Source: Flavobacterium davisii (GTDB lineage: Bacteria; Bacteroidota; Bacteroidia; Flavobacteriales; Flavobacteriaceae). Taken from it: 64,000 nt of DNA. Both the position numbers and the translations under genes were made by a program. The notes under the pieces were generated by a model, which made no database searches, was not told where the DNA came from, and worked only from the letters and a program-made list of their open reading frames with translations. Location: contig NZ_CP067378.1 in NCBI RefSeq assembly GCF_019565505.1, positions 1,178,001-1,242,000 on the forward strand, in the 5' to 3' direction. How positions within the stretch are numbered: position 1 is the stretch's first letter; every line of letters starts with the position of its first letter. This document shows, one piece after another, positions 1-64,000 of this stretch.

Positions 1-97
1 TATTGCTTAGTTTTACAGCAACAGCGGATGATATTACCAATATAAGTAATGCCACCCCATAAATACGATTTAATATATTTCTATTTATTACTGCCAT
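1..97 (-). CDS. ftsI: FtsI/PBP2-type peptidoglycan transpeptidase, N-terminus only (partial)
   Basis: Only the first 32 codons are inside the window; the gene runs off the left edge. The visible peptide is a short basic stretch (RNILNRIYG) followed by one hydrophobic segment (VALLILVISSAVAV), the N-terminal membrane anchor expected of septal penicillin-binding protein. The ATG at 97 overlaps the end of the upstream ftsL-like gene by 10 nt, implying translational coupling. The identification rests on anchor plus position in the dcw cluster (mraZ-rsmH-ftsL-ftsI); no catalytic domain is visible. Confidence 0.75.
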   Translation of the reverse strand, partial: MAVINRNILNRIYGVALLILVISSAVAVKLSN

Positions 98-429
98 AGC
101 TTTTCCCAAGCTGTTTTTTCTTTTGCTACTTTTATTTTTTTAGGAGGAACCGATGATGGTACGATGTTTAATATCGCCATTTGAGCTGCCACATTGGATT
201 CCATTTTTATTTTCATTAATTCGGATCTTCTGTCTACAAATTCAGATCGTAGCTCTTTTACTTCATTATTTAATTCTGCTATACGAAAAACTTTCTTCTC
301 ATAACTATGTGTATTGGCAATCATTATAATGGCTAACACTAATAAAAAGAGTATAAAAATCCAATTCTTAGCAGCATCTTCATTTAAAAGATACCGAGCT
401 TTTAATATATTAAAAATTTTGTTTTTCAT
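88..429 (-). CDS. ftsL: FtsL-like cell division protein
   Basis: A 113-residue single-pass membrane protein. About 20 soluble residues precede a transmembrane helix (roughly residues 22-40, WIFILFLLVLAIIMIANT), followed by a predicted coiled coil (about 48-80, many E/K/R/L) and a basic tail. This bitopic topology and the slot between rsmH and ftsI are those of FtsL, which joins FtsB/FtsQ-type proteins to the septal transpeptidase. FtsL sequences are poorly conserved, so the name depends mostly on topology and gene order. Confidence 0.8.
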   Translation of the reverse strand: MKNKIFNILKARYLLNEDAAKNWIFILFLLVLAIIMIANTHSYEKKVFRIAELNNEVKELRSEFVDRRSELMKIKMESNVAAQMAILNIVPSSVPPKKIKVAKEKTAWEKLWQ

Positions 430-461
430 ATTTCATCATGATGCTAAGGCAACATTGATTC

Positions 462-1367
462 TTATAATTTTTCGGCAATACGAAGTTTTGCACTTCGAGC
501 TCTGTTGTTTATTTTTATTTCTTCATTCGTCGGAACAATGAGTTTACCAATAGCTTTCATAGGTACTTCAAATCTTCCAAACATATCTCGTTCTGGCTCT
601 CCTTCAAACATTCCATTTTTAACAAATCGTTTCACTAGACGATCTTCTAAAGAATGGTAAGAAATAACACTTAATCTTCCTCCTACATTTAAGACATCTA
701 ACGATTGCTCTAAAAACTCTTTTAAGACATCCATTTCTTGATTTACTTCAATACGTATGGCTTGATAAATTTGAGCTAGAATTTTATTCGCTTTATGACT
801 TGGTAAGTGTTTTCCTAAAACTTGCTTTAAATCTTCTGTATTAACAATTCTTTCTGTATCTCTCGCTTCTATAATCGTCCTAGCTAAAGCTGGAGCATTT
901 TTAAGTTCTCCATACTCTAAAAAAATACGACGTAAATTCGCATCATCGTATTCGTTCACTACAGTGTAGGCGCTCAATTCATTTTTTTGATTCATTCTCA
1001 TATCGAGAGCGCCATCAAAACGAGTAGAAAAACCGCGTTCAGGCACATCAAATTGGTGAGAGGAAACTCCTAAATCAGCTAAAATCCCATCTACCTTTCG
1101 AATATTCTGAAAACGTAAAAAATTTCTGATATACCTAAAATTTTCTTTAATTAAAACAAATCTTGGATCTGGTATTGCATTAGCCCAAGCATCTTCGTCT
1201 TGATCAAAAGCAAACAATTTCCCATTAGGCCCCAACCGAGATAATATTTCCCTTGAATGACCTCCTCCTCCAAAAGTTACATCTACATACACTCCATCCG
1301 GTTTGATATTCAAACCATCAACTGTCTCCCTTAATAAAACCGGATTATGATATTCCATCGTCATCAA
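462..1367 (-). CDS. rsmH: 16S rRNA (cytosine(1402)-N4)-methyltransferase RsmH
   Basis: RsmH (MraW) N4-methylates C1402 of 16S rRNA using SAM. The N-terminus EYHNPVLLRETVDGL and the SAM-binding motif VDVTFGGGGHSREIL are typical. Further conserved blocks are LADLGVSSHQFD, RGFSTRFDGALDMRM, RIEVNQEMD and ISYHSLEDRLVKRF near the C-terminus. Length (about 300 aa) matches the family. The start could be any of three Met codons at 1367, 1364 or 1358; the gene overlaps the 3' end of mraZ by about 20 nt. It is second in the dcw operon. Confidence 0.97.
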   Translation of the reverse strand: MMTMEYHNPVLLRETVDGLNIKPDGVYVDVTFGGGGHSREILSRLGPNGKLFAFDQDEDAWANAIPDPRFVLIKENFRYIRNFLRFQNIRKVDGILADLGVSSHQFDVPERGFSTRFDGALDMRMNQKNELSAYTVVNEYDDANLRRIFLEYGELKNAPALARTIIEARDTERIVNTEDLKQVLGKHLPSHKANKILAQIYQAIRIEVNQEMDVLKEFLEQSLDVLNVGGRLSVISYHSLEDRLVKRFVKNGMFEGEPERDMFGRFEVPMKAIGKLIVPTNEEIKINNRARSAKLRIAEKL

Positions 1368-1818
1368 AATTTAAATCTCCCATTACTTCTTCAGCTAAAT
1401 CCGCAAAATCCATCACTGAATCATCAATAGCTTTTTCATATAACTCTTTATCCCAAATTTCTAATATAGTCACTGCCGAAGACAAAACAACGTTATTCGT
1501 AATATTTGCAAAAACCGCTAAATCTTTAGGAATTAACAAACGTCCTGTAGCATCAATCTCCACTACTTTAACTCCTGCTGTAAATCGACGAATAAAATCA
1601 TTGTTCTTTTTTACAAAACGATTCAACTTATTGATTTTTTGCATCATAACATTCCATTCACTCATCGGATACAACTCTAAACATTGTTGAAAAACAGAAC
1701 GTTTTAACACAAACCCTTCCTGCAAAGAAGTCGCCAATTGCCCTTTCAAGGCAACCGGTAACATCAACCTGCCTTTCGCATCTGCTTTACATTCATATGT
1801 TCCAACAATGGTATTCAA
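1345..1818 (-). CDS. mraZ: Transcriptional regulator MraZ (TTG start)
   Basis: MraZ is the DNA-binding autoregulator at the head of the dcw cluster. Two AbrB-like half domains are visible: the first with YECKADAKGRLMLPVALK, the second with VVEIDATGRLLIPKDLA. An open frame extends to 1869, but a TATCTTTG -7 element lies inside that extension at 1853-1846, so the transcript should begin near 1839. The first usable in-frame codon after that is TTG at 1818 (reads NTIVGTYECK), giving 157 aa, the usual family size. Repeats just upstream look like its own operator. Confidence 0.93.
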   Translation of the reverse strand: MNTIVGTYECKADAKGRLMLPVALKGQLATSLQEGFVLKRSVFQQCLELYPMSEWNVMMQKINKLNRFVKKNNDFIRRFTAGVKVVEIDATGRLLIPKDLAVFANITNNVVLSSAVTILEIWDKELYEKAIDDSVMDFADLAEEVMGDLNFDDDGIS

Positions 1819-1845
1819 GGAGTTACACTTTGTACTGTACAAATA

Positions 1846-1853
1846 CAAAGATA
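1846..1853 (-). promoter_or_regulatory. mraZ promoter, Bacteroidetes -7 element
   Basis: Reads TATCTTTG on the minus strand, matching the TAnnTTTG consensus of the Bacteroidetes primary sigma factor. It lies 28 nt upstream of the TTG start of mraZ and directly downstream of the three operator repeats, so MraZ bound there would overlap the polymerase footprint. Confidence 0.75.
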
Positions 1854-1860
1854 GGAATAT

Positions 1861-1890
1861 TTTTACCACATTTTACCACAAAATACCACT
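1861..1890 (-). promoter_or_regulatory. Candidate MraZ operator: three 10-bp direct repeats
   Basis: On the minus strand GTGGTA occurs three times with an exact 10-bp period (units AGTGGTATTT, TGTGGTAAAA, TGTGGTAAAA). MraZ from other bacteria binds three or more GTGG-containing direct repeats at one-helical-turn spacing upstream of mraZ. Position and periodicity fit; binding is inferred. Confidence 0.75.
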
Positions 1891-2532
1891 TTGTTGATAA
1901 GTTTTGATTTTATAAGAAATACACCACAAAACCCCAAGAACCTCCTCTTTCTTCTTTTCCTACCTTTAACTCTCAAAGAAGACGACCTTAATCTGTTTAA
2001 AAATCAAATTCTCTTTATTTTATTTTGAACCGCCATTTTAAAGTTTTTTAACCCCAAACCCACTTTTTTTATTATTAATACACATTTTCAAAACATCTTC
2101 ATACCTTATATATACAGTATTAAGTAAATCATTTTTTTCATTATAAATAAACACTCAACTTAAATGACTAATTATGATTACACCCAAAATCTCTCCTATT
2201 TTCTTTTTTTGTACTCATTGCAAAAGCACTTCAGCAGTTGAATATAAAATCAGGCAAAACACTTTCCTTTATTTAACCCAATTTCCAGATTAGAAAAATA
2301 TTTAACTTATTTTCTTTCTAAACGAAGCCTAATATAAAATCTAGATTCAGATCAATTAACGCCTTCATAAATCACTTTTTAAAAGACTTTTATACACAAA
2401 ACTTATTTATTTTCAATTTAGAAACAGATGAACACCCCCAGTATTTCCATTCAATTACACCTTCGTTCTTTCTTAACAAATTAGCACTCATAAAAGTAAA
2501 ACCATTATTATTTACAATCTAAATAAAAATTT
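1891..2532. other. Intergenic region between divergent mraZ and fur-type gene
   Basis: About 640 bases of very AT-rich sequence with stop codons in all frames. No coding region, tRNA, strong hairpin or repeat was recognised. It separates divergently transcribed mraZ and the fur-family gene, so part of it holds their upstream promoter regions. Confidence 0.5.
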
Positions 2533-2540
2533 TATCTTTG
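2533..2540 (+). promoter_or_regulatory. Promoter -7 element of fur-family gene
   Basis: TATCTTTG matches TAnnTTTG and ends 7 bases before the ATG at 2548. Transcription would start almost at the start codon, so the mRNA is probably leaderless or nearly so. Confidence 0.65.
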
Positions 2541-2547
2541 TAACCTT

Positions 2548-3006
2548 ATGACGCAAATTACATCTGACAATAATAGCCATCAAGAAACAGTAAAAAATGT
2601 TTTTACTAGTTACTTAGAAAAAAATGGGCATCGAAAGACACCTGAACGATATGCAATTCTTCAGGAGATATACGACAGTTCAGAACATTTTGATATAGAA
2701 AATCTTTATATTAAAATGAAAAACAAAAATTATCGCGTATCACGAGCTACACTTTATAACACCATTGAATTGTTATTAGATTGCGGTTTAGTTCGCAAAC
2801 ACCAATTTGGTCAAAATCAAGCGCATTATGAAAAATCTTACTTTGACAAACAACATGATCATATTATTATGACTGATACAGGCGAAGTAATTGAATTTTG
2901 CGACCCAAGAATACAAACCATCAAACAAACTATGGAAGATTTATTTGGAATTGAGATCCAAAATCATTCTCTATATTTCTACGCTACTAAAAAGAAAAAT
3001 TCTTAA
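2548..3006 (+). CDS. Fur/PerR-family metal-dependent transcriptional repressor
   Basis: A 152-aa Fur-family protein. The N-terminal winged helix contains [30 protein letters not shown] and [19 protein letters not shown], the helix-turn-helix of the family. The dimerisation domain has the metal-binding stretch [17 protein letters not shown]. The C-terminal CxxC structural-zinc motifs of many Fur proteins are absent (a single Cys in EFCDPR), which is common in Bacteroidetes. Whether it senses iron, zinc or peroxide cannot be read from the sequence. It lies 20 nt upstream of purA on the same strand. Confidence 0.9.
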
Positions 3007-3026
3007 AAATTACAAACAACAACACA

Positions 3027-4299
3027 ATGACTGTAGACTTACTACTAGGATTACAATGGGGCGATGAAGGCAAAGGAAAAATTGTCGATGTACTAACCTC
3101 TAAATACGATATAATAGCGCGATTTCAAGGAGGTCCTAATGCAGGACACACTTGAGTTTGACGGAATAAAACACGTTTTACGTACAATCCCATCTGGTAT
3201 TTTTCATAAAAACGCAATAAATATCATTGGTAATGGTGTTGTTATAGACCCTGTTGTCTTTCAAAAAGAAATAGAAGGACTTGAAAAGTTCAATATGAAC
3301 ATTGAGTCAAAATTATTGATTTCAAGAAAAGCACATCTTATTTTACCAACCCATCGCTTATTAGATGCTGCTTCTGAAACAGCTAAAGGAAAAGCTAAAA
3401 TTGGCTCAACTCTAAAGGGTATTGGACCAACTTATATGGACAAAACAGGACGTAACGGCCTAAGGGTTGGAGACATTGAAATGTCTGATTTCATTGAAAA
3501 ATATCGTTCTTTGGCAAATAAGCATGAGGAAATGATTAAGTTTTACGATGTAAATATTCAATACAACCTTCCCGAAATGGAAAAAGAATTTTTTGAAGCC
3601 ATAGAGGGCTTAAAAAAATTAACTTTTATTGATAGCGAAGAATTTTTAGCAAAAGCTCAAAAAGAAGGTAAGTCTATTCTTTGCGAGGGGGCACAAGGCT
3701 CCTTATTAGATGTTGACTTTGGAACTTATCCTTTCGTAACTTCATCTAACACTACTGCTGCCGGAGCTTGTACAGGCTTAGGCATTGCCCCTAACAAAAT
3801 AAAAGAGGTATTTGGTATTTTCAAAGCCTATACCACTCGTGTTGGATCTGGACCATTCCCTACAGAGGATTTTGGAACAGATGGCGAAACAATGGCTAAA
3901 GTAGGCAATGAATTTGGCTCTGTAACAGGACGCGCTAGACGCTGTGGATGGCTGGATTTAGTAGCTTTAAAATATGCTATTCAAATAAATGGTGTAACTC
4001 AATTGATGATGATGAAGGGCGATGTCCTTTCTGGTTTTGAAACACTGAAAGTTTGCACCGCTTATAACTATAAAGGTGAAACTATAAAACATCTCCCTTT
4101 TTCTATTGAAGAAGAAAATCTAACCCCTGTTTATACCGAATTTAAAGGTTGGAAGGCTGATCTAACAGACATGAGTTCTTTTGAAGAACTCCCTATTGAG
4201 CTAAAAGACTATATTCATTTCATTGAAAAAGAGCTAGAAGTTCCTATTATGATTATATCTGTTGGACCTGACAGAAAACAAACAATTATCAAATCATAA
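3027..4299 (+). pseudogene. purA: Adenylosuccinate synthetase, frameshifted near the N-terminus
   Basis: PurA makes adenylosuccinate from IMP, GTP and aspartate in AMP synthesis. Translation from ATG 3027 gives [18 protein letters not shown] (the GTP-binding WGDEGKGK loop) and continues to [10 protein letters not shown], where TGA stops it. The rest continues at once in another frame from [10 protein letters not shown] through the IMP-binding and GTP-binding regions to 4299. Restoring two bases in the AC run around 3144-3151 yields one reading frame of about 424 codons, the normal family length. PurA is the only route to AMP from IMP, so a sequencing or assembly error is at least as likely as true loss. 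Confidence 0.9.
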
Positions 4300-4329
4300 T
4301 ATAGAAATCAATTTATACAATAAGATACC

Positions 4330-4365
4330 GCCCCAAAAAAGCTAAACACTATTTGGGGCATTTTT
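4330..4365 (+). terminator. Rho-independent terminator after purA
   Basis: GCCCCAAA pairs with TTTGGGGC across a 14-base loop and is followed by a T-rich run. It lies 30 bases after the purA stop. Confidence 0.8.
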
Positions 4366-4550
4366 ATAAAAAGAAAATCAAATACAATTACGCGTTCAAA
4401 TTAAAACCTGTTAAACTATTTTCATTCCAAATTTCAATAGATTTAGATTAGAAAACAGCCTCAACTTCTTTCTTTCACCTATCCTTTTAAGATCTCCGAT
4501 TACTTTATCCATAAAAAAATAATAAAAATAATTTTTTCATTTTTAACCAC

Positions 4551-4558
4551 TATATTTG
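4551..4558 (+). promoter_or_regulatory. Promoter -7 element of alpha/beta hydrolase gene
   Basis: TATATTTG fits TAnnTTTG, 24 bases upstream of the GTG start at 4582. Confidence 0.6.
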
Positions 4559-4581
4559 TCATATAAAAACGAATTAATAAA

Positions 4582-5349
4582 GTGGAGCACTTAATAGAAG
4601 ACGGTAAATACAAATATTTCGAAGCAGGAGAAGGGACTCCAATTGTAATTTTACATGGATTAATGGGAGGTCTTAGTAATTTTGGAGGAGTTGCTCAATA
4701 TTTCCCTAACAAAGGATACAAAGTAGTAATTCCTGAATTACCTTTATATACCCAAAATATATTAAAAACCAATGTAAAAGCATTTGCTGTATACCTTAAA
4801 AATTTCATCAATTATAAAGGTTATGATAGAGTTGTCCTTGTAGGTAACTCATTAGGAGGGCATATAGCCTTATATTTCACAAAACTTTTCCCCGAAAAAG
4901 TATCAGGATTAGTAATTACAGGTAGCTCAGGTTTATATGAAAGTGCGATGGGAGAAAGCTATCCTAAACGTGGAGATTATGAGTACATCAAAAAAAAGTC
5001 AGAAGACGTATTTTACAATCCTGCTGTTGCTACAAAAGAAATTGTTGATGAAGTATATGCTACGGTTAACGATCGTATTAAACTTTTAAAAACACTTACC
5101 ATTGCCAAGAGCGCCATACGTCACAACATGGCCAAAGACTTACCAAAAATGCACGTTCCAACAGGAATTATATGGGGTAGACAGGACAAAGTAACGCCTC
5201 CAGAAGTAGCAGAAGAATTTCACAAATTACTCCCCAATTCTACTTTATATTGGATAGACCAATGTGGTCATGCTGCTATGATGGAACATCCTGATGAGTT
5301 TAATAGGATTTTGGAAGAATGGTTAAAAACAAAAGCAGAACATAAATAA
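4582..5349 (+). CDS. Alpha/beta-fold hydrolase
   Basis: A 255-aa soluble alpha/beta hydrolase. The oxyanion HG motif is in VILHGLMGGLSNF (about residues 22-34), the nucleophile elbow is GNSLGG (about 88-93, Ser nucleophile), the acid is probably the Asp in WGRQDKVTP, and the catalytic His is in DQCGHAAMMEHP. The start is GTG at 4582, just after a -7 element. The substrate is unknown; such genes sit near engB and gldB in Flavobacteria. No lid domain insert is obvious. Confidence 0.88.
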   Translation: MEHLIEDGKYKYFEAGEGTPIVILHGLMGGLSNFGGVAQYFPNKGYKVVIPELPLYTQNILKTNVKAFAVYLKNFINYKGYDRVVLVGNSLGGHIALYFTKLFPEKVSGLVITGSSGLYESAMGESYPKRGDYEYIKKKSEDVFYNPAVATKEIVDEVYATVNDRIKLLKTLTIAKSAIRHNMAKDLPKMHVPTGIIWGRQDKVTPPEVAEEFHKLLPNSTLYWIDQCGHAAMMEHPDEFNRILEEWLKTKAEHK

Positions 5350-5354
5350 TTAAC

Positions 5355-5391
5355 AAAGGGATCTTTCAAAAAAATAGACATCCCTTTTTAC
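5355..5391 (+). terminator. Terminator after hydrolase gene
   Basis: AAAGGGAT pairs with ATCCCTTT followed by TT; the hairpin begins 6 bases after the stop codon. Confidence 0.65.
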
Positions 5392-5498
5392 GTAAAAGCC
5401 CAAGAGTCTTATCAAAACAAATAAGACACAAAAACATAGTTTGTCATAATCAAAACAAAAAACGAAATATTAAATAGACACTCTCATATTTTATATCT

Positions 5499-6123
5499 AT
5501 GAAAATTAATACAGCTGAATTTATCATAAGTAACTCTCTTGTAAGCAAATGTCCTCAGGAGCGTTTACCTGAATACGCTTTCATAGGAAGATCTAACGTA
5601 GGGAAATCCTCCTTAATAAACATGCTAACTAATCATAAAAACTTAGCAAAAACTTCCTCTAGACCGGGTAAAACCCAGCTAATTAATCATTTTAAAATTA
5701 ATAATAACTGGTTTTTAGTTGATTTACCGAGGATATGGATACGCAAGAGTTTCTAAAAAAACAAAGGAAGTTTTCCAGAAATTCATTACTGATTATTTTG
5801 AAAAACGAGCTCAATTGGTTTGTGCCTTTATCTTAATAGATATTCGCCATGAAGCTCAAAAAATAGACTTAGAATTCATTACATATCTTGGCGAGACGGG
5901 CGTTCCTTTTTGTATTATTTTCACAAAAGCAGATAAAATAAGTAAGGGCAAAGCAGAACAAAACGTTGCAGCTTATCGAAAATCATTACTAGCTAACAAT
6001 TGGGAAGAAATGCCTCAACATTTTATAACTTCCTCATTAGATGCAGTTGGACGCGACGGTATTTTAGATTTTATAGACAATGTAAATCAAGAAATTTTCA
6101 AAAACAATGATCATTTTGTCTAA
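5499..6123 (+). pseudogene. engB: Ribosome-biogenesis GTPase EngB/YihA, frameshifted in the G3 motif
   Basis: EngB is an essential GTPase in large-subunit assembly. The first part reads [11 protein letters not shown], then the P-loop [12 protein letters not shown] (G1) and [13 protein letters not shown] (G2), up to FLVDLP. The rest continues one frame over with [13 protein letters not shown] (the end of G3), TKADKISK (G4) and TSS (G5), ending at 6123. One extra base at 5727-5731 (CCG A GGA where CCG GGA is expected) explains the break. The corrected length is about 207 aa, normal for the family. Given that the gene is essential, consensus error is plausible. Confidence 0.9.
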
Positions 6124-6124
6124 C

Positions 6125-6277
6125 AAAAAGAGACTATCTAAAAAGTAATAAATAAATTGTATAATATTTTTAACTTATTACTTCAATGATGACAGGAGAA
6201 ATCACATTATCTGTATATGTGATTTTTCTCGCCGATGAAATAACAGAATTACAACCTTTACCAGACAGTCTCTTTTT
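6125..6277. repeat. 153-bp element with 15-bp terminal inverted repeats, MITE-like, or long terminator
   Basis: The ends AAAAAGAGACTATCT (6125-6139) and AGACAGTCTCTTTTT (6263-6277) are inverted repeats with one mismatch. An inner hairpin pairs ATCACAT with ATGTGAT near 6200-6226. It fills the space between two convergent genes and encodes nothing visible. The GAGACTGTCT type of end resembles IS/MITE termini, but the outer repeats with their A/T runs could also act as a bidirectional terminator. No clear target duplication was seen. Confidence 0.5.
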
Positions 6278-6283
6278 ATTGTA

Positions 6284-6898
6284 CTACTTAAATGATTTAA
6301 GTTCCATTTTAAAAAACCCAGTATCTTCGTAAACATTCCCTATATCATCATTCCAAAAAATATAAGAGTCATTAATAGCTGTTGTTGTAGAAAACTTAAA
6401 AACTTTACAATGAAATGTACCAGCGGGTACCTTAATAACAGAATCTAAATCTATAACTTTATGTGTTACAACCGCTTTATCAGCTCTAACATGTTTCCAT
6501 TCTTCATTTAACTGAACATTCTTTTTATAGCTTTTTGCAAAATAATCTTTATTATTATCTGAATCAACCAAAAGAAAATCTCCTTCTTGTTTCATTAAAT
6601 CAACACTAGAGCGCACTAATTCACCTAAGTCATTGTAAAAATTTCTTGTAACTAGAAATCCTTCTCCATTACAACTTCCAAAAGTCATTTTCATTGTTCC
6701 TGATTTCTTTCCAAATGTAAAAAGATCAAACACTACTTCCTTGCCCGTTTTCAAAAAAGGTATTGAAGACTCACAACTTCCTTTAGTATCAGACATCACA
6801 TCCTTGTTATCTTCTTTATTACAAGAAACTAAAATCAAACATGCACATAAAAAAGATAATTTTCTACTTACCATTTCTAACATTTTAAATTTATACAT
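6284..6898 (-). CDS. Hypothetical SPII lipoprotein
   Basis: A 204-aa secreted lipoprotein. The signal peptide ends in a lipobox (LILVSC, then NKED); one of the Met codons just inside the listed start may be the true one. The mature part is beta-rich, with repeated short hydrophobic strands and a conserved-looking VIKVPAGTFHCKVFKF motif, which recalls DUF3108-like or TapB-like domains, but no family can be assigned with confidence. It lies 15 bases downstream of gldC on the same strand. Confidence 0.75.
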   Translation of the reverse strand: MYKFKMLEMVSRKLSFLCACLILVSCNKEDNKDVMSDTKGSCESSIPFLKTGKEVVFDLFTFGKKSGTMKMTFGSCNGEGFLVTRNFYNDLGELVRSSVDLMKQEGDFLLVDSDNNKDYFAKSYKKNVQLNEEWKHVRADKAVVTHKVIDLDSVIKVPAGTFHCKVFKFSTTTAINDSYIFWNDDIGNVYEDTGFFKMELKSFK

Positions 6899-6913
6899 TT
6901 TATTTTTTCAACT

Positions 6914-7234
6914 CTAACTTTTCAGCAAAATACTCCAAAAATCACGCATTGTTGCACTCATTTTTTCATCAGCCGTTGCACGTTCAAAAGTATCCGCCAT
7001 AGCCACCAAAGTTTGATGAAAAAATATCTTCATTTCATCTACAGGCATATCCTTTGTCCACAAATCAATACGCATTGTTTCTTTTGCGTTACTATCCCAT
7101 ATATTTAACATAAGAGCTTTGGCTTCTTGTTCTTCTATTCCACCGTCTTTTGCAGTCCAATGTAATTTTTCTGGAACATGATTTTCATCTAATGAAATCT
7201 TAAAATTAATATCGGATGTTTTAGTTATTGGCAT
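6914..7234 (-). CDS. gldC: Gliding motility protein GldC
   Basis: A 106-aa cytoplasmic protein matching GldC: it starts with TSDINFKISLDENHVPEKLHW, has the WTAKDGG and EAKALMLNIWD blocks, then DLWTKDMPVDEMKIFFHQTLVAMADTFERAT. GldC supports gliding and stabilises GldB function in Flavobacterium johnsoniae. The gene follows gldB by about 90 bases on the same strand, the usual order. Its biochemical activity is unknown. Confidence 0.93.
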   Translation of the reverse strand: MPITKTSDINFKISLDENHVPEKLHWTAKDGGIEEQEAKALMLNIWDSNAKETMRIDLWTKDMPVDEMKIFFHQTLVAMADTFERATADEKMSATMRDFWSILLKS

Positions 7235-7321
7235 TTTATTTTTTATGTTTTAAAATTTATATGAACTATATTTTTGCTAGGAATTTTCCTTTAAATATTT
7301 TACCACACTCTGAGTTAACAA

Positions 7322-8287
7322 TTAATTCTTTACAGGTTTATATTTAGATTTTTTAAAAAGTTCTTTAGCATCTACAACAAGCATTTTTTCTAAAGAAACC
7401 TCATTTTGTTCCATGTAAGCACGAACAATTTGCCATCCAATCCACGCACCTATACGAGCAGGTGTTTGATTATCACTTTCGAGTCCAAATTTAGAAAAAG
7501 GTCCCGGTGCTATTAATTTTTGAACTAGCATAGGATTTGTATCATATAACATTTTTTGTTCTATCATAAATCGCCAGATAGTTTCATCATTCTCTTCGCA
7601 CCACTTTAACTCTTCTGTTGTATAAGCTATTTTGTCTTCATCAGGAGTTGTAGGCAACAAGACATCTTTTAAGTACAATTTTTTTCCTTCATAAATCATT
7701 TGCGATAAAAAATCGCGATCTATAGGAGGTTTAACCTTATACAAAGCAAACGCATCTACCACATCTGGCATCATTTGTACCGCTTCAAATCTCTTTTTCA
7801 AAAACTCAGGATATTCGTAAAAACGATGTGATTTACCTAAATACAGTTCCAAAGAAATAATTAAAACATTTTTATCTGGAGCATAAATTACTTTATAATC
7901 GGGATCCATATCCTGAATGACAGTATATACTTTAGGTATTTTTGTTTTAGGAAAATAATATTTTATATATTTAAATAGTGTTTCGATATTCTTCTTTTCA
8001 ACATCAAAATTATCATATCGTTTTTCTACTTCATCATACAATGCTCTCCATTGTGGATGTACCATTTTTTCAGCTAAAAACCGTTCATCAACTTGAGGAG
8101 GAAAGAAAAAAGGGTATTTTTCTTTTAAAATAGGTAAATCAGATGGTTTTGCTTCAAAAAAAGCTTTATCATAACGATCTACCACAACATTTAGTTCCAT
8201 TTCTTCCGCTTGTTCTTGTACTTTTGCATTTTTTTTGCAAGACAAAGCAGAAAGAGCTAAAACAGCTAACGCAATATATTTCCTCAT
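7322..8287 (-). CDS. gldB: Gliding motility lipoprotein GldB
   Basis: GldB is an essential gliding and T9SS-linked lipoprotein. From ATG 8287 it begins MRKYIALAVLALSALSC, a signal peptide with a lipobox Cys. The mature protein contains VVVDRYDKAFFE, YKVIYAPDKNVLIISLELYLG, DFLSQMIYEGKKLYL and the C-terminal ARIGAWIGWQIVRAYM. An open frame reaches 8359, but that would start upstream of the transcription start implied by the -7 element at 8356-8349, so 8287 is chosen (321 aa). It is divergent from nadE. Confidence 0.93.
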   Translation of the reverse strand: MRKYIALAVLALSALSCKKNAKVQEQAEEMELNVVVDRYDKAFFEAKPSDLPILKEKYPFFFPPQVDERFLAEKMVHPQWRALYDEVEKRYDNFDVEKKNIETLFKYIKYYFPKTKIPKVYTVIQDMDPDYKVIYAPDKNVLIISLELYLGKSHRFYEYPEFLKKRFEAVQMMPDVVDAFALYKVKPPIDRDFLSQMIYEGKKLYLKDVLLPTTPDEDKIAYTTEELKWCEENDETIWRFMIEQKMLYDTNPMLVQKLIAPGPFSKFGLESDNQTPARIGAWIGWQIVRAYMEQNEVSLEKMLVVDAKELFKKSKYKPVKN

Positions 8288-8340
8288 TTTCCTACTAATT
8301 CTATTAAGATAACCAAAAAACGGTTTATAAGTAATTTTAT

Positions 8341-8356
8341 TATTTTTGCAAATATA
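8341..8356. promoter_or_regulatory. Abutting divergent promoters for nadE (+) and gldB (-)
   Basis: TATTTTTG at 8341-8348 on the plus strand is immediately followed by CAAATATA at 8349-8356, which is TATATTTG on the minus strand. Two TAnnTTTG elements therefore sit back to back with no spacer, serving nadE (ATG 8383) and gldB (ATG 8287). Confidence 0.7.
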
Positions 8357-8382
8357 CATCCCTTTTTAATACAATCATCGTT

Positions 8383-9189
8383 ATGCAAAAAATAAGCACT
8401 TTAAATGCAGAAAAAGTAAATAAACATATTGTAAACTGGTTAAAAGAATACGCTATAAAAGCTGGAGTAAAAGGCTTTGTAGTTGGTATTTCTGGCGGAA
8501 TAGACTCCGCTTTAACGTCTACATTATGTGCGCAAACTGGTCTTACAACCTTATGTGTAGAAATGCCTATACATCAAGCAGAAAGCCATGTAAACAGGGC
8601 ATACGAACATATTAATATGCTAAAACAAAAATTTTCAAATGTATTGGATACTCAAATTAATATGACCCCCATTTTTGAAAGTTTCAAAAACGAAGTACCT
8701 ATATCAGAAAATGAGGACAAACTTCATTTAGCCTTCGCCAATACTCGTTCACGTTTACGAATGGTATCTTTATACTACCTTGCTGGTTTAAACAACTTAT
8801 TAGTAGCCGGAACTGGCAATAAGGTAGAGGATTTTGGAGTAGGCTTTTTTACTAAATACGGGGATGGAGGCGTAGACATTAGTCCTATAGCAGACTTGCT
8901 AAAAAGTGATGTTCGTACTTTAGCATCTTATGTGGGAGTACCTGAATCTATACTAAATGCAAAACCTACAGATGGACTATTTGGCGATGATCGAAGCGAC
9001 GAAGATCAACTAGGTGCCAATTATGATGAATTAGAATGGGCCATGAAACAATTAGAAAATGGGAAAAACAGCAATGATTTTGAAGGGAGAGAGAAAGAAG
9101 TCTTTAAAATTTATTTACGATTAAACACTATTAATCAACATAAAATGAATCCAATACCTGTATGTATAATTCCTAATGAACTTAAATAG
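8383..9189 (+). CDS. nadE: NH3-dependent NAD+ synthetase
   Basis: NadE amidates deamido-NAD+ with ATP. The PP-loop SGGIDSALTS is at about residues 38-47; further motifs are ANTRSRLRM, AGTGNKVEDFGVGFFTKYGDGGVDISPIADL (cofactor and ATP contacts) and PTDGLFGDDRSDEDQLG. There is no N-terminal nitrilase/glutaminase domain, so it uses free ammonia. Its length of 268 aa is typical. It is divergent from gldB and followed by a strong terminator. Confidence 0.96.
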   Translation: MQKISTLNAEKVNKHIVNWLKEYAIKAGVKGFVVGISGGIDSALTSTLCAQTGLTTLCVEMPIHQAESHVNRAYEHINMLKQKFSNVLDTQINMTPIFESFKNEVPISENEDKLHLAFANTRSRLRMVSLYYLAGLNNLLVAGTGNKVEDFGVGFFTKYGDGGVDISPIADLLKSDVRTLASYVGVPESILNAKPTDGLFGDDRSDEDQLGANYDELEWAMKQLENGKNSNDFEGREKEVFKIYLRLNTINQHKMNPIPVCIIPNELK

Positions 9190-9325
9190 GAAATTTGAAA
9201 ATATTTTTTGCCCTCATGTACTTTGATATAAAAAATTTCAAGGTATAACTCCAAATATTCCAAAAAAAGCAAAGCTATCCTTTTTTTTTTTTTACTTTTT
9301 GAAATAGTGCTAATAAAAAATATTA

Positions 9326-9360
9326 CCCTTTTTTTAGAGTAAAAGACTCTAAAAAAAGGG
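9326..9360 (+). terminator. Strong hairpin terminator downstream of nadE
   Basis: A perfect 15-bp stem pairs CCCTTTTTTTAGAGT with ACTCTAAAAAAAGGG across a 5-base loop. It is 137 bases after the nadE stop; its arms supply A and T runs on both strands. The remainder of 9190-9496 is AT-rich with poly-T tracts and no ORF. Confidence 0.6.
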
Positions 9361-9496
9361 GGTTAAATTCAAAAATAAAAAAGCCTTAAACTTTGATTTT
9401 ATTGATACATTTTATTTCTGAGTGCACCTAAATAATTTCTACAAAAGTGTAAAACTTTTTCTACAACTGATAATCAAGCCTTTATCTTTTTATTTG

Positions 9497-9504
9497 TAAT
9501 TTTG
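9497..9504 (+). promoter_or_regulatory. Promoter -7 element of response-regulator gene
   Basis: TAATTTTG fits TAnnTTTG, 29 bases before the ATG at 9533. Confidence 0.6.
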
Positions 9505-9532
9505 TACTTACACAATTTTAAACAAATAATGT

Positions 9533-10162
9533 ATGATAAAGATAGGTCTTGCGGATAATCATCCTGTAGTTCATTATGGTATTAAATCATATTTCAAAGA
9601 ACATTCTGATATTACATTAGTAGGAATCGTGGATAACTTTGAAATGATTGAAGAAATGTTGAAACGTAAAGAAGTAGATATTTTGATCATGGATATGGAG
9701 CTAAATGGGTTAAATAGTATTAATGATATTAAAAATTTATTAGAAAATCACAGGAAACTTAAGATCATTTTATTTTCTAATTTAAATGAACAGGTATACG
9801 CTCCTAATGCTATAAAAGCAGGAACTTCAGCATTTGTTGAAAAGTCAGAAAAACTAGAAAATTTAGCCTCAACAATTATAAAAGTCAACAGAGGAACTGT
9901 GGTATTTAGTGATGTGGTAAAACGTAATATAGCTTTAATTTCAAAACAAAATAAGTCAGAACAACTATACAGAAAACTATCTAGTAGAGAAATAGAAGTA
10001 TTACGTTATCTATCAAACGGTAAAAAAAATAAAGAAATTGCCGAATCTTTAAATTTAAATGAAAAAACTATAAGCACATATAAACTCCGTTTATTAGCAA
10101 AATTAAATGTAACGAATCTTGTAGATCTTGTTAATAAAGCCAAAATATTAGAAATTGTTTAG
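9533..10162 (+). CDS. NarL/LuxR-family two-component response regulator
   Basis: A 209-aa regulator. The receiver domain (about 1-120) carries the acidic pocket (ADN near residue 7), the phosphoacceptor Asp in DILIMDMEL, the switch residue in ILFSNL and the conserved Lys in FVEKS. The C-terminal LuxR helix-turn-helix (about 143-205) reads LSSREIEVLRYLSNGKKNKEIAE with NEKTISTYKLRLL. No histidine kinase is adjacent, so it is an orphan here. The gene has its own promoter and is followed after about 100 bases by a lipoprotein gene. Confidence 0.93.
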   Translation: MIKIGLADNHPVVHYGIKSYFKEHSDITLVGIVDNFEMIEEMLKRKEVDILIMDMELNGLNSINDIKNLLENHRKLKIILFSNLNEQVYAPNAIKAGTSAFVEKSEKLENLASTIIKVNRGTVVFSDVVKRNIALISKQNKSEQLYRKLSSREIEVLRYLSNGKKNKEIAESLNLNEKTISTYKLRLLAKLNVTNLVDLVNKAKILEIV

Positions 10163-10260
10163 TTTTAAAATATGAACTTTTAGAATAACTTTTTGAACGA
10201 TCACAAAAAACCTAAAAAAACTCTTATTCATACATTTGTTATTAATTAAAAATAACTATT

Positions 10261-11202
10261 ATGAAAAAGAGTTTTTTATTTTCCTCTCTTATAGGAACTG
10301 CATTATTAATAGGATGTTCAAAAGATAATAACACGACAATCCCTAGTAATGAAATTACATTCTCAACAGGAAAATTAGCCTTACAATTTGGTCATCCTGA
10401 AAGCATTCTTTTTGACGGCAAAGAATATTTCTACATTTCAGATATTGGGGCTCAATTAGCTCCTCACGTAAAAGATGGAGACGGAATGATAACCAAAGTA
10501 GATTTAAACGGTAAGTTAATTTCAAAAAACATCAGTAAAACTATTTTAAATGCTCCAAAAGGCAGTGCTTTAATAGACAATGTATTATGGGTAAACGATA
10601 TAGATGAATTAAAAGGAATAAATATCAATACAGGAGAACTTGTTGATCGAATTTCTTTTACAGATCTTGGAATAGACCTAACACAACAAGGAGGCACAGG
10701 ATTAAACGATCTTGTTAAAGGAAATGACAACAATACGTTATATGCAAGCATTACAAATAACGGTGGTATTTATAAGATTAATTTAAAAGAAAAAACTAAG
10801 GAAAAAATAGGCGAAAATGGTTTTGTAAATGGCTTGTTTTTAACAGACAATACATTATGGAATTGCGCCTTTAAAAATGGATTATCATTAAAAAAATTAG
10901 ATTTAAACTCCAAAAATAATACGGATGTCACAAATGGTCCAAGTGCTTTGGGAGGACTAGACGGCATCGCTCTAATTAACAATGAAGTATATCTTTCAGA
11001 TTGGGGGAAAGATTACAATGGATCGAATGAAGTAGGATTTATTTTTAAATACAACCCAATGACACAAAAAAGTGAAGTAATAGATCTTTCTAACAAAATA
11101 GGTAAAAAATATCTGAATGGTCCAGCAGACATCAGCAGTTATAACAACTACTTGTTCATACCTGCAATGGGAGAAGGAGCTATTTATATTGTTAAATTTT
11201 AA
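10261..11202 (+). CDS. Beta-propeller (NHL/SMP-30-like) lipoprotein
   Basis: A 313-aa secreted lipoprotein with signal MKKSFLFSSLIGTALLIGC (lipobox Cys19). The mature part is built of repeated four-strand units with G-P/G-L-x-G and 'N-G-P-A-D-I' style turns (GHPESILFDGKEYFYISD, GGLDGIALINNEVYLSDWG, LNGPADISSYNNYLFIPAMG), typical of SMP-30/NHL six-bladed propellers. The ligand or substrate is unknown; a sugar lactonase-like or surface binding role is possible. It sits downstream of the response regulator with its own leader of about 100 bases. Confidence 0.8.
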   Translation: MKKSFLFSSLIGTALLIGCSKDNNTTIPSNEITFSTGKLALQFGHPESILFDGKEYFYISDIGAQLAPHVKDGDGMITKVDLNGKLISKNISKTILNAPKGSALIDNVLWVNDIDELKGININTGELVDRISFTDLGIDLTQQGGTGLNDLVKGNDNNTLYASITNNGGIYKINLKEKTKEKIGENGFVNGLFLTDNTLWNCAFKNGLSLKKLDLNSKNNTDVTNGPSALGGLDGIALINNEVYLSDWGKDYNGSNEVGFIFKYNPMTQKSEVIDLSNKIGKKYLNGPADISSYNNYLFIPAMGEGAIYIVKF

Positions 11203-11399
11203 ATTCCTCAACAAATAATGAAAAATATCTGAAAAGCTCAAAAATTTCATCATTTATTTTATATTATGAATCCTTTTCTAAAGATAAACTGGATCATTTT
11301 ATTTAAACAGACTAAGCAAATGTTTTAATAAATTATATATTTCTATTGAAAAAAATAACAAGATGAAATTTTTACTTTTCGGATATTCCTTTATAAAAA

Positions 11400-13379
11400 C
11401 TAAGAATAACGAGACATCACACGTCCTAGCTTACTGGAAAAATTACCCACCAATTTGGAATAATCCATTACCATATATAAAATTTCAGAATTATCAGCCT
11501 GAGGATCGGGTGATAATTGTCCTTTAACTTCTTCTATAATTTTATTTACTAAAAACCATCTCAAACTTAAGATTGTTTCTGTTGCATACTGACCAATTGT
11601 TTGATCTTTTAATTTTACATAAATAAGTTTAACCTCCCAATTATGGAGGCTCATCTTTTCATCCTCCATCAAAATAGAAGTTACTTCTTGAGCTAATTCG
11701 GGTGTTAATTGCATCAAAAAATGTTCAATTTCTAATTTCTCATTTTGATGATAATAATTCATTACGTCATTATAGATAGCTCTAAAAAGAGGATTTGCCA
11801 ATTCTACTTCATCTTCCTGTAAACTCAAATAAATTCGCTGGTATACTTTATACTTATTAATTTCTTTTATTTCTTTTAATTCACCTTCTGGAGTAGCTTT
11901 GTATAAAAAATCTGTAAATTCTTCTTCTGCTCCCCCATAAAGTAAAAGGATTTCTATAATCTTACGTTCTAATTGATATTGAACATCTACTTTTGTTTTA
12001 GCTGATTGTTCTTCATTTTTTACAACTGTAAATGCTTTTTGTTCTTGTTTTAATTTCTTCCCAGATTCCGCAATGTCTTTTTGAACCAATTGTGCTAATG
12101 TATTAAATAATACTTCCTCCGAAATATCCATGATACGAGAACATTCTTTAATATATACTTCTCGTTTAATTCGATCGGGTATTTTAGCAATACTAATCAC
12201 CATATCTCGAATTAGATCTGCTTTTTTTATCGGATCATTTTTAGCTTCTTTCATCAAAAGTGATGCTTTAAACTGAATAAAATCCATGGCATTCTGATCA
12301 AGATAACGCAATAAATCATCATGAGAAGTTTTTCTAGCAAAACTATCTGGATCATCTCCATCTGGAAAAGTACAAACTTTCACATTCATACCTTCCTCCA
12401 AAATTAAGTCAATACCTCTAATAGAAGCTCTTAAACCTGCTGCATCTCCATCAAAAAGAACTGTGACATTTTTTGTCAAACGATTAATCAAACGAATTTG
12501 ATCTGGAGTTAAGGCAGTACCAGATGAAGCTACTACATTTTCTATACCTGCTTGGTGCATTTGAATAACATCTGTATATCCTTCACATAAGTAACAATTA
12601 TCTTGTTTGGCTATGGCTTGTTTTGCATAATAAATACCATATAGGACTTTAGATTTATGATAAATTTCACTTTCTGGAGAATTAACGTATTTAGCAACTT
12701 TCTTATCATTCGTTAAAATACGTCCACCAAAACCAAGAACACGTCCAGACATACTTTGAATAGGAAACATAACACGTCCTTTAAAACGATCAAAATGCCT
12801 TCCATCTTCCTTAGCTATAGTTAACCCTGTTTTTTCTAAAAATTCTAATTTATACCCTTTTCCGAGAGCTTCTTTTGTAAAAATATCCCAAGCTTCAGGT
12901 GAAAAACCTAAACCAAATTTTTCAATAGTTTCTAAAGTAAATCCACGTTCTTTAAAGTACGAAAGTCCTATTGCCTGACCTTCATCTGTATGAAGTAGAG
13001 CATTTTGAAAAAATTTTTGAGCAAATTCAGAAACTAAGTACATACTTTCTTTTTCATTAGCTACCGCTACTTCTTCAGTAGATTGCTCTGTTTCTTCAAT
13101 TTCTATGTTATATTTTTTTGCTAAATATCGAATCGCTTCTGGATATGAAAAATGCTCATGTTCCATTAGAAATGTCACAGCATTTCCTCCTTTACCTGAA
13201 CTAAAGTCTTTCCATATTTGTTTTACTGGTGAGACCATAAAAGAAGGTGATTTTTCATCCGAAAAAGGACTAAGTCCTTTTAAATTTGTACCCGCTCTTT
13301 TTAGCTGAACAAAGTCACCTATAACCTCCTCCACTCGAGCCGTTTCAAAAACGGTTTCTATTGTATTTTTAGAAATCAC
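11400..13379 (-). CDS. dnaG: DNA primase DnaG with degenerate zinc-finger site
   Basis: DnaG lays down RNA primers at the fork. Its 659 aa include an N-terminal CHC2-type domain (about 1-100), the catalytic core (from about 120) with TOPRIM motifs EGYTDVIQMHQAG and VTVLFDGDAAGLRA, and a helicase-binding C-terminal domain. In the zinc region the usual Cys/His ligands are replaced: GLSPFSDEKSPSF where GLCPFHDEKTPSF is expected, and IWKDFSSGKGGN where a CFGCGxGG type sequence is expected, so no zinc can be bound there. A TATATTTG -7 element sits at 13407-13400 upstream of ATG 13379. Confidence 0.95.
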   Translation of the reverse strand: MISKNTIETVFETARVEEVIGDFVQLKRAGTNLKGLSPFSDEKSPSFMVSPVKQIWKDFSSGKGGNAVTFLMEHEHFSYPEAIRYLAKKYNIEIEETEQSTEEVAVANEKESMYLVSEFAQKFFQNALLHTDEGQAIGLSYFKERGFTLETIEKFGLGFSPEAWDIFTKEALGKGYKLEFLEKTGLTIAKEDGRHFDRFKGRVMFPIQSMSGRVLGFGGRILTNDKKVAKYVNSPESEIYHKSKVLYGIYYAKQAIAKQDNCYLCEGYTDVIQMHQAGIENVVASSGTALTPDQIRLINRLTKNVTVLFDGDAAGLRASIRGIDLILEEGMNVKVCTFPDGDDPDSFARKTSHDDLLRYLDQNAMDFIQFKASLLMKEAKNDPIKKADLIRDMVISIAKIPDRIKREVYIKECSRIMDISEEVLFNTLAQLVQKDIAESGKKLKQEQKAFTVVKNEEQSAKTKVDVQYQLERKIIEILLLYGGAEEEFTDFLYKATPEGELKEIKEINKYKVYQRIYLSLQEDEVELANPLFRAIYNDVMNYYHQNEKLEIEHFLMQLTPELAQEVTSILMEDEKMSLHNWEVKLIYVKLKDQTIGQYATETILSLRWFLVNKIIEEVKGQLSPDPQADNSEILYMVMDYSKLVGNFSSKLGRVMSRYS

Positions 13380-13407
13380 AATTAATCTTTAAAAAAATTC
13401 AAATATA

Positions 13408-13743
13408 CAAACTTTAAAAACCTTTTAAATAGAAAAAGGAATGATCTAAAAAAAGGCACTTTTAATATTTACCCCAGATTCCACATTAGACTTCATTATA
13501 AAACAAAATTACTAAATCTAAAAAAACAACTTTCTTTTTATTCTCCGTTTAACAAACTCTGTCTGCGATAAAAAATTTCGATATATTTTTATACTTTTTG
13601 TTCTTTTCCTTTTTGTTACACAAGACCTATCATCTAATCTGGGTTTAACTTACGCTAAAAAAACAAGAGAAGCCACACAACTTTTAATTGTGTGATTTCT
13701 CTTACTGATCAAAAATATGATTACTCGCTTTTACAATCCCTTC
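13408..13743. other. Intergenic region upstream of dnaG
   Basis: AT-rich spacer of about 335 bases without a gene. The only structure seen is the terminator hairpin at 13665-13703 belonging to the minus-strand gene to its right. Confidence 0.5.
13665..13703 (-). terminator. Terminator after the secreted beta-helix gene
   Basis: AAGAGAAGCCACACAA pairs with TTGTGTGATTTCTCTT (two mismatches). On the minus strand the hairpin is followed by GTTTTTTT, giving a rho-independent terminator 40 bases after the stop at 13744. Confidence 0.75.
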
Positions 13744-14982
13744 TTATTTCAACCTGAAATCGGGTTTTTTTCGTACATCATTACTTTTAAACATATTGAT
13801 ATTACTAATTTTTGTAACACTATTTACTTTATCTTTTGACGTAAACCAATCCGTTTGTCCTTCTGCTTTAACTAAATTTTCGTTGGTAATAATTTCAGTA
13901 CAATTATTGATAATAGAGTTTACTATTTTTAATTGTTTGTAATTTTCTCTCTCCAAATATTTATCATCCATAGCAAATACACTAGCAAAACCTGAAATTA
14001 CACATTTATTAATTTCAACAAATGAATCTGTTTTTACTGAAATAGCTTCTTTTACTAGCCCCATCGCATTATCCTCATTACTAACCATTGTCACGTTATT
14101 AAGTTTAACAACCGTTTTCTTACGAGTAGGGTCAAAATTTTCTAATTTATCATAAGTATCTATTTCCATAACTCTCGAACGAGTATTATCTGAAATATAA
14201 GGATTACGGATAGCTATTGAATTACTTATAGAACAGGTTGCTCCCATAGAAAAATCAAAATCATCATCTGCATTTTGAAATGAAATAATATTATTTATAT
14301 CAAAGACACCGCCTACAATTTCTAATCCATCATCCTTGGCCATACTAATTTGCACATATTCTATCTTCGTTTTTTTTCCTACCCCTCCTAATGTTAAACC
14401 ATTTAACATTGTTTTTTCATTTAATTTTTTTCCTGCAAATTCTATACGTACATATTTTAGAATACCTGAATCACTGTTTTCATTATTCCCTCCAAAAAGA
14501 TTATATTTAGGATTTGGATCATAAATAGAAGAAACGATCCCTCCGTAACGATTAACAGGTGCATCACCATAAATTATAATACCTCCCCAATCGCCTGATT
14601 TTCTATCAGAGGTTCCTTTATTCGATGTAAAAACAATAGGATCTGTTTCTGTACCTTCCGCTTTTATTTTAGATCCTTTAGTGATGATTAAAGTTCCATT
14701 AGAATCCGAATCACCTCTCATAACTACCCCTGGCTCTAAAGTAAGAGTTGCTCCATTAACAACATATACAGATCCCATTATTTGGTAAGTTCCTTTTTTA
14801 AGAGTTGTATCCACTCCTATCTCGCCGTTTAATATTCGGCTAGGTGCTGCGTAATCCTGCGTTTTAGGCTTAAAATTAGTCCAATTATTAAACCAGTTAA
14901 AGTCGCCGTAAATTCCTTGCACATTTTGTGCTTGTCCTGAAACAAAAACTAACAATAGTATAGTCAATAACTTTTTTCTCAT
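13744..14982 (-). CDS. Secreted right-handed beta-helix-like protein
   Basis: A 412-aa exported protein with an N-terminal signal peptide (MRKKLLTILLLVFVSGQAQ, SPI-type). The body shows regularly spaced short beta-strand repeats: GATLTLEPGVVMRGDSDSNGTLIITKGSKI, DPIVFTSNKG, GDWGGIIIYGDAPVN, LKYVRIEFAG, LNGLTLGGVG, IEYVQISMAKDDGLEIVGG, a pattern seen in Bacteroidetes parallel beta-helix surface proteins. No catalytic motif is evident. A good promoter precedes it (TAGTTTTG at 15021-15014, with TTG about 20 bases further upstream). No T9SS C-terminal domain was recognised. Confidence 0.75.
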   Translation of the reverse strand: MRKKLLTILLLVFVSGQAQNVQGIYGDFNWFNNWTNFKPKTQDYAAPSRILNGEIGVDTTLKKGTYQIMGSVYVVNGATLTLEPGVVMRGDSDSNGTLIITKGSKIKAEGTETDPIVFTSNKGTSDRKSGDWGGIIIYGDAPVNRYGGIVSSIYDPNPKYNLFGGNNENSDSGILKYVRIEFAGKKLNEKTMLNGLTLGGVGKKTKIEYVQISMAKDDGLEIVGGVFDINNIISFQNADDDFDFSMGATCSISNSIAIRNPYISDNTRSRVMEIDTYDKLENFDPTRKKTVVKLNNVTMVSNEDNAMGLVKEAISVKTDSFVEINKCVISGFASVFAMDDKYLERENYKQLKIVNSIINNCTEIITNENLVKAEGQTDWFTSKDKVNSVTKISNINMFKSNDVRKKPDFRLK

Positions 14983-15013
14983 TGTTTTGGGGTTTGGTTT
15001 ATAAAAATTAGCA

Positions 15014-15021
15014 CAAAACTA
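15014..15021 (-). promoter_or_regulatory. Promoter -7 element of beta-helix gene
   Basis: TAGTTTTG on the minus strand, 32 bases before ATG 14982, with a TTG -33-type element about 20 bases upstream. Confidence 0.6.
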
Positions 15022-15135
15022 CTTTTTAGTTTGTTAATAAACAACCTTCTATTAACAAATAACTGTTAAAAAATGATAAAAAATGTTTTATCTATAAAAT
15101 ATTATCAATAATTACACCAAAACACATCCAATTAA

Positions 15136-16116
15136 TTATTTTTTTCTTTCAATCACATAATTTACCATTAAGACTAAGGCGCTTTTATAATCTGATTCAG
15201 GAAAGTCAGCAAGCAACATCAGTGCTTCCTGTTGAAATTCAATCATTTTTTTTTCAGCATATAGAAGACCGTTATTTTGTTTAACAAATGCTATAACTTC
15301 TTTCACACGCTTTTTATCTTTATTATGATTTTTTATAGAATTAATTAACCATTTTTTTTCTTTCGGAGTACATGTATTAAGAACATAAATGAGTGGAAGT
15401 GTCATTTTTTGCTCTTTAATATCAATTCCTGTTGGTTTTCCTATAGCTTCTTCTGAATAATCAAAAAGATCGTCTTTTATTTGAAAAGCCATCCCTATAA
15501 GTTCTCCAAATTTACGCATTCTTTCTATTAATTCAGCATCATCTGGTTTAATAGAGCAAGCGGCCAAAGAACAACAGGCAGCAATGAGGGTAGCTGTTTT
15601 TTGCCTAATAATTTCGTAGTAAATTTCTTCTGTTATATCTAATCGACGTGCTTTTTCAATCTGAAGTAATTCTCCTTCACTCATTTCTCGAACTGCAACT
15701 GAAATAATTTTGAGTAAATCAAAATCACCATTATCAATAGAAAGTAACAATCCTTTTGACAATAAATAATCTCCTACTAAAACTGCAATTTTATTTTTCC
15801 ACAAAGCATTTATAGAGAAAAAACCACGACGACGATTACTATCATCTACTACATCATCATGAACTAAAGTAGCCGTATGAATAAGTTCTATTACCAATGC
15901 TCCTCTGTAGGTTCTTTCTAAAACAGTTCCTTTAGAGATCATTTTAGCTGTAAGAAAAACAAACATAGGCCGCATTTGTTTCCCTTTCCTATTAACAATA
16001 TAATAGGTAATCCTATTTAACAACGCTACCTTAGAAGACATTGAGGAATGAAATTTTTTTTCAAAAATTTCCATTTCCTGAAGTATTGGCTGTTTTATTT
16101 GAGAAGTAATATCCAT
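15136..16116 (-). CDS. Polyprenyl (all-trans) diphosphate synthase
   Basis: A 326-aa prenyltransferase that extends allylic diphosphates with IPP. The first Asp-rich motif is in LIHTATLVHDDVVDD (FARM) and the second in GMAFQIKDDLFDY (SARM); GKQMRPM and KTATLIAACC are also typical. The overall form resembles octaprenyl/heptaprenyl synthases that build the menaquinone side chain; product length cannot be fixed from the sequence. A TACCTTTG -7 element at 16132-16125 lies 9 bases before the ATG, implying a very short leader. Confidence 0.93.
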   Translation of the reverse strand: MDITSQIKQPILQEMEIFEKKFHSSMSSKVALLNRITYYIVNRKGKQMRPMFVFLTAKMISKGTVLERTYRGALVIELIHTATLVHDDVVDDSNRRRGFFSINALWKNKIAVLVGDYLLSKGLLLSIDNGDFDLLKIISVAVREMSEGELLQIEKARRLDITEEIYYEIIRQKTATLIAACCSLAACSIKPDDAELIERMRKFGELIGMAFQIKDDLFDYSEEAIGKPTGIDIKEQKMTLPLIYVLNTCTPKEKKWLINSIKNHNKDKKRVKEVIAFVKQNNGLLYAEKKMIEFQQEALMLLADFPESDYKSALVLMVNYVIERKK

Positions 16117-16230
16117 CAGGGTTTCAAAGGTAAAACAATTTCATATATGAAAAAAAACTTTTTTACGCTATCAATTTAAACCTTTTTTTATTATTTTAGT
16201 CCAACCCATAAACCTTAAAACCATTTGATT

Positions 16231-17091
16231 ATGAGAACTAAAAATTTTATTATTGCTTTATGCAGCACTTTTGCATTACTGATCAGTTGTAATAAAGATG
16301 AAAATGAAAATTTATACACACCTGAGATTACCAAAGATGACATGTCTGCTTCTGTAAAAACAGATGCCTTTGTTGAAGATCTTTCAACAGTAGTCCTTGA
16401 ACAACTAGGAGAACTTAATTTAGCAGCCAGAATGATGTCTACAGAAAGACAAACTCCTTCTTGTGCTGTTGTAAGTATAACCCCACAAGCCCCTTATACT
16501 TCTGGACAAACAATTAGCAAAACAATTGATTTTGGTTCAACAGGTTGTTCTATGCCAAATGGCAATACGTTAAAAGGTAAAATAATCATTAAATTTACTT
16601 ACCAACCTAAAGCCACCTCTCACACAATTACTTATACTTTCGAAAATTTTTCTCACAACAATGTAAAAGTAGAAGGAACAAGAACCATTACAATTACAAG
16701 AGGTACCTCAGCAGCAAATCCTAATGAACATTTAATATTTAAAATTGACTTAAACTTAACTGTTACTTTAGAAAATGGTAAGATCTTAAAAATAACAGGA
16801 ACTAAAACCAGAGAAATTATTCAAGGACAAAACACTCCTGAGTTATCAGATAATGTTTATCAAATTACAGGAAACTGGGAAACTGTTTTCCCAAGTGGAA
16901 CTGTAAGATTAGCTGAAATCACTTCTCCTTTAATCGTAAAATCAAATTGTTTTTATATTACGAAAGGTATTATTTCTTATACAAAATTAGACAAAACAGC
17001 AGCTGTTTTAGATTTCGGAAATGGAGAATGCGATGATAAGGCTACATTGACAGTCAATGGTCAAAATTACATTATTTTCCTTGGAAAATAG
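16231..17091 (+). CDS. Hypothetical SPII lipoprotein
   Basis: From ATG 16231 the protein begins MRTKNFIIALCSTFALLISC, a signal peptide with lipobox Cys20, followed by NKDENEN. The roughly 266-residue mature part is beta-rich with many T/S and paired Cys (TGCSMPNGN, GECDDK), suggesting an all-beta surface domain of the kind common as 'hypothetical lipoprotein' in Flavobacteria. No family name can be given. It is divergent from the polyprenyl synthase gene and ends at a strong terminator. Confidence 0.75.
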   Translation: MRTKNFIIALCSTFALLISCNKDENENLYTPEITKDDMSASVKTDAFVEDLSTVVLEQLGELNLAARMMSTERQTPSCAVVSITPQAPYTSGQTISKTIDFGSTGCSMPNGNTLKGKIIIKFTYQPKATSHTITYTFENFSHNNVKVEGTRTITITRGTSAANPNEHLIFKIDLNLTVTLENGKILKITGTKTREIIQGQNTPELSDNVYQITGNWETVFPSGTVRLAEITSPLIVKSNCFYITKGIISYTKLDKTAAVLDFGNGECDDKATLTVNGQNYIIFLGK

Positions 17092-17111
17092 TTCGTTTTA
17101 TTAACCCTATC

Positions 17112-17149
17112 AAAAGAGAGATTATTTTCATTACAATAATCTCTCTTTT
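17112..17149 (+). terminator. Rho-independent terminator
   Basis: A perfect 15-bp stem, AAAAGAGAGATTATT with AATAATCTCTCTTTT, with an 8-base loop and trailing Ts, 20 bases after the lipoprotein stop. Confidence 0.85.
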
Positions 17150-17252
17150 TTGATCCATTAAAATTCAAAAACGCCTTTCAGTAACAGCTCAAAGAGGTAC
17201 TATTGACATGCTTCATTATTCATTTAAATTACTTACACAGCATTTTCATACT

Positions 17253-17345
17253 ACTAGAACACCAATCTTCCCCAGCGATCGCCTTAATATTCTCAGTCTT
17301 ACTTGTTGAATAATAATATAAAAACGAACCTCCCTTTTTCACTAA
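17253..17345. repeat. Degraded copy of the metF 3' end (copy C)
   Basis: Sequence such as CGATCGCCTTAATATTCTC and TTGAATAATAATAT aligns with the 3' terminal coding part of metF at 21095-21190 (minus strand sense), but with many mismatches. It lies immediately upstream of gldA. Together with the better copy at 19558 it suggests repeated recombination or insertion at the metF end. Confidence 0.6.
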
Positions 17346-17351
17346 AATCAT

Positions 17352-17359
17352 TAGTTTTG
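17352..17359 (+). promoter_or_regulatory. gldA promoter -7 element
   Basis: TAGTTTTG fits TAnnTTTG, 22 bases upstream of ATG 17381. It argues against the longer open frame that begins at 17303. Confidence 0.65.
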
Positions 17360-17380
17360 TTTTCAAATTACAGTTACGCT

Positions 17381-18274
17381 ATGTCAATAGAAGTTCAAAA
17401 TATATCTAAAAATTACGGTTCCCAAAAAGCATTAGATTCCATTTCATTTTCGGTTAATAAAGGAGAAATTGTGGGTTTCCTAGGTCCTAATGGTGCGGGA
17501 AAATCGACATTAATGAAAATCCTTACCACATTTATCAGCGCCGATGGTGGCACCGCTAAAGTCAATGGATTTGATGTAACTACGGATGCTCTTGCCGTTC
17601 AAAAATCGGTAGGATATTTACCCGAACACAATCCTTTGTATTTGGATTTGTACGTAAGAGAATATTTGACTTTTAATGCCGATGTATATAAAGTTGCCAA
17701 AAGTCGCATTGATGAAGTCATCGCTTTAACGGGATTAACCCCAGAAGCACATAAGAAAATTGGCGCATTATCAAAGGGTTATCGTCAGCGTGTGGGACTG
17801 GCTACGGCTTTATTACACAATCCTGATGTATTGATTTTAGACGAACCTACTACAGGTTTAGACCCAAATCAATTGGTTGAAATTCGTGATTTGATTAAAA
17901 ACATAGGCAAAGACAAAACAGTTTTTCTTTCTACGCATATTATGCAAGAAGTGGAAGCGATTTGCGACCGTGTCATCATCATCAACAAAGGGAAGATAGT
18001 AACCGATAACAATATTGAAAACTTAATTTCTGAGGTTGCCGAGCAAGTAATTGAGGTGGAATTTGACCAACCCATTACAGCAACACAACTGGAAACATTG
18101 GCTGATTTGACCCAATCTTCTAACAACGGAAACACTTGGGAATTGACTTTTACTACTAACGAAGACCGCAGAACTCAGGTGTTTGATTTTGCTCAAGCCA
18201 ATGGTTTAAAAATTCTGCAACTTTCTTTGAAGAGTAAGAACTTGGAGCGTGTGTTTAGGGAGAAGACGAAATAA
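17381..18274 (+). CDS. gldA: Gliding motility ABC transporter ATP-binding subunit GldA
   Basis: An ABC ATPase of 298 aa from ATG 17381 (MSIEVQNISKNYGSQKALD). Walker A is FLGPNGAGKST, the Q-loop region YLPEHNPLY, the signature LSKGYRQRVGLA, Walker B VLILDEPTTGLDP and the switch His STHIMQE. It matches GldA, which with GldF and GldG forms an ABC transporter needed for gliding in F. johnsoniae; the permease genes are not in this window. The start is fixed by the upstream promoter; 26 extra in-frame codons would precede the transcript start. Confidence 0.92.
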   Translation: MSIEVQNISKNYGSQKALDSISFSVNKGEIVGFLGPNGAGKSTLMKILTTFISADGGTAKVNGFDVTTDALAVQKSVGYLPEHNPLYLDLYVREYLTFNADVYKVAKSRIDEVIALTGLTPEAHKKIGALSKGYRQRVGLATALLHNPDVLILDEPTTGLDPNQLVEIRDLIKNIGKDKTVFLSTHIMQEVEAICDRVIIINKGKIVTDNNIENLISEVAEQVIEVEFDQPITATQLETLADLTQSSNNGNTWELTFTTNEDRRTQVFDFAQANGLKILQLSLKSKNLERVFREKTK

Positions 18275-18315
18275 ATCTTCAAAACTTTTTGTATTTTTGA
18301 ATATAACATCACAAA

Positions 18316-18615
18316 ATGAATGTATTAGAAAGTCATACTACCGAGATTCTCAACCTTTGTAAAGCGCATAAGGTAAAGACTTTGTATGCTTTTGGCTCTG
18401 TATTGACTGATAAATTTAACACCGAAAGTGATATTGATTTAGTTGTCGATTTCCTACCGTTAGATGTACTCGATTATGGAGACAATTACTATGATTTGAA
18501 GTTTTCATTAGAAAACACCTTCAAAAGAAATGTCGATTTATTAGAAGAGAAAGCTATTAAAAACCCTTATTTTTTAAAAACATTAAATCAGCATAAAAAA
18601 TTGATTTATGGATAA
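18316..18615 (+). CDS. mntA: MNT-type nucleotidyltransferase (MntA antitoxin-like)
   Basis: A 99-aa minimal nucleotidyltransferase. The catalytic motif LYAFGSVLTDKFNTESDIDLVVDF has the GS and paired Asp (DID) of the pol-beta family. In HEPN/MNT toxin-antitoxin pairs this protein AMPylates and silences the HEPN RNase. The next gene, overlapping by 8 nt (ATG inside TTTATGGATAA), encodes the HEPN partner but is interrupted by a stop. Its length is normal for MntA. Confidence 0.88.
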   Translation: MNVLESHTTEILNLCKAHKVKTLYAFGSVLTDKFNTESDIDLVVDFLPLDVLDYGDNYYDLKFSLENTFKRNVDLLEEKAIKNPYFLKTLNQHKKLIYG

Positions 18616-18946
18616 CCAAATAAAGGCTTAGCTTTACGATATCTTAAACGCAATCAATGAAATTGAGAGTTTCTTTATTGACACGCCTAATTTTTTTGAG
18701 GTATACCAAAACGACTTACGTACCAAAAGAGCTGTAGAACGTAACATCGATATCATAGGCGAAGCAATGAATCGCATTTTGAAGCTTGAACCAACTATAA
18801 CTATTTCTAACTCAAGAAAAATTGTTGATGTTAGAAACCGAATTATTCACGGTTACGACTCAGTTTCTGATGATGTCATTTGGGGAATTGTTATTAAAAA
18901 CTTACCTATTTTACAGGTTGAAGTTGAAGAATTGCTGAACGAGTAA
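18608..18946 (+). pseudogene. hepT: HEPN-domain RNase toxin (HepT-like), amber-interrupted
   Basis: Starting at ATG 18608, codon 8 is TAG (18629-18631), probably from TGG; after it the same frame is open for more than 100 codons to 18946. The downstream protein reads YDILNAINEIESFF, RAVERNIDIIGEAMNRI and VDVRNRIIHGYDSV, whose R-N-R-I-I-H is the HEPN catalytic Rx4H motif. It is HepT of the MNT/HEPN module. A nonsense mutation in the toxin with an intact antitoxin is a common way such modules die; a base-calling error cannot be excluded. Confidence 0.85.
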
Positions 18947-19028
18947 ATGTAATATTTTATTTGATGGATAAAAATTCAGCGTGTCTGTTTATAAGGAATA
19001 ATTCGAAAGAATTGATATTTTTAAATTT

Positions 19029-19541
19029 ATGAAACGAAACTATAAAAACATCTTTACACCAATTTTCATTATATTCCTATTTATTGAAATTTGCTTTTAT
19101 TTTTCAGAATATGACTTGACAACTTATTTAGCCATACCGATTTCAATTGCAACCTCAATTACAAGCATACTTTTAATTAACAAAAATTTTCAAAATAAAA
19201 AACTAAAAATTTCCTTATCGATTATAGTACTTTTTTTTACAATGTTGTTTTTCTTATGGGAGATTATTTTGGCTAGCCTTACAAGTGCCAATGAAATTAG
19301 TCAAACTTGGTATATCGATAAGTATCGAATTCAATCTATAACAAGGTCATTTGAAGGCCCAAAACCTAGCTTCTATTCTTTAACTGAGCAATATTTCTTT
19401 GGGACAATTCATAAGGACATAGACATAACGTTCCCTGAAAACCTCACCAAAATTGGAAATAAATGCATTTTGAAATTTGACGAAGTAAATCTATCTTTTG
19501 ACTTATGCAATTTAAAACAAGAAACTATACCCACTAGATAA
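19029..19541 (+). CDS. Hypothetical membrane protein
   Basis: A 170-aa protein with three predicted membrane segments in the first half (about residues 9-24 FTPIFIIFLFIEICFYF, 32-50 and 61-83) and a polar C-terminal domain of about 85 residues containing YIDKYRIQSITRSFEGP and FDEVNLSFDLCNL. It is not recognised. It lies in the accessory stretch between gldA and metF with the HEPN/MNT pair and Fic. Confidence 0.6.
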   Translation: MKRNYKNIFTPIFIIFLFIEICFYFSEYDLTTYLAIPISIATSITSILLINKNFQNKKLKISLSIIVLFFTMLFFLWEIILASLTSANEISQTWYIDKYRIQSITRSFEGPKPSFYSLTEQYFFGTIHKDIDITFPENLTKIGNKCILKFDEVNLSFDLCNLKQETIPTR

Positions 19542-19557
19542 TGTGAACCTTCAAAAT

Positions 19558-19680
19558 ATTACTAAAACACCTCCCCTGCAATAGCCTTAATATTCTCAGC
19601 CATCCCCATAGAATAATAATGCAAAAAGGTACTCCTGATTTTACTAACTCTTACTTTGCTGGATATACTATAGAAGTATT
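19558..19680. repeat. Partial copy of the metF 3' end (copy B)
   Basis: The plus strand reads ATTACTAAAACACCTCCCCT, then GCCTTAATATTCTC and ATAGAATAATAATGCAAAAA, close to the metF 3' end at 21091-21190 over about 105 bases with scattered differences; similarity fades near 19672. It marks the right end of the gldA-side accessory segment and looks like a duplicated insertion junction. The rest of the space to 19908 is AT-rich with no gene. Confidence 0.75.
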
Positions 19681-19908
19681 GTGCTTGATTTCTCCAAAGG
19701 CAATAGATTAATGTTTCAACTTTTTACATATGTAAAAATATGCTTATCAGTAAAAATTTTACTAAACCGATAATAAAACTAGCTAAAACCTTCAACACAG
19801 AAAGAGCTTAATAATTTATTTTCGTTAAATCTTAAATTAACACTTGCACTAATTAAGAAAATTGCATTTTTATTAAATAAGACATATCTTTAATTAAAAT
19901 TTTTACTG

Positions 19909-21033
19909 ATGAAGAATTTTAAATCTGGAATCTATATTAAGCAGAACTCTTATAAAAGTTTTCAGCCAGAAAAGATAAACAAGGAATGGACTATTGAAAA
20001 CATGGAACTTCTAAACTTATTAAGTCAAGCTGACAGACAATTAGGAAGACTAGATATGTATTCAGAATATATCCCTAATATCGACCTTTTTATAAGTATG
20101 CACGTCTTAAAAGAAGCAACTCAGTCTAGTAAAATTGAAGGAACTGAAACAAATATTGAGGAAGCTCTTTTAAACAAAGAAGACATACGAGAAGAGAAAC
20201 GAGATGACTGGGAAGAAGTACAAAACTATATTTCAGCCTTAAATTCTGCCATAACAAAACTAGAAAAACTTCCATTTTCATCACGTCTACTAAAAGAAAC
20301 TCATCAAATTTTACTACAAGGCGTTAGAGGAAAACATAAACTACCGGGTGAGTTTAGAACAAGTCAAAATTGGATAGGAGGTGCTAGTATAAACGATGCT
20401 TCATTTGTACCACCAAACCATACTTTGGTGAACGACTACATGAGTGACTTGGAAAAATTTGCTCATAATGATGATTATTATTTTCCTGAGCTTTTGAAAA
20501 TTGCTTTGATACATTATCAATTTGAAACTATTCATCCATTTCTTGATGGCAATGGCAGGGTTGGAAGACTAATGATAACATTATATCTAGTTGAAAAAGG
20601 TATTTTAAAAAAACCGATACTTTATCTATCTGATTTCTTTGAAAAAAACAGAACACTATATTATGACAATCTTACAAAGGTAAGAGACAAAAATGACATT
20701 ATTCAATGGTTTAAATTTTTCCTAGTTGGCATAATTGAAACTGCAAAAAAAGGAATATCAACCTTTGACAGTATCTTGAAATTACAAAAAGAAGTAGACC
20801 TAAAAATTCAAAAATTAGGAAGTAGAGCAAACAAAGCAAATACGCTTCTAAATTATTTATATCAACACCCAATGATTGAAGCACAAAAAGCAAGAGAAAT
20901 CACGGGTCTTTCATCACCATCCGTTTACAAACTTTTAGAAGAATTAGAAAATTTACAAATAATAAAAGAAATTACTGGTTCAAAAAGAGGTAAACTATAT
21001 CTCTTTAAAGATTACACCCAGTTATTCCAATAA
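19909..21033 (+). CDS. Fic-domain protein with N-terminal inhibitory motif and C-terminal winged helix
   Basis: A 374-aa Fic protein, normally an AMP-transferase or related enzyme. The catalytic motif HPFLDGNGRVGRL is at about residues 206-218. An inhibitory helix motif SSKIEGT (S/TxxxEG) lies near residue 77, so it is a class II, self-inhibited Fic. The N-terminal region is Fic_N/DUF4172-like, and the C-terminal 70 residues (ANTLLNYLYQHPMIEAQKAREITGLSSPSVYKLLEEL) form a DNA-binding-like winged helix. It sits between two copies of the metF 3' end, which suggests acquisition. Confidence 0.93.
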   Translation: MKNFKSGIYIKQNSYKSFQPEKINKEWTIENMELLNLLSQADRQLGRLDMYSEYIPNIDLFISMHVLKEATQSSKIEGTETNIEEALLNKEDIREEKRDDWEEVQNYISALNSAITKLEKLPFSSRLLKETHQILLQGVRGKHKLPGEFRTSQNWIGGASINDASFVPPNHTLVNDYMSDLEKFAHNDDYYFPELLKIALIHYQFETIHPFLDGNGRVGRLMITLYLVEKGILKKPILYLSDFFEKNRTLYYDNLTKVRDKNDIIQWFKFFLVGIIETAKKGISTFDSILKLQKEVDLKIQKLGSRANKANTLLNYLYQHPMIEAQKAREITGLSSPSVYKLLEELENLQIIKEITGSKRGKLYLFKDYTQLFQ

Positions 21034-21094
21034 ACCTATACTACTTCTAAATCGGTTAGACGAGATTAATTCTTCAGTTTCGTCTAACCAATTA

Positions 21095-22051
21095 CTAAAA
21101 CACCTCCCCTGCAATCGCCTTAATATTCTCGGCCTTTCCCATAGAATAATAATGCAAAAAAGGCACTCCTGATTTCACTAACTCCTTACTTTGCTGAATA
21201 CACCATTCAATACCGATTTGTTTTACTGCTTCATTATCTTTGGCTTTTACCACAGCCATAATCAAATCGTCTGGCAAATCGACTTTAAAGCGATGCGGAA
21301 TCAAATTCAGTTGTTTTTTGGTTGCAATGGGTTTTAATCACGGGATAATAGGCACTGTGATACCTGCATTTCTGCATTTTTCGACGTATTCAAAAAACTT
21401 TTGATTGTCAAAAAACATCTGGGTAATGATATAGTCCGCGCCATTTTTTATTTTTTGCTTCATAAAATAAATGTCGCTATCCATACTTGGTGCTTCCATA
21501 TGTTTTTCGGGATAACCTGCAACACCTATACAAAAATCAGTTGCATTGGTATTCTGCAAATCGTCATCTAAATAAATCCCTTTATTCAAATTACTAATTT
21601 GGGTTACCAATTCTGAGGCATAGGCATTTCCTTCTTTTTCGGCTTTGAAATAAATTTCACTTTTTACCGCATCGCCTCGTAAAGCTACCACATTATCAAT
21701 CCCTAGGAAATCTAAGTCGATTAGAAGGTTTTCTGTATCTTCTTTTGTAAATCCACCACATAAAATATGGGGTATCGCATCGACATTATATTTATTTTGA
21801 ATCCCAGCACAAATACCCACTGTTCCTGGACGTTTTTTTACAATTTTCTTTTGCAACAAACCGTTTGACAACTCTTTAAATTCGTATTCTTCACGATGAT
21901 ACGTCACGTCTATAAACGGCGGATTGAATTCCATTAATGGGTCAATCCCATCAAATATACATTGGATGTTTTGCCCTTTTAAAGGCGGTAATATTTCGAA
22001 GGAAAATTGCGTTTTCCCGTTTGCTTTTTCTATATGTTCGGTTACTTTCAT
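21095..22051 (-). pseudogene. metF: 5,10-methylenetetrahydrofolate reductase, in-frame stop
   Basis: MetF makes 5-methyl-THF for MetH. From ATG 22051 (MKVTEHIEKANGKTQFSFEILPP) the frame covers the TIM-barrel signature FEILPP, VTYHREE, GDAV and QMFFDNQKFFEYVEKC. It is stopped by TGA at 21338-21340, then continues in the same frame (LKPIATKKQLNLIPHRF) to the true end at 21095. Changing CCG TGA to CCG GGA restores the conserved Pro-Gly of the family. The total of about 318 aa is normal. metF lies directly downstream of metH, separated by a palindrome doublet. Confidence 0.9.
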
Positions 22052-22053
22052 AA

Positions 22054-22163
22054 GAGCCTCCCCCGTCCCCTCCAAAGGAGGGGTGACTGAAGTGGGTAAT
22101 CAGTTTTACGTTAATACAATTATAGGTTTCAGGTTCCTCCCCTTAGGGGAGATGGAGGGGGCC
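22054..22163. repeat. REP-like palindrome doublet at the metH 3' end
   Basis: Two GC-rich hairpins in opposite orientation about 110 bp apart end to end: GAGCCTCCCCCGTCCCCTCC with its AAAGGAGGGG arm (plus strand, from 22054) and GGCCCCCTCCATCTCCCCT with AAGGGGAGG (minus strand, from 22163). The element replaces the end of metH, adding about 14 codons after MKWLAPSI, and fills the metH-metF gap. Similar in build to the doublet at 36445. Confidence 0.8.
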
Positions 22164-22743
22164 AACCACTTCATTGCTTCTTCTACTGAAATTCCACGGC
22201 GTTTCGCATAATCGGCTACTTGGTCTGGTTTTATTTTTCCTAATCCGAAGTATTTACTTTGTGGGTTAGCAAAATAATATCCTGAAACGGAGGAAGCTGG
22301 CCACATTGCCATACTTTCGGTTAGTTTGACTCCTATTTGATTTTCCACGTCTAACAATTTCCAGATAACTGGCTTTTCTAAATGGTCTGGACACGCTGGA
22401 TATCCGGCGCGGGACGTATTCCTTTGTAGCTTTCTTTTATTAATTCTTCGTTGGTTAATTTTTCATCTGAAGCATAACCCCAAATTTCTTTACGCACTTT
22501 TTCGTGTAAATATTCTGCAAAAGCTTCTGCTAAACGGTCGCCTAGTGCTTTTACTAAAATCGAATTGTAATCGTCTAAATTTGTTTCGTATTCTTTTGCT
22601 TTTTCATCCACGCCAAAACCTGTAGTTACACAAAAACAACCTATATAATCTTGTTTACCTGTTTCTTTTGGCGCTATAAAATCGGCTAAAGCGATGTTAG
22701 GAGCACCTGCTGTTTTCACACTCTGTTGACGTAAAGTCAAAAA

Positions 22744-23221
22744 GAGCCCCCCAGCCCCCACACGAGCAGAAGCGAACTGGCGAAGCAAAGGGGGAACGAC
22801 CAACTTTACGGATAAACGTTGTCTAATTTTTTTCAATAGTTTCGAATAAATTGGTTAGAACTTCCTTATTCGTAAATCTAATCACTTCAAATCCTTTCGA
22901 TTCCAACCATTCAGTCCTCAATTTATCGTGTTCTATTTGCTCTTGAAGATTATGAATTGCTCCATCCACTTCAACTATCAAGTTCTTCTCTAAACAAACA
23001 AAATCTACAATATATTGGCCAATGATATGTTGTCTTCTAAACTTAAAGCCATCTATTCCTTTATTAGACAACACTTTCCAAAGTATATTTTCAGCATCAG
23101 TTGGTTGATTACGCATTTCCTTAGCTCTAACTTTTAATTCTTCATAAAGTACTGGATTTGCAGTTTCCCAAAATTGCTTGGACACAACGTTTGGAGTTCC
23201 CCCTTGGGGGCTAGGGGGCTC
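22744..23221 (-). mobile_element. Palindrome-bounded DUF559 element, copy 2 (in metH activation domain)
   Basis: A 478-bp element with 16-bp terminal inverted repeats, GAGCCCCCCAGCCCCC (22744 on, plus) and GAGCCCCCTAGCCCCC (23221 on, minus), one mismatch. Each end can fold into a C5/G5 hairpin; the left one has an enlarged loop. It interrupts metH between NDDDIEV and [11 protein letters not shown]. Restoring one C in the run at 23199-23203 and removing one A at 22829-22836 would make metH, the DUF559 gene and metH again one continuous frame. Confidence 0.8.
22823..23185 (-). CDS. DUF559 (Vsr-like PD-(D/E)XK) endonuclease, copy 2
   Basis: A 120-aa nuclease-like protein starting at GTG 23185 ([15 protein letters not shown]). 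The DUF559 core is seen in order: [39 protein letters not shown], then IVEVDGAIH and [19 protein letters not shown]. The Asp of VDF, the E-V-D of EVDG and the following His match the Vsr/very-short-patch-repair fold catalytic core. It is about 70% identical by eye to copy 1. It reads in the same direction as metH and probably was translated as part of MetH before single-base indels at both ends. Family members are thought to be DNA endonucleases; activity here is inferred. Confidence 0.85.
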
Positions 23222-24030
23222 ACTTCGATATCATCATCATTCACGGTATTAGCAGGAAAAATCCCTAGAATTCCTTTGGCGATAAACCATTTTTCAGAAA
23301 TGATTTTTTCCAACATACTCTGGGCATCCAAAAACAAATTAGAAGCTTGTTCGCCCACTACTTCATCGGTGAGAATGGCTGGATATTTACCATATAATTC
23401 CCACGACTGAAAAAACGGTGTCCAATCGATATAACTTACCAATTCTGACAACGCTACTTCAACTATTTTTGTCCCAATAAAATTTGGTTTTACTGGTTTA
23501 TAAGCATCCCAATCGATTAAGAATTTATTTTTACGTGCTTCTTCAATGGAAAGAAAATTCTTTTCTCTACTTCTATTCAAATAACCTTCGCGCAAGGTAT
23601 TATACTCTTCACGCAATGATTTTGCAAAATCTAACTTTACCTCTTCCTGCAATAAATTAGAAGCAACCGTCACCGCTCTTGACGCATCATTGACGTGTAC
23701 CACGGTCGACTGATATTCAGGTGCAATTTTCACAGCTGTATGTGCACGCGACGTGGTTGCACCACCTATCATTACTGGAATTTTAATATTTAATCTATCT
23801 AATTCTTTGGCTAGATATACCATTTCATCTAAGGAAGGCGTGATTAAACCACTTAATCCTATAATATCTACCTTTTCTTTGACAGCTGTTTCTATAATTT
23901 TTCTGGTGGCACCATTACCCCCAAATCAATTATTTCAAAATTATTACAAGCTAAAACAACTGAAACTATATTTTTCCCTATATCGTGCACATCGCCTTTT
24001 ACGGTTGCCATTAAAATCTTGCCGGACTTG

Positions 24031-24461
24031 CCTGCCCCCGAAGGGGGAGCTACCAACTGTGCGTTCAATTCGTTGCGAATAATTTCGATGGTGTCAAAAA
24101 GATGATTTAAAACTTGGTTGTTTTCAAATCGAATGACTTTGAAACCATTTTTTTCAAGCCATTCTGTTCTTAATTTATCGTGTTCTATCTGTTCTGGCTG
24201 ATTATGTACAGAACCGTCAACTTCAATTACTAATCTTTTTTCTAAACAAACAAAATCGACTATATACTCGCCAATTATATGTTGTCTTCTAAACTTATAT
24301 TCATCAATACCCTTAGCAGAAAGTACATTCCAAAGCATTTTTTCTGCTTCTGTTGGATTATTACGCATTGCTTTTGCACTTTCTTTGAGTTTCGCGTATA
24401 GTGTTGGACTTGCAGTTTTCCACGACTGTTTGTCAACTCCCCCTTCGGGGGTTGGGGGGCT
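24031..24461 (-). mobile_element. Palindrome-bounded DUF559 element, copy 1 (in frame within metH)
   Basis: About 430 bp. The ends share CCCCCGAAGGGGGAG in inverted orientation: at 24035-24049 on the plus strand, and on the minus strand near 24451, where the head CAGCCCCCCAA is also present. Between them metH is open without a break and encodes a full DUF559 domain: [81 protein letters not shown]. The insertion separates the cap domain ([13 protein letters not shown]) from the B12 domain ([16 protein letters not shown]) with palindrome-encoded linkers SPPTPEGGV and LVAPPSGAG. It would be a nuclease domain inside MetH. Confidence 0.85.
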
Positions 24462-24717
24462 GATGTACGGCATTAAATAAGCCACCGCTTTTTTCATTAC
24501 TCGAGCGGACTTTACGACTTGAGGCAAAAACATTTTTCCAGAGCCAAATAAGTCCCCTACTACGTTCATTCCATTCATCAAATGATTTTCTATCACTTCA
24601 ATTGGTCGAGTTACTTGTTGGCGCGCTTCTTCAACATCTATTTCGATAAATTCATCTAATCCTTTTACCAAAGAATGTGTTAACCGTTCCTGGACTGAAC
24701 CATTTCTCCAAACAGCC

Positions 24718-24754
24718 TCTCCCCCAGCCCCTCTCCGAAGGAGAGGGGAGCCGT
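24718..24754. repeat. Small palindrome inserted in frame in metH (cap-domain linker)
   Basis: CTCTCCCCCAGCCCCTCTCC followed by GAAGGAGAGGGGAGCC on the plus strand, a 9-10 bp GC-rich hairpin. In metH it encodes [11 protein letters not shown] between AERIKGNG and [19 protein letters not shown], i.e. between pterin and cap domains, keeping the frame. Confidence 0.75.
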
Positions 24755-25620
24755 TGCCTTTAATACGTTCCGCATACTCTATTAATCTTTCGGTTGCGTC
24801 ATCGCGTCTATCAAGAAGTACATCTTCAACATATTCTAACAATTCCTTGTCAATTTCATCATAAATCTCGAGCATTTCAGGATTTACTATTCCCATCGTC
24901 ATACCGTGATTGATGGCGTGATATAAAAATGCCGAATGCATGGCTTCGCGCACTTTGTCATTTCCTCTAAATGAAAATGAAACATTACTCACCCCACCCG
25001 AAATATTTGCATACGGAAGATTTTCGCGAATCCATTTAGTAGCTAAAAAGAAATCAATTGCATTGCGTCTATGTTCTTCCATTCCTGTAGCCACGGGAAA
25101 GATATTGGGGTCAAAAATGATATCTTCCGCAGGAAAACCTACTTTTTCTACCAAAATATCATAGGAACGCTTACATATTTCAATACGACGTTGATATGTA
25201 TCCGCCTGTCCAACCTCATCAAAAGCCATTACAATTACTGATGCTCCGTAACGTTTGATTAATTTTGCGTGATGGATAAACGTTTCTTCTCCCTCTTTTA
25301 ACGAAATAGAATTCACAACACCTTTACCTTGAATCACCTTAAGACCTGCTTCAATAATTTCCCATTTAGAACTATCTATCATTACGGGAACTCTTGCGAT
25401 ATCAGGTTCAGATGCAATTAAATTAAGGAATTTGGTCATTGCGTATACACCATCCAGCATCCCTTCATCCATATTCACATCAATGATTTGCGCACCACCT
25501 TCAACTTGAGCTCGTGCAATATCTAGTGCTTCATCATATTTTTCTTCTTTTATTAGTCGAAGAAATTTACGAGACCCTGTAACATTAGTACGTTCGCCTA
25601 CATTTATAAATAGCGCTCGA

Positions 25621-25651
25621 CCAGCCTCCCCAACCCCTCCAAAGGAGGGGC
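25621..25651. repeat. Small palindrome inserted in frame in metH (before pterin domain)
   Basis: CAGCCTCCCCAACCCCTCC followed by AAAGGAGGGGCTTAC. In metH it encodes [11 protein letters not shown] directly ahead of [15 protein letters not shown]. Same head-plus-hairpin design as the other units. Confidence 0.75.
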
Positions 25652-25767
25652 TTACTGATGCGTCAACACTAACCGCAGTTTCCTTCACTTTATTATTCAA
25701 CTCCCCTTGATATACTTTAAGTGGTTCAAGACCTGAGAGTGTCAATGCTTTTTTAGGCGGTGCTACA

Positions 25768-25796
25768 ACTCCCCTTTTGGGGGTTAGGGGGGCAAC
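25768..25796. repeat. Small palindrome inserted in frame in metH (interdomain linker)
   Basis: CTCCCCTTTTGGGGGTTAG followed by GGGGGGC on the plus strand. In metH it encodes [12 protein letters not shown] in the linker between the homocysteine and pterin domains; the frame is kept. Confidence 0.7.
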
Positions 25797-26934
25797 TGCT
25801 TCTGCAATTAATCTTATATGTTCTGGAGTTGTTCCACAACAACCACCGATAATATTGACTAAATTTTCTTGCAAATATTCTCTTATGAGTTGTTGCATTT
25901 CCTCTGCGGTTTGGTCGTATTGTCCAAATGCATTAGGCAAACCTGCATTAGGATGTGCAGAGATATTTAATTGTGTATTGTGTGCTAATCTTTTCAGATA
26001 GGGCTTTAACTGGTCGGCTCCTAAAGCACAGTTAAAACCAACACTCAACAATGGAATATGTTGGATTGAAATTAAAAAAGCTTCCACGGTTTGCCCCGAC
26101 AATGTTCTTCCTGAAGCATCTGTAATTGTACCAGAAACCATTACAGGTATATCTAATTTACGTTCTTCCTTTACTTCTTCTATCGCAAACAAGCACGCTT
26201 TAGCATTCAGTGTGTCAAAAATGGTTTCTACTAATAATAAATCGGCACCACCATCAATTAAAGCTTCTACTTGCTGACGATACGCTAATTTTAACTCATC
26301 AAAAGTAACTGCTCTATAACTCCGGGTCATTTACATCGGGCGACATAGACGCTGTTCTATTAGTTGGTCCAATGGAACCCGCAACAAATCTAGGTTTATC
26401 AGTAAACTCATCTGCTACTTCGCGAGCAATTTTAGCCGATTGATAATTAAGTTCATAAACCAAATCTTCCATATGATAATCCGCCATTCCGATGGTAGTT
26501 CCTGAAAACGTATTGGTTTCCACTATATCGGCACCCGCTTGAAAATACAAACGATGCACTTCTTTTACCGCTTCAGGTTGTGTCAGAGACAATAAATCAT
26601 TGTTCCCTTTTAATGGGTGCGGAAAATCTTTAAAGCGTTCGCCTCTAAAATCTTCCTCCTCAAACTTATAACGTTGCAACATCGTTCCCATAGCTCCATC
26701 GAGTACTAGGATACGTTGCTTTAAAATTTCTTGAATGAGCCCACTTGCTCTTGAAGAGGTTGCCCCTTTTTGATTTATATCACTCATTGACATTACATTT
26801 CTTATCATTCAAAACGAATACTATCCGCTTGAAAACTTTATTTTACAAAATGGTTTAAGGAATTGTGCTTCCAAAAAAATTGGAAATTTTACACAAAAAA
26901 ACGTTATCAAAAAGGGGAGCGAAAAACTCAAAAA

Positions 26935-27049
26935 GTTATCTTTTCTATATATTAAAAAGTAATTGATATACAGATAGAATGTAGCACCTTTCCACAAGGG
27001 AGGTTGCTAAGCGTTCGTTGGGTCTATTCCCTCCCGCTTTCGTGATAAC
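26935..27049 (-). ncRNA. SAM-I (S-box) riboswitch upstream of metH
   Basis: On the minus strand the aptamer begins with GTTATCACGAAAGCGGGAGG and continues with AATAGACCCAACGAACGC, TTAGCAACCTCCC and AAAGGTGCTACATTC, the conserved S-box core. P1 pairs GTTATC (27049-27044) with GATAAC (26940-26935). A second GATAAC followed by a T run lies at 26908-26903, so P1's 5' strand has two possible partners. The -7 element TATCTTTG is at 27079-27072. Expected effect: high SAM lowers metH expression. Confidence 0.85.
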
Positions 27050-27071
27050 AACAATAAACTTATGAACAGGG

Positions 27072-27079
27072 CAAAGATA
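27072..27079 (-). promoter_or_regulatory. metH promoter -7 element
   Basis: TATCTTTG on the minus strand, about 23 bases upstream of the SAM-I aptamer. Confidence 0.65.
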
Positions 27080-27389
27080 ATTCACAAAATGTAAATTTGA
27101 AAATTTTTCAGAAATTTACTAATTATTTTTGAATTACATTTTATTTTTTCTGTAAAAACTAAAATACATAAAAATATTTTCTTATACCAAAACTTGACAG
27201 TGATTATTTACCACTGGGTTTTATGAATTAAATCTAATTATAAAAGAAAAAAGAACACGAATTATTATGCAGGCAAAAGCCTTTTAAACTCTTAAACTTA
27301 AACAAACACAAATCCACATGTTGTAGGTAATTGTACGAGAACCGAAGCGTTAAAAGCAGAAAAATTATCCTTTGGAATAAAATTTGTAG

Positions 27390-27397
27390 TATATTTG
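27390..27397 (+). promoter_or_regulatory. Promoter -7 element of small hypothetical operon
   Basis: TATATTTG, 20 bases before ATG 27418; supports the short form of the next gene. Confidence 0.55.
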
Positions 27398-27417
27398 ATA
27401 TATTAAATTTTTGTGAT

Positions 27418-27576
27418 ATGAATATTTTTAAATTAAAACCAAATCCAAAAATTAAAGTTACTTCTAATGGAGGTTTTTATATTAAGTCGGAAGATATTTT
27501 TTCAGACAGAGAAAAAACAAAAAGACAGTTAGATGCTTTAAAAAAGATTGTAAAGGAATATAAGGTTAAAGGTTAA
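27418..27576 (+). CDS. Small hypothetical protein
   Basis: A 52-aa basic protein starting MNIFKLKPNPKIKVTSNGGF and ending in a charged helix (REKTKRQLDALKKIVKEYKVKG). It is not recognised. The longer open frame from 27331 is rejected because the -7 element lies inside it. Its stop overlaps the start of the next gene (TAATG), so the two are translationally coupled. Confidence 0.5.
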   Translation: MNIFKLKPNPKIKVTSNGGFYIKSEDIFSDREKTKRQLDALKKIVKEYKVKG

Positions 27577-28340
27577 TGATAAAGTTTGACCTACTACTTC
27601 TACCTTTAGTCGGTGGGTATGTTTTTCTTATAACATTCTACTTGACTAAATTTTACCATCAAAGAATTGACAGGCAAAGATTAATATTCAACTCTGTTAT
27701 TGCTGGCTTATTAATATCTATTTTTGGCTTATACTTAAATGAGATTTTAAAGCTTGAATGTTTTGTGTGTTTTAGAAAATTTTTTAAATTCCTAATCCCT
27801 TTAAAATATGAAGGTTTAACGGTGCCTTTTTATATTTTCTTAATCTCCTACCCTATAGCAAAAATAGCAAATAGGATATTTCCAGATAATTTTGCATTAT
27901 ATTGGATTATTCAGAAATGGGGAGATGATTATGAAAAACTATTTTGGGATTCTGTTGGAGATGAGAATAATCTTCTGATGATAACCACAAAGTCCAATAA
28001 AGTCTATGTTGGTTATTTATCTAATGTTTCAGAACCTTTAAAAAACTCACACATAACAATTATACCTAGTATGAGTGGTTACAGAGATAAAGAAACCCAA
28101 GTTTTTAAGATAACAACAGATTACATAGACACTTTAGAGAATTATTTCAAAGAAAATAAAGCTAATAAGTTAGAGGATGTTATTGGGATGACTCTACCAA
28201 CATCAGAAATAATTATTGTGTCTAAATTCATACCTGAATTGTTTAAAGGCTTTAAAGAGAAAGAAGAAGTAGAAAACACTAAACCCCAAACAGAGCTTGA
28301 AAAGTCAAAACGAGGGAGAAAAACAAATCCTGAAAAATAA
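27576..28340 (+). CDS. Hypothetical membrane protein, DUF6338-like
   Basis: A 254-aa protein with three predicted N-terminal membrane segments (about 5-23, 35-54 and 80-98), then a soluble domain containing LLMITTKSNKVYVGYLSNVSEP and a long polar, Lys-rich tail (KSKRGRKTNPEK). The small beta-barrel-like block after the helices resembles DUF6338 proteins, but this is a tentative match. It is coupled to the small gene before it. The pair is a probable accessory insertion between metH and hom-metX. Confidence 0.5.
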   Translation: MIKFDLLLLPLVGGYVFLITFYLTKFYHQRIDRQRLIFNSVIAGLLISIFGLYLNEILKLECFVCFRKFFKFLIPLKYEGLTVPFYIFLISYPIAKIANRIFPDNFALYWIIQKWGDDYEKLFWDSVGDENNLLMITTKSNKVYVGYLSNVSEPLKNSHITIIPSMSGYRDKETQVFKITTDYIDTLENYFKENKANKLEDVIGMTLPTSEIIIVSKFIPELFKGFKEKEEVENTKPQTELEKSKRGRKTNPEK

Positions 28341-28629
28341 CAACCACCTACAACAGTAGTTTTGCTAGATACGGAGTTTCGGATCAATTTAAAGTAAATT
28401 TTGTACTTGCGGAGTGCAGTAAAAACACTAACAATCAGTGCTTTTCGAGCTCCTCACCTCGCAAAGCCACAAAACGAATTCTAAAACTAAAAATCTAAGA
28501 AAACTCAGATGGTCACAGATAAACACAGATGAAAAAAATACAACTGAAATGTGGATAATTTAAACAAATATTTTTGTAGTCAACTGCCTTTTAAACCTAT
28601 AAACTCATAAACTTTTAATCACTCAAACT
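28341..28629. other. Intergenic region with repeat debris
   Basis: No gene. It contains short direct-repeat debris (ACAGATAAACACAGATG) and a GTACTTGCGGAG stretch of the kind scattered in Flavobacterium genomes. It lies between convergent transcription units. Confidence 0.4.
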
Positions 28630-29727
28630 TTAAATCTCCACCAATTCCCTTACTTTCAATTGCTCAGCAACTTTAAGCACATCAGTTAAAACCCCGCGGG
28701 CAGTAACTTGCTTTCCTGCTCCTGCTCCTTGAATTACTATAGGTATAGCTCCATACGAATCGGAATAAATTTCTATCAAATTATCTGCTCCGCGTAATTG
28801 TCCTAAAGCTGAACTCGTAGGAACTGAAACTAATTTGACCGAGAGTTCTTTTTGCTCTATATCAAAATCACCCACATAACGCAATACATGTTCGTCTTGC
28901 TGTAGTAATTTTTGATTCTCAAAAGGAGCATCTAAAAGCTTCTTGGATTTATGATAACTTTTCACAGGCAATGAAACTAATTCTTCAGTCAATAGCGATT
29001 GTATTTTTATGTCTGAAAACTCAAAGTCATATCCTAATTCACGAGCCAAAATCAGAAGTTTACGCGCCACATCATTTCCATTCAAATCTTCACGCGAATC
29101 GGGTTCCGTCAAACCTTGAGTTTCGGCATCTTTTAAAATACTCGAAAAAGAAGTATCCTCAACACCAAAACGATTAAAAATATAACTGATAGTACCTGAA
29201 AAAACACCTCGTATTTTAGTGATTTTTTCTCCAGCCAAATGCAAATCTTGAATTGTTTGTACTACTGGCAACCCCGCTCCAACATTCGTTTCATACAAAA
29301 ATAACTTATCAAACTTCTTCAATTGACGACGCAATTCTTTATAAAAATCAAAATGAATCGTATTCGCTTTTTTATTTGCCGAAACAATATGGAATCCATT
29401 TTGAACCAATGGAATATAATGCTTTATTATATCTGAACTCGCTGTAGCATCAACTACAATTAAGTTTTCCAATTCATTTTCTATAACATAATCAAAAATA
29501 CTATCCAAATGAAAAGGCACAGCATTACTAGAAAAATCGGCTTCCCATTGATTGCGGACGCCTTCTTTTTCATAAAACGCCACCGTGGAATTGGTGATTA
29601 CTGGCACACGTAAATCGATATTACGTTGTTTTAGAAAAAATTGCTGACTTTCTAATATTTGTTGGATTAATGTACTTCCTACATTTCCTATCCCAAATAA
29701 AATTACATTAACTCTGATAACTGACAT
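28630..29727 (-). CDS. hom: Homoserine dehydrogenase
   Basis: A 365-aa NAD(P)-dependent homoserine dehydrogenase. The Rossmann motif is at the N-terminus (VILFGIGNVGSTLIQQI); VVDATAS, HIVSANKKANT, YETNVGAGLPVVQTI, GVFSGTISYIFN and TEPDSREDLNGNDVARKLLILARE are the catalytic and substrate signatures. No aspartate kinase or ACT domain is fused. The product homoserine is acetylated by MetX, whose gene is upstream and overlaps by 20 nt, so the pair is one operon under the tandem attenuators. Confidence 0.96.
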   Translation of the reverse strand: MSVIRVNVILFGIGNVGSTLIQQILESQQFFLKQRNIDLRVPVITNSTVAFYEKEGVRNQWEADFSSNAVPFHLDSIFDYVIENELENLIVVDATASSDIIKHYIPLVQNGFHIVSANKKANTIHFDFYKELRRQLKKFDKLFLYETNVGAGLPVVQTIQDLHLAGEKITKIRGVFSGTISYIFNRFGVEDTSFSSILKDAETQGLTEPDSREDLNGNDVARKLLILARELGYDFEFSDIKIQSLLTEELVSLPVKSYHKSKKLLDAPFENQKLLQQDEHVLRYVGDFDIEQKELSVKLVSVPTSSALGQLRGADNLIEIYSDSYGAIPIVIQGAGAGKQVTARGVLTDVLKVAEQLKVRELVEI

Positions 29728-30700
29728 TTTTAGTTGTTTTAAAATTAAAAATTGGCCATAAAATTTGCCCTAACTGTTCGTATTCTATTAAAAAAGCATC
29801 ATGCCCATGCACTGAATTTAGGGTATGAAGAAAAAGTGCCTTATATTGTTTACAAAAACGACGGTGCAAATTTTCGTTTTCATACGCCACAAATAGACCA
29901 TCCGAATCTACAGCTACCTGATGAATGACTGCAGTAGTTTCATTAAAAAAAAGCTGTAGAGCCATTTCATCTACAGATTTACCAATGGTTCGTAACAAAT
30001 GATTCATCAATTTATAAGCTGAAAGCGAAAACCGTGTTTGCAACGATTGTCCGTGGAAATCCAGCCAGTTTTCCACAGCGTAAGCACCATTAACATATTC
30101 TTGTTGAAATTTCAAATCGATTGACAACGGACTTCGATACAGCATCATGGCGTGTTTTCGAGCATCCTCAATAGGTTGGCACGAATGATTTAAAATATCA
30201 TCTTGAATTTTCACATTTGCTATCAACCAATCATTTGCTTTATAATTAGAAGCAATAGGTATCACATATTGCATTGCTTTAGGTTTCAAAAAAGCCATTT
30301 CCCATACAATTCCTCCTCCAAGACTTCCACCTATAAGCGCAAAAACGTTTTTAACCCCCAAGTATTCTAGTCCTTCCCAAAAAAGTTTTGCAATATCTCT
30401 AGTCGTAAAATCCGTATAATTTTCAATTAAACTCCCTCCTTCAAATCCATTTCCTATGATATTAAAAGCAACGATTGTGAAATGCTGGGTATCTATAGTT
30501 TTACCATCTCCAATCAAAGCCTTCCACCAGCCTTTTTCGCCAGCTACATTTGAATTCCCCGTCAAAGCGTGATTTACAACCACAACGGGAGCAGTTCCTA
30601 AAGGTTGCCCAAAAGTTTGATAGGCCAAATTCAGAAAAGGGATTCTTTTTTCATTTTCTAATTTGAAATTAAAAACGTCTATTTTTTGAAGTTTACTCAT
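29708..30700 (-). CDS. metX: Homoserine O-acetyltransferase
   Basis: An alpha/beta-hydrolase-fold acetyltransferase making O-acetylhomoserine. Motifs: VVNHALTGNS (oxyanion region), ALIGGSLGGGIVWEMA (nucleophile Ser), DSDGLFVAYEN (Asp) and SVHGHDAFLIEY (catalytic His). From ATG 30700 (MSKLQKIDVF) it has 330 aa; the open frame goes 11 codons further but starts close to the proximal attenuator hairpin. It is preceded by two leader-peptide attenuators and followed by overlapping hom. Confidence 0.95.
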   Translation of the reverse strand: MSKLQKIDVFNFKLENEKRIPFLNLAYQTFGQPLGTAPVVVVNHALTGNSNVAGEKGWWKALIGDGKTIDTQHFTIVAFNIIGNGFEGGSLIENYTDFTTRDIAKLFWEGLEYLGVKNVFALIGGSLGGGIVWEMAFLKPKAMQYVIPIASNYKANDWLIANVKIQDDILNHSCQPIEDARKHAMMLYRSPLSIDLKFQQEYVNGAYAVENWLDFHGQSLQTRFSLSAYKLMNHLLRTIGKSVDEMALQLFFNETTAVIHQVAVDSDGLFVAYENENLHRRFCKQYKALFLHTLNSVHGHDAFLIEYEQLGQILWPIFNFKTTKNVSYQS

Positions 30701-30750
30701 TGTTCTTATGAAATTATACTTTCTAAAATTCAATATTGATTGTTAAAAAA

Positions 30751-30782
30751 AAGTCCTTTTGGAGCTATTACCAAAAGGACTT
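30751..30782 (-). terminator. Attenuator terminator, proximal, of metX leader
   Basis: On the minus strand AAGTCCTTTTGG pairs with CCAAAAGGACTT across 8 bases and is followed by eight Ts. It lies 50 bases upstream of metX and 23 bases after the proximal leader peptide, so it acts inside the metX leader rather than at the end of a gene. Confidence 0.8.
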
Positions 30783-30804
30783 ACAAACACAAACAAACCA
30801 AGAT

Positions 30805-30891
30805 TTAAGTCTTTATATACTGATAATAGCTAGGTGATGCACAACAGCACATCATATAATAACAACACATCATTTTTCTAATTGTCAACAT
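30805..30891 (-). CDS. Met/Cys-rich leader peptide (proximal) of metX-hom
   Basis: A 28-codon reading frame beginning MLTIRKMMCCYYMMCCCAS, with four Met and five Cys codons in two dense clusters (MMCC, MMCCC) and several Tyr codons. It is immediately followed by a terminator hairpin and then metX. Pattern and position are those of ribosome-mediated attenuation: slow reading of Met or Cys codons would prevent the terminator from forming. Expression of the peptide is inferred. Confidence 0.75.
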   Translation of the reverse strand: MLTIRKMMCCYYMMCCCASPSYYQYIKT

Positions 30892-30920
30892 TTTTTTCTT
30901 TTAAATTGTATTCAACAAAA

Positions 30921-30942
30921 AACCTCTGCTTTTGCAGAGGTT
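30921..30942 (-). terminator. Attenuator terminator, distal, of metX leader
   Basis: Stem AACCTCTGC / GCAGAGGTT with a 4-base loop and six Ts on the minus strand. The leader peptide end contains GCAGAGG, which can pair with the CCTCTGC arm as a competing structure. Confidence 0.78.
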
Positions 30943-30976
30943 TATAGCTAATTATTTAGATTTGATTATGCCATAC

Positions 30977-31012
30977 TTACCTCTGCGGAAACTTCCACAT
31001 CATAAAAACCAT
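30977..31012 (-). CDS. Met-rich leader peptide (distal) of metX-hom
   Basis: An 11-codon frame MVFMMWKFPQR with a Met-Met-Trp cluster. Its last codons (CCG CAG AGG TAA) contain GCAGAGG, complementary to the 5' arm of the following terminator (30921-30942), so ribosome position would decide which hairpin forms. A promoter element lies about 50 bases upstream. Confidence 0.7.
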   Translation of the reverse strand: MVFMMWKFPQR

Positions 31013-31062
31013 ATTGCAAATCGTTGTAATCATTTTATTTTTCTTTTACTTTTTCAACAGGA

Positions 31063-31070
31063 CAAACTTA
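31063..31070 (-). promoter_or_regulatory. Promoter -7 element of metX-hom leader
   Basis: TAAGTTTG on the minus strand, 51 bases upstream of the distal leader peptide. The further stretch 31071-31380 is AT-rich with no gene seen. Confidence 0.55.
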
Positions 31071-31380
31071 GATACTTTTTCTTTTAAAATAAAATTTTTA
31101 GATTATTTTTCTAAATTTTATTATTACATATATTATAAGTAGAATTTAAATTTAAAAACATTTTACAAAAGCGTTTAAAAAACTAAAAAAGGGATTGGAG
31201 TAGAATATATCAATTTCAACAAGATTCTATATTAAACTCATAACTTTCAATCATAAGCCGAGAATTCTTATTTCATCTAAATTCTTTTCACAAAAAGTTC
31301 AGCAAAACGAAAAACTAAATCTTTAGAGATTTGACTTAGAAAATCGTTCCTCCAATTCACAATATCTTCTCTTAAAAACT

Positions 31381-32091
31381 CTATTTCAATTTGCAAAAAG
31401 ATTCAATTTCAAACCTAGATATCTCACATTTGTAAATACAACTCCCAACAAAACTTTCATCTGAACAGTTATTCTGTGCAAGCGGAACATATAATTTAAC
31501 TTTCTCTAATTGTTCAAAATCTCTAAAAATTCTAACTGAATACTCAAGTATTTTTTTGAAAGCATAATATTCAGAACGAACAAAACCTTCCTTAAAATAA
31601 ATTTCTCTTTTAACATAGTTTGATTTAACCTCATCAAAATAACCAGAATTATGCTTATTCCTTTTAAAAAATTCAGATTTCGACAACTGTAAACCATAGA
31701 TTTTTTGGTTAAAAAAATAATCTATAGTCAATTCGACTTGTTTCATTTCATTTAATTTTAACACATCTAGTCTTAAATTTGAATTTTTCACTCTGTTTTT
31801 AGCAGCCGGTGAATATCCTTTATTTGTTACCATGAAACCAAAGTTAGCCTTAACATCCTCCATCATACCAATAAAACTCTCAACAACTTTTACATCTATA
31901 TTTTTTTTATAGTATTTACAATCAACTATTCCCAATACCCTATTACCTGCCAAATCACCTCGTATTGCAAAATCAATTTGTCTTTCAACTTTACTATATA
32001 TACCGTAAATAGAATCATCATAATCAATCTCACATTCTGGATAGATTTCTTTTAGAAAATCAAATATTTGTATTTCATATTCCTTCCACAT
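31381..32091 (-). CDS. Mrr-like restriction endonuclease family protein
   Basis: A 236-aa protein whose N-terminal half is a PD-(D/E)XK nuclease of the Mrr_cat type: YSKVERQIDFAIRGD (the Asp of QxDF), then VLGIVDCKYYKKNIDVKVVESFIGMMEDV (D/E-x-K as DCK), then GFMVTNKGYSPAAK. The C-terminal half is not recognised. Such proteins cut modified or foreign DNA. The gene lies with a small hypothetical gene between the metX leader and tauE, an accessory position. Confidence 0.75.
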   Translation of the reverse strand: MWKEYEIQIFDFLKEIYPECEIDYDDSIYGIYSKVERQIDFAIRGDLAGNRVLGIVDCKYYKKNIDVKVVESFIGMMEDVKANFGFMVTNKGYSPAAKNRVKNSNLRLDVLKLNEMKQVELTIDYFFNQKIYGLQLSKSEFFKRNKHNSGYFDEVKSNYVKREIYFKEGFVRSEYYAFKKILEYSVRIFRDFEQLEKVKLYVPLAQNNCSDESFVGSCIYKCEISRFEIESFCKLK

Positions 32092-32106
32092 AAAACGAAA
32101 ATAATT

Positions 32107-32433
32107 TTACTCAATAACAAGGTTCACTAAAATTGGCAATTCAACAGAATTATTCAGTAACACATCTTCTCCATTGTCTTTTTCAACAATCAATACAATA
32201 TTGTCATTTTTACTCGCTATACTATCAATACTAGCTCTTCCAAAACCAACATCTAAATGAATAACTTTTTTCGAAACTATTTCTCCTTTATAAGAAAATA
32301 TAATTTTAACATTTTTCTGTTGAATATCATCTTTTAGGGAAACTGTACAATCTGAAACCAACCTTCCTGTCAAAGCAATTTTATCATTAATTAAAAAAGA
32401 CTCTACTATTTGAAATTGTTCAATTTTTGACAT
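32107..32433 (-). CDS. Hypothetical protein upstream of Mrr-like gene
   Basis: A 108-aa protein from ATG 32433 (MSKIEQFQIVESFLINDKIA), beta-rich, with VKIIFSYKGEIVSKKVIHL and NIVLIVEKDNGEDVLL. It is not recognised. The start is chosen because a TATCTTTG -7 element at 32473-32466 lies inside the longer frame. It ends 15 bases before the Mrr-like gene, so both form a small operon. Confidence 0.6.
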   Translation of the reverse strand: MSKIEQFQIVESFLINDKIALTGRLVSDCTVSLKDDIQQKNVKIIFSYKGEIVSKKVIHLDVGFGRASIDSIASKNDNIVLIVEKDNGEDVLLNNSVELPILVNLVIE

Positions 32434-32524
32434 AATCATTAAACCATAACAAACCTTTATAATCCCAAAGATACAGATAACATTCAAACAATACCATTCA
32501 CTTATTTAAATTAAAATCCTTTCT

Positions 32525-33374
32525 TTACTTAGTAAAAAAATCTAGCACATGCGCTTTCGAAATCATTGTTTTAATACTCCAAATAGTAACTAACAGGGCT
32601 ACTAAAAACAAAGCTTTACGTTGGGGCACTTTGCCAACCAACTTGGCTGCGAGTGGTGCTGCAATGGAACCTCCTATGATTAATCCTGCAATAATAAACC
32701 AATGACTTACTCCCATAGAAACAAAAAGGTAATGGCAGCGGCTAGGGTAACAAAAAACTCGGCTAAACTCACTGTTCCAACTACATATTTTGATTTCTTT
32801 CCTAATGACATTAACGTTGAAGTTACTATAGGCCCCCAACCTCCTCCTGCAAAAGAATCTAGAAATCCGCCAGAAAATCCTAACACTCCTGTAGCGACAC
32901 TTTTTTTACGTTCCAGTGGTTTTTTACGTAACGCTAATCGAAATAAATTAAGCCCCATGATTAAGGTGTAAATCGATAGTAATAAGTAAGTTTCTTTTTC
33001 GTACTTATCCCCTAAATAGACTAACAATAAAGCACCTCCTATAGCGCCTACTACTCCGGTATGGCTAACCAGAATAATAGTTTTTTGTTTACGTTCCCAA
33101 ATCTATAGTGGGAAAATCCGCTGATACCACTGGAAAACATTTCGGCGGTATGAATACTACCACTGATGGCTTTTGGACTGATTCCAAAGAGCATCATACT
33201 TGCAGAACAAGTTAATCCGTAGCCCAAACCTACAGCACCATCGACTAATTGCGCAACGAAACCTACAGCTAACATGATATAAAAAGCAGTGGGTATTTGG
33301 CTCGTAAAATCAAGCATTTGATCAATGGAGACTATCCCTGAGAAACCATAACCTACAAAAACAGCAAAAAACAC
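32525..33374 (-). pseudogene. tauE: TauE/SafE-family sulfite/sulfonate exporter, two frame lesions
   Basis: A polytopic TauE/SafE membrane protein at the end of the sulfur run. Part one has VGFVAQLVDGAVGLGYGLTCSASM, part two GALLLVYLGDKY (in another frame) and GFLDSFAGGGWGPIVTSTLM, part three MGVSHWFIIAGLIIGGSIAAPLAAKL. Loss of one G at a Pro-Gly codon (near 33056, CCGGAG for CCGGGAG) and of one T in a run (32723-32727) explain the breaks. The corrected protein is about 280 aa with eight helices. No ATG is seen near the 5' end; GTG 33374 or a non-standard start overlapping met8 is possible. Confidence 0.82.
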
Positions 33375-33408
33375 AATGGATAATTGAAAAGCTAATTGCT
33401 GGTATTTT

Positions 33409-34002
33409 TTATTTGTTTTTTTCCTTTTTAGGACTTAGTGCTTCTGTGGCTTGGTTTAACACCTCTAATTTTTCTTGAAAATCGCCTTTAACAGAATCAC
33501 GTAAGGTATTTAAACTATCTAAATTTTCGTCTATCGAATCAGGAATAATATCGGTAAAAAACTCTCGCATTCTACGAGCTAATACAGGCGATTTCCCATT
33601 GGTTGAAATCGCAATTTTCATATTGCCTTTATTCACAATTGAACCTAAATAAAAGTCACATAAATCGGGTTGATCTGCTGCATTGACTAAAATTTGCTTT
33701 TGATTGGCTAATTTTTTAATATTTTTATTTACTTCTGTATCGTTAGTAGTCGTAATGACAAAATCAATATCTTCTAAATCTGATTCCTGAAAGGCTCTTT
33801 CTTCAAATTGGATAGAAGGTTCGTTTTTGAGTTTTAATAATGTCGTATCAAAAATTTCTTTTCCTACTAATTTAATAGAAATATTAGGGTTTTGTTTTAA
33901 CAATGTTTCTGTTTTTTCTAAGGCAACATTACCTCCACCTACAATAAGGAATCGTTTGCTTTCGGTTTTTAAAAAAACGGGGAAAAGTGTGCTATTATCC
34001 AT
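33409..34002 (-). CDS. Precorrin-2 dehydrogenase / sirohydrochlorin ferrochelatase (Met8/CysG-N type)
   Basis: A 197-aa NAD-dependent enzyme for siroheme. Rossmann motif FLIVGGGNVALEKTETLL, then VITTTNDTEVN, VNAADQPDLCDFYLGSIV and ISTNGKSPVLARRMREFF. It acts after CobA (38190-39023) to give siroheme, the cofactor of sulfite reductase encoded at 34790-36433. The order sir, DUF2490 gene, met8, tauE on one strand supports a shared transcript. Confidence 0.92.
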   Translation of the reverse strand: MDNSTLFPVFLKTESKRFLIVGGGNVALEKTETLLKQNPNISIKLVGKEIFDTTLLKLKNEPSIQFEERAFQESDLEDIDFVITTTNDTEVNKNIKKLANQKQILVNAADQPDLCDFYLGSIVNKGNMKIAISTNGKSPVLARRMREFFTDIIPDSIDENLDSLNTLRDSVKGDFQEKLEVLNQATEALSPKKEKNK

Positions 34003-34007
34003 AATTG

Positions 34008-34738
34008 TTATTTACTTAAATCAATATTGTGAAAAATAGAAAAACGAATGATATTTCTATCATAAAACTCGTTACCTGTAGTTTTTTGTTGAAACCAGTT
34101 CATGTAACCCAGCTCTATTGAAAAATTCTTGTCAAATTTATAATTTAATGCGGTGTATATTCTATTTTGGTCAAAAACATTTTTAATAATTTTGCTTCCT
34201 GCATTAAACATTACCTCATCTTTAATTTTGAAGATTAATTTTTCTTCCTTTTCTTTTTTAACCAATGGAAAGTCAAATCCTAACTGGTATCTAAATCGGA
34301 AATTAGAAAATATAAATCCTCCTTTTAATTCGTTATTCTCCGTTTGATGAAAAAATCTTGCTTCTAGTTTATATCGATGATTAATAGAAAAGAAACTGTA
34401 TTTTTTCTTGGAATTAAATCCGATGTCAGGACGTAATTCAGGGACTATCAATTTACTTTTTGATTCGGGGTTATTGGGGCTTTGTAAAAACAACACCATC
34501 CCTACTGAACCATTAATATTATCAATTAGCTTTCTATCTAAATTAGACCTGAACACCAATTGATGTTGTGCCGCTGGATTGTAAAATTGTCTTTCTTGTA
34601 TCTCTGAATGTAATGTCCAATTGGAATTAAATTTTAATTGGTTGTAATATCCATACCACAATAACTGCTGGCTTTCGACTTTCTTTTGTGCGAAAGTGAG
34701 GCTGGATAAGAGTAGGAGTAAAAGAGTTTTTTTTTCAT
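34008..34738 (-). CDS. DUF2490 outer-membrane protein (frame lesion in signal peptide)
   Basis: A beta-rich exported protein of about 243 aa resembling DUF2490: LLWYGYYNQLKFNSNWTLHSEIQERQF, QHQLVFRSNLDRKL, then alternating strands to GNEFYDRNIIRFSIFHNID. A signal peptide is expected to start at ATG 34738 (MKKKTLLLLLLSSLTFAQ), but the A run at 34727-34735 has nine As where ten are needed to stay in frame. The open frame that instead runs upstream to 34790 passes through a palindrome and is probably spurious. Its role in sulfur assimilation is unknown. Confidence 0.75.
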
Positions 34739-34749
34739 TTTTATCTTTT

Positions 34750-34782
34750 AGACCTAACAGGTTTTGAAAACCTGTTAGGTCT
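34750..34782. repeat. 33-bp perfect palindrome (AGACCTAACAGG family)
   Basis: AGACCTAACAGGTTTT, G, then AAAACCTGTTAGGTCT: perfect 16-bp arms. A second copy is at 39072-39104. Lies between sir and the DUF2490 gene. Confidence 0.8.
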
Positions 34783-34789
34783 GTCATCA

Positions 34790-36433
34790 TTAATTTAATA
34801 TCACTCGGTTAGCGTAATCCCCAAAGGTTTCTCCCTCTTGTTTTTCTAGAATATAGCGTCCTAATAACACATCTATTTCTGCTAAAATTTGCGCTTCGGT
34901 TTGTTTTTCTTTATATAGCTTATTTAATCGTAATCCATAACGATCGCCTCCCAACATAAAGTTATATTGCTCGGGACCTGTACCTATGAAACCAAGTTCA
35001 GCTACATACGGACGACCACAACCATTAGGACAGCCTGTCATACGTATGGTTAGTTCATCTTCTGATAAACCGTGTTTTGCTAAAAGTGGTTCAATTTTAG
35101 TTACTAAAACAGGTAAATAACGTTGAGCTTCGGCAAGCGCTAACGGACAAGTAGGCATTGCCACACACGCCATCGAACTTTTACGAATGTTACTTACGTT
35201 TTTCTCTATGTCGTATTTAGTTAATAAAGCTTCAACTTTTGCTTTGTTTTTCGTTGAAATTTCGCCTAACAGTAGATTTTGATTACCTGTAAAAATGAAA
35301 TTATTTATATTCAACTGTGCCAATTCATACAAAAAGGCTTTTTGCTCTGGTTTAACTACACCGTGCTCTACAAATAGCGTATAATACCATTGCTTGTCGG
35401 CACTTTGTTCCCAACCGTAACGATCATTACGTTCGGTGAAGGTATAAGGACGCGCTGGTTCTAGTTGGAATCCGATGCGTTTTTCTAATTCGGCTTTGAA
35501 ACCTTCCACCGTCATTTTATCGACAGTATATTTTAAACGAGATAATTTACGTTCTACTCGATTTCCAAAATCACGTTGTACTGTTAATACTTCATACACC
35601 GCTTTTAAAGTTTTTTCTTCGGTATCTGTAAAGCCTAACACATCACCTAAACGTGGATATGTTGAAGCGTTCCCGTGGGTTGTTCCTAAACCACCACCCA
35701 CTACAATATTGAATCCTTTTAATTCGTTGTTTTCGATAATGGCAATGAGTCCCAAATCGTTTGTAAATAAATCGACATCGTTACTAGGCGGAATCGCAAT
35801 AGCTATTTTGAATTTACGTGGTAAGTATCTGTTTTCATACAACGGATCTGCTTCTGCCGAACGCTCATAAATTTTTTCTCCGTCGATAAATACTTCGTAA
35901 TACGCTTGTGTTTTTGGCAACAAAAGAGTTGAAATTTTATCGGCATACGCGTGAATTTGTGCGTGCAACGGAGACAATTGCGGATGCGAACTAGCAATTA
36001 CATTTCGGTTTACGTCGCCACACGCTGCAATAGAATCTAGTTGTGCTAGATTGAATCCTTGAATCGTTGGGCGTAATTCGTGTTTTAGTAATCCGTGTAA
36101 CTGTACCGTTTGGCGAGTTGTAATTTTTAAGGTTCCTGTTCCGTACTGTTCTGATATATTATGTAAGGCGATCCATTTTTCGGCATTGATAATTCCGCCT
36201 GGAATACGCAAACGAATCATAAAGGAGTATAATTTATCCAATTTTTTCGCTGCTCTTTCAGCACGTCTGTCTCTATCATCTTGCACATACATTCCGTGAA
36301 ACTTTACCAATGTTTCATCGTCTGGTCGTACATTTCCGGTGTGGTTATCAATATCGATACTTTCTTTTAGCGTACCTCTTAATCCGTCGCTATTGATTTT
36401 TATATATTCTACTGGTGATAATTTGTCGCTCAT
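34790..36433 (-). CDS. Sulfite reductase hemoprotein (nitrite/sulfite reductase family)
   Basis: A 547-aa siroheme/4Fe-4S enzyme. The N-terminal half has MIRLRIPGGIINAEKW and TLKITTRQTVQLHG; the cluster-binding Cys residues are in CVAMPTCPLALAEAQ and MTGCPNGCGRPYVAE. Ferredoxin-like half-domain repeats are visible. It reduces sulfite to sulfide with electrons from the CysJ flavoprotein encoded just upstream. A palindrome doublet of the REP-like type lies between the two genes. Confidence 0.94.
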   Translation of the reverse strand: MSDKLSPVEYIKINSDGLRGTLKESIDIDNHTGNVRPDDETLVKFHGMYVQDDRDRRAERAAKKLDKLYSFMIRLRIPGGIINAEKWIALHNISEQYGTGTLKITTRQTVQLHGLLKHELRPTIQGFNLAQLDSIAACGDVNRNVIASSHPQLSPLHAQIHAYADKISTLLLPKTQAYYEVFIDGEKIYERSAEADPLYENRYLPRKFKIAIAIPPSNDVDLFTNDLGLIAIIENNELKGFNIVVGGGLGTTHGNASTYPRLGDVLGFTDTEEKTLKAVYEVLTVQRDFGNRVERKLSRLKYTVDKMTVEGFKAELEKRIGFQLEPARPYTFTERNDRYGWEQSADKQWYYTLFVEHGVVKPEQKAFLYELAQLNINNFIFTGNQNLLLGEISTKNKAKVEALLTKYDIEKNVSNIRKSSMACVAMPTCPLALAEAQRYLPVLVTKIEPLLAKHGLSEDELTIRMTGCPNGCGRPYVAELGFIGTGPEQYNFMLGGDRYGLRLNKLYKEKQTEAQILAEIDVLLGRYILEKQEGETFGDYANRVILN

Positions 36434-36444
36434 CTTTTTTTTAT

Positions 36445-36536
36445 TAGCCCCCTAACCCCCAAAGGGGGAATAAGGATTATGAATAATTTTTCTGCGTTTC
36501 TAGGCTCCCCTCCTTTGGAGGGGTCGGGGGAGGCTC
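36445..36536. repeat. REP-like palindrome doublet between sir and cysJ
   Basis: AGCCCCCTAACCCCC plus AAAGGGGGAAT at the left (plus orientation) and GAGCCTCCCCCGACCCCTCC plus AAAGGAGGGG at the right (minus orientation), about 40 bases apart. It has the same build as 22054-22163 and the ends of the DUF559 elements but has no ORF. Confidence 0.8.
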
Positions 36537-38200
36537 TAATACACGTCCTTTTGATATTTTCCTTGTTCTTCTAATTGGTCTAATACTTCTTTTGCTTTTT
36601 CAACCGAGATATTTCGTTGGGAAGCGATTACTTCAATAATTGTGTTTTCGACATCTTTACTCATTGGGTCTTTTTGTCCGCAGATGTAAATAGAAGCGCC
36701 GTTTTCTAACCATTCGTTAAACTGGCTTGCATTTTCTTTGATGCGATCTTGTACGTAAATTTTACGCTCTTGATCTCTAGAGAAAGCTGTACTTAATTTG
36801 GTTAACACTCCAGTAGATAACCATTCTTGAATTTCGGTTTGGTAATAAAAATCGAAAGCAAAATGTTGCTCCCCAAAGAATAACCAGTTTTTCCCTTCGG
36901 CACCAGTAGCATCACGTTGTGCTAAGAAGCTTCTAAAAGGTGCAATACCTGTTCCTGGACCAATTAAAATAATATCGGCATCCTCAGCAGGTAAACGGAA
37001 ATTATTGTTTTTATGGATATAGAAATCATAATCGGTATCCAAAGGATAATCGGCTAAAAACTGAGAAGTCAATCCTGTTTTTACACTATCCTCCACTTTA
37101 AAACTATTTAGGTTCACCGTTAAATGCACTTGTCCGTCGTGTGCTTCGGCAGCAGAAGAAATTGAATACAAACGAGGCGCAATAGGATGCAATACAGCTA
37201 CCACTTCTTCCAAAGTACCCTTTTTAGGTTGGTATTTTTGGATAATATCTACTAAATCGGCTTTTTCTTCTGTAATTTCGATATCAAGAATTTTCGCTAC
37301 ACTTTCTAACGATTTTTTAGATAAACCACGAATATTTTTATCCTGAAGAGTTGCAACATCGGTTACTTTGAAATAAGAAGCTATGTTTTGTAACTCAGCT
37401 TCGTTATTTTTCGGAATTACTCCTAAAGCATCTCCGGGTTCGTAAATTACTTCTTCATTAGGTGTTATTTCGATATGATAGGTTTCTTTATTCGAACCTC
37501 TGTCATTCAATACGATTTTATGCGAAATTTGTCCAGTAAAATGCTGCTTGTGCGAAGTTGCTGCTACCGCTGATTTTACTAACGCTGGTGTTGCAGTTGT
37601 TTTAGCTCCAAAAGCATTTTGCAAATCGGTTTCCCAAATTGGAATTAAACTCGCATAATCCACATCAGCCTTAACCAATGGCAGTAAACGTGTTGCCCCT
37701 TTTTCGGCTAAAACGGCATCTAATAATACACCTGCATTACAAAATAAAGGATAGGAAGAATCGCCCAAACCGAAAACCGCAAACGACAATTTATCTAACT
37801 TACCATTGAATGCTTTGATAGCTTCGTAAAAACCAACGGCATTTTGCGGAAATTCGCCTTCGCCTTGTGTACTTACCACAAATAAAACGTGAGTTTCTTT
37901 TTGGAGTTTTGCCAAATCAAATTGGGCTACATCCACACTTTTTGCTTGGATTTTATTCTTTTTAAAAATCGCTTGAATTTGAGTAGCTACTTTTTTAGAA
38001 TTACCCGTTTCGGTACCATAAACAATTAGTGGTTTTACGGCAATAGCAGTAGTTTGAACTGGAGGAATTACACCCGTGGCTTGAATTCCGAAATTCTTTG
38101 CTAAATATCCTGCTAGATATCCTTTAGCATAAATCAGTTCTTCATTGGTAGCATTTTGAACCAATTTTTCTAATAAATTATTTTTAGTTTCAGATAGCAT
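36536..38200 (-). CDS. cysJ: Sulfite reductase flavoprotein subunit (CysJ-like)
   Basis: A 554-aa diflavin reductase. Flavodoxin domain (about residues 60-200) with VYGTETGNSKKVA and VVSTQGEGEFPQNA; FAD domain with RLYSISSA and GLTSQFL; NADPH domain with IGPGTGIAPFRSFLAQR, WLFFGEQH and the C-terminal ASIYICGQKDPMSKDVE. It passes electrons from NADPH to sulfite reductase. The start is ATG 38200 (MLSETKNNLLEKL); 11 nt overlap with cobA. An N-terminal helix block ahead of the flavodoxin domain is normal for this group. Confidence 0.93.
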   Translation of the reverse strand: MLSETKNNLLEKLVQNATNEELIYAKGYLAGYLAKNFGIQATGVIPPVQTTAIAVKPLIVYGTETGNSKKVATQIQAIFKKNKIQAKSVDVAQFDLAKLQKETHVLFVVSTQGEGEFPQNAVGFYEAIKAFNGKLDKLSFAVFGLGDSSYPLFCNAGVLLDAVLAEKGATRLLPLVKADVDYASLIPIWETDLQNAFGAKTTATPALVKSAVAATSHKQHFTGQISHKIVLNDRGSNKETYHIEITPNEEVIYEPGDALGVIPKNNEAELQNIASYFKVTDVATLQDKNIRGLSKKSLESVAKILDIEITEEKADLVDIIQKYQPKKGTLEEVVAVLHPIAPRLYSISSAAEAHDGQVHLTVNLNSFKVEDSVKTGLTSQFLADYPLDTDYDFYIHKNNNFRLPAEDADIILIGPGTGIAPFRSFLAQRDATGAEGKNWLFFGEQHFAFDFYYQTEIQEWLSTGVLTKLSTAFSRDQERKIYVQDRIKENASQFNEWLENGASIYICGQKDPMSKDVENTIIEVIASQRNISVEKAKEVLDQLEEQGKYQKDVY

Positions 38201-39023
38201 TTTGATAGATTGTTTTATGATTATCGAAATAAGATTCGGTGTTGTTTTTTTCAGCGAACCAAGCATATTGCTGGTGCAGTGCTACCACTTTACCTACCAC
38301 AATTAGCGTTGGCACATATTCAAATTCAGGTAACGGTTTTGTGGTAATATCCTCAAAACTAAACACCTTCGTTTTTTGATTCGGTGTGGTGGCTTGTTGG
38401 ATGACAGCGACTCCTTTTTCATGATCGATATTTTGTTCGATTAATTTTTGTGCCAACACCTTTAGTTTTTGCCCACTCATATAAAACACCAGCGTATCAC
38501 TCGTCGTTGCCCAATCAGTCCATTGTTGACTTTCCACATTTTCTAACTCATACAAAGTCAAGAATCGAAGTCCGCGAGAATACCCCCTAGCTGTTAAAGG
38601 CATACCTGTATAAGCAGCGGCGCCAAAAGCAGCAGAAACCCCGGGGATAATTTCATACGGAATTTCATTAGCTACTAATACTTGTAATTCGTCCAAAATA
38701 TTCGAAAACAAGGTCGAATCGCCCCCTTTTAAACGAAGTACTAATTTTCCTTGTTGGGCAAAAAGCACGATCAATTCGTTGATATCTTGTTGCGGTGTCC
38801 AAACCCCTTTAGAACATTGTTTGCCCACATACACAATTTCGGCATCTTTACGTGCATATTCCTCAATAAGTTCAGGCGAAACGAGTCGGTCAGTTAAGAC
38901 TACATCTGCCTTTTGCAAGTATTTCAAAGCTTTTAAACTGATCAGCTCGGGGTCACCGGGACCTGCTCCTGCTAAGATTACTTTTCCTATATGTTTTATA
39001 CTTCTTTCCATTTTTTTAGGCAT
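38190..39023 (-). CDS. cobA: Uroporphyrinogen-III C-methyltransferase
   Basis: A 277-aa SAM-dependent methyltransferase that converts uroporphyrinogen III to precorrin-2. Motifs: ILAGAGPGDPELISLKALK, LTDRLVSPEL, RLKGGDSTLF and EIIPGVSAAFGAAAYTGMPLT with TLYE and FYMSG. It feeds the Met8-like enzyme (33409-34002) for siroheme. The start may be at Met 39023 or the internal Met five codons later. Overlaps cysJ by 11 nt. Confidence 0.94.
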   Translation of the reverse strand: MPKKMERSIKHIGKVILAGAGPGDPELISLKALKYLQKADVVLTDRLVSPELIEEYARKDAEIVYVGKQCSKGVWTPQQDINELIVLFAQQGKLVLRLKGGDSTLFSNILDELQVLVANEIPYEIIPGVSAAFGAAAYTGMPLTARGYSRGLRFLTLYELENVESQQWTDWATTSDTLVFYMSGQKLKVLAQKLIEQNIDHEKGVAVIQQATTPNQKTKVFSFEDITTKPLPEFEYVPTLIVVGKVVALHQQYAWFAEKNNTESYFDNHKTIYQNAI

Positions 39024-39071
39024 GAGTTATCCCTGTCGAGCCAATTTTGACCCGATGGAGAATGTTTTTTT

Positions 39072-39104
39072 AGACCTAACAGGTTTTGGAAACCTGTTAG
39101 GTTT
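39072..39104. repeat. Second copy of the AGACCTAACAGG palindrome
   Basis: AGACCTAACAGGTTTT then GGAAACCTGTTAGGTTT; near-perfect palindrome, copy of 34750-34782. Between cysK and cobA. Confidence 0.75.
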
Positions 39105-39123
39105 TTTCGTTAATTTTTATTGA

Positions 39124-40032
39124 TTAAAACAATCCTTCAATCGAAAGGTATCGTTCGCCTGTATCGTAATTAAAGGTTAATATGGTAGCGTCATCTGGTA
39201 ATGTGGCTGCTTTTTTAGCTACTGCGGCTAAAGAGGCGCCTGTTGAAATTCCAACCAAAATCCCTTCGTTTTTTGCTATGTTTCGGGCATATTCAAAAGC
39301 ATCGTCTTTACTTACTTGAATTACTTCGTCAATTAAACCTGCTTGATAAATTTCAGGTACAAAACCAGCTCCTATTCCTTGTAATGGGTGTGGTGATGGA
39401 CTACCACCGCTTAAAACAGGAGATAATTCAGGTTCTACCGCAATTACTTTTAGGTTAGGGAATTTTTCTTTAAGCATAGAAGCAACTCCTATTATATGTC
39501 CGCCAGTACCTACCCCTGTCATGATATAATCTAATCCATCAGGAAAATCGACCATAATTTCTTGCGCAGTTGTACGCTTGTGTACCTCAACATTCGCTTG
39601 GTTATTAAATTGTGAAGGTGACCAAGCGTTTGGCGTAGTAGCAACCAATTCGGCAGCACGCTCAATAGCGCCTTTCATTCCTTTTTCGCGAGGAGTTAAA
39701 TCGAATGAAGCTCCGTAAATTTCCATTAATTTTCTACGTTCTACACTCATTGATTCTGGCATTACGAGAATGACTTTATATCCTTTTACAGCTGCTACTA
39801 ATGCTAAACCAATTCCTGTATTCCCAGAAGTAGGTTCTATAATTACGCTGTCTGGTTTTAATACTCCTTTTGCTTCTGCATCTTCGATCATTCCTAATGC
39901 AACACGATCTTTGATACTGCTCCCTGGATTGTTTCTTTCTAATTTTATGAAGACGTTTTTGTTACCGTATAATTTATTGATTTTAACAACAGGAGTATTT
40001 CCTATGGTTTCTAAAATAGTATTTGCTTTCAT
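39124..40032 (-). CDS. cysK: Cysteine synthase A (O-acetylserine sulfhydrylase)
   Basis: A 302-aa PLP enzyme making cysteine from O-acetylserine and sulfide. PLP Lys in [32 protein letters not shown] binds substrate and [13 protein letters not shown] binds phosphate; [11 protein letters not shown] and VGISTGAS are also typical. It lies downstream of cysE, which supplies O-acetylserine. Confidence 0.96.
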
Positions 40033-40144
40033 TTCACTAAGTATTTTTTTTAAGGAGTTCGATACTGTCTCCTTTCAGGCTCGAATCCTATTACCTTATC
40101 ACTAATTACTTTCCTCTTTTGTCTTTTCTACTATTGCCTTTTTC

Positions 40145-40959
40145 TTAAATCACGTAATTAAGCGGTTCTGAGAATTCGCTTTTTAATTTAATTTTAATTT
40201 CACTTTTATGGTACACCAAAGTATTTTCTGGCACTGATTGGGTTAACCAAACGTTACCTCCTATTACCGTTTTTTTCCTACTACTGTACTTCCACCAAGT
40301 ATTGTAGCATTCGCGTAAATGGTTACATCATCTTCGATTGTTGGATGTCTTTTTACCGAATTAGCTTCTTTTGAAACGGATAAAGCGCCCAACGTTACAC
40401 CTTGATAAATTTTTACATTTTTTCCTATTTTAGTAGTTTCCCCTATTACAATTCCTGTTCCGTGGTCGATAAAGAAATTTTCGCCAATTTCTGCTCCTGG
40501 ATGGATATCAATACCTGTTCGACTGTGCATATATTCTGAAATTACTCGAGGAATTACAGGTACATTTAATTTCCAAAATACATTAGCAATCCGATAGACT
40601 GTTATGGCAAAAAAACCGGGATAAGCGACAAGTACCTCTTCTTTTGACTTAGCTGCTGGATCAAAATTAACAATGGTTTCCAGATCATTTAAAAGAACGT
40701 AGTGTAAATCTTCTATTTGTTCGAAAAAAAAGTTAGCATAGACCACAATTTGATTGGTATCTTCTACTGTTTTGGCTAGGATATTTTGTAATTCTATTTG
40801 AAGCAACTTTTCTTTATTTTGAAAAAACCGATAATTATTGTATTCTTGATTGATATCAAACAACCAATTAATGAGTTCATCAACCCATTTTTCAACTTGA
40901 TTTTTGTTGATTGGATTTTTTGCTCTTTCTTGATTTTTAATATAAATTGAGTACGACAT
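40145..40959 (-). pseudogene. cysE: Serine O-acetyltransferase, frameshifted near the C-terminus
   Basis: CysE makes O-acetylserine. A helical N-terminal domain is followed by the left-handed beta-helix: MHSRTGIDIHPGAEIGENFFIDHGTGIVIGET, KIYQGVTLGALSV, RHPTIEDDVTIYANATILGGSTVVG. The frame stops at 40264 because the A run at 40270-40276 has seven As; with eight the protein continues as TVIGGNVWLTQSVPENTLVY and ends at 40145, the usual family C-terminus. Single-base homopolymer loss, so sequencing error is plausible. Confidence 0.9.
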
Positions 40960-40960
40960 A

Positions 40961-42193
40961 TTATAAGAACATTAAAGCACCAACGGTGTTGTAAGTGGTT
41001 TCATCAATAAGAATGGCATTTCCTGTTTTTGAATTTTGAGTAAATGAGTCGATAAACAAGTACTGATTGGTGCGTAAACTAATTTGGGCAATATCATTTA
41101 GTTTAACCGTATCTCCTTCTGTAAATTGCCATTCGTTTATATTCCATTTGCGATTTACTTGTTGTACTTTTACACGAACCGTTTTAAAGCGATGTTGTAA
41201 TAGATAGGTTTTGCCCACTTGTAAGTCGGTGTTATCCAACCACGATACCCAAGTATCTATTTGGTTGGTTTCTTTAGGTAGTTGATTATTTAAAACTATG
41301 GTGTCTCCACGGCTAATATCAATATTGGCACTAAAATGTAATACTATATTATCTCCCGCTGTTACTTGCTCCATCTTTTTTTGATTTTTCTCAATTTTAA
41401 CAATCGTAGTTTCAATATTAGCTGGAAATATTTTAACCTTATCGCCTACCTTATAAGTTCCACTTAACACAGGTCCTGCATACCCTCTATAATCATGATT
41501 TTCTTCATCTTTAGGACGGATCACCCATTGCACTTGAAAACGAGCGGGTAAATCATCCGTTGAATCGATTTCTACACTTTCTAACGTTTCTAAAATGGAT
41601 TTCCCTTTATACCAAGGCGTATTTTCAGAAGTATTTACCACATTATCACCCACTAATGCACTTACTGGGATGTATTGAATTTCATTGTAATTCAATTCGT
41701 TTTTTATCTTTTCAAAATCTTTTTGAATTTGATTGAATGTTTCTTCAGAATAACTTACTAAATCAATTTTATTAATTGCGATAATGGCTTTTTTAATTCC
41801 CATTAAGGAACCAATACTCGCGTGACGTTTCGTTTGCTCTGTAATTCCTTTACGAGCATCGACTAAAATGATAATTAAATCGGAGTTTGATGCTCCCGTA
41901 ATCATATTTCGTGTGTATTGCTCGTGTCCTGGTGCATCTGCAATGATAAATTTTCTTTTTGATGTGGAAAAATATTTATAGGCTACATCAATAGTAATTC
42001 CTTGCTCTCTTTCGGCACGAAGTCCGTCAGTGATTAACGACAAATCGATGTCAACTCCTTCTTGCTTGGTTTGTTTTTGTAGAACCCCTAATTGGTCTGT
42101 ATGTATACTATCAGAATCGTATAAAAGTCTACCTATTAAAGTGCTTTTACCATCATCTACATTTCCTGCTGTTATAAATCGTAATGTGTTCAT
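40961..42193 (-). CDS. cysN: Sulfate adenylyltransferase subunit 1 (GTPase CysN)
   Basis: A 410-aa EF-Tu-like GTPase that drives APS formation with CysD. G1 GNVDDGKSTLIGRLLYDS, G3 DAPGHEQYTRNM, G4 INKIDLV, followed by two beta-barrel domains. There is no fused APS-kinase domain. It ends 2 nt before cysE and starts 46 nt after cysD, an operon layout. Confidence 0.96.
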   Translation of the reverse strand: MNTLRFITAGNVDDGKSTLIGRLLYDSDSIHTDQLGVLQKQTKQEGVDIDLSLITDGLRAEREQGITIDVAYKYFSTSKRKFIIADAPGHEQYTRNMITGASNSDLIIILVDARKGITEQTKRHASIGSLMGIKKAIIAINKIDLVSYSEETFNQIQKDFEKIKNELNYNEIQYIPVSALVGDNVVNTSENTPWYKGKSILETLESVEIDSTDDLPARFQVQWVIRPKDEENHDYRGYAGPVLSGTYKVGDKVKIFPANIETTIVKIEKNQKKMEQVTAGDNIVLHFSANIDISRGDTIVLNNQLPKETNQIDTWVSWLDNTDLQVGKTYLLQHRFKTVRVKVQQVNRKWNINEWQFTEGDTVKLNDIAQISLRTNQYLFIDSFTQNSKTGNAILIDETTYNTVGALMFL

Positions 42194-42239
42194 TTTATTT
42201 CTTTTTAGGCATTAGCCAAAAGGCAAAAGCCATTAGTTC

Positions 42240-43145
42240 TTAAAAATATCCTTGCTTTTTTCTGTCTTCCATAGCGGCTTCTGAGAGTTGGTCGTCCAGT
42301 CTAGTTTGTCCTCTTTCGCTGATTCTGGTTTGAATAATATCATCAATAATATCATCAATGGTTGCTGCTTGTGATGGAACGGCTGCGGTACACGTCATAT
42401 CGCCTACGGTTCTGTATCTTACTCGCTCAACCACTACTTGATCTCCAGCTTGTGGCTGAATAAATGCTGAGGTTGCCACCAATTTGTCTTGGTGGACGAT
42501 ACATTCTCTATCGTGGGCAAAATATAAATTAGGCAATTCGATATTGTATTTTTTAATGTAGTTCCACACGTCTAATTCGGTCCAGTTACTAATAGGGAAT
42601 ACTCTTACGTTATGTCCTTTTTGAATTTTTCCGTTTAAGATGTTCCACAGTTCAGGCCTTTGTAATTTAGGATCCCAAGCTCCAAAATCATCACGAACCG
42701 AGAAAATTCTTTCTTTAGCTCTTGCTTTTTCTTCATCACGACGGGCACCACCTATACAGGCATCAAATTCATTTTCTTGTATGGTATCCAATAAACTGTA
42801 GGTTTGCAAAGCATTACGTGATGGAAAACGACCTGCAGTTTCTTTTAAATTGTATTTTTTGATACTGTCTTCTACGCTACCTACGATAAGTTTTTCTCCA
42901 ATTTGAGCTACTAGTTTATCTCTAAACTCTATAGCTTCAGGAAAATTGTGACCTGTATCGATATGTACTAACGGAAAAGGAAATTTTCCTGGTCTAAATG
43001 CTTTTAAAGCTAAGTGTATTAATACAATTGAATCCTTTCCTCCAGAGAATAACAAAGCAGGTTTTTCAAACTGAGCGGCTGTTTCACGAAGGATGTAAAT
43101 AGCTTCGTTCTCTAATTGTTCTAAGTAATCTATATTTTTTTCCAT
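42240..43145 (-). CDS. cysD: Sulfate adenylyltransferase subunit 2 (CysD)
   Basis: A 301-aa PP-loop ATP pyrophosphatase: PALLFSGGKDSIVLIHLALKAF, HIDTGHNFPEAIEFRD, GARRDEEKARAKERIFS and RECIVHQDKLVA. With CysN it forms adenosine phosphosulfate from sulfate and ATP. Length is normal. Confidence 0.97.
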   Translation of the reverse strand: MEKNIDYLEQLENEAIYILRETAAQFEKPALLFSGGKDSIVLIHLALKAFRPGKFPFPLVHIDTGHNFPEAIEFRDKLVAQIGEKLIVGSVEDSIKKYNLKETAGRFPSRNALQTYSLLDTIQENEFDACIGGARRDEEKARAKERIFSVRDDFGAWDPKLQRPELWNILNGKIQKGHNVRVFPISNWTELDVWNYIKKYNIELPNLYFAHDRECIVHQDKLVATSAFIQPQAGDQVVVERVRYRTVGDMTCTAAVPSQAATIDDIIDDIIQTRISERGQTRLDDQLSEAAMEDRKKQGYF

Positions 43146-43320
43146 TTTTATTTATCTCAAATTTTTCACGTAGACTTTTACAAAATTAAGCACTAAGTTA
43201 CGCAAAGATTTTAACCATAAAACACGAAGTCTCACTAAGTTTTTTAACCGCAAAGTGCGCAATCATTTACGCAAAGGTGAATGGTTAAGTTTTTAAGTTC
43301 AATCATCTATTTTCTTTTGG
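43146..43320. other. Intergenic spacer between cysH and cysD
   Basis: No gene. It contains imperfect repeats of the type ACGCAAAG and CTCACTAAG, common low-value dispersed sequence in Flavobacteria; no hairpin with a T run was seen, so cysD is probably reached by read-through from cysH. Confidence 0.4.
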
Positions 43321-44058
43321 CTAATGGCTTTCCACTTTTTCTAAATTCTGATTTCTAATTTTACTTATGTAATCCGCATTCTTTTTTGATTGATCTTCCC
43401 ACCACCAACGTCCAGCTCTGAAGTCCTCTCCTTCTTTGATGGCTCTGGTACACGGCGCGCAACCTATACTTACATAGCCTTTGTCGTGTAGCGTGTTGTA
43501 AGGAACACCATTTTGTTTTAAATAACTAACTACTTCTTCTAGTGTCCAGTTTAGTAGCGGATTGTACTTATATAGTTTAAAATTTTGATCCCATTCTAAT
43601 AATGGTACGTTTTGACGGTTTTGTGACTGCTCAGCTCGTAGTCCCGTTATCCAAAGGTTGGCTCCTTCTAAAGCTCTGTTTAACGGTTCTACTTTACGGA
43701 TGTGGCAGCATTCTTTTCTGTTTTCTACGCTCATATAAAACCCATTGATTCCTTTTTCATTTACATATTTTTCTAAAGTAGATGCTTGAGGATAATAGGC
43801 TTTTATTTGGTTTCCATATTGTAAATTGACTTTATCCCAAACGTTATATGTTTCTGCAAACAATCTACCTGTATCCAAAGTAAATACTTCTATATTTTTT
43901 AATTTATTGGTAAAAATTTCATTTGTAATTACTTGATCTTCTATACCAAAACTGGTTGAAAAAATAATTTTACCTGTAAAATTTTCGCTTAAAAAACGAA
44001 GGCTTTGCCCCAAGTTATTCGAATATTTTAAAAAGTTTTTTATTTGTTCTGTCATCAT
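43321..44058 (-). CDS. cysH: APS/PAPS reductase (CysH)
   Basis: A 3'-phosphoadenylyl- or adenylyl-sulfate reductase of 245 aa. Motifs: IIFSTSFGIEDQVI (PP-loop), VFTLDTGRLFAETY, KECCHIRKVEPL and GCAPCTRAIKEGEDFRAGRWWWE. The two Cys pairs (CC and CAPC) indicate the 4Fe-4S type that uses APS. The start is taken at ATG 44058 or 44055, since the 12 codons upstream lie in the attenuator hairpin. First gene of the sulfate-assimilation run. Confidence 0.93.
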   Translation of the reverse strand: MMTEQIKNFLKYSNNLGQSLRFLSENFTGKIIFSTSFGIEDQVITNEIFTNKLKNIEVFTLDTGRLFAETYNVWDKVNLQYGNQIKAYYPQASTLEKYVNEKGINGFYMSVENRKECCHIRKVEPLNRALEGANLWITGLRAEQSQNRQNVPLLEWDQNFKLYKYNPLLNWTLEEVVSYLKQNGVPYNTLHDKGYVSIGCAPCTRAIKEGEDFRAGRWWWEDQSKKNADYISKIRNQNLEKVESH

Positions 44059-44076
44059 GCTTTTTTTAAAATAAGA

Positions 44077-44101
44077 AGACCTCTTGAAATTCAAAAGGTC
44101 T
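44077..44101 (-). terminator. Hairpin, proximal attenuator candidate of cys leader
   Basis: On the minus strand AGACCTTTTGA pairs with TCAAGAGGTCT (one G-T pair) across 3 bases, followed by a modest TCTTATTTT stretch. Directly ahead of cysH. Confidence 0.6.
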
Positions 44102-44149
44102 GCATCATTATATAAATATTAAAATTATTTTTACACATACCTCCTTATG

Positions 44150-44206
44150 TCATTTACAACAACTAGCCGTAATTATGATGATTGTATTTAAGTATGTATT
44201 TTCCAT
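44150..44206 (-). CDS. Cys leader peptide (proximal) of cysH operon
   Basis: An 18-codon frame MENTYLNTIIIITASCCK ending with two Cys codons and one Lys before TGA, placed between two hairpins upstream of cysH. Short length, terminal Cys pair and position suggest a second attenuation leader; the hairpin that follows has a weak T run, so this copy is less certain than the distal one. Confidence 0.55.
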   Translation of the reverse strand: MENTYLNTIIIITASCCK

Positions 44207-44236
44207 TTTTTATTGTTTAAAATTTATTTATAAAAA

Positions 44237-44259
44237 AACTCCTCATAAAATGAGGAGTT
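44237..44259 (-). terminator. Attenuator terminator, distal, of cys leader
   Basis: Stem AACTCCTCA / TGAGGAGTT with a 5-base loop followed by seven Ts on the minus strand. GAGGAGT just after the leader stop can pair with ACTCCTC of this stem as an alternative. Confidence 0.8.
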
Positions 44260-44306
44260 CGTTTTTATTATATCGTATATTAAGTATATATACAACGACA
44301 CACTCC

Positions 44307-44360
44307 TCAAGATTTTGAGTAGCACATACAACAGTTGTTATTTTTAATACTTTTTTTCAT
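44307..44360 (-). CDS. Cys leader peptide (distal) of cysH operon
   Basis: A 17-codon frame MKKSIKNNNCCMCYSKS with Cys-Cys-Met-Cys in a row near its end. Downstream lies a strong terminator (44237-44259), and the bases overlapping its stop codon (TGAGGAGT) are complementary to the terminator arm. This is the arrangement of a cysteine-codon attenuator. A TATATTTG promoter element lies at 44519-44512, leaving a leader of about 145 nt before the peptide. Confidence 0.75.
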   Translation of the reverse strand: MKKSIKNNNCCMCYSKS

Positions 44361-44511
44361 ACGTTTATGTTTTATTTACATTGAGAGAAATGATTACCTC
44401 TTTCTTACTTATTTTTTTATGTTACTTTGATTTAACATTAATTTCTAAATTGCTCAATGAATGTATTTGTATGTTCAAATACTGGTTTACAATAATTTTA
44501 CAATTGCACGA

Positions 44512-44519
44512 CAAATATA
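44512..44519 (-). promoter_or_regulatory. Promoter -7 element of cysH operon
   Basis: TATATTTG on the minus strand, about 150 bases upstream of the distal Cys leader peptide. Confidence 0.55.
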
Positions 44520-44632
44520 ACACGTTATTTTGTAAGTTAAAAGAGTATTTTTTATTTCCATAATCTTTAAAGCTATAACAAATATTTAGCTATATTTTAT
44601 CTACAAACAAGGCAATTTTACGAAAAAAAAGT

Positions 44633-45187
44633 CTATTCTTCTGGTTTATCTCCTGTATAATAGTTTTTTTGTCTTTCTAATCCGTAATTTAATTTGTCTA
44701 TATCAGGACTCGATTCTTGAATTTCTTTATAAAGTTCTTCATAATCTTTTGAGTGTAAACTACTGGGTACTACGTGCGTATCGAAGTTTAGTTCAATTTT
44801 ATTATTGGGAATAAAATTTCCGTATATATAAATTTGATGTTGCACATAGCCTGTATTTTTGTTTGTATCATATTCAAAGTGTAAATAGCCTGTAGATTGT
44901 GGTACTATATTTTTTATATTGGAATCATCTGCTATGATACATCCACATGAAGTTTGAATTTCTTTTATTTCTAATAAGTTTTTCCCTGTATTTTTAACAG
45001 GAAATACGATATGTAGTTTTTCTCCTTGGACAACTGGAAAATAATGTCTTTGAGGGTCTTTTACCTCTATAGTTGTGCTCTGTCCTTCTTTTTCGCAACT
45101 TATAAAAAATAATAGGGGTAAAATGGCTATTAAATTCTTTTGAAATAAATGGGGCATTAAAAAATTAAAATAATTGTATTTCATCAC
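44633..45187 (-). CDS. DUF1573-type lipoprotein
   Basis: A 184-aa lipoprotein: signal with lipobox (LLFFISC) then EKEGQST. The mature domain reads VVQGEKLHIVFPVKNTGKNLLEIKEIQTSCGCI, the DUF1573 immunoglobulin-like fold with its conserved CGC turn. The C-terminal 40 residues are polar. It overlaps the end of the DUF4838 gene by 23 nt and belongs to the exopolysaccharide-type operon. Function unknown. Confidence 0.82.
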   Translation of the reverse strand: MMKYNYFNFLMPHLFQKNLIAILPLLFFISCEKEGQSTTIEVKDPQRHYFPVVQGEKLHIVFPVKNTGKNLLEIKEIQTSCGCIIADDSNIKNIVPQSTGYLHFEYDTNKNTGYVQHQIYIYGNFIPNNKIELNFDTHVVPSSLHSKDYEELYKEIQESSPDIDKLNYGLERQKNYYTGDKPEE

Positions 45188-47319
45188 AGGCTGTCTTTCT
45201 ATTTTTGGTATCGGTTATTGTTTTTATTACTATATTGTCATTCTTAAGAATGGTTATTTTTGTTGTATAAATGCCTTTTCTTTTTTCTTGTTTAGATCCG
45301 GGACTTTCTGTTAATTCAGCCCATAAAACGCCATTTTTATAAACTTGAACTTTTATAGGAAGAAAGATTTTTAGATCAGGATTATTGAGAAAGTTTACTT
45401 TTAGGGTGGCATTCTCAATTTCTATACTGGGAAGTCTAATGGCTAAATCTTCTTGGCTAGTTAAAAGCCATCCATAATGATAATCGGAAATTAATCCAAC
45501 TGAATTATCATTTAGGACATTTATATTGGGATAATCTTCATCTAATTTGGAGAGTGCTTCAAGTTTTTTACTAAACAATTTGTTTAGAGGGTATTTATTT
45601 TTTATGATTTCTTCTTCAAATTCTTTTAAAAAAGCTTGAATAGAGCCGTTTTCTTCTTTAAAATTTTTAAGATCTTGGTAGTTTATATGTTGTTTTAATC
45701 TGTTGTACACTTCTATTATTTGGGGTTTTATACTCATTGTATTGTTTTCTATTGTATAATACCCATTTTCAGTATTTCCGTTTTCTAATGAGAGTTTTAA
45801 ATATGTAAAGCTTAGAGCAACTAGTAGCTCTCTTATTTTTATTCTTTCTTTTGTTTGTTGAGTGGCGTTTGCTAGCTTGTTTAGTTTTTCATAAAAATGA
45901 AAAAAATGTAACGGGTTTAAATTTTTAATTCCTTTGTCATAAATAGAACATGAAAGGTTTTGTTTCTCGGCTAGTTTTTCAAAATCTAGATAATATTCTG
46001 ACAGAAATTCATGATTTTGAGGAAACTCTTGTTTAAAATAGTTTTTTATTAGGTCTTCTATTTTTAGATTATAGTCTATAAGTAATGAAGAAACTACAAA
46101 TGTTTTTAATTCTTGAAAACTGGTATAATCATAACCACTTCCGTTAACAAACACCCCTTTTATGCCTATTTCATTAAAGTACTCTAATTGTTTTTTAAAG
46201 CGATAAAAAAAGGGGTATGGGGTTAGATAATCATCAAAATTGGATGCGTAATCCCATAAATAGATTTTATTTACTTTTTCTTTCCATTTCAGGCATTTTT
46301 CTTCAAATTTTTTCACTTCTGGTTTCTTTTCAAAGTGTACATTTTTTGGAAAATCAATAGTACTAATCATTACTCCTACATTTTTTGAAGTTTTTTTAAT
46401 TGGTGGAATTTCTGTTGTACGATAGGATGTAGTAAAGAAATTATATTTGGGGAATTCTTTTGCTAATTTTTCAATTAAATAGATAACGGAAGGAGTAGCA
46501 TTTGAAATGGTATTCCCTAAGTTTTTGCATTTGGAGTCTAAACAAACGAAATCGTTATCGTTTGGAATAATCATAAAGGCGTAATTTTTATGGGGATTGA
46601 GTCCAAAGTTATCTATTATATAATTTTTTAAAAATTTATATGTTGCATCAGAAGAAAAACATATTTGTGATTTATTTCTTTTGTTTTCTACTAGAGCAAA
46701 TGTTTGAGAGCTATTTTCTTCAATTAATAGTTTTCCTAAGTTATGCCCCCAAATTCCCCAATCATTTTCAACATTATTACAATTATAACGTATATCGGAT
46801 TCTGTTTGTAAGACAGGATTAAAATGAGGTTCTCTGTACTCAAATGGAAAACGAACCGTATTTTCTTTTATTGATATAATAGCGGGTAATAGGTCTTGGG
46901 TTATGATTCTATCATCTTGAATACTTAATTTTTTTAGAAATTGATTAAACAACCATTTTAAATTTTTTTCGGAATTTGCGATGAGTTGAATTTCTTTATT
47001 TTCTTGTACTTTTATTTGATAATCGAATAGGTTTTCTGAAGACAAAATTACTTTTATCAGGAGTCCTTCTAGATTTTTATTTTTAGAAATTATTTCGGGT
47101 TTTGAGGTTCTTTTTTTAAATTCATTATAAAAATAGTCTTTTTCTAATTTTTTTAATTTGGTTTGATGTTCAAATAGAATCTTATATTGATCAGAGTATA
47201 ATTTAACATCTTCCAAATCGGCATGCGCCTTTAAGGAACAACCAGAAGACACGAAAAGAAAACGATTGCTAAACAAAGTTTAACAATAGTGGAATTGGAA
47301 GAAAATATTTCTTTAATCA
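45165..47319 (-). CDS. DUF4838-domain glycoside-hydrolase-like lipoprotein
   Basis: A protein of about 710 aa. The central part is DUF4838-like: CLKWKEKVNKIYLWDYASNFDDYLTPYPFF followed by FNEIGIKGVFVNGSGYDYTSFQELKTFVVSSLL. An N-terminal GH20-type beta domain and C-terminal beta strands flank it. The signal starts at ATG 47319 (MIKEIFSSNSTIVKLCLAIVF) and would end at lipobox VSSGC, but the T run at 47254-47257 is one base short, so the open frame begins at 47276. It is probably a lipoprotein acting on the polymer made by the adjacent GT2 synthase; substrate unknown. Confidence 0.78.
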
Positions 47320-47338
47320 TGTAATATAAAAATAGTTA

Positions 47339-50103
47339 TTAAAATGAAATTTGGGTTTGAAAGTAGAGATTATACATGTTTGTATAGTTTTTTTCGGATA
47401 TTTTTATTGTATTCCAACTCCCTAAAAGTCCGACTGTAAAATTTGAATTTATCATATATTTAGGTCCAGCTCCTACCATTGTATTAAAAGCATTCCATGT
47501 ATTATATAAATTAAAATTTAGTGATTGCAGATCGGAAACTGTTCCTATTGAACCCTCTACTTGTAGACAACTTCTTTTTTCATTAAAGACATAAAATCTA
47601 GCGTCTGTACTACAGTTATAAAACATTGTATTATCTATAGAAAAGACACCTGCTTTTATATTCCACCAAGCAGACGACCAATCTTTTGACAAACCTAAAA
47701 TTCCTTGAATCATGTTAATCTGACTAGGTAATTGTCTAAAACCTAATCCTAATTCGATCTCATAATCGTTACCGAATGCTTTATACAAGGACAATTGGGT
47801 CTGGATTTTAGAAAAATATTTTGTTCCATATCCTGCATTTAATCTGATGTATATTTTGTGATTAAACGGATGGTACCATTCTATTATAGATTGGGTTCCT
47901 GTTCCTTCTTCTCTACCCGAATAATTTAAACGAAAAGTATAGGTGTTTTTATTTCCTTTATGGTTATATTCCATCGTAGATATAGAGGAATATTCTTGAC
48001 TTCCTTGAATTCTACTTCTTAAATGATAGATTCCTATTTCGTCTTTAAAAGTTTTATTTTCTAATATTTGTAAATGTCTTTTAAAGTCTGACAGTTCCAT
48101 TAAGGATGGTTCGTATTGTTTTTGATAGTAATAAGCGGAGTCAAAAACTTTTTTTGTTTCTAATAACAACCCTTTATCATACTTTAGTTCTTTATTGTCT
48201 TTATCAAAGAGTAGTGCTGAATTTACTAATTCTAATGCTGCATCATGTTGTTTATCCTTAAGTAATTCTTTTGTTTTAAAATGTACATTTTCTGAATATA
48301 TATTAACCAATGGTTTATTCCGTGGAAATTTTTTCAAAAGAGGTAAAGCTACTGTCATGGCATTATCATATTCTTTTTGGGCGGTATATGATTCTGCTAA
48401 TTTTACTTTAAACTTCAGATTGTCTGGATATTGTGTTGTTGCCTGTTTTGCAGCATCTAGCATAGCTGTATTATCTTTCATTTGATATGAAAGACTGATT
48501 GCGTATTGTAAACCTAGCTTGCTAGCAGGTTTTACTTCTAGTATTTTCTTTACAACTTGATATGCTTCCTCTATATTTTGTTCTTCTAGTGCTTTTTTTA
48601 CAAATGCTAATCCTTCTTCTTCAAAACCGTTTGCGTATATAGTCTTTTTCGGTTCATTTGATTTTTCTATCAGTTGTAAGTACATATCAAAGGCATTGGT
48701 GTAATCCTCTGATGCAACTAATGCGTTTATTTTTTTTAAATTTCTAGAATCATCATTTGGTTTTTCTCTTAGAAAATCATTGATTATAGCAAGGGCTTTA
48801 TCATACAATCCTGTTTTAAGATAACATTGAAACAATCCTAATTTTGCGGGTTCATAATAATCATTTTGTTTCTTTTGATTTGAAATTTTTTGTAGTAATT
48901 CGATTGCTTCAAGATGATTTCCCTCTAGCATAAATTGTTTAGCTGTATTATATTGAAATGCTATAAAATCATCTCTAACATCAGAATCATTTGGGAATTT
49001 TGAGTATAATTTTTGTAATAACTGATTAGACTTTGATTCATTTCCTAGTTGTTTGTAAACAAAATATTCTTTTGACAAAATTTCTTTTGTCTCTCCTTTT
49101 ACTTTTTTAGCTTTTGATATAAAGTCGAGTGCATCATTATAATATCCTTTACTTATAGAGTTGTTTAAAAGATAAGCTAATGCTTCTTCGTCTTTGGCGT
49201 TTTTTTCTAATATTTTACCATATAATGTATAAGGGTCGTGATTACTTTGAATTCTTGCCGACTCTATGACTAATTCATCATAACTTTTTTGAAGTTGGGG
49301 ATCATTTTTTTTGGCCATTTTTCTTTTTAGGAACTCTAATGCTTCTGCATTTCTATTCATTTCTGATAAAATGGCTACTTTTTTTGTTATATACAGTCTG
49401 TTTTCTGGAAATTTTTGAATTCCTTTTTCTGCATACAAAAGTGCTTTTTCTTTATCTCCAGCTGTTAATAAACTGTTTATAATATCTACATAAATATCGG
49501 CTTGTTTATTGTCTATTTTTGCTAATTCTTCGGCTAAAGTAACGGCTTCATTTAACTTTCCTTCTTTTTTAAGGCGTATTATCTCCTGTTGTGTGTTGTA
49601 TATGTAATCTTTTTGAACACTTTCGTCTTCTGGATATATCTGATTTAAGCGTTTTAGCATTCTACTGGTTTCTGTAATATTTCCTTGTAGCCTGTATATT
49701 TCTATTTTTTTTATCCATAATTGCTTCCAATATGGGTTTACTTCTAATAGTTCATTTATATAACATATAGCACTTGAATAGTGTTTGGAGTTCATTTCTA
49801 CATTTACGAGTAGGTGTTTTGCATCAAAATTTGTTTTATCGTATTGCAAAGATTTGACTAATTGATAACGTGCGTTTTGATAATCTTTTTAACATAGTAA
49901 TATCTACCCAGAAGCATTCTGAGATTGGAATCTGTTTCATCTTGTTTTAATCCTTCTTCAATGATTTCTTTTGCTTTTTGCCACTCTTGTTTTTTAAAAT
50001 ATTTTTTTGCCATAATGGAATAATCTTCCATTGTATCTTGTGCATTTAAAAAACTTATTGAAAATATGAAAACGAATAATAGGAGGTAATTTTTTGATAA
50101 CAT
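47339..50103 (-). pseudogene. TPR protein with C-terminal YaiO-like beta-barrel, one frame lesion
   Basis: From ATG 50103 (signal MLSKNYLLLFVFIFSISFLNAQ) the protein reads DTMEDYSIMAKKYFKKQEWQKAKEIIEEG, then after one missing A in the run at 49886-49890 continues DYQNARYQLVKSLQYDKTNFDAKHLL and many TPR-like helices to about residue 650. The last 260 residues are an outer-membrane beta barrel (YHLRSRIQGSQEYSSISTMEYNHKG to the terminal F). This TPR plus YaiO/PgaA-like architecture fits polymer export through the outer membrane. Corrected length is about 921 aa. Confidence 0.82.
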
Positions 50104-50117
50104 TTTTAGTAATACAT

Positions 50118-51560
50118 TTATTCCACTTCTTGATTTTCTACAGCAGGAGTTGTTGTTTTGTTTTGGGCAAAACCTTGACGAGTCATTTGCCCCCATTCAA
50201 ATTTTTTACGTGATAAGAAATCTACATATCCTTTTAAACTATAAAAAACGATAAGTGGATGATAGATAAAAGGTTCTATTAGTGTAAAAAAACAAAGTTT
50301 TAAATATTCACCAAAGGTTCTGTATTGTTCTTGTACTAATCTATCCAAATAAATCGTTATTAAGGAAAGGCATATTCCAAAGAGATAAACAAATGTTAGC
50401 ATAATACTTGCTGTGTAAAAATTTATTCCTTTGGCTATTAATAGATATACGGTATATAGATATCCAACTAATTCTATAAGGGGTGCTGAAAACTCAAAAA
50501 ATAAAGTATAGGGTAGAGTAATCATTCCTAGTTGTTTATATTTTGGATTAAACAGGTATTTTCTATGCACTGTGAAAATCTGTAATAAGCCACGAGCCCA
50601 TCGCGTTCTTTGTCTATTCAATATTTTAATATTGGGCGGTCCTTCTGTCCAGCAACAAGTATCTGGTATTTGAACAATTTTATAATCTTTGTTAAAATTG
50701 CACATATAGCCTATTATACGAGTTGTTAAATCCATATCTTCCGCATGTGATGACGGATCATATCCTCCAGCAGCAATAACTACTGATTTATCAAACATAC
50801 CTAATCCTCCTGATATATTACCTATTGCATTTATTCTAGACCAGCCCATTTTTCCAATTAAATAGCTTCTTAAATATTCAACTTCTTGAAAAAGGGGGAT
50901 TATTCTATTAGGTACTTTAACTTGGGTAACTACTCCATTTTGAACAACGCAACTATTGGCCATACGCAGGGTAGCACCTACTCCAATAACTTGTGTTTTA
51001 TTGATCAAAATAGGTTTAATCATTTTGATAAGTGCATCACGAGACAAAATACAATCTACATCTGTGCATAAAAAATAGGGATAACTAGACGCATTTATAC
51101 CAGCATTAGACGCATCCGCTTTTGTTCCTCCATTTACTTTATCTACCACTGTTAACTTTGAATAGGCTGGGTTTGTAGATTTTAAAATTCTTTTTAAAGG
51201 TTTGGTTTTTATTTTTTCTACATAAGCAAAAGGTGTTTCAACTAACTCAAAGTTTTCTATCAGCAATTCTAATGTACTATCTTTACTACCATCATTAACG
51301 ATAACTACTTCAAATTTTGGATAATTTAGGGTCATCATGGAGTGTACATTATCAATGATGGTCATTTCTTCATTATATGCGGGTGCCACAATGGAAATTC
51401 CTGGGGCAAAAGGGGTCTTCAAGAAATTTTCATCCATTTCTTTACTTTGATTTTCTTTATACTTTTTTATTTCTTTATAACCATAAATAATGAGTATAAA
51501 GTATATTATTGTAAGCATGGAAGCATAAAGAAAAATTATACCTTGAAAAATATCAGTCAT
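50118..51560 (-). CDS. Family 2 processive glycosyltransferase (PgaC/cellulose synthase-like)
   Basis: A 480-aa membrane GT2. One N-terminal helix; catalytic domain with ISIVAPAYNEEMTIIDNV, VVIVNDGSKDST, YFLCTDVDCILSRDAL (DxD), HAEDMDLTTRI (catalytic Asp) and the QRTRW product-site motif in NRQRTRWARGLL; then three to four C-terminal helices. It polymerises a beta-linked glycan while moving it across the inner membrane. Neighbours supply a periplasmic/outer-membrane TPR-barrel and a hydrolase-like lipoprotein, so this is an exopolysaccharide locus. The sugar is not known. Confidence 0.9.
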   Translation of the reverse strand: MTDIFQGIIFLYASMLTIIYFILIIYGYKEIKKYKENQSKEMDENFLKTPFAPGISIVAPAYNEEMTIIDNVHSMMTLNYPKFEVVIVNDGSKDSTLELLIENFELVETPFAYVEKIKTKPLKRILKSTNPAYSKLTVVDKVNGGTKADASNAGINASSYPYFLCTDVDCILSRDALIKMIKPILINKTQVIGVGATLRMANSCVVQNGVVTQVKVPNRIIPLFQEVEYLRSYLIGKMGWSRINAIGNISGGLGMFDKSVVIAAGGYDPSSHAEDMDLTTRIIGYMCNFNKDYKIVQIPDTCCWTEGPPNIKILNRQRTRWARGLLQIFTVHRKYLFNPKYKQLGMITLPYTLFFEFSAPLIELVGYLYTVYLLIAKGINFYTASIMLTFVYLFGICLSLITIYLDRLVQEQYRTFGEYLKLCFFTLIEPFIYHPLIVFYSLKGYVDFLSRKKFEWGQMTRQGFAQNKTTTPAVENQEVE

Positions 51561-51620
51561 ATTATTAGTTGTAGTTTCCGTCGTTTTTTGACGTACTGTT
51601 ATTATTTAAGAATAAAAGGT

Positions 51621-52756
51621 TTACACTTTTATTAGTGGATTTTTAATGTGTTCAAAGATTAAATTTTCAAAACCATCATCAATTTTAGATTCCATTTCAT
51701 TAATCAGATTTACTCCGTCATTATCATAGTTATAGATAGCGCGTCCTATTGTAATTTTTAAGCTTGTATCAAATGTTTTATAAAAAGCTGATTTTAGGAA
51801 CTCTAATCCTTTGTCTGGTTTTGTTTCTGTAACTGTTTTTATAATACTGTGCTGAACTGATATCGGTTCAAAATCATAGTTTGCAATTAGAGCATCTTCT
51901 ATATTATTATTTTGAAGGACTCCTATGGCTTCAATCAAAGCTTTTCGAACTTTAGAATTGGTAGTTTATGTTAAAAGTGTTAGTAAAAACGGAAGATTAT
52001 CTTGTTGTTTATAAAAAGATGTTTCGTATATGAAAAAACATTTTAAGTCAATATTTTCCGTCCTAGTAATCCACTGTGCAAAGTTAGGTATAAATTCTTT
52101 GGATCTTTTTAACAGAATTTCGTGTATTTGAATTTTATCCCATTCTGTAAATTCACTATCAAAATCCTCATTAAAAAAACGAAATGGATCATGTTTACTT
52201 AAATAAATATAGGCTTTTCTTGCCTTTTTACGTAATGCTTCATTTTTATCATAAACTAATGAAATAATAACGGATTCGGATATAGTCAATCTTAATTTTA
52301 TAATCTGAGAAAGACCTTCTAATTTGGTCTTAAGATCTCCTTTTAATAATCTTTCTTCCCAGAAAGACTTTAAATCAAAAAAGTATAAAATTTCATTAAA
52401 ATTATGTAAATCCGACACTTCGTCCTCATCTATTAATTCAATAATAGTTTCAGTAATTAATAACTTGTGTGATTTTTTAAATTCATTTTTATTTTCAAAA
52501 ACAAGTTTAATATCTTCTAATGTATATTCTTTAGGGGAATAAACTATTTCTTTTATTTTTTGTAAATAAATTAGGTTCAGTGTCTTTTTTTGAATTGCCA
52601 CTGATTTTTTTTCTCAACTTAAATACATCAGTTTAAAAAAGTTATAGTATATGTAAAAATAAAAACAATACTTAAAACTATAGCTAATTGTAATACAGGA
52701 GATAATTCTGAAATTGAAAAATAACAATCTTTTAAAACAAAAATAATTTTATCCAT
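51621..52756 (-). pseudogene. HEAT-repeat-like membrane-anchored protein, multiply interrupted
   Basis: From ATG 52756 the reading starts MDKIIFVLKDCYFSISELSP with one membrane helix (VLQLAIVLSIVFIFTYTITF). The frame then shifts at the A/T run 52635-52640, meets TGA at 52614-52616, and continues as VAIQKKTLNLIYLQKIKEIVY with helical, HEAT-like pairs (LEGLSQIIKLRLTISESVI, KARKAYIYLSKHDPFRFF). TAA at 51966-51968 interrupts again, after which the same frame goes on (NSKVRKALIEAIGVLQNN) to 51621. Three lesions make real decay more likely here than in other genes. It lies upstream of the GT2 gene, where related loci often carry a HEAT protein. Confidence 0.7.
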
Positions 52757-52893
52757 GTAATCCGGGTTACCGCTTTTTTATTATACTTAAATCAAACAAA
52801 ACACTATGAGCGTTATATTGGATCACCTGAACAACGTTTATTAAAAGGATATATTTTTTAACAACCTTTATTTAACTTTAATTTAACTCTTTA

Positions 52894-54382
52894 TTAACTT
52901 ACATCTGTAAACACTTCTTTAAATTTAACAAGTATTTCCTGAATTTGTTCTAATCCAACTGAAACACGTAATAGCTCAGACTCTAACTTATTTATTAACA
53001 AATAGTTCCTTCCCTTTTCTGTTTGTAATAAATCATAGTGTGCTAAATACACATAAGGCATTACTAAAGTAAATTCTGTTCCTAAACTGGGTCCTTTAGG
53101 CATTTCTAAAAAGTCATAGAAGTTGGAAAGACTTTTATTAAATACTATCGATATTAATCCCCGGAATTTTATCCGAAGTAGCTATTTTTTTATAATTTTC
53201 ATACGATTTATCACTTTTAACGCTTAAGACTTGCTTGATTTCAGGTTGATTTGAAAAAAAATCAATCAAGATTTGTGTCGATAAAGAGATATTTTCTATT
53301 CTTTCTCTATATCGCAATATTTCAAATCCTAATCTTTCTATTTCTCCTTTAAAGGGCTTTATTACGTATTGTTTAACCTGATATAGCAAGTCTAAATTTT
53401 TAGACACAATTGCCCCCATCAACAGGTCTCCATTTCCACAAGCAAATTTTGAAAGACTTTCAACCGCAATATCACAATATTGTAATACATTAAAATTAAA
53501 TGGTGTAATAAGCGTAACATCTAATAATAATTTTATATTATATTTTTGACATATAGAATAAAGTTTTTGTACATCGACACAATCTAACTTAGGATTGGAA
53601 ACTACTTCTGTTACTAACAACGAAATACTTTTATAATTTTTCTTTAACCAAAGTTCTAATTTTTCTAAATCATAAACATCTACTTGCCAATAATTATTAT
53701 CTCCTCTTTTTTGAATTATTTCCATTGTATCTAAATACAACCAACCTAATTGCACAATGCCTTTTTTTTCTTCTAAAATATTTTTTTGAATAATAGCTTC
53801 ACAAACTGAAAATACAGCATTAGCCCCTGAATTAGTTAAAACAATATGTTCGTGAGTTACGTTATATGCTTGAGTTAAAATTTTATAGATATTTTTATTG
53901 GCTTCGGATAATTTTTTTCTTTCTTCTTTATATAATTGACTAATCAGACCTAAATCAAATAATATTTTTTCTGCTTGCCGAGAACTTATAATTAGACCTG
54001 CATTTCGGATATAATCATTTATTATTTTCAATAATTTATCATCTGATTTTATCAATAAGAAAACACCATTTGATAACTCAATAAAATTTAATTTCACATT
54101 AAGCATTTCACACAAAATAGTATACGCTTTTAGGGAAGAAATAGGCACAACTAAATAATTTTCAGGTATTTGTTTTTCTTTTTTAATATAATCAACTAGT
54201 TGCTGAACTAATCTATTTCTAAAAAACCGAGGATATCCCGATTTCATTTTCTCTAGTATTTCTTTATCTGCTTCTTCATACTTAATCACATCACAAATAG
54301 TTGGTAAGCTAACTGAAACGGCATGAGGATTATCAAACGGTATTGATGTACCACAAGGAATATGTTTTAAATAATCATACAT
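52894..54382 (-). pseudogene. Cys/Met-metabolism PLP-dependent enzyme, frame lesion near the C-terminus
   Basis: A fold-type I PLP enzyme distantly related to cystathionine gamma-synthase. Seen: HEHIVLTNSGANAVFSVCEA (cofactor phosphate region), LLLDVTLITPF (Asp to PLP ring) and VESLSKFACGNGDLLMGAIV (Schiff-base Lys). The first 150 residues (MYDYLKHIPCGTSIPFDNPHA) are a domain not typical of MetB. Near 53159-53164 there is one extra G in CCGGGGATT at a Pro-Gly codon pair; the other frame continues SIVFNKSLSNFYDFLEMPKGPS to RVSVGLEQIQEILVKF and ends at 52894. It is downstream of the metB-like gene and under its attenuator. Confidence 0.8.
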
Positions 54383-54405
54383 TTTTAATGAATTTTTAAA
54401 GTTAT

Positions 54406-55553
54406 TTAAATAATCGCTTGCTTTATATCTTCTATTAGATCTTTTGTATTTTCTAAACCTACAGAAAATCGCACCGTAGCACTGGTTAAACCAATTTGGG
54501 CTAAATCCTCTTCTGAATAGGTTGCATGACTCATTTTAGCAGGAATTTCTACACGAGAATCGACTGTACCAAACGAAACTTTTTCTCCAAATAACTTTGT
54601 TTTTTTGATTACGGATTCAGCAATGCATTTATTTTGAAAATCCACAGTTAAAACGGCGGGAATAATTTTCATTTGTTTTCTAGCCAATTTATATTGTGGA
54701 TGTGATACAGCCCCGGGAATTTGACTGATTTTACTTCCGAAAACTCCTGTAATTGATTTGCTAATTGCAAAGCGCTTTTTTCTTGCGCTTTCATTCGATA
54801 TACTAAAGAGGGTAATCCTAAGGAAACCAAAAAAACATCAAAAGGCGATTGTGCTCTTCCTTGAGCATTAGCAAAATAATGCAATCTTTCAAACCAGTCT
54901 TCTGACTTAGCTACAATGGCTCCCGCCACCACGCTACCATGCCCCGAAACATACTTGGTTGCCGAAAAAACTGAAAAATCAGCACCAAGACACAAAGGTT
55001 GTTGTGAAGCAAAAGTTGCCATACTATTATCCACCGCAAAAACACAACTGTATTTTTTAGATAGCCATCCTATTTTTTGAATATCTATAATTTTAAGTCC
55101 TGGATTGGTAGGGGATTCACATAACATCAATTTTATGGCTTTTGATGCCAGTATAGACTCTACTTCTTCTTGATTCGTAAAATCAGCAAACTCCACCTTA
55201 ATATTACTTTTTTCAAGAAGAATATGCAACAAACGATACGTACCTCCATAGCAATCTCTTTCTACTAAAACCACATCACCTGACCGAAGGACCGTTTCAA
55301 ACAACAACGCAAGCGCACTAATTCCGGTATTGGTACAAATACAACCAAAACCGTTTTCTGCTTTAGCAAAGATGGTTTCTAAAGCATTGCGTGTAGGATT
55401 ATCTGTTCGGGAATAATCATACAAAAAATCAGAATTCTGCTGGCGTTTATAATCAAATGTGGCTGTATTATAAATAGGCAAATGAGTAGCACCATAAGCA
55501 TCCTTAATTCCGCTATATTGTGTAAGATTAGCCAATAAAGTTTCTATTTTCAT
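54406..55553 (-). pseudogene. Cystathionine gamma-synthase / O-acetylhomoserine sulfhydrylase family, frame lesion
   Basis: A PLP enzyme of trans-sulfuration or direct sulfhydrylation. Motifs: YSRTDNPTRNALE, CTNTGISALALLFETVL, FAVDNSMATFASQQPL (Asp to PLP) and FSVFSATKYVSGHGSVVAGAIV (Schiff-base Lys). After VKFPGL the frame goes out at CCCGGGG (54711-54717, one base short) and resumes as SHPQYKLARKQMKIIPAVLTVDF to RFSVGLENTKDLIEDI. Corrected length is about 382 aa, normal for the family. It probably uses MetX's O-acetylhomoserine; whether the sulfur donor is cysteine or sulfide cannot be decided here. An attenuator leader precedes it. Confidence 0.85.
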
Positions 55554-55585
55554 TTTTTATTTTATAAAAATTAATTCAAAAAAAA

Positions 55586-55604
55586 CCTCTGCTTTTTGCA
55601 GAGG
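55586..55604 (-). terminator. Attenuator terminator of metB-like leader
   Basis: Stem CCTCTGC / GCAGAGG with a 5-base loop and eight Ts on the minus strand, identical in stem to the distal metX attenuator (30921-30942). 33 bases upstream of the metB-like gene. Confidence 0.82.
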
Positions 55605-55625
55605 CACCGTTGCGTTTCTTAAATT

Positions 55626-55697
55626 TTAGACAATAGTAACTCTGGAGAAACTGGTTCTCATCATACACATCTTATATTTAGGCAAGTACTTTTTCAT
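55626..55697 (-). CDS. Met/Cys leader peptide of metB-like operon
   Basis: A 23-codon frame beginning MKKYLPKYKMCMMR, with Met-Cys-Met-Met in a row. The later part contains CCAGAG, able to pair with CTCTG of the terminator that follows (55586-55604). A TAGTTTTG promoter element is at 55723-55716. Layout matches the metX and cysH leaders. Confidence 0.72.
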   Translation of the reverse strand: MKKYLPKYKMCMMRTSFSRVTIV

Positions 55698-55715
55698 CTA
55701 AAAATCAAAACAAGG

Positions 55716-55723
55716 CAAAACTA
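55716..55723 (-). promoter_or_regulatory. Promoter -7 element of metB-like operon
   Basis: TAGTTTTG on the minus strand, 19 bases upstream of the leader peptide. The stretch 55724-55913 between this and the metK promoter is AT-rich and shows no gene. Confidence 0.6.
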
Positions 55724-55913
55724 GATCAATATTCTTTAAAAGTAAAATAAACAGTTTATTTTTCTAAATTTTATTACAAAAACACATTTTAAACAAAATA
55801 AAATCTAAACAAAAAGATTGAAATAAAACTAAAAACTAGAAAACAATAAAATTTCAAATCAACAATTTATCCAAAAAAAAGTTAATAATTATTTAGAATT
55901 CAAATTCCTTTCA

Positions 55914-55921
55914 TACATTTG
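55914..55921 (+). promoter_or_regulatory. metK promoter -7 element
   Basis: TACATTTG, 12 bases upstream of the SAM-II aptamer. Confidence 0.6.
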
Positions 55922-55932
55922 CATACGTTTAT

Positions 55933-56030
55933 AAGAGGAAAAATTTGAACTGATTGCAACCTCTTTCTGAAAAAGTTTGGGTATCAAAAGACGCTTAACT
56001 TCTTCAGGATAAAAAATGCTAAAGCAGTAA
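55933..56030 (+). ncRNA. SAM-II riboswitch with an extra hairpin, upstream of metK
   Basis: P1 pairs AAGAGG (55933-55938) with CCTCTT (55960-55965). The P1 loop TTTGAACTGATTGCAA closely follows the SAM-II core (TTTAACCGTATTGCAA in the crystallised example), and GATAAAAAATGCTAAAG (56008-56024) matches the 3' pseudoknot strand GATAAATGTAGCTAAAA. Between them is an added hairpin, CTGAAAAAGTT with AACTTCTTCAG (55967-56007). Downstream TTTCCTC (56061-56067) could pair with GAGGAAA of P1. Expected effect: SAM represses metK. Confidence 0.78.
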
Positions 56031-56095
56031 CACTACTCTTTAGGCAATCGCTGCAAACTATTTCCTCACTAATTTCACAAAATAAAAACTAATAT

Positions 56096-57370
56096 ATGGC
56101 ATATTTATTTACGTCAGAATCAGTGAGTGAAGGACACCCTGATAAAATAGCTGATCAAATCAGCGACGCATTGATTGATAACTTTTTAGCTTTTGACCCT
56201 TCTTCCAAAGTCGCTTGTGAAACATTGGTTACTACAGGACAAGTAATTTTAGCTGGAGAAGTAAAATCAAAAACTTATTTAGATGTTCAAAGTATTGCTC
56301 GCGAAGTAATCAAAAAAATTGGTTATACCAAAAGCGAATACATGTTTGAAGCCAATTCTTGTGGCGTTTTATCCGCTATCCACGAACAATCAGATGACAT
56401 TAATCGTGGTGTAGACAGAATTACAGCTGAGGCTGATTTTGAAACAAAAGCAAATGCGCAAGGTGCTGGTGATCAAGGCATCATGTTTGGTTATGCAACT
56501 AACGAAACGGAAGACTATATGCCTTTAGCCTTAGACTTGTCGCACAAATTATTACAAGAATTAGCCGATTTACGTAGAGAAAATTCAGCCATTACATACT
56601 TACGTCCAGATGCAAAGTCACAAGTTACTTTAGAATACGATGATAATAACAAACCTGCTCGTATTGACGCTATCGTAATTTCTACACAACATGATGATTT
56701 TGCTGAAGAAGCTGAAATGTTAGCTAAAATCAAAAAAGACATCATTGAAATTTTGGTTCCAAGAATCATTGCTAAATACCCACAATATGCCCATTTATTC
56801 AACGATTCAATTGAATACCATATCAACCCAACAGGAAAATTCGTAATTGGAGGTCCTCACGGAGATACAGGTTTAACAGGTAGAAAAATTATCGTAGATA
56901 CTTATGGTGGTAAAGGAGCTCACGGTGGTGGTGCATTCTCTGGAAAGGACCCTTCAAAGGTAGACCGTTCTGCTGCGTACGCTACACGTCATATAGCTAA
57001 AAACTTAGTAGCTGCAGGGGTAGCAGATGAAGTTTTAGTACAAGTTTCTTACGCTATTGGAGTAGCTAAACCTTGTAATGTATATATAAACACTTATGGA
57101 ACAGCTAAAAATGGCTTAACAGATGTTCAAATTTCTGAAAAAGTAAATGAATTATTTGACTTAAGACCTTATGCCATTGAACAACACTTAAAATTAAGAA
57201 CACCTATATATAGCGAAACGGCTGCTTATGGACACATGGGACGCAAAAATGAAACGGTAAAAAAACGTTTTATTTCTCCTTCTGGCGAAACCAAAGAGGT
57301 GGAAGTTGAATTATTTACTTGGGAAAAATTAGACTTTGTAGATAAAATTAAAACGACTTTTAACTTATAA
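56096..57370 (+). CDS. metK: S-adenosylmethionine synthetase
   Basis: MetK makes SAM from methionine and ATP. The 424 aa include [33 protein letters not shown] (the conserved hexapeptide region), [26 protein letters not shown] and [20 protein letters not shown]. Length is at the upper normal range. It is under a SAM-II riboswitch and ends at a terminator. Confidence 0.98.
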
Positions 57371-57385
57371 TAGCACATAAAAACA

Positions 57386-57421
57386 AAAACGGCCTTGTCA
57401 TTTTAATTGCAAGGCTGTTTT
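57386..57421 (+). terminator. metK terminator
   Basis: AAAACGGCCTTG pairs with CAAGGCTGTTTT across 12 bases, followed by TTATTTT; 15 bases after the stop. Confidence 0.8.
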
Positions 57422-57441
57422 TATTTTCATATCTTTCTAAT

Positions 57442-58233
57442 ATGAAAAAACTGCTATATACTTTATTACTACTGCTTACCCTTTTTACATCTGCTCAAAC
57501 TTATAACATTATCCCTTCCCTAGCAAGCTCTAAATCAATTGAAGCTGATGAGTATATTGGCGAAGATAACACAGGTTTCTTATATTTTATCAAAAACAAT
57601 ACCCTCTTCAAAACAAAAAACGCTGAAAAATACCAATACAAAAACATTTCATTAGGCAAAATTACCAGAGTTGACTTACAAAACCCTTTACGAATCTTGC
57701 TTTTTTTTGAAAACTTCAACATCGTTATTGCATTAGATAACCAATTAAATGAGGTACAAAAATTAGATTTTAATAACATAGACAACACCATTACTTTAAG
57801 TGCCGCTGGAACATCTGCCTTAAACAACTATTGGATTTTTAATCAAAATAATCAACAACTATTACGCTATAATTACACAAAAAACACAACACAGCCAATT
57901 GGCGTAACTTTTGAAAAACCAATTAAGGATTACTTTTGTTCTTACAACGAATTTTTATGGATAGACACAACAAACCATCTTTATCAATGCAACTTTTTTG
58001 GAAAGAGAACATTCATAACCCAAATTCCTGAATATGACAAAATTGCCCTAGACAGTGAAAAGAACATAATATATCAAAAAAATGGAACTCTTTTTCTTTA
58101 TGCTATTCAAACACAAAAAACCTATCTTATTGAAAATATTAAAAATTCAATCATAAGTTTTCACTACAAAAACCAAAATTTAGCTATTTTTACAGCTCAA
58201 GAAATTACCAATTATAAAATTATTTTACCCTAA
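57442..58233 (+). CDS. Hypothetical exported beta-propeller-like protein
   Basis: A 263-aa protein with an SPI signal (MKKLLYTLLLLLTLFTSAQ). The mature part has repeated strand pairs such as YIGEDNTGFLYFIKNNTLFKTKN, NYWIFNQNNQQLLRYN and FLWIDTTNHLYQCNFFG, consistent with a small beta-propeller. No family name is given with confidence. Its last base is shared with the start of the deoxynucleoside kinase gene (TAATG), so the two are coupled. Confidence 0.7.
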   Translation: MKKLLYTLLLLLTLFTSAQTYNIIPSLASSKSIEADEYIGEDNTGFLYFIKNNTLFKTKNAEKYQYKNISLGKITRVDLQNPLRILLFFENFNIVIALDNQLNEVQKLDFNNIDNTITLSAAGTSALNNYWIFNQNNQQLLRYNYTKNTTQPIGVTFEKPIKDYFCSYNEFLWIDTTNHLYQCNFFGKRTFITQIPEYDKIALDSEKNIIYQKNGTLFLYAIQTQKTYLIENIKNSIISFHYKNQNLAIFTAQEITNYKIILP

Positions 58234-58847
58234 TGCATATAGCAGTTGCTGGAAATATAGGAGCTGGAAAAACCACTTTAACCAGACTTCTATCTAAACA
58301 TTTCAAGTGGGAACCTCATTTTGAAGATGTAGATGAAAATCCTTATTTAGATGATTTTTACCATTCTATGGACAGATGGAGTTTTAATCTTCAGATTTAC
58401 TTTTTAAATAGCCGTTTTCGTCAAATTTTGAAAATTAGGGAAAGCGGTAAGAAGATCATTCAAGATCGAACTATCTACGAAGATGCTCATATCTTTGCTC
58501 CTAATTTACATGCTATGGGATTAATGAGTAATCGCGATTTTGAAAACTATACATCTTTATTTGAATTAATGGAAAACCTAGTAGGACCACCCGACTTATT
58601 AATTTACCTAAGAAGTTCAATCCCGAACCTTGTAGGTCAAATTCACAAACGCGGACGTGATTACGAAAATTCCATTTCTATTGATTATTTAAGTAGGCTA
58701 AATGAGCGCTATGAAGCATGGATACAAACTTACAAAAAGGGAAATTTGTTAATAATTGATGTTGACAACATTAATTTCGTTGATAACCCCGAAGACTTAG
58801 GAATGATTATCAACAAAATTGACGCAGAAATTAATGGCTTATTTTAA
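58233..58847 (+). CDS. Deoxynucleoside kinase
   Basis: A 204-aa nucleoside kinase of the dNK/dCK family. P-loop AVAGNIGAGKTTL, substrate and lid motifs EDVDENPYLDDFY, DRTIYEDAHIFAPNL and IHKRGRDYENSI. It salvages deoxynucleosides; exact specificity is not set by these motifs. The start overlaps the upstream gene's stop by one base. Confidence 0.92.
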   Translation: MHIAVAGNIGAGKTTLTRLLSKHFKWEPHFEDVDENPYLDDFYHSMDRWSFNLQIYFLNSRFRQILKIRESGKKIIQDRTIYEDAHIFAPNLHAMGLMSNRDFENYTSLFELMENLVGPPDLLIYLRSSIPNLVGQIHKRGRDYENSISIDYLSRLNERYEAWIQTYKKGNLLIIDVDNINFVDNPEDLGMIINKIDAEINGLF

Positions 58848-58894
58848 CGGAATACATTCTCTTTCAAAATAAAAATAGTCCTTTTAAAAACAAC

Positions 58895-58934
58895 AAAAAC
58901 CAGAATGAAAAATCTGAATTTCATTCTGGTTTTT
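58895..58934 (+). terminator. Bidirectional terminator in 58848-59174
   Basis: A perfect 16-bp stem, AAAAACCAGAATGAAA with TTTCATTCTGGTTTTT, loop of 8. It lies between the convergent dNK and folA genes; the rest of this 327-base gap shows no gene. Confidence 0.85.
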
Positions 58935-59174
58935 CTATTTATTATCATTCTTTTTTACCCTAGATTACACATTAGATTATCGTTGCAATAATACGCAGTA
59001 AATTTGTAATCTTGAATTTAGGTTTACACTAAAATAACAATACAAAAAACAACTTATTTTCTTCAATACGCCGTTATTTTAATTGAAAAACAATTGTCAG
59101 CACACAATAGTACCAGCTATTAAACTTGTTCTTATGACTCTGCTAACAAAAATAATTAAGGAACGATTAAAAAA

Positions 59175-59672
59175 TCAAATCCGAATATACTTTTCAATGG
59201 TAAAGGAATGCGGATGTTTTTCATCTTGAGGATGAAAAGTAGACTCTTTTAACTCCCATTTATTTTGCTCAATATAAGGAAAATAGGTATCCGCCTCCAA
59301 AAAACACGCATGTACTCGTGTTAATTCAATTTCATCTGCTAAATCAATAAACTGTTTATAAACCTCTCCTCCTCCAATGATGTATACATTTTGATCTACA
59401 GGACAGGTTTTCAGTGCTTCTTTAACGGAATTAACCAAAATACATTCTTTTGGAACAAAATATGTTTTTGATCTAGTTATAATAACATGGGTTCTGTTAG
59501 GAAGAGGCTTCGGAAAACTCTCAAAAGTTTTTCGCCCCATAATAATATAATGTCCAGTTGTTAACGATTTAAAATGCTTAAAATCATCTGGCAAATGCCA
59601 AAGTAAGCTATTATCTTTACCTAGTTCATTTTTTTGCCCAGCAGCAGCAATTAATATAATTTTTTTAGGCAT
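59175..59672 (-). CDS. folA: Dihydrofolate reductase
   Basis: A 165-aa DHFR: IAAAGQKNELGKDNSLLWHLPDDFKHFK (substrate Asp in PDDF), IIMGRKTFESFPKPLPNR (NADPH), VYIIGGGEVYKQF and the C-terminal strands. It regenerates THF after thymidylate synthase, whose gene is in the same operon. Overlaps the 2TM gene by 8 nt. Confidence 0.97.
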   Translation of the reverse strand: MPKKIILIAAAGQKNELGKDNSLLWHLPDDFKHFKSLTTGHYIIMGRKTFESFPKPLPNRTHVIITRSKTYFVPKECILVNSVKEALKTCPVDQNVYIIGGGEVYKQFIDLADEIELTRVHACFLEADTYFPYIEQNKWELKESTFHPQDEKHPHSFTIEKYIRI

Positions 59673-59991
59673 TTTTTTGAATATCTTTTTGAAGTTGTTC
59701 CAGTTTGCGTTGTTGTTTGAAAACTAATTTTTCAATTTGTTCTCGTTCCCATTTTTTATTCATAAATCGTTCCGTTATAAAAACCCGAATAAAGTGCAAA
59801 ACAAAGAAAAAGAACCAAATCATCACAATCCAAAGAGACCAATTAGAATCAGGAAAGGTATTTAATATATAATGGGCAAATAATAAAAACAAACTAGCTG
59901 TAAACCATATCATAAAATGAACATACAAGCGTTTTTTTTGTTTAATTCGCAGGCGGGCATATTCATATAATTCATGTTGATTAATATCCAT
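59665..59991 (-). CDS. 2TM-domain membrane protein
   Basis: A 108-aa protein with two membrane helices (about 26-44 and 52-70) between basic ends: ARLRIKQKKRLYVHFMIWF and a C-terminal coiled KWEREQIEKLVFKQQRKLEQLQ. This is the 2TM domain typical of Bacteroidetes; function unknown. It sits between thyA and folA in one operon. Confidence 0.88.
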   Translation of the reverse strand: MDINQHELYEYARLRIKQKKRLYVHFMIWFTASLFLLFAHYILNTFPDSNWSLWIVMIWFFFFVLHFIRVFITERFMNKKWEREQIEKLVFKQQRKLEQLQKDIQKNA

Positions 59992-60001
59992 TTATCTTTT
60001 T

Positions 60002-60826
60002 TTAAATTGCAACTTGACCTTTAATATGCGGATGTGGATCGTAATCTTCTAAAGTAAAATCTTCCCATTTAAAATCAAAAATATTTTTAACATTAGGGTT
60101 TAAGATCATTTTAGGTAATACACGAGGCTCTCGAGTTAATTGTAGTTGTAATTGTTCTATATGATTATTATAAATATGTACATCTCCAAAAGTATGAATA
60201 AAATCGCCCACTTGTAAATTGCATACTTGCGCAATCATCATGGTTAACAAAGCGTATGATGCAATATTAAAGGGAACTCCTAAAAAGACATCGGCACTTC
60301 TTTGGTATAGCTGACAAGACAACTTACCGTCTGCTACATAAAACTGAAAAAAGGCGTGACAAGGAGGTAAGGCGGCTTTTCCGTTAGCAACATTTTCAGT
60401 AAATGTTTTTTTATCATCAGGCAAAGCGGAGGGATTCCATGCAGAAACTAACATTCTCCTACTATTTGGATTATGCTTTAATGTTTCTATTAACTCTGTT
60501 ATTTGATCTATTTCTTCATTATTCCAATTACGCCATTGATGGCCATATACAGGCCCTAAATCACCTTTTTGATCTGCCCATTCATCCCATATCCGCACTC
60601 CATTTTGTTTAAGGTATTGAATATTGGTATCGCCTTTTAAAAACCAAAGAAGTTCATAAATTATAGATTTCAGATGTAGTTTTTTTGTGGTTACGATAGG
60701 AAATCCTTCATTTAAATCAAAACGCATTTGATAACCAAAAACACTTTTAGTTCCTGTTCCTGTTCTATCTCCTTTTTGATTTCCGTTATCTAAAACGTGT
60801 TTAACTAAATCTAAATATTGTTTCAT
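60002..60826 (-). CDS. thyA: Thymidylate synthase (ThyA type)
   Basis: A 274-aa folate-dependent thymidylate synthase. Motifs: [18 protein letters not shown], the catalytic Cys in [48 protein letters not shown] and the C-terminal [11 protein letters not shown]. Length close to normal ThyA. First gene of the thyA-2TM-folA operon. Confidence 0.98.
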
Positions 60827-60893
60827 CTTTGAATTTATTGAACTTTTATTATCTTAACCCATATCGACTAACAAGCTAATAAAGAAGTCTTTT

Positions 60894-61511
60894 TTACAAT
60901 TCTCTCTTATTGATCTCATCTCGAATTTTAGCCGCTTTTTCATAATCTTCATCTTGAACCGCTTCTTCCATAAGATCATTTAATTCCGCTAAGCTTAACT
61001 TGGAATAAGTCGAAGTATTCTCCTCTTGTTCTGGGACTTGATGAGCTTCAGTTGCCGAAAGTACATCTTCATCAGCTACTATATTTTCATCTGAAGAGGT
61101 ATTTAAATAAATACCTGCTTTATCTAAAATATTCTTATACGTAAAAATTGGAGCATCAAATCGCAACGCCAATGCTATAGCATCAGAAGTTCTAGCATCA
61201 ATAATTTCCTCAATTTTATCGCGCTCACAGATCATACTTGAGTAAAAAACACCATCTACTAATTTGTGTATAATTACTTGTTTAACAATTATATCAAATC
61301 GATCTGCAAAATTTTTAAACAAATCATGGGTAAGAGGTCTTGGAGGACGGATTTCTTTTTCTAAAGCTATTGCAATTGATTGTGCTTCAAAAGCCCCTAT
61401 GACAATAGGTAATTTCCGATCTCCTTCTACTTCATTTAAAATCAAGGCATACGCTCCATTTTGTGTTTGGCTATATGAAATCCCTTTTATAGATAGTCTG
61501 ACTAAACTCAT
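60894..61511 (-). CDS. Bifunctional nuclease family protein (DUF151) with UVR domain
   Basis: From ATG 61511 (MSLVRLSIKGISYSQTQNGAY), 205 aa. The DUF151 part has LPIVIGAFEAQSIAIALEKE, RPLTHDLFKNFADRF and DARTSDAIALALRFDAPIF; the C-terminus is a UVR motif (LNDLMEEAVQDEDYEKAAKIRDEI). DUF151 proteins have been assigned nuclease activity; the role in Flavobacteria is not known. The longer frame from 61580 reaches into the etfA terminator region and is rejected. Confidence 0.88.
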   Translation of the reverse strand: MSLVRLSIKGISYSQTQNGAYALILNEVEGDRKLPIVIGAFEAQSIAIALEKEIRPPRPLTHDLFKNFADRFDIIVKQVIIHKLVDGVFYSSMICERDKIEEIIDARTSDAIALALRFDAPIFTYKNILDKAGIYLNTSSDENIVADEDVLSATEAHQVPEQEENTSTYSKLSLAELNDLMEEAVQDEDYEKAAKIRDEINKREL

Positions 61512-61569
61512 TTTTTTTGGCTGTGAATATATCTTGCAAAGTAACAAAAAACTTTGTACTGTTAATAAA

Positions 61570-61594
61570 AAAAGAGCCATAATATGGCTCTTTT
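61570..61594 (-). terminator. Terminator after etfA
   Basis: AAAAGAGCCAT pairs with ATGGCTCTTTT across 3 bases, followed by seven Ts on the minus strand; 23 bases after the etfA stop. Confidence 0.85.
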
Positions 61595-61616
61595 AAAAAT
61601 ATTTTAAGGGAAAAAA

Positions 61617-62585
61617 TTATGAATTTTGAGCTTTAAATGCTTTTAATTTTTCAATTAAAGTAGGAACCACTTGAAAAGCATCTCCCACAACACCATAATC
61701 TGCAACTTTAAAGAAAGGTGCTTCTGGATCAGAATTAATTGCAACTTTTACTTTAGAGGAGTTAACTCCTGCAATGTGCTGAATTGCGCCTGAAATACCA
61801 ACAGCAATATATAAATTAGTTGCAACTGGTTTTCCAGTTTGCCCAACGTGTTCGCTATGAGGTCTCCATCCTAAATCAGAAACAGGTTTCGAACATGCAG
61901 TTGCAGCACCTAAAACACTTGCTAACTCTTCAATCATCCCCCAATTTTCTGGTCCTTTTAAACCACGACCACCTGAAACGACTACATCTGCATCTGCAAT
62001 AGTCACTTTTCCTGATCCTTTTTCTACGGACTGTGTTTGTACACCAAAATCGGCATCCGAAATAGCTGGAGTAAAATCTTCAGCGTTAGCAGCGCTAGCT
62101 ATTTCTAGCAATCCAAAACTATTTTTTGCTATAGCTAATACTTTTACATCAGTATCAATTTGTGTAATATTAAATGCTTTGTTTGAAAAAGCATTTCTTT
62201 TTACTTGAAATGGAGAAGTACTTACTGGCAAAGCCACTACGTTAGAAGCATATCCCGCATTTAGATTTACTGCTACAAGTGGAGCTAAATATAATGAATC
62301 TGTAGTAGAAGATAACACTACAACTTTAGAACTTTCTTTTTCTGCAGCTTGTTTGATAACATCTGCATAAACTTTAGCGTTAAAATTATTTAATTTATCA
62401 TTAGATACCGTTAATACTTTATCAACACCGTATTTTCCTAATTCCGAAACATCTCCTGCATTAATTGTTAGGGCTGTTACGGTAGTACCTGTAGAGTCTG
62501 CTATTTTCTTTGCGTATGAAGCTAATTCAAATGCTACTTTTTTGAATTTACCTTCCGCTGATTCTGCGTATATTAAGATTGACAT
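61617..62585 (-). CDS. etfA: Electron transfer flavoprotein alpha subunit
   Basis: A 322-aa EtfA. The C-terminal FAD domain shows VVSGGRGLKGPENWGMIEELA, GAATACSKPVSDLGWRPHSEHVGQTGK, LYIAVGISGAIQHIAGV and INSDPEAPFFKVADYGVVGD. It pairs with EtfB encoded upstream to carry electrons from acyl-CoA dehydrogenases. About 70 bases separate the genes. Confidence 0.97.
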   Translation of the reverse strand: MSILIYAESAEGKFKKVAFELASYAKKIADSTGTTVTALTINAGDVSELGKYGVDKVLTVSNDKLNNFNAKVYADVIKQAAEKESSKVVVLSSTTDSLYLAPLVAVNLNAGYASNVVALPVSTSPFQVKRNAFSNKAFNITQIDTDVKVLAIAKNSFGLLEIASAANAEDFTPAISDADFGVQTQSVEKGSGKVTIADADVVVSGGRGLKGPENWGMIEELASVLGAATACSKPVSDLGWRPHSEHVGQTGKPVATNLYIAVGISGAIQHIAGVNSSKVKVAINSDPEAPFFKVADYGVVGDAFQVVPTLIEKLKAFKAQNS

Positions 62586-62654
62586 AATTTTTATTATTTT
62601 TTTACATTGAATTATATATTTTAAATGATGTATAATCTCATTTAAAATTTAAAA

Positions 62655-63401
62655 TTAGATAACTTTAGCTTCGTTGTGTAATAAGTTAATAAGTTCATCC
62701 AAATTATCAGGACTCACTAATTTTACTTCTTGTTTTGGTGCTGGTTTTTCAAATTTCACTGCTTTTGTTGCAACATCTGCTCCTAGTGGTTCAACTACAT
62801 TAAGAGGTTTTGTTCTAGCAGTCATAATTCCACGCATATTAGGAATACGTAAATCTTTTTCTTCTACTAATCCTTTTTGACCTCCTACAATAAGAGGCAA
62901 TGTTGTTGTAACAACTTCTTTTCCTCCATCAATTTCGCGAGCTGCTGTTACGGTATTTCCTTCCACTTTCAAATCTATACATGAATTAATGAAATTATAA
63001 CCCAATAAGCCAGCAGTCATACCGAGAACCATTCCGCCATTATAATCCAATGATTCTTTTCCCGCGATTATTAAATCAAAACCACCCTTTTTAATTACTT
63101 CTGCTAATTGTTTCGCTACAAACAAACCATCTGTAGGGTTTGCATTTACACGAATTGCATCATTTGCTCCAATAGCTAACGCTTTTCTTAAAGTAGGTTC
63201 TGTATCAGCTTCTCCAACATTTACTACAGTAACTGTAGCACCTTGTTGCTCTTGAAACATCACAGCCCTAGTCAATCCAAATTCATCATTTGGATTAATT
63301 ACATATTGCACACCATTGGTATCAAATTCTGAATCACCATTGGTAAAATTGATTTTTGAAGTAGTATCAGGTACGTGACTGATGCAAACTAATATTTTCA
63401 T
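62655..63401 (-). CDS. etfB: Electron transfer flavoprotein beta subunit
   Basis: A 248-aa EtfB: KILVCISHVPDTTSKI, YVINPNDEFGLTRAV, LIIAGKESLDYNGGMV (adenine-nucleotide region), LPLIVGGQKGLVEEKDLRIPNMRGIMTARTKPL. First gene of the etfBA operon, with TATATTTG at 63443-63436 and a 24-bp palindrome just upstream. Confidence 0.97.
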   Translation of the reverse strand: MKILVCISHVPDTTSKINFTNGDSEFDTNGVQYVINPNDEFGLTRAVMFQEQQGATVTVVNVGEADTEPTLRKALAIGANDAIRVNANPTDGLFVAKQLAEVIKKGGFDLIIAGKESLDYNGGMVLGMTAGLLGYNFINSCIDLKVEGNTVTAAREIDGGKEVVTTTLPLIVGGQKGLVEEKDLRIPNMRGIMTARTKPLNVVEPLGADVATKAVKFEKPAPKQEVKLVSPDNLDELINLLHNEAKVI

Positions 63402-63435
63402 TGCTAATCAAATTGGTTTAAAAAATTATAGAATT

Positions 63436-63443
63436 ACAAATAT
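63436..63443 (-). promoter_or_regulatory. etfBA promoter -7 element
   Basis: TATATTTG on the minus strand, 35 bases upstream of ATG 63401. Confidence 0.65.
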
Positions 63444-63459
63444 AATTAAAATATAGATA

Positions 63460-63483
63460 CAATTATTATGCGTGCATAATAAT
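63460..63483. promoter_or_regulatory. 24-bp palindrome, operator candidate between etfBA and pdhB
   Basis: AATTATTATGC, GT, GCATAATAATT: perfect 11-bp arms. It begins 17 bases upstream of the etfB -7 element, over its -33 region, where a dimeric repressor would block transcription. The regulator is not known. Confidence 0.55.
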
Positions 63484-63543
63484 TTTTTATCATTTTTTAA
63501 TTAGTTTCTCTTTTAATTTAGTGGATGATGCTTTAAAATTTTA

Positions 63544-63551
63544 TATTTTTG
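63544..63551 (+). promoter_or_regulatory. Promoter -7 element of pdhB
   Basis: TATTTTTG, 32 bases upstream of ATG 63583. Confidence 0.6.
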
Positions 63552-63582
63552 CGATTCATTTTATAGAATCTAAGAACATTTT

Positions 63583-64000
63583 ATGAGAACGATACAGTTT
63601 AGAGAAGCCATTTGTGAAGCGATGAGTGAGGAAATGCGTCGCGATGAGTCGGTGTATTTAATGGGAGAAGAAGTGGCTGAATATAACGGAGCTTATAAAG
63701 CTTCAAAAGGAATGTTGGACGAATTTGGATCTAGACGCGTTATAGACACACCAATTGCCGAGATGGGATTTTCAGGCATAGCAGTAGGTAGCGCAATGAA
63801 CGGTTGTCGTCCAATTGTAGAATACATGACATTTAATTTCTGCCTTGTTGGGGGTATTGATCAGGTTATTAATAATGCTGCCAAAATGAGACAAATGAGT
63901 GCTGGACAATTTCCAATGCCAATGGTTTTCCGAGGACCTTCTGCTTCAGCTGGACAGTTAGCGGCTACCCACTCACAAGCTTTTGAAAATTGGTTTGCCA
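63583..64000 (+). CDS. pdhB: Pyruvate dehydrogenase E1 component subunit beta (partial, runs off right edge)
   Basis: The first 139 codons are in the window: [40 protein letters not shown] (the TPP-site Glu region), [21 protein letters not shown] and [28 protein letters not shown]. This is the beta subunit of a 2-oxoacid dehydrogenase E1; the close match in length and motifs to PdhB makes pyruvate the likely substrate. Divergent from etfBA. Confidence 0.93.

Follow-up and report, generated by a model that had tools for sequence, protein, structure and literature searches.

A DUF559 nuclease bounded by inverted palindromes and resident in frame in methionine synthase and other enzymes of Flavobacterium and related Bacteroidota

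How a complete nuclease domain comes to lie inside methionine synthase is the question raised by the metH gene of Flavobacterium davisii. The window, that is, the whole stretch of 64,000 nucleotides that was analysed (contig NZ_CP067378.1, positions 1,178,001 to 1,242,000), had been given a first-pass annotation, in which a segment of about 430 bp with inverted palindromes at its ends was described within metH. That annotation proposed a mobile element that enters interdomain linkers in frame, carries a nuclease that could aid its own spread in the manner of a homing endonuclease, and does so without intein splicing. Here we follow the element through its host proteins, its empty sites, its ends and its nuclease, and weigh the explanations for it.

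Anatomy of the insert in metH

In MetH the DUF559 nuclease domain of the insert, designated copy 1, occupies an in-frame position between the cap domain and the B12 domain (Table 1). A Pfam scan placed PF04480 (DUF559) between B12-binding_2, which is the cap, and B12-binding with an E value of 5e-35, and PF04480 matches scored 120 and 124.6 bits against a curated cut-off of 20.6. The limits originally given for the segment are correct to within a few bases, and MetH does read straight through it, the main minus-strand ORF being free of stops across the insert. Perfect copies of CCCCCGAAGGGGG at 24035-24047 (plus strand) and 24439-24451 (minus strand) belong to a 22-nt inverted repeat with 86% complementarity; with up to two mismatches allowed, CCCCCGAAGGGGG has five matches in the window versus a mean of 0.06 in shuffles. 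The palindromes code for the linkers, again as had been claimed, with the translations listed in Table 1. In relatives whose MetH is empty, the site is a linker of about 12 aa, which the insert either replaces or enlarges; the insert consists of a nuclease of about 110 aa and linkers only, with no other Pfam domain found there.

Table 1. Features of the element copies and palindromes in metH, in window positions
Feature	Position	Strand	Evidence
Main metH ORF, 812 aa: end of homocysteine domain, pterin, cap, copy 1, start of B12 domain	23892-26330	-	
Copy 1 gene-proximal terminal palindrome, AGCCCCCCAACCCCCGAAGGGGGAG on minus strand, translated SPPTPEGG	24437-24461	-	
Copy 1 DUF559 (PF04480) nuclease domain	24066-24392	-	Pfam; structure model; fold match
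Copy 1 gene-distal terminal palindrome, inverted relative to the other end, translated APPSGAG; outer side unlike relatives	24031-24049	+	
Copy 2 DUF559 domain, in MetH activation domain (Met_synt_B12 profile 78|90)	22829-23137	-	Pfam
Copy 2 gene-proximal palindrome	23197-23221	-	
Copy 2 gene-distal palindrome, about 30 bases between arms	22745-22796	+	read by eye
Lone palindrome without nuclease, in frame in MetH linker; three relatives have a different linker there	24720-24749	+	
Lone palindrome, in frame in metH	25625-25653	+	
Lone palindrome-like repeat, in frame in metH, translated LTPKRGVVA	25769-25792	+	

A second DUF559 domain, copy 2, lies in the activation domain encoded by the same gene, and a PF04480 family search found no third copy in the 3.4-Mb genome. 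The metH frame is broken near 26320, near 23900, inside copy 2 and near 22405; the frame of copy 1 is uninterrupted. The flanks of copy 2 share one frame, 477 nt apart, and its DUF559 frame is offset. Since the source genome is a single contig scored as 87% complete, the breaks are likely to be sequencing indel errors, a reading that for copy 2 also follows from the existence of relatives of that copy in frame. The bases between the arms of the gene-distal palindrome of copy 2 are perhaps a nested repeat. Elsewhere in the source genome, identical palindromes recur in the same frame context near 1674769, 1682602 and 1690439, at a spacing of about 7.8 kb, and near 2441468 and 2448514, about 7.0 kb apart, which suggests duplicated segments or an assembly repeat. 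A Y1-transposase-like ORF at 809983-813198 of this genome (L137) has inverted palindromes of its own, unlike those of the DUF559 element.

Host proteins and distribution

After ORFs with a shared DUF559 core sequence had been merged, 180 copies of the element were counted in 176 distinct ORFs, 162 of them at least 300 aa long, in 12 host clusters. MetH, LeuRS, IleRS, MetRS, ValRS, RecG, UvrA, adenine deaminase and subunit A of 3-oxoacid CoA-transferase, joined to subunit B, were identified above the NCBIfam cut-off, while an AddA/RecB-like helicase, a LegC-type aminotransferase and a UDP-sugar reductase fell below it. In 12 host families in-frame copies are seen in linkers or loops, which bears out the proposed in-frame entry into linkers. 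The loci belong mainly to Bacteroidota, with one (L078) labelled Ignavibacterium, and the same arrangement occurs in strains from culture collections: in MetH of F. cucumis DSM 18830, F. croceum DSM 17960 and Winogradskyella sediminis DSM 28134, and in the AddA-like host of F. glaciei DSM 19728. Three loci deserve separate mention. A single LeuRS frame (L213) has two DUF559 elements at different sites; in an Emticicia MAG (L045) a single open frame runs from 3-oxoacid CoA-transferase subunit A through the element to subunit B, as if the element had joined two genes; and a contig binned as Candidatus Nitrotoga (L055), probably mis-binned, carries a Flavobacterium-like MetH with the element.

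The plain Pfam DUF559 model matched 52 of 150 relatives. A profile made from twelve copies matched 174 of the 398 genomes of the genus Flavobacterium, and 127 of the 150 listed matches lay in open frames of at least 300 aa, a share inflated by the building of the profile mostly from intragenic copies. Plain Pfam DUF559 had matches in 170 of 296 genomes sampled from the phylum; among the 150 matches listed, 43 were in frames of at least 300 aa and 107 in shorter ones, so that DUF559 is often a stand-alone gene there. Among named genomes 571 stretches were confirmed, and 76 of the best 80 were in ORFs of at least 300 aa. Other small multi-copy domains did not behave likewise: none of 150 listed copies of PF05635, which is multi-copy in the same genus, and 10 of 150 listed copies of GIY-YIG were in open frames of at least 300 aa. 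Eight of these ten GIY-YIG frames are 530-627 aa long, a length in keeping with UvrC, and the two longer ones (G056:C14:21450-21668 and G016:C9:3426-3623) have open frames of 701 and 687 aa. Six phage records matched the element, two of them annotated as homing endonuclease protein, as did 49 plasmid records, all at less than 60% identity.

Empty sites in relatives

MetH was examined in 28 Flavobacterium genomes with no DUF559 match (19) or a weak one (9). Rather than all relatives being occupied, the cap linker was empty, with about a dozen residues, in 26 of the 26 genomes with MetH; this count leaves out two weak matches, and the one unclassified locus of 27 is a contig fragment from a genome whose other fragment is empty. 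The closest empty MetH is 92% identical to the MetH of F. cucumis over the matched part. LeuRS gave one match in each of the 24 genomes searched, with open frames of 939-1063 aa, and its junction was read as empty in 21, the remaining three not fitting the junction pattern. The AddA-like helicase had open frames of 1049-1095 aa in 22 of 22 genomes; eight junctions were read as empty, the rest did not fit the pattern, and further empty sites are visible in the protein alignment. An ancestral MetH domain was rejected as an explanation because relatives have empty sites. Empty sites are common in MetH, LeuRS and the AddA-like helicase, as expected of the mobile element first proposed: the element is mobile and resides in frame. 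Occupied and empty alleles were compared between species, and no target-site duplication was seen by eye in these comparisons. In two AddA-like helicases (L270 and L273) the empty linkers hold apparent decayed or half palindromes, possible scars of lost elements.

Terminal palindromes and palindrome-only sites

The palindromes are not peculiar to metH. With two of the 167 intragenic copies excluded for their short flanks, 123 of 165 copies had palindromes running from a C-run to a G-run on both sides and 157 had one on at least one side; for controls from adjacent host DNA the counts were 0 and 1 of 173. Exact inverted ends of at least 12 nt, the longest being 37 nt, were present in 53 of the 165 copies, one of the 173 controls and none of 825 shuffles, and inverted ends of at least 10 nt were present in 9 of 13 stand-alone copies. 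The sequence of the palindromes varies among copies and species.

The activation-domain site of MetH exists in several states. A scripted search within one open frame found 55 distinct junctions without a nuclease-sized insert, of which 50 have no palindrome, two (L126 and L202) have one palindrome, and three (L005, L014 and L178) have an inverted palindrome pair with a short spacer. There are also 13 long junctions, 12 of which carry 155-156 aa; the other, in a Cytophagales MAG (L042), has 241 aa between the anchors and no recognised DUF559 match. This site thus presents an allelic series of nothing, one palindrome, a palindrome pair, and palindrome-nuclease-palindrome, the second and third being intermediates. 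In L126 and in the full element of L034 the left ends code for one and the same peptide, which suggests that L126 is a deletion scar.

A strict palindrome pattern gave 19 rows at 16 distinct places in the source genome versus one for the reversed control, and 14 of the 16, including an end of copy 1, lie inside candidate stop-to-stop frames of at least 233 aa (L229 and L236 lie outside). Across genomes, strict palindromes were present in 79 of 82 with listed intragenic DUF559, 29 of 54 with other profile matches and 35 of 163 without a match. These counts ignore phylogeny and genomes with more than one element, and the group of 82 was taken from the 150 listed profile matches, with unlisted ones falling in the middle group. 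When four palindromes per genome are subtracted for the element's own ends, 48 of the 82 remain (Fisher p 1e-8 against the group without a match).

The LeuRS linker that hosts DUF559 holds another type of palindrome, TCATTGCGAGCGAAGCGAAGCAATC-like, in two Flavobacterium loci (L253 and L257), and a repeat similar to this type is found in L225 where the left end of the element is expected. This linker looks like a general landing place.

Conservation and fold of the nuclease

All 167 intragenic copies have Asp 44, Glu 55 and Asp 57 of the model, and 165 have His 61, the first Asp being partly ascertained since it was contained in one of the two search patterns used to collect the copies. Within sites, dN/dS had a median of 0.21 over 688 pairs and was below 1 in 58 of 58 independent pairs; the nuclease is under selection.

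The model of the DUF559 domain has a mean pLDDT of 85, and a Foldseek search with this predicted model gave NGO0050 as the nearest solved fold (E value 2e-7), followed at ranks 2 and 3 by I-Bth0305I (6.9e-5 and 9.5e-5, target TM 0.80), then by mitochondrial ribosomal proteins, and then by PvuRts1I, AbaSI and Vsr at E values above 0.001. Sequence searches also rank NGO0050 and I-Bth0305I first, with an E value of 2.7e-6 to I-Bth0305I in the profile hmmsearch. A putative E-D-x-H-D active-site motif would draw on the E, D and later D of all 167 copies and the H of 165, but in the phmmer alignment the D adjoining the E faces an N of I-Bth0305I. We infer that the DUF559 domain cuts DNA. In a model of a MetH fragment (pTM 0.46) the palindrome-coded linkers, residues 86-99 and 220-229, have pLDDT below 50, most of the cap and nuclease exceeds 75, and the B12 part scores poorly (53-69).

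Insert history compared with host history

In a quick tree built from few columns, inserts cluster by host site (30 changes versus 107.7 when shuffled), with moves from site to site as well: inserts of the two MetH sites, cap and activation, are interleaved in a single clade of 23. Within sites, insert identity is correlated with host identity in five of the six (Spearman 0.34 to 0.81), with no correlation for RecG, which indicates that part of the history is shared and that much of the inheritance may be vertical.

Synonymous divergence of insert and host was compared in 38 independent same-site pairs, chosen by closest host, after leaving out host dS of at least 1.6, short flanks and two LeuRS_o copies. 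Insert divergence was below that of the host in eight pairs, above it in nine and not different in 21, at an uncorrected one-sided p<0.05 for which about two pairs each way are expected. Examples are the pair L131/L012 at the MetH activation site, where insert divergence is below host (p 3e-9), and the LeuRS pair L222/L217, where it is above (p 5e-7); in a separate test, Bonferroni correction leaves a single pair out of 2732. In four LeuRS pairs the hosts are 93-95% identical and the inserts only 55-62%. Since divergence departs from the host in 17 of the 38 pairs, inserts appear to have been exchanged between species and replaced by foreign lineages, and host-gene recombination could be an alternative source of the eight pairs below host. 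No clean conversion tract was seen by eye in seven pairwise identity profiles.

Explanations for the element

We favour, with a probability of roughly 60%, a coding mobile element bounded by palindromes that has a homing-like nuclease and no splicing, and that likely spreads by cutting an empty or palindrome-bearing allele. A DUF559 nuclease domain of Vsr/EDxHD-like type, set between two inverted GC-rich palindromes, is inserted in frame in linkers and loops of housekeeping enzymes. The palindromes translate as Pro/Gly-rich linkers, so that a single reading frame covers host and nuclease and the latter relies on the expression of the host gene. The nuclease most probably cuts an empty allele or a palindrome-bearing site, whose repair would copy the element in, as for a homing endonuclease, and rare jumps would take the element to new linkers. 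The first-pass suggestion that the nuclease could aid its own spread finds support in the same-site exchange, the conserved residues and the fold kinship with I-Bth0305I. Weighing against the favoured reading are the lack of a clean conversion tract in the seven profiles, the 21 same-site pairs that keep to host divergence, the correlation of insert with host identity at most sites, an insert without the extra DNA-binding region of known EDxHD homing enzymes, and the many stand-alone DUF559 genes in the phylum. We infer the homing step itself, and likewise that cells produce working fused host enzymes.

The main alternative is that the palindromes belong to a REP/MITE-like family and owe their movement to a transposase at another place in the genome, such as a RAYT/Y1 enzyme, with DUF559 as a passenger. 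Palindromes without a nuclease do occur singly and in pairs, also in frame; palindromes linked to RAYT and palindromes in genes have been published (PMC3733652); and the source genome has one Y1-transposase-like match flanked by inverted palindromes. Those palindromes, however, differ in sequence from the DUF559 ones, in which no GTAG or CGTC tag was seen by eye, and this single Y1 match lies about 390 kb from the metH element; a RAYT mover was rejected on the single match and its other palindromes. The selection on the nuclease and the excess of palindromes in genomes with intragenic DUF559 over those without a match (phylogeny ignored) also argue against a passenger, and we regard this explanation as unlikely. 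It is quite improbable that DUF559 instead serves the cell, in defence or repair, within host enzymes and spreads by ordinary homologous recombination of the host gene. Purifying selection, intact nuclease residues and the clustering of insert trees by host site would all fit such a service, as would the Caulobacter DUF559 protein VsrA, for which PMC12907096 describes DNA-damaging effects, an SOS response in a methyltransferase mutant and a proposed role in mismatch repair; but the hosts are unrelated enzymes with patchy occupancy, and the divergent inserts of near-identical LeuRS pairs look as though interchangeable parasites had replaced one another.

Inteins likewise reside in frame in essential-type enzymes, and the insert might leave the protein by unrecognised splicing, as an intein lacking the known motifs. 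No Hint or intein family turned up when MetH and ten fusion proteins were scanned with Pfam, on which ground an intein was rejected and the original claim of no intein splicing supported; the junction residues, moreover, differ among copies, and the linkers of copy 1 are of low confidence in the model, as disorder would be. Splicing is very improbable on this evidence. An assembly artefact or contamination is barely conceivable: indel errors seem to be present in the source genome, and many of the loci come from metagenome bins, but the same arrangement is found in the four DSM strains named above. An artefact was accordingly rejected for the element and accepted as likely for the frame breaks in metH.

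Beyond the mobile, palindrome-bounded coding element that we prefer, we give about even chances to a wider proposal, that it represents a third lifestyle for a selfish homing nuclease in important genes. Without intron or intein, the nuclease would persist as a permanent, tolerated folded domain in a linker; the palindromes would act both as DNA ends and as protein linkers, and lone or paired palindromes would be deletion scars or non-autonomous offspring. If this is true, inteins and introns are not the sole route for a homing-type nuclease into an important gene, and a folded protein that tolerates its guest can do without splicing. The proposal would account for the DUF559 inserts seen in MetH, tRNA synthetases and repair enzymes of Bacteroidota, point to a cargo and an origin for palindromes that code in frame, and provide a natural catalogue of positions at which enzymes take a whole extra domain. 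It would also serve as a warning that reading such enzymes as plain fusions hides a mobile element. Searches of open-access PMC text, with subscription papers mostly outside its coverage, gave no paper whose title or opening of the abstract describes DUF559 elements inside host proteins.

Comparison with known systems

The element shares features with several known systems. Homing endonucleases borne by introns or inteins are alike in their patchy presence at fixed sites of housekeeping genes and in same-site exchange, whereas no splicing element was found around the DUF559 nuclease, palindromes bound it, and cleavage of the empty allele is putative here. With the EDxHD homing endonucleases, represented by I-Bth0305I, it has a related catalytic fold; those enzymes carry a long tethered DNA-binding region, according to a review, and by Pfam the DUF559 insert is without this extra region.

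REP sequences are small hairpin repeats, often in inverted pairs, some of them inside uvrA, recB-type and tRNA-synthetase genes (PMC3733652). REPtrons, the REP/RAYT arrangement, resemble the DUF559 element in being a gene flanked by inverted repeats, but the latter has a Vsr-like nuclease and not a Y1 enzyme, its palindromes show no GTAG/CGTC tag by eye, and most of its listed copies in the genus are inside long ORFs. Compared with MITEs, it has exact inverted ends of at least 12 nt in part of its copies (53/165), with no target-site duplication seen by eye.

The Rickettsia palindromic elements are palindromic repeats of about 150 bp that lie in frame in unrelated protein-coding genes and code for a short conserved peptide, with no nuclease domain reported in the part of PMC10969869 consulted. 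The two are alike in their in-frame palindromes in unrelated genes and, compared by description, differ in the nuclease domain that the DUF559 element carries. Vsr and the stand-alone DUF559 proteins NGO0050 and VsrA belong to the same domain family and share its conserved residues; they are separate genes, whereas the domain of the element is embedded in the reading frame of another enzyme.
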